Source: a virus. Taken from it: 25,951 bases of DNA. Location of the stretch: IMG/VR virus record IMGVR_UViG_3300037189_025743, positions 1 to 25,951 of that record. One strand, given 5' to 3'. Position 1 is the first letter of the stretch. Each line of letters starts with the position of its first letter. The notes beneath the pieces were generated by a model that was not told where the DNA came from, made no database searches, and saw nothing but the letters and a program-made list of their open reading frames with translations. This document shows, in pieces, positions 1 through 25,951 of the stretch. The translations under genes and the position numbers were made by a program.

Positions 1-632
1 TCAGCATCCTGCTGGGCTTTTACGGCTCTGAGTGCTTTCAGTTCGGCCCTCTCGGCCTCCTGGGCCAGCAGGGAGTCGCACAGCTCCTTGAGACGCGCTC
101 CGGCCTCCGCCTGGCGGTTCAAACCAGCGGACTGAAACTCTTCGAGAAGAGTTATGTCAATTGTGGACAGTTCGACCAACCGAGCCTGAGCTTCAGCCGA
201 GGTGGTAACACTATCGGCCAACCTAGAAATACGATCCAACACCGTCCGGTGAGCTTCAATCCTGGAGCGCTCCTCGGCCTCGACCGCTTCAATCGCCTTT
301 TCGTGGGGCTCGATAAGTCCCAAAACAGCATTCTCCAGTGTTTTGGCTGCTTCGTCAACAGCCCTGCCGCGCTCAAGATGAACGCTTTTTGCTTCCTTGC
401 GAGCCTTCTCAATTCGGCCCTTCAGCTTACGTAATTTCCATATCCAGGAGCGAGCACTCTCGCTGCCAGCCGTATCGCGATAATTAAACTCTTTGCAATC
501 AGATTCTTGCGTAACAGTCGCAATTTCAGCTGCCAACGCCTCCCAGCGGGTAAGCACTGACACCCCAGAGTCGGAAGCAACAATAGCTGATTGATTTTCG
601 GCTTGATCTTTGGCAGAAGCAGTAGCTGTCAT
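1..632 (-). CDS. Coiled-coil phage protein next to Rad52-type annealing gene (partial, runs off left edge)
   Basis: The reverse strand is open from the ATG at 632 to the window edge, giving about 210 residues without a stop. The protein starts MTATASAKDQAENQSAIVAS. Its middle (around residues 50-130) is very rich in Glu, Lys, Arg and Ala with heptad-like spacing, so it is probably a long coiled coil. A segment reading FNYRDTAGSESARSWIWKLR followed by KLKGRIEKARKEAKS matches a phage protein type I know from beside recombination genes (RecT or Rad52 types); its biochemical role is unknown. It lies 47 bp downstream of the Rad52-type gene on the same strand, so the two are probably co-transcribed. 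There is no Shine-Dalgarno sequence before the ATG. Coding is well supported; function is not. Confidence 0.8.
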   Translation of the reverse strand, partial: MTATASAKDQAENQSAIVASDSGVSVLTRWEALAAEIATVTQESDCKEFNYRDTAGSESARSWIWKLRKLKGRIEKARKEAKSVHLERGRAVDEAAKTLENAVLGLIEPHEKAIEAVEAEERSRIEAHRTVLDRISRLADSVTTSAEAQARLVELSTIDITLLEEFQSAGLNRQAEAGARLKELCDSLLAQEAERAELKALRAVKAQQDA

Positions 633-679
633 AACGGTTTTAGTGGGTTGGCTTGGTAAAGGTTGACTTGAGGATCGGT

Positions 680-1450
680 TTAACTTAACACTCTATCCGC
701 TGCCTCATGTAGATCCGCTGTTAAACGTGTTGCACCTTTTGCAACCACTTGCACGACTTGCTCGCCCCTGCTATTCTGACCAATATTTAATTTAGCCGCG
801 TACTCCGGTGTTACCGCCGTAAGCACCCTCTCCCTTACCAAATCCTTCACCTCTTCAAATTCATTGACCTGAAGAATTTTCATAAGTGTTCTGATGCCGT
901 CACGGTTAATACCAGCTTGCTGCATTTTTGTATGCAAAAGTGAGACAAACTTTTGAGTAGCTTTTTCACTTTCAGAAACTTGCTTGAAGTTGAGCGGTTT
1001 GTCTTCTACGTTGCGTTGCTGCTTGTCATATAAAGACAACCCAAACTGATTACCGAATGTCATAAAAGCGCGTTTCATTGCATCGGTGGCCGCTTCCTTG
1101 ATGGCGGATTCGTGGGCCTGTCCAAAATCGACATCAATACCATGTCCGGCGCCAACGCCGTCACGAAACGTTCCGCTCGTGGTAATGCGAACGGTAGCAA
1201 TATAGGATACGCCCCAGCCGTCTTTTTTGGCTTGTCCAACCTTTCGTTCGCGCTCGGAAACACACTTAATGTCACGCAGCTCCTGATCCCAACATCCGTA
1301 GCCAAATATACGGTTGGCCTCGCTAATCACATGCCAGCCTTCCACGTAAGACAGTGTGCGACCGCTCTGGTCCCTCGTTTTTACGGCTTGAACAGAGAGC
1401 GGCTGACTTAGCTCTTGAATTTGGTCCACACTAAAAGCATTTGGATTCAT
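680..1450 (-). CDS. Rad52/Rad22-family single-strand annealing protein
   Basis: This 256-residue protein carries the Rad52/Rad22 annealing domain in its first 145 residues. Visible family marks are SYVEGWHVISEANRIFGYGCW (about 34-54, abbreviated YVEGWH...FGYGCW), then the acidic strand-turn HGIDVDFG, KEAATDAMKRAF (118-129) and FGNQFGLSLYDK (132-143). These proteins coat single-stranded DNA and anneal complementary strands; in phages they replace Red-beta or RecT during replication-linked recombination. Residues 150-256 are a variable tail without a recognised motif. The ATG at 1450 is preceded by AGGAG, but about 17 nt away. The coiled-coil gene follows after 47 bp. The gene upstream on this strand is more than 550 bp away, so this pair probably has its own promoter, which I could not identify. 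Confidence 0.88.
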   Translation of the reverse strand: MNPNAFSVDQIQELSQPLSVQAVKTRDQSGRTLSYVEGWHVISEANRIFGYGCWDQELRDIKCVSERERKVGQAKKDGWGVSYIATVRITTSGTFRDGVGAGHGIDVDFGQAHESAIKEAATDAMKRAFMTFGNQFGLSLYDKQQRNVEDKPLNFKQVSESEKATQKFVSLLHTKMQQAGINRDGIRTLMKILQVNEFEEVKDLVRERVLTAVTPEYAAKLNIGQNSRGEQVVQVVAKGATRLTADLHEAADRVLS

Positions 1451-1521
1451 AGCTGTGGAGCGCAGCTCCTAAGTGGTTTACGTGCATCAGTCTAACATGG
1501 TGGCAGCCCCACAGCAATCCC

Positions 1522-1836
1522 ATGAGCAGCGCAGGTGCCACAAATCTGAACCGGATCTTGCGAATCACCGCGCAACTTCTTTTTGAAAAGGGCGAGGACG
1601 TGCCGGCGGTGGCGAACCTGCTGCAGGGGTTCGTAAATCCAAGAATGGTGCGTAGCTGGTATGAGCGCTACTGCGAAGTCCACGGCCTGCCAAAATCAGC
1701 GAACAGCAGAAAAAACCATCGCCGAATGCCGATGCCGCCAATTGATTTCAATGCCATCAAGATACAGGAACTGAATGACATGCTTGATCCGCCATCAGGC
1801 AAGGGTTCTACGGAAAGCTTCAGACCAGAGCGGTAG
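1522..1836 (+). CDS. Small hypothetical protein, possible helix-turn-helix
   Basis: This 104-residue ORF reads rightward inside an otherwise leftward module, filling most of the 557-bp gap between the Rad52-type gene and the small gene after the helicase. The sequence is protein-like: residues about 15-58 (FEKGEDVPAVANLL, then NPRMVRSWYERYC) could form helices of a DNA-binding fold in which a second helix follows a turn at NP. The C-terminal half is basic and then Pro/Asp-rich. No reverse-strand frame across it looks better. The ATG at 1522 is the only good start, and no Shine-Dalgarno sequence is present. I do not recognise a family. If real, it would be transcribed against the replication operon. 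Confidence 0.5.
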   Translation: MSSAGATNLNRILRITAQLLFEKGEDVPAVANLLQGFVNPRMVRSWYERYCEVHGLPKSANSRKNHRRMPMPPIDFNAIKIQELNDMLDPPSGKGSTESFRPER

Positions 1837-1911
1837 GCGGCGCTAGTCTGCCAGGGCTGAGCGGAAGGCCAAGCCCCTGACTCAGCAGCGAAATCACTGG
1901 AGAGTTTGGCC

Positions 1912-2073
1912 ATGGGCAATATACCGACAATGACGGCAGAAGCCGTTGCACTCTTGACAGACATAGCAAAAATTCGTCATACAATTCTTGAAAATGCTCC
2001 ACAATGCCTACCCCTTCTTGCGCCGACCCTTGTTAGCGCTGAACAGCGAATTCGCATTATCTGCGGCCACTAA
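1912..2073 (+). CDS. Possible 53-residue small ORF
   Basis: The short frame starts at ATG 1912 with GGAG nine bases upstream, one of the few good ribosome binding sites in the window. It reads MGNIPTMTAEAVALLTDIAK and continues to IRIICGH before TAA. The centre looks like an amphipathic helix. It overlaps the 3' end of the leftward small gene at 2008-2271 by 66 bp in antisense. It could be the second member of a rightward mini-operon with the ORF at 1522-1836. No family is recognised; the call rests on the binding site and amino-acid character only. Confidence 0.3.
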   Translation: MGNIPTMTAEAVALLTDIAKIRHTILENAPQCLPLLAPTLVSAEQRIRIICGH

Positions 2074-2271
2074 ACTTCTAGCGGTTGCGATGTGTCGATT
2101 CTTGGTTCTCATTCTTTGTTTCTCCTTGTTGATTAACTGCATTTTTGCCTTCAGCCTCTCGGCTTCGTAATCTGGTCGCCGTTCCTGCATTTGCCTTAAG
2201 GCCTCCTGGTAGCCAGGAGCCTCAAGCTCTGGAAATCTCTTAAAAATTTTACTCCAGTTAGGTGCTGTCAT
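2008..2271 (-). CDS. Small basic protein coupled to the helicase gene
   Basis: This 87-residue protein has its ATG overlapping the TGA of the helicase gene in an ATGA motif (2268-2271), so it is probably translated by coupling. It is rich in Lys, Arg, Glu and Gln, with one helical stretch around residues 20-55 (EALRQMQERRPDYEAERLKA and on) and a Lys/Arg-rich C-terminus ending NKGRRKKG, which suggests nucleic-acid or protein binding. I do not recognise the family. As the last gene of the initiator-helicase operon it may be a replication accessory factor, but that is inferred from position alone. Confidence 0.7.
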   Translation of the reverse strand: MTAPNWSKIFKRFPELEAPGYQEALRQMQERRPDYEAERLKAKMQLINKEKQRMRTKNRHIATARSLVAADNANSLFSANKGRRKKG

Positions 2272-3704
2272 CTCAGTAAGTTGCTACCCCAGACAACAGA
2301 GCTTTGTAGATCTATGCAACACTGCAGCGTACCGCATTCTCCATGCCTGTTTTTAGCAACAGAAACGGCCAGCTCGTATTTATCTTTTCCCCTGTCATAG
2401 TAATGTGGTCGAAGGAGAAACATGACAATATCCGCATCTTCTTCAATTCTACCGGAAGCGCGGAGGTCTGACATATTTGGCATTTTATCGGTCCTATTCT
2501 CCACGCCCCTGTTAACTTGACTCAACAAGAAAATGTCTATACCTGTACTTGTTCCGAGCCTTTTCAAAGCTTTTGTAACATGGCCAATATTAGATGCCTC
2601 CGTGTTTTGAGCATCACCAGAGCAGCCCTCTATAAGTTGCAGGTAATCAATAAAAACAGCTGAAAGATTTTTTCTAGTCTTAGCAAGAAGTTTTATTTTT
2701 GCTGAAATACTTTTAATGGTTTCAGATTCATCAAAGACATGCAATCTTTTAATCAGCCTGGAGTTCTGGTAACCTTCAAGCCTCGTCCTTTGGGCCGACG
2801 TGTAATTCCTTAGCCTCAAATTGTGGGATCGAATTGGATCGGTAAGTTCTCCCGAAGAACGAAGGCTCATGTAGTCAAGGCAAGCGATTGATTTATACTG
2901 AATCTGTTTTTTTGACATTTCTAAACTAAAAAAAGCAACATCACAGTGTATATCGGCTAACACGGTTGCAAGGTAAATTGCAAATGTAGTCTTGCCCATG
3001 CCGGGCCTTCCCGCTAGCACCACCAGGCGACCAGAGTACGGTGAATCCCTTTTTGCAATTCCACCCTGTATTGCATCGTCAAGCACGCTAAGGCCGGTCG
3101 GGATTACAATATCCTTGGGTAAAGGTTGAAGGGCTTCTTCAATAGAAGATTCCCAGTCGTCGTCCCTTTTATCAAGAGTTGAAGCGCTATACCATATTTC
3201 CTGCTGCCTCTCTATTAAAGATGGTATGCTTTCTTCAAATACCTTTTGATCGGGAGTGCTAGTAAGGGCTAAAGCAATCTCCTCTGCATTAGCCTTAAGA
3301 CTTGTTCTTGCACATTTCAACCTCCAAACAGGAACAATGGAATACAAAGATTCAATACTAAAAAACATTGAAGGGGACTCGGCAACCTCTTGGATGTACT
3401 GACAATCATCTTGATGCCCCATAGATAGAAGTAACTTTTCTGCCATCACGGCAATACTGCCAGGCACCACCAGGGAAGATTTGACTGAATCAAGCGCAAT
3501 CTTTTTAATTACGTGAAACAATGCTTTCCGATGGTTTCCAGTAAACCACTCTTGATTAACCTGTGTTGCAATATCACAAAGCTCAGCTGTAGAACCTTGT
3601 TCACCTTCAAGATAAAAGATGCACGTAGAGAGAAAAGAGTCTTGTATCTCGCTGGTATCCCAGGTATTCATCTGGGACAGGATTGCAAAATTTCCTTCGC
3701 TCAT
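2268..3704 (-). CDS. dnaB: Replicative DNA helicase, DnaB type
   Basis: This 478-residue protein has the two-domain DnaB plan: a helical N-terminal domain (about 15-180) and a RecA-like C-terminal domain (about 200-478). Visible motifs are Walker A AGRPGMGKTT (231-240), the SLEM motif with the catalytic Glu (260-263), Walker B AVFIDYLQL (349-357), the H3 loop LLSQVNRGVENR (393-404), the DLRASGRIEEDAD motif (413-425), and KNRHG (451-455), the arginine-finger region. It would unwind the fork ahead of host polymerase and bind the host primase. Its ATG directly follows the TAA of the initiator gene, so the pair resembles the initiator-plus-own-helicase arrangement of P22 genes 18 and 12 rather than the lambda O-P loader system. 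The N-terminal domain is less conserved than the motor domain. Confidence 0.95.
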   Translation of the reverse strand: MSEGNFAILSQMNTWDTSEIQDSFLSTCIFYLEGEQGSTAELCDIATQVNQEWFTGNHRKALFHVIKKIALDSVKSSLVVPGSIAVMAEKLLLSMGHQDDCQYIQEVAESPSMFFSIESLYSIVPVWRLKCARTSLKANAEEIALALTSTPDQKVFEESIPSLIERQQEIWYSASTLDKRDDDWESSIEEALQPLPKDIVIPTGLSVLDDAIQGGIAKRDSPYSGRLVVLAGRPGMGKTTFAIYLATVLADIHCDVAFFSLEMSKKQIQYKSIACLDYMSLRSSGELTDPIRSHNLRLRNYTSAQRTRLEGYQNSRLIKRLHVFDESETIKSISAKIKLLAKTRKNLSAVFIDYLQLIEGCSGDAQNTEASNIGHVTKALKRLGTSTGIDIFLLSQVNRGVENRTDKMPNMSDLRASGRIEEDADIVMFLLRPHYYDRGKDKYELAVSVAKNRHGECGTLQCCIDLQSSVVWGSNLLR

Positions 3705-4520
3705 TTAATTTAGTGTGTAGTTAATTGGTGACATCGCGGGTTTACCTTGGTTTCCCGCTTTGGCTACACCATTCTCCTGTCCCAGCTTGTTAATAGTTTC
3801 CTTGTGCCCAGCAAAACCAAGCGACTGCCAATTTTTCTCTGCTACATATTCGCAATAAAGCTTTAAGGTTCCAGTGCTCTTGGCATACTCAAGAGCACGC
3901 ATGGTGGAACTTGTAAGTTCAGGTCGAAGCTTGTGTTTTTTTTCTCTGTTGTCAAGCCATTTAAGCAAATGCTCGCGGTAGGGCTGCAACCACTCGGGCA
4001 GCTCGATGGCTGCTGGCTTCGGCTTCTGCGTGGTTCGCCTGGGGGGCAGTGGGGGGTTTTCTTCTAGATGGTTTTCTTCTAATGGTTTTCTTTCTAATGG
4101 TCTTCTATTGCGTCCGGGTTTCCCGGCGTCCGGTTTTCCCGGACACTGGTTTCCCGGCGTCCGGTTTTCCCGGACGCTGGCTGTGGCTTCTGCCGCAGGG
4201 GCCAACGAAGCCACAGCACTCGGATCCGGCCTATCGGTGACGCTGTAATGCTCGCCAACTATCTGGCCTGCTGGGTTCCTGTTTTTTACATTTACCAAAT
4301 ACCCAAAACATCTCAATTCAGAGAGGCCCGACAAAACCGCATCTCTACCCTCGGTTCCATGTTCAATAATCCAGGCTCTCGTAAACTTAAAACCCTTGCT
4401 GTGCGAAAGACAAACAGCAAGGATACCCTTGGCCTTGTAGCTAAGGCGCTTATCCCTCAAGGCGTCATTAAGAACAATTGTAAAACTGTTACCAGCGCCG
4501 TTGTTTTCAAAGCTTTCCAT
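3705..4520 (-). CDS. Phage replication initiator, winged-helix N-terminal domain (lambda O-like role)
   Basis: This 271-residue protein begins with a winged-helix domain of the kind common in phage initiators: FTIVLNDALRDKRLSYKAKG (13-32), then a GRDAVLSGLSELRCFGYL helix-wing segment (57-74). Residues about 113-155 form a low-complexity Pro/Gly/Arg/Glu linker (PGNQCPGKPDAGKPGRN, LERKPLEENHLEENPP), encoded by the DNA repeats listed separately. The C-terminal part (about 175-245, LPEWLQPYREHLLKWLDNRE onward) is a helical domain that probably contacts the helicase. Family knowledge says such proteins bind repeated sites at the origin and recruit DnaB. Here the helicase gene follows immediately. 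An AGGAG lies about 30 nt before the ATG, too far to be a usual binding site. Confidence 0.82.
   Translation of the reverse strand: MESFENNGAGNSFTIVLNDALRDKRLSYKAKGILAVCLSHSKGFKFTRAWIIEHGTEGRDAVLSGLSELRCFGYLVNVKNRNPAGQIVGEHYSVTDRPDPSAVASLAPAAEATASVRENRTPGNQCPGKPDAGKPGRNRRPLERKPLEENHLEENPPLPPRRTTQKPKPAAIELPEWLQPYREHLLKWLDNREKKHKLRPELTSSTMRALEYAKSTGTLKLYCEYVAEKNWQSLGFAGHKETINKLGQENGVAKAGNQGKPAMSPINYTLN
4057..4110. repeat. T-rich tandem repeats, candidate DNA unwinding element
   Basis: Three near-identical 14-15-bp units start at 4057, 4072 and 4086 (TTTTCTTCTA followed by GATGG or ATGG, one with an extra T), then a degenerate fourth at 4101. The stretch is AT-rich and strongly strand-biased (pyrimidines on the + strand). 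It adjoins the iterons on the side downstream in the direction of initiator transcription, as the AT-rich region does in the lambda ori. Confidence 0.65.
4112..4175. repeat. Four origin-like iterons
   Basis: The core TTTCCCGG occurs at 4119, 4135, 4150 and 4166, giving spacings of 16, 15 and 16 bp. A 28-bp block is repeated exactly at 4117-4144 and 4148-4175. Units two (4128-4144) and four (4159-4175) are perfect dyads, GTCCGG-TTTTC-CCGGAC. Units one and three are imperfect copies ending in CCGGCG. Dyad-bearing iterons inside the initiator gene are the hallmark of lambdoid origins. Confidence 0.75.
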
Positions 4521-4560
4521 TGAGATTAGTGTTAGTTAAATTAGAAATAGTTTCTCCTGT

Positions 4561-4752
4561 TTAGTTGTGGTCAACAATTGCTGCGTTACCATCTTTAATG
4601 GCAGTGCGGCGAAGTTCTGAATTTTTCCTTGAAATCATGGCTTCAACAACCAGATCTACGATATGTTGTGACATTGGGCGATGTGAGGGTTTTGTATTTC
4701 TCAGTTGTGCAACAACTTCATCCGAAAGCGAGATTGAAAACCTGGGTGCCAT
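4561..4752 (-). CDS. Small ribbon-helix-helix regulator (Arc/CopG-like)
   Basis: From the ATG at 4752 this is a 63-residue protein. Residues 3-9 (PRFSISL) look like the DNA-contacting beta strand, 10-19 (SDEVVAQLRN) like helix A, and 27-40 (MSQHIVDLVVEAMI) like helix B of a ribbon-helix-helix dimer; a short basic tail follows. A longer reading frame starts with TTG at 4821, but that codon lies upstream of the promoter found at 4808-4780, so the ATG with a leader of about 20 nt is preferred. As first gene of the initiator-helicase operon it could repress its own promoter, whose spacer holds a small palindrome. No Shine-Dalgarno sequence is present. Confidence 0.7.
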   Translation of the reverse strand: MAPRFSISLSDEVVAQLRNTKPSHRPMSQHIVDLVVEAMISRKNSELRRTAIKDGNAAIVDHN

Positions 4753-4779
4753 TGTGAAAGTGAAGCGCTGTGCCACTGC

Positions 4780-4808
4780 ATCATACTGCTGCGATGTGCA
4801 GCGGTCAA
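4780..4808 (-). promoter_or_regulatory. Sigma-70-type promoter for the replication operon
   Basis: On the minus strand the -35 is TTGACC (4808-4803), the spacer is exactly 17 bp, and the -10 is TATGAT (4785-4780). Transcription would start near 4773, about 21 nt before the ATG at 4752. The spacer holds the inverted repeat GCTGC-ACATC-GCAGC, a possible operator. Confidence 0.7.
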
Positions 4809-4998
4809 CCCCTGACAGCAATCGATCCCTGATGGCCCTCGAACGCCTGGGGCGGGCAAGTGGTCGCTGGGAGTCGTTTGGCGCGGCTCAGGCCCTGCTA
4901 GCGGCCTCTCAGCTGGTGTTGGTGGCCGGGTTGGGTCGAACGTGCGCCAGTGTCTGGGCGGTTCGCAGCACATACGGGCCTATGCGTTCAGTAGTTTG

Positions 4999-5027
4999 TT
5001 GACGGCCAGGCTCGCAAGCCCTAAAAT
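4999..5027 (+). promoter_or_regulatory. Sigma-70-type promoter for the rightward operon
   Basis: The -35 is TTGACG (4999-5004), the spacer 17 bp, and the -10 TAAAAT (5022-5027). Transcription would start near 5034, about 21 nt before ATG 5056. The spacer contains the perfect inverted repeat GGCT-CGCA-AGCC (5009-5020). The -10 is followed by NNNN-TTGCTT, as at the promoter before the sigma gene. Confidence 0.65.
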
Positions 5028-5055
5028 TCCCTTGCTTCACTGTTTACTAAACGCA

Positions 5056-5334
5056 ATGACGGCACTCCGCAAGTTCAAACAGTTTCACCAGGGCGACACT
5101 GTTTACGCAAGATTTTTTGACGACAGAAGTCTTGTGTTTGAGGGAATTGCTAAAACCAATTGGCCATTCCCGCATTACTTTTGTCGATTGAATGGAATTG
5201 TTTATTTGATTCCGAAAATTCATCTTTCGACCAAGAGCTTGGCACCGCTAGTGGGAGATGGAAACCATCGTCAGCTGGCGATTCCGGGGATTCTCCAGAG
5301 GGGCGAGCGCCATCAGGGATTGCTTATGGCTTGA
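5056..5334 (+). CDS. Hypothetical 92-residue protein, first gene of sigma operon
   Basis: The frame continues upstream, but the ATG at 5056 is chosen because it lies about 21 nt after the promoter start point; upstream codons would fall inside the promoter. The product begins MTALRKFKQFHQGDTVYARF and has a compact beta-rich look: GDTVYARFFDDRSLVFEGI, then WPFPHYFCRLNGIVYLIPKIH, then GDGNHRQLAIPGI (residues about 14-75). This suggests a small one-domain fold. I do not recognise a named family; it may be a picocyanobacterial hypothetical protein, but I cannot confirm this. Its stop codon lies inside an 11-bp tandem repeat that leads into the sigma gene promoter region. Confidence 0.65.
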   Translation: MTALRKFKQFHQGDTVYARFFDDRSLVFEGIAKTNWPFPHYFCRLNGIVYLIPKIHLSTKSLAPLVGDGNHRQLAIPGILQRGERHQGLLMA

Positions 5335-5361
5335 CCGGAGCTTGACCGGAGCTGGACCGGG
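5329..5361. repeat. Three tandem 11-bp repeats, GCTTGACCGGA
   Basis: Two perfect copies (5329-5339 and 5340-5350) and one diverged copy (5351-5361) overlap the stop of the preceding gene. Each perfect copy contains TTGACC, the same hexamer as the -35 of the replication promoter. They lie just upstream of the promoter for the sigma gene and could be activator or repressor sites. Confidence 0.7.
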
Positions 5362-5389
5362 CTGTACTGTTTGGACGGCTAGCGCAAGT

Positions 5390-5418
5390 TTGCCGGCTAT
5401 TCATCGGCAGCTTAAAAT
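5390..5418 (+). promoter_or_regulatory. Sigma-70-type promoter directly before the sigma gene
   Basis: The -35 is TTGCCG (5390-5395), the spacer 17 bp, and the -10 TAAAAT (5413-5418). Arms TGCCG (5391-5395) and CGGCA (5405-5409) form an inverted repeat. As at 5022, the -10 is followed by four bases and then TTGCTT. Transcription would start near 5425. Confidence 0.55.
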
Positions 5419-5448
5419 GAAATTGCTTTTTAAGTTAATTCGTTTTAA

Positions 5449-6447
5449 GTGGCTGCAAGCAGTACAGCACCAATGAGTCTTGATGATTACCTGAAAGACA
5501 TCGCTCGCGTTCCCCTGTTAACAGGGGACGAAGAAATAGTGCTTGGGAATAGGGTGCAAGATATGATAAAAATCTTGAGGGAAAACGGTTTAAGTGAAAG
5601 CATCTCGCTAAATAATTTTGTTAGTTTCACGAAAGACTTGCGGCCAGAGCAAAGACGGGTGGTGGAAAAAGGGTTAAAAGCAAGGGATCGCATGATCTCA
5701 GCAAACATGAGACTCGTGGCTGCAGTCGCCAATAAGGCAAGATCGATGTGTGCTCACTTGTCAATCGAAGATTTGATGCAAGAAGGTGCCATTGGTCTTG
5801 CTAGAGCTGTTGAAAAGTTTGAACCACAGAAAGGGTATAAGTTTAGTACATACGCCTATTGGTGGATAAGACAGGGAATTACGAGAGCCTGGGAAAACCA
5901 GGAAAACACCATAAGAATTCCAGGTAATATTCAAAAAGCAGCCAGATTGATTGAGAAAACCAGGGTAAGTCTATCAAAAACACTTAACAGGGAGCCGACT
6001 ATTCCACAAATTGCCGAAGAGATGGGCGAAAAACCGGAACGAATTAAAAGAATTATTTTACAAAGGGTGAAAGTGTTTTCCTTTGATCGTGATTCTTGCG
6101 GGCTTAGTCATGATGTTTTTCCTGGGAGGGACACTTTCATGGATTTCCTTAAGTACAACTGCTTTGCCACCCTTGCTCAAGAGGAAGAATCTGAAAGTAT
6201 TAAAGAGATCCGTCGCATAGAAAATATTGCAATGACTATTGTCAATGCACTTCCAGAGCAAGATCAGCGGCTAATCAGACAAAGGTATGGAATAGGTGAA
6301 CGCCAGCTAACAATCAAAGAGATAGCGGAGAAAAGTGGGGTAAGCCAACGACGCATTAAAGATAAGTGCAACGAAGTTATGAGTGGAGTCGTGTTTACAG
6401 CCAAGGTATTTGCGCCTGAGGCTTTTGCCAAGGCTAAGCTTTCGTAG
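5449..6447 (+). CDS. RpoD-like sigma-70 family RNA polymerase sigma factor
   Basis: The product is 332 residues from GTG 5449, or 324 from ATG 5473; neither start has a Shine-Dalgarno sequence. Domains in order are region 1.2 (about 9-40, SLDDYLKDIARVPLLTGDEE), region 2 (about 77-158, with SIEDLMQEGAIGLARAVEKF and YKFSTYAYWWIRQGITRA), region 3 (about 165-230) and region 4 (about 262-315). The region 2.4 residues that read the -10 in E. coli sigma-70 are conserved (W138, W139, Q142, T145 here). The region 4.2 recognition helix is not: where E. coli has T-R-E-R-I-R-Q this protein has S-Q-R-R-I-K-D (299-305), so -35 recognition is probably altered. There is no region 1.1, as in cyanobacterial group 2 factors. 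Position suggests a middle- or late-gene switch; a captured host gene is the alternative origin. Confidence 0.93.
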   Translation: MAASSTAPMSLDDYLKDIARVPLLTGDEEIVLGNRVQDMIKILRENGLSESISLNNFVSFTKDLRPEQRRVVEKGLKARDRMISANMRLVAAVANKARSMCAHLSIEDLMQEGAIGLARAVEKFEPQKGYKFSTYAYWWIRQGITRAWENQENTIRIPGNIQKAARLIEKTRVSLSKTLNREPTIPQIAEEMGEKPERIKRIILQRVKVFSFDRDSCGLSHDVFPGRDTFMDFLKYNCFATLAQEEESESIKEIRRIENIAMTIVNALPEQDQRLIRQRYGIGERQLTIKEIAEKSGVSQRRIKDKCNEVMSGVVFTAKVFAPEAFAKAKLS

Positions 6448-6462
6448 AAGTAGTCATCAGAG

Positions 6463-8250
6463 ATGCCAGGCACGAGACTGATCGGGCAAAGCGCTAGCGG
6501 TCGCGACAATGCCGCAATGGTCACCGACAGCGGAGCCCTCAAGGTGGAGGTAGACGGCGGTGGCGCAGGCGGTAGCGACCTTGCTGCTACCAATGCCTTG
6601 CTCGGGCCTATTGACGAAGCGGCTCCAACTACTGACACCGCCAGCTCTGGTCAAAATGGTAGGCTTCAACGGATTGCTCAGCGACTAAGCTCGATTATTC
6701 TTAAGTTGCCGGCGTTTGGTACTGCCGGTGCGCCTAGTTCGGATGTGTTGACGGTGCAAGGGGCTTCCAGTGGAACCATCCTACCGGTTGCTCCAAGGGT
6801 TACCCTTGGTGTTGGTAACGCAGATGGCAGCACTCAGCGAGTGACACTAGCTAGTGACAGCCCGGCGGTAATATCGCTGGCTGCGATAGCCAGTAGTCAG
6901 CCAGACGTGCTAACTGCGCTAGCCGCACCATCCAATCATGGTTCAGTGGTTCGACATGCGCAGTGTCTTCAGTGGAAAGCGGATTTATCTAGTACTGGGC
7001 CTGGCTTATTGGCGCCAGAGCTAACACTGCGGTCACCGTCTTCGCTATTTGTGTCGCAAGCTAGTGGCAACCTGATTGTTAACCCGGGCACAGTCGCAAA
7101 TGCTGAAATGCTTTGCAGGTCTTCTATATCATTTAAGGGATCAATAGCTCTACGGTGGCGTTTACTGCCATCCCAAAGGATAGCAAACAGTAATTTAATG
7201 GTTTTGCTTGCCGATAGGATTGGTGAAAACCTTAGCTATGTATGTACTGCCACGAATGTAACCGTAACGCTTCCTGGCCACTCATATACGTCAGCCAACG
7301 TTGGCCAGTCTATGATGTTAGGCGCTATTACTGGCTCGGCTGGTATTCCTGGGCGATACGCTATTGCCAGCGTTAGCGCAAACACTGTTGTCCTTACCGT
7401 TGCTGGCTGGCCAGCTACTGGTAGCGGCACGCTTGACTTGTTTGGGCACAGCTACGTGCAACAACTTTACTCTGGTACTGCAAACGCTGCGCTTGACGCC
7501 CAGCGTATGGGTTGGAATACTGGTTCTATAGTAATAACTGCCACTACCTACGCCACTGCTCATGCTGCATCTATTCAGTTAGACGGCAGAACCGCTACAA
7601 CCTGTCGAACGGGAACAGGGGATGTGCTTGTGTTATCGGCATCAAGATCAGATATTGTACCAGATGAAAATAAGGATTTATTTTTGTATCTGTGGGCTCA
7701 CAATGGCTCTACAGCACCAGCTTCTGCAACAACGTGGACTATATCGTCTTTATCGCTGGAAGAGAATATTAACATCCCCTTATACCTAGCGGGTATGAAG
7801 CAGTCGGGGGTTGGATCCCCAGTAGCGATGACAGGTAGCGTTGCGGTGTCAGCTTTCTCAACCGGTGCCGCACTATCTAATGACGTTGGTGTTCAATACC
7901 GTGCTACCGTCACAGGTGGTGCCACGCCCGCCAAGGTAATATCTTCGGTGGCAAGCCCAAGCTCAATACTTAAAGTTGGAGCAACACGACCGCTTGGGTG
8001 GAACCTGGTAAATACTACGGCTTTGTGGGTATACGGCAAGCTTTACAACTCAACAACAGCAGGGGCTGGTGCTTTGGGAGTTACTATTCCAATTGCAATT
8101 CCACCCAACGGAATTAACTCCCATTTCAGCGAAGGTGGGCTGACAGGCTTTTCTACCGGCCTTACGCTTACCACCGTAACAGGCGCTGCTGACTCTAGCG
8201 CCACGGCAGCGCCTGATGGTGCTATAGTTGGTTCGGTGTTTTTTGCTTAA
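6463..8250 (+). CDS. Fibre-like virion structural protein
   Basis: This 595-residue protein is rich in Ser, Thr, Ala, Gly and Val with many short beta-type segments, typical of phage fibres and receptor-binding proteins. The N-terminal part contains GQNGRLQRIAQRLSSIILKL (64-83), a motif I know from phage structural proteins, and repeated phrases such as RVTLASDSPAVISLAAI. The C-terminal third ends in a Gly/Thr/Ala-rich segment (GGLTGFSTGLTLTTVTG, then GAIVGSVFFA) compatible with a receptor-binding tip. It starts 15 bp after the sigma gene, so both are probably on one transcript, although every other structural gene here is on the opposite strand. No chaperone or pectate-lyase motif was seen. 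Confidence 0.75.
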   Translation: MPGTRLIGQSASGRDNAAMVTDSGALKVEVDGGGAGGSDLAATNALLGPIDEAAPTTDTASSGQNGRLQRIAQRLSSIILKLPAFGTAGAPSSDVLTVQGASSGTILPVAPRVTLGVGNADGSTQRVTLASDSPAVISLAAIASSQPDVLTALAAPSNHGSVVRHAQCLQWKADLSSTGPGLLAPELTLRSPSSLFVSQASGNLIVNPGTVANAEMLCRSSISFKGSIALRWRLLPSQRIANSNLMVLLADRIGENLSYVCTATNVTVTLPGHSYTSANVGQSMMLGAITGSAGIPGRYAIASVSANTVVLTVAGWPATGSGTLDLFGHSYVQQLYSGTANAALDAQRMGWNTGSIVITATTYATAHAASIQLDGRTATTCRTGTGDVLVLSASRSDIVPDENKDLFLYLWAHNGSTAPASATTWTISSLSLEENINIPLYLAGMKQSGVGSPVAMTGSVAVSAFSTGAALSNDVGVQYRATVTGGATPAKVISSVASPSSILKVGATRPLGWNLVNTTALWVYGKLYNSTTAGAGALGVTIPIAIPPNGINSHFSEGGLTGFSTGLTLTTVTGAADSSATAAPDGAIVGSVFFA

Positions 8251-8257
8251 TTGATTC

Positions 8258-8518
8258 ATGGCCAAAACATTGAAGCTGCTGGTCAACGGCCCTATTGATG
8301 GGGTCGAATACGCGGCCACTCAGCTGGTTGTCTTCGATAACGACGACCAGGCTGATGGCCTGATCGCTAGTGGAGTTGGCGAAATCTACACCAATGAGTT
8401 CGGCACCACCACTAGCCACGATGCCAGGGTCGCGGCACTGCTCGCTTCCTACGGGGAAGTGGTTGCTGAACCCGAGCCAGGCGCTTCGTCTTACGAAGAG
8501 CCTCAGCCGGAATCCTGA
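8258..8518 (+). CDS. Small acidic phage protein
   Basis: This 86-residue protein follows the fibre-like gene by 7 bp and is the last gene before the terminator. It has a small N-terminal beta-type domain (KTLKLLVNGPIDGVEYAATQ, then VVFDNDDQADGLIASGVGEI) resembling the short phage proteins with an IDGVxYxxGxVV...LIAxGVxE pattern found among head and tail genes. The C-terminus (about 64-86) is acidic and Pro/Glu-rich and probably disordered. A structural or decoration role is likely but not shown. Start ATG 8258 has no clear ribosome binding site. Confidence 0.65.
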   Translation: MAKTLKLLVNGPIDGVEYAATQLVVFDNDDQADGLIASGVGEIYTNEFGTTTSHDARVAALLASYGEVVAEPEPGASSYEEPQPES

Positions 8519-8546
8519 CAAATCAAGGATTGATGTATTAACGTGG

Positions 8547-8598
8547 CCATCGACCACTTGCTCTCATGGGCTGGTGGTCGATGGTTTTATTTTGCTTT
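8547..8598 (+). terminator. Rho-independent terminator of the rightward operon
   Basis: Perfect 11-bp arms CCATCGACCAC (8547-8557) and GTGGTCGATGG (8574-8584) enclose a 16-nt loop and are followed by TTTTATTTTGCTTTT. The T tract lies only on the rightward side, so termination should be one-directional. The tract overlaps the stop codon of the convergent endolysin gene. Confidence 0.92.
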
Positions 8599-9345
8599 TG
8601 ACGTGACATTAGGAAACGTAGCTACGGCGCGAGAAAAGTAAGCTTCGCGATCCGTCAAGCCATTGGCCGGATCTCTTCCGTTAACCCTGGCTGACACTTG
8701 GCGGCAGGTTGCGCCGGAATCACAATAGGGGTTCATTCCATTGAGATGCCACCAAAAGCCAGCGGAAGTAAATGGATAGTTGTTGGCAACATAGGCCGAG
8801 CCATCCATTACTGCCGCATCTTTGATAAAATCGGCGAATCGTTGGTAATTGTAGCGCCCAGTTAACTGAATCGCTCCGGCGCCTTTGTAGCGTTGGCCAT
8901 CGCCAACTCTTGTATTCCCCAGGTCCGTGCGTCCCTCATAAGCGCTTCCGCTAGCTAGTTCCGTCATCCAGCGTAATCCACCTGATTCATGTCCAACCTG
9001 CGACAGGAAGTGACGAATCCGGGCTGGGGTGTTGATAGCGAAGCGCTGTAGGCAGGAATTCAAGTCAGCCAGCTGGCTCTCTTCCGGGGCGCGAGTAAAT
9101 ACGGCGGTGGCTTGGGCCATGCTTACCAGTTGAGGCGCCGCCGGAGCGGCGACCGTGGAAGCCGTCAAGGGGGCTTTCGCCGTATTCTCGGCCTTCCAGG
9201 CGCTCCGAAGCTTTCCGCCCTCCTGGAGGGCCTCTGGATCGAGTTCCATCAGGCGGTCGAGCACTGCCAGAAGCCAGGCTCGGTGATGGGCTTTGCTTGG
9301 ATCGTAATAATCAACGTAATCGCGGCTTGGGGTCTTGAATTTCAT
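8587..9345 (-). CDS. Endolysin, glycoside hydrolase family 19 (chitinase-like) domain
   Basis: This 252-residue protein has a GH19 domain from about residue 75 to 245. Marks are [20 protein letters not shown] (111-130) with the catalytic acid E120, the second acidic loop [11 protein letters not shown] (134-144, E137), and [20 protein letters not shown] (148-167). Phage members of this family cleave peptidoglycan glycan strands at lysis. The N-terminal 50 residues ([20 protein letters not shown] and on) are a short helical extension joined by an Ala/Thr/Pro linker, possibly for wall binding. There is no signal peptide, so export through the holin is expected. Its ATG overlaps the stop of the preceding gene as ATGA (9342-9345). 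Confidence 0.92.
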
Positions 9346-9617
9346 TTGTGATTTAGCAGATAGTTGCGAGCGGCGTTGACGGGATCATAGAGGCCGATTA
9401 TCGCTTCAACTTGGCTCGGGCTGGCGGGTCTGTTAGTTACGGATGTGATAGCGCCTGCGATAGCGCCTTGCACCCTGAGTGGAGAGGAGTTGTTGAGAGT
9501 TAAGACTAGTAGCTCGGAATCTAGGCGTTTATAAACTTCGGTTAAGCCAAGTTCCAATACTTTGCCAAGGGCCATGCGAAGCAAGCGCCTGGAAAGAGTA
9601 ATTAAAAGAGGTCTCAT
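9342..9617 (-). CDS. Small hypothetical protein of the lysis cassette
   Basis: The chosen ATG at 9617 overlaps the TGA of the upstream gene as ATGA (9614-9617), matching the coupling of its neighbours; an in-frame ATG at 9650 exists but would overlap more deeply. The 91-residue product starts [20 protein letters not shown]. It has an amphipathic, basic N-terminal helix and no long hydrophobic segment, then a Ser/Ala/Gly-rich middle and a C-terminus with [20 protein letters not shown]. It is not a typical holin or spanin. Position between a membrane protein and the endolysin suggests a lysis-related or virion accessory role, unproven. Confidence 0.7.
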
Positions 9618-9859
9618 GCTGGTGATTTCGTAAGAATGCCGCCAATCCATCCAGCAGCGGCGGCAACAGCGGCAGCAACTGCAGTTGTCTGTGGATCGCA
9701 GTTGTTAGGAATACGATGGCGGCAGATCGCCAGATCGGTGGCGGAAATTGCTATCCCAGCCGATAGTATTCCAACTAGACATCGAATTAGGAAAATGCGC
9801 TCACTACTTAAAGCTTTTTTTGGGCTTGTACTTTGCCCCTGGGAAGTGGCTTGGCTCAC
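9614..9859 (-). CDS. Putative holin, two predicted membrane segments
   Basis: This 81-residue protein starts at GTG 9859, overlapping the TGA of the upstream gene (9856-9859). A charged N-terminus (about 1-20) precedes a hydrophobic segment at about 22-45 (IFLIRCLVGILSAGIAISAT) and a second at about 59-77 (AVAAAVAAAAGWIGGIL), ending in a short polar tail. Small size, two membrane segments and position just before the endolysin fit a class II holin. A short membrane-anchored accessory is the alternative. Family membership was not recognised by sequence. Confidence 0.65.
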   Translation of the reverse strand: MSQATSQGQSTSPKKALSSERIFLIRCLVGILSAGIAISATDLAICRHRIPNNCDPQTTAVAAAVAAAAGWIGGILTKSPA

Positions 9860-10122
9860 CGTCTGTCCTCCACCGTTGGATGAAGTCCAAAGCTGATCTT
9901 AGGGGCGACTGCTACTACAAAAAGCGGCACCGTGAATGATACGACTACCGCAAGGATAACACCTTGGGCAATTCGTTTCTCGGCTTCACTTAGCCGACGA
10001 AAAGCCTCTCCCACATCTGCGCGTTGCTGCGCCATGGTTGTGACTAAAGCGTCGAGCTTCCCCTGCATGTTGCCAATCGCCAGCAGCAGGTCGCCGTGGC
10101 TCACATCGCGTTCGTTGGTCAT
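9856..10122 (-). CDS. XhlA-like coiled-coil membrane protein of the lysis cassette
   Basis: This 88-residue protein has a predicted coiled coil at about 10-52 (GDLLLAIGNMQGKLDALVTT, then GEAFRRLSEAEKRI) and one membrane segment at about 54-75 (ILAVVVSFTVPLFVVAVAP). This arrangement, a soluble helical N-terminus with a C-terminal anchor, resembles haemolysin XhlA-type proteins that act with holins. It is the first gene of the overlapping four-gene lysis cassette and lies 127 bp downstream of the next gene, so a separate promoter is possible, though I found none. Confidence 0.7.
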   Translation of the reverse strand: MTNERDVSHGDLLLAIGNMQGKLDALVTTMAQQRADVGEAFRRLSEAEKRIAQGVILAVVVSFTVPLFVVAVAPKISFGLHPTVEDRR

Positions 10123-10249
10123 GGGAGGGTGCGCTACTAGGACAGGTTAGCGGGTTTGTCGAATTATCCTCTTTCGCTGCCATGGTGCCGTGGTTACAGG
10201 GTCCTCCGTTACCTACAGCCTCGTCTCTGTGTGCTAATACTTCCAGTAC

Positions 10250-10684
10250 CTATCCAGCTCCAGGCAGCTGATAGGTGTCCGCCAGGCCATTAGCTGCCAG
10301 CAACCCCCCGATCTCGGCCCAGTGGGCTGCGGTTAGGTTGGTGGCTGCAACGGCTACGTCTGCCAGCGACTGCTGCAGGGCGGCGACATTAGCAAAGCCT
10401 AACTTTGCATCGCTCAAATTAGCGACTAGTTCCAGGTTGGCTGTTAGTAACTGCGATGAAGTTGCAGTTTGATCTTTGATTGCCTGATAGGCGGCAGTCG
10501 TGATCAGTCCATCGTAGAACTGACGGTAGGGAGCGCCAGGGTCGCTAATGCGTGGGCCGACAATCCAAGCTTGGCGATAAAGACCGTCGGCCCCGCGAAT
10601 AGGCGGGCCTTCAAACAACTGCTCTGTAGCGGAGTTGTACTCAGGGGCAGCGGTGGGGGCAATAATCGGGAGGTGAAGAATCAT
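10250..10684 (-). CDS. Small protein coupled to giant tail protein, possible fibre chaperone
   Basis: This 144-residue protein has its ATG overlapping the stop of the 1,517-residue tail gene as ATGA (10681-10684). The N-terminus (EGPPIRGADGLYRQAWIVGP) is followed by a helical region with FYDGLITTAAYQAIKDQTAT (about 56-75) and a C-terminal Ala/Leu-rich helical segment ending LLAANGLADTYQLPGAG. Proteins of this type follow fibre genes in cyanophage-like tail modules, to my knowledge without assigned function. Position directly after a fibre gene is where many phages encode tail-fibre assembly chaperones, which is the basis of the suggestion. Confidence 0.68.
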   Translation of the reverse strand: MILHLPIIAPTAAPEYNSATEQLFEGPPIRGADGLYRQAWIVGPRISDPGAPYRQFYDGLITTAAYQAIKDQTATSSQLLTANLELVANLSDAKLGFANVAALQQSLADVAVAATNLTAAHWAEIGGLLAANGLADTYQLPGAG

Positions 10685-13600
10685 ACAAAAAATGCAGGAG
10701 GACTGCCGACAATACGGCCAATGTGTTGGGTGGCAGTGTTAACGTCAACTCCTTGGTAGTTTGCGTTTACTACTAAGTTTAAGGCATTAGAAGATGACAA
10801 GTCATATGAAATCTGCCTACCCCCAGGGGCGTAGGTAAGCGTTACATTGCTGGCTAGCATAGTTCCACTAGTAGCCATTCTCCATAAGCCAGGGTGCCCA
10901 GTTGCCCCGGATGCAACCACAGTCCTACCTGCTTGATTGGTTATGCCCAAGGGGCCAGACGCCGACGTTCCGTCGTTCCCAAATGCACCCGCCATTCCAG
11001 CGGATTTATTTGCAATCACAAAGCTATTATCAAAGGTTTTAAGCGACAAGACAGATCCAGCGTTAAACGTGTGTATAAACGATTGCATAGAGGCACCTTT
11101 CACGGTCCCTGTACTTGCACGGTCGGAAACCAAAGCGTAATTGCCTAGATTGTTAAGAATATGAATGCAGTTAGTATCTCTGTTCCTTTCCAGGGCAAAC
11201 ACATTTGAATTTGGCAAGAAGGAGTACGGAGTAGCCATGGTCAGCGATACTTTCTGTTGTTTGCCATCACTCATAGAACCTACAAAACTATGACAGTTTC
11301 TGGATCCAGGTATTCCTAGTGGAAAAGTGGCACCCTTTAGCAGCGCTTTAGGTAAGCTATCAATTCTTGTATTGCCAAGGAAATATATTCCACTGCAAAA
11401 CACATCTATGTCACCTTCACAAGATACAATGCTTGGTGGCAGGTTCGGGTTGACTGGTCCAGGAGATTTTCCACCTAATATAACATTCCTAAACGTAAAG
11501 ATCCCGCTTTTCACAGATACACAGCCCTTGGTAAAAGGACCTTGCACCACAAACCCATTTGAAATCGTGGCATCAAGGTAATTATCCAGGAAATTGCGGA
11601 ACGTAACGCCACTGGGCCGGTACGCCGGAATTCTCATATCTGACGGATAGAGCGTTGATGGAAAAATTTCTGGGTTTTCGGCTACCGCATCCATTGACAA
11701 CCAGCAAACTCCATTAACTGAGCCACCTACTCTGAATTCTGGAAAAAACGAATTTTCAAAAAAATTCATCCCCGCGTCATAGCTGGTATAACTTCCCCGA
11801 TCGTGGGCTAATCCACCAGCAAAGCATGGCACAAGAAATGGGCTTCTAGCATCGTGCAGTGCTTTTGCATCAGTGGTGGGTTTTGTGTTGGCTGCTGTGT
11901 AATCTGCAACAATATTGGTTACTGGGAATTGGTTGGTCGCGCCAACCCAGTTAGCGATATGGTTAAATGGTTCGAGTTGGTTCCAGTAAGGCCCGTCGGC
12001 CAGCTGATAGTTGACTGTTTCTGTTGAGTCAAAAGTTGCATTTGCATAGACAACAGCAATCGCAAATGTGACCGCAGTTTCCCTGGCTAGAGGTGGTACA
12101 GCAAATACGTCAGCGGCAGACCTAACCGGACTGAGTATTAGCTCGGCAGACGTGCCGTTAAATACAAAACTCTGTCCTGCTGCTGTTGCGCTGTCTGGCA
12201 CAACATAAAGCGTGGTATCCCCAGTTTTGCGGGTGAGTACGCCCTTCTGTTTCGCCCAGTAGTTCAAGCCTTTAAGATTTACAATTTCAGGCGAGTTGTC
12301 CAAACTTGCGTTTAGCTCTCCGTCATTTGCGCCGATGGGAATGTTGTTAGAACGCAGTGTAGCAGCATTGGCTAACCTAAACGTCCCTAGGCTCGTAGTC
12401 TTGCCCGCACTGGAGCTTGGGAATAGCAAGCTAGCTAAAGAGCTTAGGTTCCATACTCCAGAGCCAGTCAACCCATTGACTGAGATATTGGAAAAACTCT
12501 CTTGCTGGCTATTTTCCGTTCCAGCCTGGTCGCCAGCCAACACTGTTTCACCTGTTTCGGTATCAGTAAGGCCTCTATTTGTCACAACTTGCCCGTTTTC
12601 GTTTACGCCATTTACCACTACTCGGCCGCCGCCGCCATTCGTGAAATACAGCGAAAATAGATTTGACGCTGAAATCGGCTTCTGCGCCTTCGGCAAAGCG
12701 GTGCTGTAATTACCATGCCCAGCGCCTTGATCATAGGTAAAGTTTGAAAGTGTGATTGTAGTAGGCCGGCGAAACTCCACAGCCCACGAAGCGAGGCCAG
12801 ACGCGGCGCCACCAGATGGCGGCAAAGGAAAATCCGCTGCGCTAGCCGGATTGAGCCTCCGGGTAGCTGTGGCCCGAGGTGTCAGGGCTGTCCAGGTAGC
12901 ACTTTCCGAAAAACCTAATGCCCGGAGCAGTGCATAGAGGCCTAGTACGTCGGAGCCCGTGCGGTATTGATCCCGGACAGGGCCGGAACTAGCAAAAATT
13001 GTTGTCCAGTTTATACCGCAACTTGTGGTTATGTCATTCGGGTCTGTATCAGTATTAAAAACAATTTGAGGTGCTTCGTTGGTAATGGGTTCTTCTGGGT
13101 TATAGGCTTCCGGCATGTGCACGTAGGCTTCATCCCAGTCAGCGAGTGGCGGGGTTGATGCGGTGGCGTAATTATTGCGAATAGCCTTGAAGTGCTTATT
13201 GACAGCCTTAACTACTACACCTTTTCGATAGAACGTGCCAACTGTGTACGTGGTGCTGGGACAGCTGCGCCGCAGCGTCACCCGCGCACCAAATTCTGTT
13301 TTAGAGGTGCTGGTAACAGCCAGCACCTCTTCCCCATCTGGGGCCAAAGGCCTGTTAATGCCGCCACCCGATACGCCTGCCGATGTCTGCAATATTGCAG
13401 ACCGATTTGGCGTGCGACTAGAATATGTTGTCAATTCCAGGGATGCTGAGCGCTCTGCCAAAGTGCGGTTATCTACCACGCGGCGGATGTAGACTGATTT
13501 CCCAATAGCGTTGCTAATACCAAAGCTGCTGGGTACGTCTGCATTGGTTCCACTTTGGCTCAACGCCGCTGTGATATTGATTCGAGCAGGGGTGCCAGGG

Positions 13601-15234
13601 GCCCAGGCTGTCGAGGTCAATAACGCTCGCCAATCGTCGCCGTCAGGGTTTTCAACCCATACATAGGTGCCGCCCGGCAACGAATAACCGTCTGTGGCCA
13701 GCAGCTGAGGGGTCGTACCTGTGGTATCAGCAGACAAAGCCTGCAACAGGGTGATGTTCGAGGCGCTATGGCTCGCCACCGTCCCCAGTGTGATTCGCCT
13801 GATTGCAGGTGTTTTATCAGATAGATTGACTGGCACGCTGATTCGATTTATCAGCCAGCCTGTATCCAGCGGAACAGCCGTTCGCGCATAGCCGGTAGCA
13901 AGCGCAGCGCAGCTGCCAAACGTGAAATTGCCGTTGGATGAAACAATCTCGCCCCCCAAGTCAGCTCGCGCTCTCGCAGTGTGGCAAAGGCCAAAAACAC
14001 TAACCTCGCTGCAGAAAGCGTCTCTGATTACCAGCAAATGGCAGTGAGCGCGCTGCGGCTTGATCCGCCGATTGTCGGGAATCGTGTCAATGTAGGCCTG
14101 AAGGCTGGAAGGGGTGATCCAACTGCCACCAGAATAAACCTGCAGGCTGTTTACGTCTTTTTGGAGGGAAATTCCAGTAAACTGGGCTGTGATTGTAGAT
14201 TTCAGACCACCTAAGTTGTCCCCATTGATGAATAAACCACCCATACCCCATTCACTACGCACGCTGATGCGCTCAGGGTAGGGGGATGATCCCTTCACCG
14301 TGTCATAGGCGGGGCTTGGGCTGCCCTCAAACGGGCCAACAGTTTGATATTCGCTGGCTCGCGCCTGGCTGAGCGCAGCCGACAGGTTGGCGCTAGAGCC
14401 CAGGGCGGTGAAGGCCTTGGCGTAAAACGAATTTAGATGCGATTGAGATGGGTAGCCTAAGCAATAAAGCAAGTGTAATGATTGACTTTGGCCGATGGGG
14501 TCACGAAATGTAAAGTCAACCGCATGTACGTCGGGCGTTAGGTATAAAACGCAGCGGATATTGCTGTAGTCGCTAGCGATGTCTGCGGGGGCTGGCGCCC
14601 ACATTGGTATCAGTACAGTCTTGCGTAAATCTTCGCCATCAAAAGCAGCACCGCGAGGCAGAATTAGTCCCCCAAGAATATCGTCGTTAAATGCAATCAA
14701 CTCCTGCCAGGTGGGGACCTTGCCATCAGCCCACGCACTGATGGCAACGGCACTGGAGTGAGAGCCTGGGTGGTTGTAAATAAACTGCGGCCCCGAACCC
14801 ATGTGAATAATCACACAGTCGCGGTGGGCCCGAACGTCTGTGAATGTATACCAGTTTAGGGATGTAATTATGTGAGCTTCTAGGACTGCTCTGTTAGGAG
14901 TCTTGAAGGGGGCGGCTCTTGTATAGCCACACTCCAGTCGCTGCTCGCGAATGCGCTTGAGCTTTTGCGCAATTTTCTGTTCGTCAGTGCCGGTTGACTC
15001 AAAGCTATTAAAATCTCCAGTTACATATGTGTCTCGGCCAAGATTATCATCAACGTAGAGATGAAACGGAGCCGTAAGCGGATCCGTAGATTCACTGGAG
15101 CCGCTAGCGATATTTGGATTGCCGATCAGCTGCCGAACTATATTTACCAACGCCGCCAGCTGACTTTTGGCTACATTCTGCGACTCGGCTACATCAATTG
15201 CGCCGCTCTCTCCCGCCCTCCTCAGCTTGGTCAT
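10681..15234 (-). CDS. Giant cyanophage-type tail fibre-like protein
   Basis: The product is 1,517 residues. The N-terminal 135 residues hold FHLYVDDNLGRDTYVTGDF, then RLECGYTRAAPFKTPNRAVL and ITSLNWYTF, a block I recognise from cyanophage tail proteins. The rest is Ser/Thr/Asn/Gly-rich with many beta-type segments. The C-terminal half (about 1180-1500) reads like a beta-helix (repeated short strands with VSCEGDIDVFCSGIYFLGN, then NCIHILNNLGNYALV), as in fibres that bind surface polysaccharide. No catalytic motif is visible. It is the largest gene of the window and probably forms the distal fibre or tip. It follows the 345-residue tail gene by 29 bp. Confidence 0.85.
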   Translation of the reverse strand: MTKLRRAGESGAIDVAESQNVAKSQLAALVNIVRQLIGNPNIASGSSESTDPLTAPFHLYVDDNLGRDTYVTGDFNSFESTGTDEQKIAQKLKRIREQRLECGYTRAAPFKTPNRAVLEAHIITSLNWYTFTDVRAHRDCVIIHMGSGPQFIYNHPGSHSSAVAISAWADGKVPTWQELIAFNDDILGGLILPRGAAFDGEDLRKTVLIPMWAPAPADIASDYSNIRCVLYLTPDVHAVDFTFRDPIGQSQSLHLLYCLGYPSQSHLNSFYAKAFTALGSSANLSAALSQARASEYQTVGPFEGSPSPAYDTVKGSSPYPERISVRSEWGMGGLFINGDNLGGLKSTITAQFTGISLQKDVNSLQVYSGGSWITPSSLQAYIDTIPDNRRIKPQRAHCHLLVIRDAFCSEVSVFGLCHTARARADLGGEIVSSNGNFTFGSCAALATGYARTAVPLDTGWLINRISVPVNLSDKTPAIRRITLGTVASHSASNITLLQALSADTTGTTPQLLATDGYSLPGGTYVWVENPDGDDWRALLTSTAWAPGTPARINITAALSQSGTNADVPSSFGISNAIGKSVYIRRVVDNRTLAERSASLELTTYSSRTPNRSAILQTSAGVSGGGINRPLAPDGEEVLAVTSTSKTEFGARVTLRRSCPSTTYTVGTFYRKGVVVKAVNKHFKAIRNNYATASTPPLADWDEAYVHMPEAYNPEEPITNEAPQIVFNTDTDPNDITTSCGINWTTIFASSGPVRDQYRTGSDVLGLYALLRALGFSESATWTALTPRATATRRLNPASAADFPLPPSGGAASGLASWAVEFRRPTTITLSNFTYDQGAGHGNYSTALPKAQKPISASNLFSLYFTNGGGGRVVVNGVNENGQVVTNRGLTDTETGETVLAGDQAGTENSQQESFSNISVNGLTGSGVWNLSSLASLLFPSSSAGKTTSLGTFRLANAATLRSNNIPIGANDGELNASLDNSPEIVNLKGLNYWAKQKGVLTRKTGDTTLYVVPDSATAAGQSFVFNGTSAELILSPVRSAADVFAVPPLARETAVTFAIAVVYANATFDSTETVNYQLADGPYWNQLEPFNHIANWVGATNQFPVTNIVADYTAANTKPTTDAKALHDARSPFLVPCFAGGLAHDRGSYTSYDAGMNFFENSFFPEFRVGGSVNGVCWLSMDAVAENPEIFPSTLYPSDMRIPAYRPSGVTFRNFLDNYLDATISNGFVVQGPFTKGCVSVKSGIFTFRNVILGGKSPGPVNPNLPPSIVSCEGDIDVFCSGIYFLGNTRIDSLPKALLKGATFPLGIPGSRNCHSFVGSMSDGKQQKVSLTMATPYSFLPNSNVFALERNRDTNCIHILNNLGNYALVSDRASTGTVKGASMQSFIHTFNAGSVLSLKTFDNSFVIANKSAGMAGAFGNDGTSASGPLGITNQAGRTVVASGATGHPGLWRMATSGTMLASNVTLTYAPGGRQISYDLSSSNALNLVVNANYQGVDVNTATQHIGRIVGSPPAFFV

Positions 15235-15263
15235 TCAGGGGCTGCTCTGTGACTAGTGCTAGT

Positions 15264-16301
15264 CTACACCTCCCTGGCCAACCGAATCCGGCCCGTCGCA
15301 ACAAAATCGGCATTCATTCTGATTACGTCATCGAACTGAGTATTTACAGTTGTTTTACTTAACAGAATATCTGTTTCATAAAATAAACGTTCTGGTATAG
15401 ATAAAGAGCCGGAATTGCGCTGATCAGCAATTTGAAACCTAGCTTTAGCCTTGCTGCCTTGATTCGTCAACATAATAAGACGCAGCATCCCAACGCTACT
15501 GTTTGAACTAGACATAAATCCATGGCTAATGATGGCGCTAAAGCTTCCAGCGCCGCGAAGCATTCCTTTCGCAGACTCCCCAAAAGTTTGTCCAATCGCT
15601 GTTTCGTCCAGTTGAGTTACATCTGTTTCAAAAACCCAGTTAGTCAGGTCGCATTGCATTAGCCAGCCGCGTTCTTCTGCGTCTGCAGCGATGTCGGTAA
15701 GGATTTCTGGCACTGGCGCCAGGTTTTCAGCTGGCTGCTCGCCATCTGGGATCTCAAGGCCGGCAATCGACTGGAGTAATTGCAGTGCTGCGGCGTTGTA
15801 GCCAGTCGCTGCGGATGCCGGCAGTATCAGTATCGGGCCTGGTGACACGTTGCGCAGCGGTATCAGTCCTTGAGCCCCTCCATTGATTGCGTCAACCTCG
15901 TTAGAGTAAAACCTTGCGTTATCCAGCTCATCACGACTGATAAAAGCAGTAGCTGATTGGACAAAGCCAACAGTCGCTTGCGACTCCCAGAATGGCGCAC
16001 CCGTGTCCGCGCTCCAAAACATGCCGCCGGTTGTCCTGGCGGCCAGCGCAAGGCCTACTGCGGTCTCGCCGCCCGTCCAAAACGCATGACCATCGGGGCA
16101 TGGTGCAAAACCAGCAGTGCCAATGCCAAGTGGCACACCGCGAAGCGCAATAACAACCACTTCATCGCCAGCCTGAAAGGCTTGATCGCTTAGGTCTAGT
16201 GATGGCGAGGTGCCACGTTGCAAGCGCCAGTCAGCCAATGCTGTTGGTGCCGGCCATTCACGACTTAGCTCAACAATCCCTTCGTATCCAAGAATTGCCA
16301 T
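15264..16301 (-). CDS. Tail protein with tube-like C-terminal domain
   Basis: This 345-residue protein starts by overlapping the TAA of the preceding gene by one base (16301). Residues about 1-195 are a beta-rich domain with Gly/Ala loops (AFQAGDEVVVIALRGVPLGI and on). Residues about 195-345 look like a phage tail-tube-type domain: WVFETDVTQLDETAIGQTFG, GAGSFSAIISHGF, and a final FDDVIRMNADFVATGRIRL strand. The N-terminal part is not recognised. It could be a baseplate or collar component built on a tube fold. The neighbour upstream (16301-16696) also looks tube-like, making a tandem of related folds downstream of the J-like gene. Confidence 0.65.
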   Translation of the reverse strand: MAILGYEGIVELSREWPAPTALADWRLQRGTSPSLDLSDQAFQAGDEVVVIALRGVPLGIGTAGFAPCPDGHAFWTGGETAVGLALAARTTGGMFWSADTGAPFWESQATVGFVQSATAFISRDELDNARFYSNEVDAINGGAQGLIPLRNVSPGPILILPASAATGYNAAALQLLQSIAGLEIPDGEQPAENLAPVPEILTDIAADAEERGWLMQCDLTNWVFETDVTQLDETAIGQTFGESAKGMLRGAGSFSAIISHGFMSSSNSSVGMLRLIMLTNQGSKAKARFQIADQRNSGSLSIPERLFYETDILLSKTTVNTQFDDVIRMNADFVATGRIRLAREV

Positions 16302-16696
16302 TAGATTGAATAAGAAGATTTTCCGCTGATAACAAAAGAAATACTAACACTTGTATTTTCGTTGACACTCTCACTCAAGCCTAAAGAGCGCATCAGGACT
16401 GACCCGGAAATAACCCTGCCCTTACCCTTATGAAGAATAATCTCTATGTTGTCCGGCTCCTCGTCATCCTCAAAGATTCTTGCCATAAGCTCGCGGCTTA
16501 CCTCGTTATCTGTTTCGTAGAGAAGAGTTGCCGAGCCGGACGTACTTCGTTTTCCGTATGCAAACTCGCTGTCCATCTCTCCGATACCGGTAGTATCTAA
16601 AATGTCACGCTGAACGTCAAGAGTAACGTTGGTCACTTTGGCGACTTTTTGCCCGTCAAAACGAACTTCTCCGTGGACGCTGTTTGCAACCGCCAT
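16301..16696 (-). CDS. Tail-tube-like small tail protein
   Basis: This 131-residue protein has the pattern of phage major tail or tail-tube proteins: EVRFDGQKVAKVTNVTLDVQ (10-29), then DILDTTGIGEMDSEFAYGKR (31-50) with TSGSATLLYET, and C-terminal strands GRVISGSVLMRSLGLSESVN followed by SISFVISGKS. In most siphophages the tube gene precedes the tape measure; this one lies after the tail-tip gene, so it may be a specialised tip or decoration protein, and a true tube gene may lie beyond the right edge. It ends with TAATG overlap into the next gene. Confidence 0.7.
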   Translation of the reverse strand: MAVANSVHGEVRFDGQKVAKVTNVTLDVQRDILDTTGIGEMDSEFAYGKRSTSGSATLLYETDNEVSRELMARIFEDDEEPDNIEIILHKGKGRVISGSVLMRSLGLSESVNENTSVSISFVISGKSSYSI

Positions 16697-16712
16697 TTGA
16701 ATGAGCTAGCCT

Positions 16713-17102
16713 CTAATCCATTCTAAGCTCGGCCCTGAACTGAACCTTGACGGATATTCTTTTCCCGCCTTGCGAACGGCTTCCCTGGGGTTCGCCCAAA
16801 AAGTACCAACGCAAGCCTGGGCCAGGATTTAGCAAGTCAGCCTGCTCAAGATTCCTTCCAACAATCGCTGGGAATGCTACATCTTCTGTCGGTCCTCGTG
16901 CTGCGGTATAAGCCGCCTTAATTTGTGCGTAGGCCGCTTGGGTAATGTTATCGAATGTCAGGGTCATGGGCGCATCACTAGCTTTGTCGCCCCACTGCCG
17001 GATCGAACGGACACCGCTTTGCGCTCGCCGCTCTGTTATCGGCCAGCCAGGTTCACCGAAATCGTGAGCAGTGGGCTGAATCGCTGGGAACTGAACTGTC
17101 AT
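16713..17102 (-). CDS. Small tail protein, cyanophage-type (possible gpM-like)
   Basis: The 129-residue product is taken from ATG 17102, which overlaps the stop of the J-like gene as ATGA (17099-17102); a GTG five codons upstream is less likely. It begins MTVQFPAIQPTAHDFGEPGW and shows FDNITQAAYAQIKAAYTAAR (50-69), LRWYFLGEPQG and a C-terminal strand RISVKVQFRAEL. This layout (FPAIxPT start, central helix with a Y-A-A repeat, WxY...V.V) is known to me from small cyanophage and cyanobacterial prophage tail proteins, and resembles minor tail protein M. Function beyond tail assembly is unknown. Confidence 0.72.
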   Translation of the reverse strand: MTVQFPAIQPTAHDFGEPGWPITERRAQSGVRSIRQWGDKASDAPMTLTFDNITQAAYAQIKAAYTAARGPTEDVAFPAIVGRNLEQADLLNPGPGLRWYFLGEPQGSRSQGGKRISVKVQFRAELRMD

Positions 17103-20100
17103 CGTTGAATCACCCACGCTGCAGTGCTATCCCAGTCTAATACTGCCAGCATCATTCCGTTTTCATTGGTTGGCATGTGGACGGCTTCGATAGCATAGGC
17201 GCCGTCATCAGTTGGCGAGATCTTGGAAATTTGATAACTGCGGACCTCGGTAGTGGTGCGCTTGACCGTGAAGATTATTCCAGCAGGGGAGCCGATACCG
17301 CCCGAGATCGTGAGCGATCCCGCATCATTCACGTCACCAGTGCCACTCCAGCTCACCACGTCGTAGAGGCCATCGCCAAGCACCTGGGAACTCACCACCG
17401 TACCATCAGTTAGTACGGCGCCGTTGTTGAACTCGTCATAAGACGTGGCATCCATGGCCACCCGAATCAGGTCGCCGGGGCCTACGCCAGTGGTGATACC
17501 CTCCAGCCCATCGTAAGTAGTTTCAAAGCTGATCACATGATCACGCAGCCGCCGCAACCTCAAAGTGAATTTTGCTAAGTCGATCGCATGGTTTTCGTTA
17601 GTACAAAACTCGCTCATTTTGATTGGCTCAATCTGCAGCGTCTCATTGCCGTGTGGCTCCGCCTCTCTGACCAACACCTCCTTCACCTGAGGGAACATGC
17701 CGGGGTTGACAGGGTTGGTCGAGCTACGCTCCTGGCGCCATATGACACTGATCTGAGATGCCTGCCTGTCCTCCAGTGGGATGGTCTCAAACTTAAAGGT
17801 GCCCTCGGCAATGTTGCCAGCAGTGAACAGAGCTACATGCCTGACCGGCTCAAAACTGATAAACGGCACCAGATCGAATTGGCCGTTTACCTCGCGGAAG
17901 TCCAATAACATGAAGCCGGCGTGATCAGCGATCCATTGACGCGGCGACTCTTGACTGATAATTACACCACCATCGAAGAAGTAGCACCGGTCAAAGCACC
18001 ATTGCGCAGATTTCCTGAAGTTGTTAATTTTGATCATGTCATCGGATATATTTTCTGGGCCATACTTTGGATTGGTTAAGCGATCTAGCGCTAGATCAGG
18101 CAGTAGGTGCGACGGGCCCTTGGTCATGCCCCCGAGCAGCCTGCGTACTTCGGTGCCGCCCGTTACATAGGGCGATAGCTGGCTAAATTGCTGCCACTCA
18201 AAAGCCGATGCAACATTAACGCCAATTAAAGCAATGCCGTCGTACAAAGGCGTAGTTTGATTTTCTACAATCTCATTGATGTAGACAATCTCGTGCTCGG
18301 GCTGGGTGGCGCTTGAGGTGATCTCTTCGTAGACAAACGCTTCGGCTAACTTCCCCCAGGCGTCGGCGTAGTTGTTGTCGGTGTCGGGGTGCGGAGTGCC
18401 GATGTTCTCCCTGTCGGCCTGCTGTAACTTAAAGGTCGCCTGGTTGCGAGTAACGGTTCGTCCGTTAAACGTTGCCTTAAGCGTTCTGCCTCCCGCAGTA
18501 GTAGTGACTGTGATCACGTCAGACAGGCGAGAGTCCACCACGTACAGGGTCGCGTCTGTTACTACATTGCGAATCTCCCAGCCGCTAAGCGGCTCAATTG
18601 TCCAGTCCCAAGAGTCTTGGAATGGAAATTCAAGGCGCAGGTAGTTAAACATTGACTGTTGTTCAATACCAGCGAAGCCAAATACCTGAGCAAGCGGTAT
18701 GAACGTCGCCTCTGACTGCCTTTTATAGGAAACGCGATAAAAGGAGTAACGCTCTTCAGATCCCGCTACTTGACCACTTTGATAGTTGTCTACTTTAAGT
18801 GTGTTGCCTTTTGCGATAATATTGCCATCTTTGTTGAAACATGCGCGTCCATCAGTGTCGGCATAGGTGAGCGTTGCGCGGAATCTCAGTAAGCCGTTAT
18901 ACCTAATGCCAAGGCTGGACCTAAACCCAAACTCGATAATGCGGCATTCTTTTTCAGTGGTACCGCTTGCGATTACGACTCGCATAATGTGTGGGCCGCT
19001 GGTAGCAGTCCTTCGCGCTGCATAGGTAGTGCCCGGAAGCTCCAGGTTCGCAACAGTTGTAGTGGCAGCGCTACCAGCTCGCACGATCCTGAACGTTGCA
19101 TCAATGCCCTGGCCGCTGCCAGCAGTGCCAAGGCTCGCCTCAGAGCGGAATACCTCATTGGATGGCGTCCTGGCAGTACATACGGCAAGAGCTGAGCCAA
19201 TCTTGTAAAGATCGCCGATTACAATCGCGTCGTCCCATACTGCCTGTCGATTAGCGATTGAAGATGCTGCATCATTGGCGGACTCGCTATAGGAATCCAT
19301 CTCTTCATATCCAAACGTCAGTACAGCCCTGAGCCTGTTGGGGCTGGTGAGGGCTTGAACCGCCGCAAACCCTGGGTCTCCACTTATCGTGACTGTGACG
19401 GCGCGGGGAGCGGTACCGCTAAAGACAACCACCGCAGCAATTACCGTGGTCTGAAAGGTGACGTTTTCGGAGTCGCTTGCGATTGTAACGATCCATTGTA
19501 TTTCATAGCTGGCGGCATTTGCGTTCTCGTACAGGCTCGTAATAGTATCTGTGTTTACGTCTGCATTAACTGAAACCGTTTTTGCTGTTGAGTTTACGTT
19601 AGTAGTGCTAACCTCCAGTGCAGGCATGACATCGGCCTCGTAAATGCCTTCACTTAAAATGCTTGCGGCATCAAGACTGCCGAATGATTTAGCGCTGCCC
19701 CATGTTTGGGCCTCGCTGTGCGTGAAATTAGTTTCAAAGTCACTGCTGGGCAGCAAGCTATAAGTAACACTTCCGCCTACCGCGTTGAGTGCTCCCGCTG
19801 TTATTCCTGATCGCGTCGAAAAGTATGCTGCGTACTTAGCCCGCTCTACTACTACTGTGTTTTCAATATTGCAGACTACGCGAGCATTACCTTCATCGCC
19901 ACTTGGTACGAGTTGTGCCGACACTTTTGGTCTTACCGATGGATTCAACTTGAACCCCATGTCATTGCCAATCAATGTATAAACGCCGAATGTCGTACTG
20001 GTTGCTGGTTTAGCCGTAGAGCAAAAATCGGGCCGTAGGACATTGTTTACTGATGGCACTTGAAATACATCAGTGGCGCCGGCCCTCATCGCATTACCTG

Positions 20101-20764
20101 GATCTGTTGCAGCAGAGCGTCCCAAGACGCGATCACCAGCAACGATGCGACCGCCATTGTTGCGGTAATAGATCGTCAAGCGGCCACCAATTTCATTGGC
20201 CTCGGCGCTGCCTAGGTCGTAGACGCTGATGCTGCTATCGCCAATAGCAAAGCCGTTTGGGTCGATGCTTGCAACAGGCCCCTCGGCCAGCATAAATACT
20301 GCGCGAAGCATTTGCGATCCACCCAGGCTAATGATCTGCGACCACAGCAGCGACGTGTTAACCCTGATGCCACCGTAGGCGATGCCGTTGATGGTTTCGC
20401 GATGAGCGTAAACGACAGGTATCGGCTCACCCAGCGATGCTACCGATTGCGTTGAGTTAAAACCTGCTCGCGGTGCAAATGCTTGCAAGCTGTTCTGCGA
20501 TTGGCCGTTTTCGTTGCTAGTTTTCAGTTTGACAGGATTCCTATCTTTAGCTTGATACCTCGGCGCCAGTAATGAGCTGATTAACTGGAATCCAATAGAC
20601 AGAACTGTTAAAACGATTGAAACGATAATGGCAGTCTCTAGCCCACACACCACTGCTGGCCGTGGACCTTCTGCTGAGCGCTTGCGCACTTTGTCTTTCC
20701 AGAATTCATACTGCTCCTCGGACAAGCCAAGGAGATCTGCTAGGTAGCGATCAGATGGCAGCAT
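17099..20764 (-). CDS. Tail-tip attachment protein, lambda J-like
   Basis: This 1,221-residue protein begins with a short polar segment and a hydrophobic helix at about 41-67 (GLETAIIVSIVLTVLSIGFQ), as in J-family tail-tip proteins. Then comes GEPIPVVYAHRE and GIAYGGIRVNTSLLWSQIIS (about 112-145), the conserved N-terminal J signature. The C-terminal third includes NYADAWGKLAEAFVYEEI and the tip-domain segment LLGGMTKGP through FDRCYFFDGGVI, then GDLIRVAMD. These proteins form the hub and baseplate-like tip that contacts the receptor. The gene overlaps its upstream neighbour by 14 bp and follows the L- and K-like genes in the usual order. Confidence 0.9.
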   Translation of the reverse strand: MLPSDRYLADLLGLSEEQYEFWKDKVRKRSAEGPRPAVVCGLETAIIVSIVLTVLSIGFQLISSLLAPRYQAKDRNPVKLKTSNENGQSQNSLQAFAPRAGFNSTQSVASLGEPIPVVYAHRETINGIAYGGIRVNTSLLWSQIISLGGSQMLRAVFMLAEGPVASIDPNGFAIGDSSISVYDLGSAEANEIGGRLTIYYRNNGGRIVAGDRVLGRSAATDPGNAMRAGATDVFQVPSVNNVLRPDFCSTAKPATSTTFGVYTLIGNDMGFKLNPSVRPKVSAQLVPSGDEGNARVVCNIENTVVVERAKYAAYFSTRSGITAGALNAVGGSVTYSLLPSSDFETNFTHSEAQTWGSAKSFGSLDAASILSEGIYEADVMPALEVSTTNVNSTAKTVSVNADVNTDTITSLYENANAASYEIQWIVTIASDSENVTFQTTVIAAVVVFSGTAPRAVTVTISGDPGFAAVQALTSPNRLRAVLTFGYEEMDSYSESANDAASSIANRQAVWDDAIVIGDLYKIGSALAVCTARTPSNEVFRSEASLGTAGSGQGIDATFRIVRAGSAATTTVANLELPGTTYAARRTATSGPHIMRVVIASGTTEKECRIIEFGFRSSLGIRYNGLLRFRATLTYADTDGRACFNKDGNIIAKGNTLKVDNYQSGQVAGSEERYSFYRVSYKRQSEATFIPLAQVFGFAGIEQQSMFNYLRLEFPFQDSWDWTIEPLSGWEIRNVVTDATLYVVDSRLSDVITVTTTAGGRTLKATFNGRTVTRNQATFKLQQADRENIGTPHPDTDNNYADAWGKLAEAFVYEEITSSATQPEHEIVYINEIVENQTTPLYDGIALIGVNVASAFEWQQFSQLSPYVTGGTEVRRLLGGMTKGPSHLLPDLALDRLTNPKYGPENISDDMIKINNFRKSAQWCFDRCYFFDGGVIISQESPRQWIADHAGFMLLDFREVNGQFDLVPFISFEPVRHVALFTAGNIAEGTFKFETIPLEDRQASQISVIWRQERSSTNPVNPGMFPQVKEVLVREAEPHGNETLQIEPIKMSEFCTNENHAIDLAKFTLRLRRLRDHVISFETTYDGLEGITTGVGPGDLIRVAMDATSYDEFNNGAVLTDGTVVSSQVLGDGLYDVVSWSGTGDVNDAGSLTISGGIGSPAGIIFTVKRTTTEVRSYQISKISPTDDGAYAIEAVHMPTNENGMMLAVLDWDSTAAWVIQR

Positions 20765-21155
20765 TCTTTGGTCTCCAGAAATTGAGGGGTTGTATTACAC
20801 GGGCGGCAACGTCCAGCGGCAGCCATTGTGCGCCACGTCGATGATGGACAATCAAAACGCCGTCGCCAATCACCACACCAACACCTATTATTCCACCTGG
20901 CTGCACATGCAGCACTAGAGCGTATGACTCCAGTTTGCATGGCTCGCACATTCGCTTCCATTCAGCCTCCAGCTCTGGCCACCGCCCCTCTACTGCTAAA
21001 TCAAACCAGCAGGGATCAAGTAGTGGTGTATCTAGGCCGGCGTCCCTGCGCACCTTGGCCGTCATCACCAAGCAGTCGATGCCTTCGCCGTCGTCCGGGT
21101 CGGCGCCGATCTGGTGCGGTAGTTTTGCGTTTACCCAGCGAATCCAATCAGCCAT
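20751..21155 (-). CDS. NlpC/P60-like tail-tip assembly protein (lambda K-like)
   Basis: This 134-residue protein sits between the L-like and J-like genes, where lambda encodes K. It keeps the Cys motif, GIDCLVM (C28), and the strand-turn GVGVVIGDGVLIVHHRRGAQ (91-110). In NlpC/P60 enzymes the second catalytic residue is the His of an HVGI motif before GDG; here the aligned position is Gly91, and only H104 and H105 lie nearby. It may therefore be an inactive or rearranged peptidase domain. Classic members cleave stem peptides during DNA entry. Starts at ATG 21155 with TAATG overlap. Confidence 0.7.
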   Translation of the reverse strand: MADWIRWVNAKLPHQIGADPDDGEGIDCLVMTAKVRRDAGLDTPLLDPCWFDLAVEGRWPELEAEWKRMCEPCKLESYALVLHVQPGGIIGVGVVIGDGVLIVHHRRGAQWLPLDVAARVIQPLNFWRPKNAAI

Positions 21156-21622
21156 TACTGCATCGTCAGGTTGCCGCTGGTAGGTAACGCGCCAACCAGC
21201 CGCTGCGATAGCACCCGGCCACCAGGGGCACGCACAGCATCGAGCGGGCTCGCTAATTGCAGCGCTACAACTGGCTCCTTGCTGTCGTGCTGGACCCTAA
21301 GCGCTGCCCAGTATTCAAGTGTCAGCATCGGGCCTAGCGAATTGTCAACTCGATTGACGGTAACAGTCTTCACCTCAAGCAGCCATCTTTCTCTAGCGGC
21401 TTCGGTGAAGACATTTAGGCTGAGTGCTGATATTCCAGCGCCGATCGCCGCTTCTGACCGATCGCCGCCACGGGCGCTGCTGTTGGTCGCAACGCCAACT
21501 GGCAAATACGGATACTGTAGTCCGTTGTAAGCGACGACCTCGCCGATAAAGTAATTTTGCGCCAACCAACCCGTGTAGGTTCCGTCACGGCGCTTGAAGC
21601 GTAGAAAATTGCAGTTTTTCAT
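21155..21622 (-). CDS. Minor tail protein, lambda L-like
   Basis: This 155-residue protein follows the tape measure with a TGATG overlap at 21620-21624. Its middle (ARERWLLEVKTVTVNRVDNS) and the block EPVVALQLASPLDAVRAPGG followed by RVLSQRLVGALP (about 116-147) resemble the part of minor tail protein L in which a strand is followed by LASPLDA. The N-terminal FLRFKRRDGTYTGWLAQNYF is not recognised. Lambda L carries a Cys-rich iron-sulfur C-terminus; no such Cys cluster is visible here, so it matches only part of that family. Order and overlap support a role at the tail tip. Confidence 0.6.
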   Translation of the reverse strand: MKNCNFLRFKRRDGTYTGWLAQNYFIGEVVAYNGLQYPYLPVGVATNSSARGGDRSEAAIGAGISALSLNVFTEAARERWLLEVKTVTVNRVDNSLGPMLTLEYWAALRVQHDSKEPVVALQLASPLDAVRAPGGRVLSQRLVGALPTSGNLTMQ

Positions 21623-24600
21623 CAGCTAAGGCCTACCGCACGCCTAGCGCTTGGGCTGTTGCGATAACGCTTATGAGCAAGCTCGGCGCCGCGTTGCGCA
21701 GACTCCCTGCCGATTTGCTCAGCTTCTTCGCGAGTGACATAATCGACACTCCTAATTCTTACTGTCTCAAACTTCACGTCGATGGTTGCATTCATGCTGT
21801 CGCCTACTGTATCACCTGCAGACTTTAGATACGGCACGGCCAGGGCTGGCCCGCTGCGCCGATAGGGCACTTCCATTTCCGGGGTTGTAGCGGCTGCAGC
21901 TGAGCGCTGGTAGGGCACTTCCATTTCCGGGGTTGTAGCGGCTGCAGCTGAGCGCTGGTAGGGCACTTCCATGCCGCTGGCATCGACCCCCAGCCGGCCG
22001 TCAGGACCGCGCTTGAGGGGCATGATCGCTTCGGGGCCAGCCTCGCCCATCTCACCCATCTTCGTAACGCCGCCATCAGCGAATTGGAACAGGGTGGGAG
22101 AGCTGACGATCGAGTTGGTGAAGGTGCCGCCCTTGGCGAAGGCGGCGGTGCCATTAGCAAAGTAGGCGCCGTTTGCCGCAAAATTAGCACTAAGTGGCGT
22201 GACCGAGAAATCCCCCCAGTTAGATGGTGTCGCTTGAGCAGAGCCCGCCGAACCGCCACTACTCCCCGCAACCGCCCCAAGCGCCTTGAGGATTGTCTGT
22301 AAAACAATCATTGCCATCTGTTTTGCTATAATTTCAGCCGCCATACTGAGAAATGCCTCGCCAGTGCTTTTGAAGAAAGAGGCGAGAGCCTCTTGGGCTG
22401 ACATCGATCCGCTAATCAGGCCCTGGAAGGCTTGGGTAAATGCATTGCCGATGCCGTCAGCAACTGTTATCGCTATATTACCTACATTAGTGAGTTCGGT
22501 AAGCTCTTCCTTTAGCTTGCCAATTTTTTCATCAATTTTTTCGCTGGGGGGCATGACAGACTTTTTGGCCACGCCCCTAGCTTCCTCTACGACCGTCGCC
22601 GCCCGCCCTTCCACCTTGTCGGCCAACTGATTCCTGAGATCGAGAATTGCCTGAAGTTTAGCTCTTAACTCTTCTTGTTTTTTGGTATCCTCAGTTGTTG
22701 CAACAAGGCTTGCCAATGTGGCTTCGGTCAAAGCAAAAGTAGAGTCAACAAGGCTTGGGTTCAGCTTGAGTCTTTCCAGCTCGCTCCTAACAGCTTGATT
22801 GGTACTGATCGTAAGGCCTGTTAAAACGCTGTTCAGGTCTCTTCTGATCTCAAGGATGCGCAACTCGCCTTCAATTATTTCCGGGGCAACCCCTTCAAGC
22901 GCTAGTCGATTGCGCTCTTTACGTTTTTGAATTTCAAGCTCAAGTTCTCGATTTTGCTCTGTGTATTGCAGTATCGGAGCTAGGGTTTGCTGTTCAAGTG
23001 CAAAGCTGGCAGCCTCAGACTGAACAGCAAGCCTTTGCCTATCGGCAGCGGTGGCGCCTACGGTAGCTGCTTTAGTTTTTTCCACCAACTGAAGGTATTG
23101 CTGTAGTAGGTCATTGATACCAACAAGCCGTGGTGCGCCTGGAAGCTCAGGCATAGTCATGGTGCCCTTGAACACTGGAGCAGCGCCAACAGAAGTGGCC
23201 TGGCCGGCCCCAGCAGTGAGCCCCCTAACCATCCTTCCGTTCTTCCTGCTGAAATAGCCAACACCTGGCTGAAGGTAGGTGTCTATGTCTGGCTTGATGC
23301 CAGATACCACGCCTTGCACCTGCCCCCGTACCAGCATGTCGGCGCTTCGTCGTGCTGCTGCGGTTTCCCGGTTGCGTTGCAGCGCTCCGTTTGTTCCAGG
23401 TGAGTTAATATCAATACTGTTATGCGCCCCAAACGTGCGCCCAGAGGCATCGAACCTCCCTATCGTTTGTCCGCCAACAACTGACTGCCCCATTTTCACT
23501 GCGGCGGCAACATGGCTATAGGTGGCTTCCAGCTTGTTACCCAGATCGTCTAAGAACTGAACTACAACGTAATTGCCATTGTTTCCGGCTTTATTTATTT
23601 CGGTTACAACGCCGTTGTGATAACTACGCATTATATTATTCAGTGCAACTGGCATGTCAGCTCCATTTTGCCCTGATGCGTCAAGCCTGCCACTAATAGA
23701 ACCGGGTAGCCTTGATGCACCAGTGCCATTAGTTGCCTGAACTGCTTGCCTGATGGCCGAAGCCTGGATAGCAGCATCATCTAGTCCGTTTTGCACTACA
23801 ATTTGCTTCTTCTTTTCCAGGTCGATTTCCACTTCGTAGCGATACTTGGCCATCGCTAAGCGATGATCCTCGGCTTGCACGGCATAATCGACAATCTGCC
23901 TCTCGATTTGAAGGCGAGCGCGAGAAACATCACGCGAAAATTCATCGCGCTGAATCGCCATCTGGGAAACTCGGTTTTCAACTTGGAGTTTGTAACGGCT
24001 AGCCTCTTGGTCTATTTTCTGTAGTTCTAGCTTGAGTTGTTTTTCGGCTTGCTGGAGATCGGCTTCGCCTTCGGCTCTGATACGCAGATAGTCTCTGGCG
24101 GCGTCAACCACTCCTTGGGCGATTGGATCCAGACCTGTGGATGCTTTCTGAAGCTGAAGGTCAAAAGCGTCGATTGCATTTTGCTGACGCTTCCTTTCAT
24201 TTTCAATAAGCTTTTGCTCAAGCTCCTGTCGCTTGCCAAATACCTGATCTTCAACAGAGCGGCGAAATTCGGTCGCCTCGCGCTCCATATCAATTACACG
24301 CTTGCGAAGACCGTAAACAGTTTCTTCAGTGCTTAGGCGAAGATCGATTCCGCTGCGCTCAAATGCTATGCCTTGTTGGATGATAGAGCGAGCTTTTTCG
24401 GTTTTTTCAATTGTTTTATCAAGTGCCTGCAGCTCTTGTTCTGGAGTAGGTTTTCCGCCTTTGACTGTGGTTGGCTTGGCAAGAGGTCTGTAAAACTCAG
24501 CTAAGGCGGTTCGCTGCTTAGCGGCCTCTTCTTTGCTTATCCCGCCAAGCAAAGGTCCGAACGTAGTTCCAATCTGCTCCCTGGAATCTATTCCAATCAA

Positions 24601-25951
24601 TCCGATCTCAAATCGATCCTTAGCTTTACCGCTGAGCCCCCCCAGCACATCTTTTGCAAGCTGTCTCGAACTAGATGATTGGTTGCTAACCGAAACAATA
24701 CTGGTTACCCACTGCAGCAGTCCAGCCATTGGCCCAGCAAGCGCTGCCTGAAGCTGCAGGTTAAACTCAGCCCATGATTTACTCAATTTATAGGAAGCGT
24801 CGCCAAGATTCGTCAAATCATTGACGCCAGAGACGCCAATCTTCTTAATCATCTCAGCTTGTATTTCAGCTGTGGCCTTGGCGGTTTCACCTGTTTCAAT
24901 CAGCTTAGATATATAGTATTCTTGTTGACGGCTTGCAAACAGCCCGGCTGTTTTTAAACTCTCAAATCCTTCAATTGGATAGCCGAGCGCCTTACCCGTA
25001 TCCTGTGCGGCCTGCGCCAAGGTGTCAAACACTGTGCCAAGGGCTGTGCCGGCCAGCGACAAGCCAAAGCCAAGGCCACCGCCAAGGAAGCCGCCACCGG
25101 CGCCACCAGCAAGGCCGCCAAGGGAAGCCCCAAGGCCCTGGCCAAACAGCAGTGGGAATGCACCACCGATCAGGCCCTCGCTGATCGCTCTGCCACCCCT
25201 AGGGCCAAACCGGCGAGTCAGGAAATCCGCATCAGGTGCGCGGCGCTCGATCTGGCGATCAAGGTTGGCCGCCGTTTCACGTAATTGATTGTCAAGCCGA
25301 TCGAATCCTTGGATAGTTGGATCAAGGACGGAACGGAATTCTTTTAAGACAGCGCTTAGTGCTTCCAGTTCAGCGGTTGAGGCCTTCGCGGGCTTGGCCA
25401 GTTCCGCGAGGCCCAGTAGCGCCTCAGGCCCCTGCTGGGCTGCTGCAGCTGCTCGGGAAGCCAGGTCGCTTCGCCCACCTGCCATTGACTTGCCTGTATT
25501 AAACTCGCGAGCAATCTTGTCGATCGCTTCGGCGGGAGATGCGCCGCCAAAAAAGTCTTGACGTGCGCGGCGAGCTTCTTGAAGTTTTTGCAGTGCCGCC
25601 TGAAGGCCAACACCAGGAAGCGCACCAGCTTTTAAGTCAATTGCCATTGCACTGGCAAAATTCCTGGCAGCAACAACTTTGGACGCTAAGGTGGCAAGTT
25701 CTTGCTGACTAGCTTTATTGCGAAGTGACTGAATATCGCTAATAGCCTGCTCGATTTCCAGTTTTTGACTAGAAACAGTTACACCCTTGCCTTCAAGGGT
25801 AATAAGCTGACTTAGGCCGCCTCTCGCCAAATTGAGCAGCCTCTCTCTCCTGGCTTCCAACTGCTGCGCAGTCGTTTCGGTTGCTTTATTGCCACTGCTA
25901 TTACCGCCGTAGCTATCATTCAGTATTGCTTCATTTTTGCGATAGCGACCA
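21622..25951 (-). CDS. Tail tape measure protein with degenerate M23-like domain (partial, runs off right edge)
   Basis: The frame stays open to the window edge, so the start is outside; at least 1,442 residues are visible. N-terminal coiled-coil and Ala/Gly-rich parts are followed by a hydrophobic Gly-rich stretch (encoded near 25040-25190), long coiled coils (about 23790-24400), an M23-like domain (23390-23690), more helices, a hydrophobic segment near 22270-22440, and a C-terminal tail with 16-residue repeats. Tape measure proteins set tail length and can breach the wall. The M23-like domain keeps the Asp of HxxxD and the Tyr-x-His, but has Gln for the first zinc His and Ser for the last (GAHNS), so it is probably inactive. 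At about 1.5 angstrom per residue the tail would be 215 nm or longer. Confidence 0.9.
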   Translation of the reverse strand, partial: GRYRKNEAILNDSYGGNSSGNKATETTAQQLEARRERLLNLARGGLSQLITLEGKGVTVSSQKLEIEQAISDIQSLRNKASQQELATLASKVVAARNFASAMAIDLKAGALPGVGLQAALQKLQEARRARQDFFGGASPAEAIDKIAREFNTGKSMAGGRSDLASRAAAAAQQGPEALLGLAELAKPAKASTAELEALSAVLKEFRSVLDPTIQGFDRLDNQLRETAANLDRQIERRAPDADFLTRRFGPRGGRAISEGLIGGAFPLLFGQGLGASLGGLAGGAGGGFLGGGLGFGLSLAGTALGTVFDTLAQAAQDTGKALGYPIEGFESLKTAGLFASRQQEYYISKLIETGETAKATAEIQAEMIKKIGVSGVNDLTNLGDASYKLSKSWAEFNLQLQAALAGPMAGLLQWVTSIVSVSNQSSSSRQLAKDVLGGLSGKAKDRFEIGLIGIDSREQIGTTFGPLLGGISKEEAAKQRTALAEFYRPLAKPTTVKGGKPTPEQELQALDKTIEKTEKARSIIQQGIAFERSGIDLRLSTEETVYGLRKRVIDMEREATEFRRSVEDQVFGKRQELEQKLIENERKRQQNAIDAFDLQLQKASTGLDPIAQGVVDAARDYLRIRAEGEADLQQAEKQLKLELQKIDQEASRYKLQVENRVSQMAIQRDEFSRDVSRARLQIERQIVDYAVQAEDHRLAMAKYRYEVEIDLEKKKQIVVQNGLDDAAIQASAIRQAVQATNGTGASRLPGSISGRLDASGQNGADMPVALNNIMRSYHNGVVTEINKAGNNGNYVVVQFLDDLGNKLEATYSHVAAAVKMGQSVVGGQTIGRFDASGRTFGAHNSIDINSPGTNGALQRNRETAAARRSADMLVRGQVQGVVSGIKPDIDTYLQPGVGYFSRKNGRMVRGLTAGAGQATSVGAAPVFKGTMTMPELPGAPRLVGINDLLQQYLQLVEKTKAATVGATAADRQRLAVQSEAASFALEQQTLAPILQYTEQNRELELEIQKRKERNRLALEGVAPEIIEGELRILEIRRDLNSVLTGLTISTNQAVRSELERLKLNPSLVDSTFALTEATLASLVATTEDTKKQEELRAKLQAILDLRNQLADKVEGRAATVVEEARGVAKKSVMPPSEKIDEKIGKLKEELTELTNVGNIAITVADGIGNAFTQAFQGLISGSMSAQEALASFFKSTGEAFLSMAAEIIAKQMAMIVLQTILKALGAVAGSSGGSAGSAQATPSNWGDFSVTPLSANFAANGAYFANGTAAFAKGGTFTNSIVSSPTLFQFADGGVTKMGEMGEAGPEAIMPLKRGPDGRLGVDASGMEVPYQRSAAAATTPEMEVPYQRSAAAATTPEMEVPYRRSGPALAVPYLKSAGDTVGDSMNATIDVKFETVRIRSVDYVTREEAEQIGRESAQRGAELAHKRYRNSPSARRAVGLS
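21863..21972. repeat. 48-bp tandem repeat in tape measure gene, 2.3 copies
   Basis: Two identical 48-bp copies (21863-21910 and 21911-21958) are followed by a 14-bp partial copy to 21972. Each encodes a 16-residue unit containing MEVPYQRS and AAAATTPE, and a diverged unit (MEVPYRRS) follows in the protein. Identity at the DNA level points to a recent slippage duplication. Confidence 0.95.

Follow-up and report, generated by a model that had tools for sequence, protein, structure and literature searches.

The region 4055-4177 is, with a probability of about 0.85, the theta replication origin of a phage, located within the stretch of the phage's initiator gene that codes for the linker. All coordinates refer to the window, the whole 25,951-bp stretch that was analysed, which corresponds to positions 2550-28500 of a 79,539-bp virus record whose ends are 123-bp direct terminal repeats (99.996% identical). 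The origin reading is supported because selection on the repeats at the DNA level, the relatives, a disordered linker, the adjacency of a helicase gene, and the precedent of pSK41 all point to it. The features of the locus are as follows.

2268-3704, minus strand: gene for a DnaB-type replicative helicase (PF03796, E 2.9e-55)
3705-4520, minus strand: replication initiator gene, 271 aa, with a winged-helix N-terminal domain, a repeat-coded disordered linker and a helical C-terminal domain (family searches and AlphaFold2)
4055-4108, minus strand: A/T-rich array (about 69% AT), four AGAA(G/A)ACC on the coding strand at 4099-4106, 4084-4091, 4070-4077 and 4055-4062 (sequence and relatives); proposed unwinding or helicase-entry element
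4112-4177, minus strand: iteron array, four A-tract iterons, 68% GC (sequence; kept in relatives)
4128-4144, no strand: dyad 1, GTCCGG-TTTTC-CCGGAC (exact sequence match)
4157-4177, no strand: dyad 2, perfect 8+5+8 palindrome GCGTCCGG-TTTTC-CCGGACGC (sequence; core GTCCGG-TTTTC-CCGGAC match at 4159)
4148-4180, minus strand: 33-bp repeat, first copy in coding order, read as VRENRTPGNQ (lag-31 self-comparison)
4117-4149, minus strand: 33-bp repeat, second copy in coding order, read as CPGKPDAGKPG (lag 31, 32/33 identical)

The repeats described in the original prediction were all found at this locus. The iteron TTTCCCGG was observed at 4119, 4135, 4150, and 4166, with the predicted 16-15-16 spacing, and at only one other site in the window (23364). 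In the 79.5-kb parent genome, TTTCCCGG comprised the four iterons and one other site, and its complement occurred once. The two perfect dyads were present as exact occurrences of GTCCGGTTTTCCCGGAC at 4128 and 4159, and the T-rich repeats, GGT(T/C)TTCT, for which a period of 14-15 bp had been claimed, occurred as four copies at 4055, 4070, 4084, and 4099 (spacing 15-14-15). The repeats sit about 340-465 bp into the initiator gene, in the part that codes for the disordered linker.

The initiator assignment was based on family searches, in which the 271-aa protein matched phrog_4707, 'replication initiation protein' (E 6e-17), together with other initiator and DnaD-like families and, weakly, phrog_678, 'O-like' (E 1e-3). 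A Pfam search of the protein gave no family matches at E up to 1. In the AlphaFold2 model, a winged helix at residues 18-94 (pLDDT about 90) was followed by a linker at about 100-170, which covers the repeat-coded residues and is predicted to be disordered (pLDDT mostly near 50 or below), and by C-terminal helices at 176-249. Structure comparison of the N-terminal domain returned the RepA N-terminal domains 4pql (Z 8.5), 4pt7 (8.0), and 5kbj (7.7) over 86 residues, tied with many unrelated winged helices. The N-terminal profile had no matches among the sequences of solved structures, and the family profile weakly matched the DnaD-like chain 2zc2 (E 0.15).

The helicase gene starts at the base right after the initiator stop codon, with no gap, and a P-loop gene of DnaB size followed the initiator in 11 of the 12 cyano-type loci examined. 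A Rad52-family annealing protein (680-1450, minus strand; PF04098, E 1e-36) is encoded downstream of the helicase gene. Just upstream of the initiator lies a small ORF (4561-4821, minus strand), ribbon-helix-helix-like by eye and with no convincing family match. Divergent from the replication operon, a phage-encoded RpoD-type sigma factor (5449-6447, plus strand) contains regions 1.2 to 4. The best phage matches of this sigma factor were the cyanophages S-CBS3 and KBS-S-2A, and a 1221-aa tail protein matched cyanophages only; on the strength of these protein matches, the host of the phage, which is represented by an IMG/VR contig, is likely cyanobacterial. A tape-measure-like gene in the window carries a 48-bp tandem repeat at 21856-21972 (PEMEVPYQRSAAAATT repeated), which was seen as secondary blastn matches.

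At the scale of the genome, GC skew had been proposed as one of the checks. Plain cumulative GC skew followed gene orientation and was rejected as an uninformative origin signal. The GC3 skew of minus-strand genes was higher left of the locus than right of it (difference 0.11, Mann-Whitney p 1e-4, unadjusted), a switch that is consistent with an origin and is confounded by gene module, since late structural genes dominate one side. The best split was broad, at about 9-15 kb in parent-genome coordinates, and the candidate origin at 6.7 kb lay on its shoulder. In the parent genome, the initiator region was one of the highest-ranking repeat regions; the strongest was an unrelated array near 54.6 kb, outside the window (L017:14632-14892), consisting of a long degenerate run of TGTAACC heptamers followed by GTGTGGC repeats. 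We take this run to resemble the heptamer repeats of cyanobacteria. It was considered as an alternative origin and set aside on its sequence, a heptamer run without dyads.

The repeats might instead be operators through which the initiator represses either the gene that encodes it or the initiator-helicase operon, with the origin elsewhere; we consider this unlikely. Winged-helix proteins often autoregulate, the sites lie within the operon, and the array at 54.6 kb is another repeat array in the parent genome, but that array lacks the dyads, and the sites are not at a promoter but some 340-465 bp inside the gene. Nor would an operator be expected to come with a second A/T-rich array at a fixed distance. 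Finally, the precedent of pSK41 is an origin: its rep gene carries four Rep boxes centrally, and in the protein the N-terminal domain binds the Rep boxes, the linker is dispensable, and the C-terminal domain contacts primase (PMC5703833).

To return to the origin reading, the searches for relatives used only the N-terminal domain, so that neither the repeats nor the linker biased retrieval. Out-of-frame repeats scoring 23-32 were found in 16 of 20 cyano-type genes, each score exceeding the best of 40 shuffles of the same gene. Among 64 genes, many of them closely related and with counts that are not independent, dyad density was 13.8/kb in the linkers, compared with 3.6 elsewhere and 5.5 in shuffled linkers. 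The palindromic arms varied by clade (GTCCGG, GGTGGACT, GACTGG, GTGG), and the A-tract centre was constant. Loss of the repeats in close relatives, named beforehand as grounds for giving up the prediction, was looked for, and the repeats were kept. In L029 and L038, the dyad rule used detected no dyads, and no array motif was found. An exact dyad search of viral contigs gave one extra match (L012), a single copy in unrelated sequence that was dismissed as chance, and the first scan of the genome collection, with cyano-type patterns, found no relative and hence no prophage form. The bases that precede the A-tract co-varied with residues of the third helix: LDSL/IDSL occurred with TGG in 28 of 28 cases, and RDAV/RDAT mostly with CGG or CTG. 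The pattern hints that the third helix may read the iteron arm by a recognition code, but it is confounded by ancestry.

All 30 members searched matched both phrog_428 and phrog_4707, and Pfam assigned HTH_36 to 10 and PF07261 (DnaD-like) to 6 of these relatives. The C-terminal domains differed between groups while the N-terminal domain and the repeats were kept, as might be expected if the repeats were a partition or incompatibility site, or a recombination hot spot for exchange of the C-terminal domain, with the origin function lost or elsewhere. We regard this explanation as very improbable; modular exchange would be expected around an origin too, and the cyano-type loci keep the helicase gene adjacent.

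The claim that the coding sequence here is shaped by an origin received strong support. The best out-of-frame repeat in the initiator coding sequence was the 33-bp repeat, 32/33 identical at a lag of 31 bp; since 31 is not divisible by 3, one DNA sequence is read in two frames and yields two peptides. It scored 30, whereas 300 synonymous-codon shuffles, which preserve the protein and its codon usage, reached 13 at most and 300 codon permutations 11. In the window phage and two relatives, conserved residues used identical codons in 83-96% of cases within the repeat zone versus 46-66% outside it (Fisher p 0.026, 7e-4, and 4e-6). Together, the two-frame repeat, the shuffles, and the codon conservation strongly support selection on the DNA, which is very hard to avoid as a conclusion. 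Relative L039 likewise reads one repeat as both PENPSDG and LKTRQTE. Inverted iterons were found in L025, L029, and L047, and such inversion in some cyano-type relatives replaced GKP by GFS or GFP in the peptide. The idea that a low-complexity Pro/Gly and Leu-Glu-Glu linker was duplicated for protein function, with the DNA repeats as a by-product, is hardly credible and already contradicted by sequence: many Firmicutes relatives do have 15-bp, in-frame spacing, and spacing alone cannot separate the two accounts, but the two-frame repeats here and in L039, the peptide-changing inversions in L025 and L047, and the excess codon conservation all stand against it. More generally, frame-shifted and inverted copies of one DNA sequence offer a clean means of showing that a coding region is shaped by an origin and not by the protein.

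The origin layout was common to relatives from cyanophages, actinophages, Streptomyces elements, Firmicutes, and Bacteroidota: iterons come first, and an A-rich array begins about 8 nt after the last iteron core. The array was of the AGAANACC type in the cyano and actino relatives and of the TACTAA type in Firmicutes and Bacteroidota. In 18 cyano-type genes, AGAANACC was counted 45 times, against 11.7 expected from synonymous shuffles, in frames 0/2; in 30 Streptomyces genes, the count was 75 against 39.6, almost only in frame 1. TACTAA occurred 154 times in 43 mostly Gram-positive-type genes (39.8 expected). Gordonia, Arthrobacter, Microbacterium, and Streptomyces elements carried the same or nearly the same array element in other reading frames. 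These comparisons show a shared two-part DNA signature that several phyla have kept despite differences in the protein frame in which it is read. TP901-1 rep carries CTACTAAATACTAAT, and the DnaD recognition strand in oriC of B. subtilis is CTACTATTACTTCTACTA (PMC10201434); judged by sequence, the TACTAA array resembles this strand, a likeness that may serve as a lead. It is conceivable, although we hold it to be rather doubtful, that A-tract dyad iterons, a gap of about 8 nt, and a second array matched to the host group form a portable two-part origin grammar in phage and plasmid initiator genes of at least four bacterial phyla, in which the second array would be the engagement site of host-matched helicase-loading machinery.

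Among known systems, the intragenic origins of the RepA_N and TP901-1 Rep kind provide the best explanation of the locus. The original prediction had called it a lambda-type origin, and the part of this that concerns layout stood: the comparative evidence gives good support to an origin that lies within the initiator gene and consists of dyad iterons and then an A/T-rich array. The lambda ori likewise has four dyad iterons with A-tracts, and then an A/T-rich tract, inside gene O (PMC7466680), so that an origin working like lambda ori in layout and order is supported. However, iteron spacing is 20-24 bp in lambda versus 15-16 here, and the loader gene P lies next to O in lambda, whereas the helicase gene is next here. 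With hhalign, no relation between the protein and lambda O was detected; the family profile had a probability of 0.1, weak evidence that comes from one lambda O sequence.

TP901-1 Rep, annotated as 'replication protein, experimental', matched in its N-terminal domain with an hhalign probability of 97 (E 1e-10, 84 columns, 35% identity). This protein and the phrog_428-phrog_186 group of lactococcal and staphylococcal phages have an N-terminal domain homologous to that of the window protein, and TP901-1 rep also places A-tract sites, followed by A/T-rich repeats, in its linker-coding part. Some relatives in the TP901-1 group have a DnaD-like (PF07261) C-terminal domain and a TACTAA-type array, whereas the window protein has a different C-terminal domain, a AGAANACC array, and DnaB directly next to it. 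In RepA_N iterons, inverted repeats converge on a poly-A tract (PMC7145576). The RepA_N plasmid origins of pSK41 and pTZ2162 share with the window a winged-helix N-terminal domain, A-tract inverted-repeat iterons, four centrally placed sites in rep, and an origin-coded linker (PMC7145576, PMC5703833). The window differs from them in belonging to a phage rather than a plasmid and in having a second conserved array, and RepA_N (PF06970) was matched neither in the window protein (E up to 1) nor in 30 relatives (0.01). The closest plasmid N-terminal domains, with up to 47% identity, belonged to winged-helix proteins of Streptomyces plasmids, which also have iterons and an AAGAA(C/G)ACC array in the linker; in these longer proteins, by contrast, the array is in another frame, and the iterons are often inverted (GFP/GYP, not GKP).

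By analogy with pSK41, the A-tract dyads would be bound and bent by dimers of the N-terminal winged helix, the A/T-rich array beside them would open, and the C-terminal domain may position the DnaB helicase that the phage encodes in the next gene. A linker that is disordered and accommodates many different sequences allows the initiator to carry an origin in its coding DNA; with the origin inside the gene, each gene copy would bring its own cis site.

Origins within the initiator gene are established in principle, with examples in other viruses and in plasmids; what appears to be new is the member from a cyanophage and the second array shared across phyla. A search of an open-access library yielded no cyanophage origin of replication, and the present locus provides a concrete origin candidate for a probable group of cyanobacterial siphoviruses. 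In an origin study of mycobacteriophage RepA, no repeats were found, and the site was guessed to lie in or beside repA (PMC7157519); reading the origin from the gene may help in such cases. The cross-phylum second element deserves experimental attention. Its conservation suggests how one initiator type may be matched to the helicase loading of different hosts, and if the two-part grammar is true, the origins of many uncharacterised phages could be readable from the gene alone.

Follow-up and report, generated by a model that had tools for sequence, protein, structure and literature searches.

A phage-borne RpoD-like sigma factor with altered -35 and extended -10 recognition residues, and a candidate class of virion-gene promoters without a -35 box

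Of the 153 cyanophage genomes considered in a review, 65 carry putative sigma factors (PMC10452541). In the cyanosiphovirus P-SS2 a group 2 factor (ORF113) and a group 3 factor (ORF003) are proposed to steer the host polymerase; the available text of that paper assumes canonical sigma-70 promoters for the group 2 factor and does not report altered recognition (PMC2784084). The cyanophages S-CBS1, S-CBS3, KBS-S-2A and S-LBS1 each carry an RpoD-like sigma gene (rpsD4 / RpoD, group 2-type) of the same kind as the one described here, which in S-CBS1, S-CBS3 and S-LBS1 lies near lysozyme or structural genes. Though such genes have been listed for more than ten years, no target promoter of a cyanophage sigma factor was identified in the literature found. 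Here we present an RpoD-like sigma factor gene from a phage, together with the promoter that precedes it and those that it may serve.

The window, that is the whole stretch of DNA analysed, is a viral record of 25,951 bp. The record IMGVR_UViG_3300032249_001164 (G001, equivalent to G1; 79,539 bp) represents the same phage with 99.996% identity and contains the window at 2550-28500. The first 124 bases of G001 recur at its end as a direct repeat, which indicates a complete genome of about 79.4 kb. The large terminase of this phage most resembles those of the cyanosiphoviruses KBS-S-2A, S-H1 and MED4-184 (35-38%). The bacterial sigma factors nearest to that of the window are 33-39% identical and originate, with one exception, from cyanobacteria-named records, mostly Prochlorococcus, Synechococcus and Cyanobium; a picocyanobacterium is accordingly the probable host. 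Other features of the genome include a 104-aa ORF at 1522-1836 (+) of the window, located amid minus-strand replication genes, 60-74% conserved in six relatives and without a family match, and a tape-measure protein (21622-25950, -) whose residues 759-849 match endolysin/metallo-endopeptidase families. Deaminases of dCTP are normally about 190 aa long; G001 encodes at 48911-50557 (-) a 548-aa protein with dCTP deaminase matches in two stretches and weak matches to other families between them, possibly an intein.

The sigma ORF (5449-6447, +) is intact and comprises 332 aa. Translation probably starts at ATG 5473 (324 aa), with GTG 5449 as the longer alternative, as two relatives, G2 and G3, lack any start codon 5' of the corresponding methionine. 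All four sigma-70 Pfam profiles score above cut-off (region 2, E=2e-17; region 1.2, 2e-9; region 3, 3e-8; region 4, 3e-7) and phrog_351, RNA polymerase sigma factor, matches at 4e-56. The gene thus encodes a full RpoD-like sigma-70 factor with regions 1.2 to 4 all present, as originally predicted. The AlphaFold model has a mean pLDDT of 85 with a confident helix-turn-helix in region 4, and its Foldseek matches are mainly primary sigma factors in holoenzymes. A frameshifted or decaying gene was considered and ruled out, the ORF being intact here and in the relatives and dN being lower than dS where dS could be estimated. The coordinates of the gene, its surroundings and the putative target genes are summarized in Table 1. 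Small ORFs (100-104 aa) occupy the place of the upstream small gene in G2 and G8. At the place of the downstream gene G2 carries a 1257-aa tail fibre together with a lectin-domain protein, which suggests that the sigma gene borders a variable receptor-binding cassette.

Table 1. Location of the sigma gene, its recognition elements, neighbouring genes and putative target genes (window coordinates unless G001 is given).
Feature	Position	Strand	Remark
Small gene, no assigned function	5056..5334	+	directly 5' of sigma promoter
-35 box TTGACC, sigma gene promoter (host SigA-type)	5342..5347	+	invariant in G1, G2, G3, G8, G018, G017
-10 box TACTGT, sigma gene promoter	5365..5370	+	TAnnnT in relatives
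Conserved untranslated leader block CGGCTAGCGCAAG...GGCAGCTTAAA	5376..5416	+	between sigma promoter and start codon
Phage RpoD-like sigma factor gene	5473..6447	+	probable ATG start; conserved 'MSLDDYL' start in relatives
-10 recognition residues, codons 138-145	5860..5883	+	W138 W139 Q142 T145 = E. coli W433 W434 Q437 T440
Extended -10 recognition, codons 160-163	5926..5937	+	H455->N160, E458->K163; charge reversal clade-wide
Region 3.2 / sigma-finger linker	6073..6189	+	extended by about 11 residues compared with relatives; low model confidence
-35 recognition helix SQRRIKD, codons 299-305	6343..6363	+	E. coli TRERIRQ 583-589; helix confidently predicted
Co-oriented 595-aa gene downstream of sigma	6463..8250	+	without homologue in relatives
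Major capsid gene (MCP)	G001 35619-36608	-	preceded by PMCP
Probable major tail gene	G001 32368-33138	-	phrog_1407 major tail protein in 4/8 orthologues, best E=1.6e-4

Full RpoD-like factors had been assumed to be rare in phages, which is wrong for cyanophages: at the search sensitivity used, RpoD-like sigma factors occur in 244 phage records, and at least 583 viral stretches match the sigma of the window. The kind of gene is already known, as its presence in the four cyanophages named above and in many viral records demonstrates.

A maximum-likelihood tree was calculated from 88 factors with region 4.2 left out. The window sigma does not cluster with any single host group 2 factor, which would have been part of the outcome speaking against the original prediction. 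It falls into a virus-only clade comprising nine rows (SH-aLRT 99), which is also recovered when the columns around E458 are omitted. This clade is nested in a virus-only group of 32 rows (SH-aLRT 88) that includes the factors of S-CBS1, S-CBS3 and KBS-S-2A, only 29-31% identical to that of the window; the position of the S-LBS1 factor, on a very long branch, is uncertain. A long branch also leads to the window sigma (0.86 versus 0.2 for its nearest relatives). Its best NCBIfam match is TIGR02997, with 219.7 bits far under the curated cut-off of 384.5. On balance, we regard it as a phage-lineage factor anciently derived from cyanobacterial group 2 (RpoD-like) factors. The relative G017 (IMGVR_UViG_3300007171_000148) carries on its minus strand a tandem pair of different sigma genes (38895-39698 and 39919-40827), one of the window's clade and one of another lineage, the latter keeping R584, E585, Y430, W434 and Q437. 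This second sigma (G017b) was given a row in the residue comparison and excluded from the clade counts.

In the alignment with E. coli RpoD the predicted correspondences of the -10 residues and the replacement of the -35 recognition helix (T583-Q589) are exact (Table 1). The residues for -10 recognition and melting, Y430, W433, W434, Q437 and R441, are present in the window sigma; within the clade Y430, W434, Q437 and R441 are kept and W433 is found in 11/13, while T440 is weak evidence since V, A, N or H also occur at this position. In the -35 helix R584 is replaced by Q, E585 by R and Q589 by D, so that all three contacts are lost. E585 is lost in every clade member (mostly Q, otherwise H or R) and R584 in nearly all, with Q, R, K, P, V, D or E at position 584 in different phages; position 589 holds Q, E, D or R, and R/K588 is kept in 12/13 factors examined. 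Changes of R584 and the substitution E585Q relax the specificity at -33/-31 in E. coli (PMC2613000). The view that the -10 residues are conserved and the -35 residues altered holds for both of these elements and had missed a third: the extended -10 residues H455 and E458, which in E. coli read the -14 G:C pair (PMC4593229), are absent from the window sigma, with N and K instead. Position 458 is K or R in 12/12 clade members versus E or D in 106/108 host factors, and the basic residue arose once on a tree from which that column had been omitted.

Identity within the clade is 34-59% in region 4.2 versus 63-94% in region 2, and three pairs of host factors are 62-97% identical at 4.2; judged from these values, region 4.2 is fast-evolving in the phage clade. 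In region 4 dN exceeds that of region 2 two- to fourfold and still stays below dS (saturated) wherever dS was estimable, which argues against simple decay of region 4.

The promoter of the sigma gene is of the canonical form TTGACC-N17-TAnnnT, and neither its -35 box nor its spacer of 17 bp varies among six phages; in G015 and G029 the upstream context of the gene differs. The leader block that follows is conserved in the window, G2 and G3, and partly in G8 and L149. A different arrangement precedes the major capsid gene. Here the predicted promoter, PMCP, follows a terminator and a T tract; TTGGCTAYTAT is separated by 9-11 bases from GAGGC(A/G)GTGCCTC, which would form a stem of 5 bp where the capsid mRNA is predicted to begin. 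When all IMG/VR contigs were scanned for the pattern GCTAYYAT-N8-13-GAGGCRGTGCCTC, 31 stretches were found, all 31 directly upstream of the same capsid gene. No hexamer at the -35 position of the 16 distinct PMCP sequences matches TTGACA in more than 4/6 positions, and the information content is at most 0.6 bits at -36 to -31 versus 1.67 at the majority of positions between -16 and -7. The best TTGACA match, on average 3.25/6, slightly exceeds that of shuffled sequences (2.72, P ~0.01); as the -35 position falls inside the terminator stem, its composition is constrained for another reason. G-14 is conserved, and -15 is mostly G, not T.

Some 3.4-3.5 kb further along, eight genomes have a second promoter-like block, GCTAnnnT-N8-9-(C/T)GGGC(AGT/ACC)GCCC(G/A), in front of the probable major tail gene. 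Its -15 position is mostly C or G, and its -10 matches are poor (TAACCT, TACCCT). The outer pair of its stem occurs as T-A, T-G and C-G, a pattern that speaks for a hairpin in the RNA. An AlphaFold prediction for the putative tail protein was poor (pLDDT 57) and was set aside. The stem-loops that follow the two promoters at G001 36720 (-) and 33193 (-) would give the capsid and tail mRNAs a common core, GGC(A/G)GTGCC, and the capsid leader contains a second stem-loop (e.g. ACAGC-AGT-GCTGT); these structures may stabilise the 5' end of the mRNA or bind a regulator.

Single-motif k-mer and PWM searches for a late promoter across the genome were discarded, as TTGGCTA occurs 18 times in G1, mostly within genes, with only one strong PWM hit in this genome; likewise, the tail-gene pattern was too unspecific for counting when scanned over all viral contigs. 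The sequences 5' of the capsid genes of S-CBS3 and KBS-S-2A were unsuitable as a control. A two-block EM search with a sigma-70 seed recovered the canonical promoter only (67.3 in G1 versus 51.5 +/- 5.6 resampled). Canonical promoters are also enriched 5' of other G001 genes, and the genome-wide excess of sigma-70-like sites is modest (41 versus 24-36 random). No broad late regulon emerged in the promoter searches, with only two promoter copies per genome.

Five genomes, G001, G015, G017, G018 and G029, contain both the sigma gene and the capsid family, and the sigma gene is present in five of the seven contigs of about 40 kb or more that carry PMCP. All seven contigs with the adjacent replication helicase (G1, G2, G3, G8, G015, G018, G029) also carry the sigma gene. 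PMCP without a sigma match is found in G016, L301 and shorter contigs, all of them fragments, G016 being without the helicase region. The link between sigma factor and promoter is a correlation.

We lean slightly towards a scheme in which the phage sigma is made under host SigA and then sends the host polymerase to -35-independent promoters of virion genes. It builds on features apparent in the sequences themselves, namely the sigma family, its substitutions and two promoter classes with their conservation. Host SigA would transcribe the sigma gene from the canonical promoter, and the product would attach to the host core polymerase via its conserved regions 1.2-2. The resulting holoenzyme would open the DNA at -10 elements (T-12, A-11, T-7) without the need for TTGACA, since contacts of the R584/E585/Q589 type are lost and K or R replaces E458 in the extended -10 helix. 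Its main targets, presumably used late and by the phage rather than the host sigma, would be PMCP and its counterpart in front of the probable major tail gene, both without a -35 box and both predicted to yield an mRNA that begins with a small stable hairpin.

The original prediction held that the factor reads a different, specific -35, in which case phage promoters would share a novel -35 element. The recognition helix has kept its helical structure and evolves under purifying selection (dN < dS), and the conservation of R/K588 also agrees with this reading. The search for promoters in this lineage did reveal a class with a -10 and without TTGACA, but neither PMCP nor the tail-gene promoter showed an alternative -35 common to the phages, and the low information at -36 to -31 tracks the terminator stem. 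Moreover, the recognition helix varies between phages while the capsid promoter is constant, which argues for a minor role of the -35 bases at this site. Relaxed or absent -35 reading appears better supported than a new fixed -35, which we consider quite improbable. It is very improbable that the factor is mainly a takeover tool, a -35-blind sigma that occupies the core polymerase and depresses host SigA transcription with little positive choice of promoters. Conserved core-binding and -10 regions beside degenerate DNA-reading regions would suit such a role, and heterologous expression of the S-CBS2/S-CBS3 sigma factors alters host metabolism (PMC10452541). However, a distinct conserved class of virion-gene promoters exists, and global inhibition of SigA would also hit the phage, because its own genes use host-type promoters.

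PMCP and the second copy could also be host-type extended -10 promoters for SigA or a group 2 factor of the host, the phage sigma being redundant there and serving ordinary promoters. The conserved G-14 makes use of PMCP by host SigA conceivable and counts against the scheme that we favour, an extended -10 being able to replace a -35 (PMC4593229). Further points against that scheme are the small number of promoter copies, two per genome and no broad late regulon, the slight excess of TTGACA matches at PMCP, where the -35 position falls in a terminator stem, and the divergence of the window sigma from its close relatives in regions 4.2 (Q589D) and 3.2, with an unchanged PMCP. Ma-LMM01 uses host SigA-like promoters for all expression classes (PMC5780444), and canonical promoters are common in G001. 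Nevertheless, the -15 position of PMCP is mostly G and not T, the tail copy with mostly C or G at -15 and TAACCT or TACCCT as -10 would hardly be usable by SigA alone, and the sigma gene of the same phages keeps its TTGACC-17 promoter, which indicates that two promoter classes are maintained. We therefore rate this explanation as rather unlikely.

A clade with defined recognition changes and a conserved candidate target promoter makes the role of phage RpoD-like sigma factors directly testable, and it offers natural variants of E458, R584 and E585, residues known from E. coli genetics. Among the described factors, those of S-CBS1, S-CBS3 and KBS-S-2A belong to the same virus-only part of the tree and, unlike the window sigma, keep R584, E585, R588, Q589 and E458; cyanobacterial group 2 host factors (TIGR02997) keep the recognition residues as well. 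T4 gp55 is a reduced sigma factor that works with the clamp gp45 and with gp33. If the favoured scheme is right, the likeness to gp55 would lie in the expression of virion genes from -10-type promoters without a -35. Only tentatively can it be proposed that a group 2 sigma was rewired to -35 independence, with the bases just 5' of the -10 read anew (E458 to K/R) and with dedicated, hairpin-capped virion promoters (GCTAnnnT-N8-11-stem-loop) unused by host SigA, as a full-length route to a -10-only late logic like that of T4 gp55. The window sigma is not a reduced factor without a normal region 4; it differs from gp55 in its promoter sequence and in a region 4 that is present and confidently folded.
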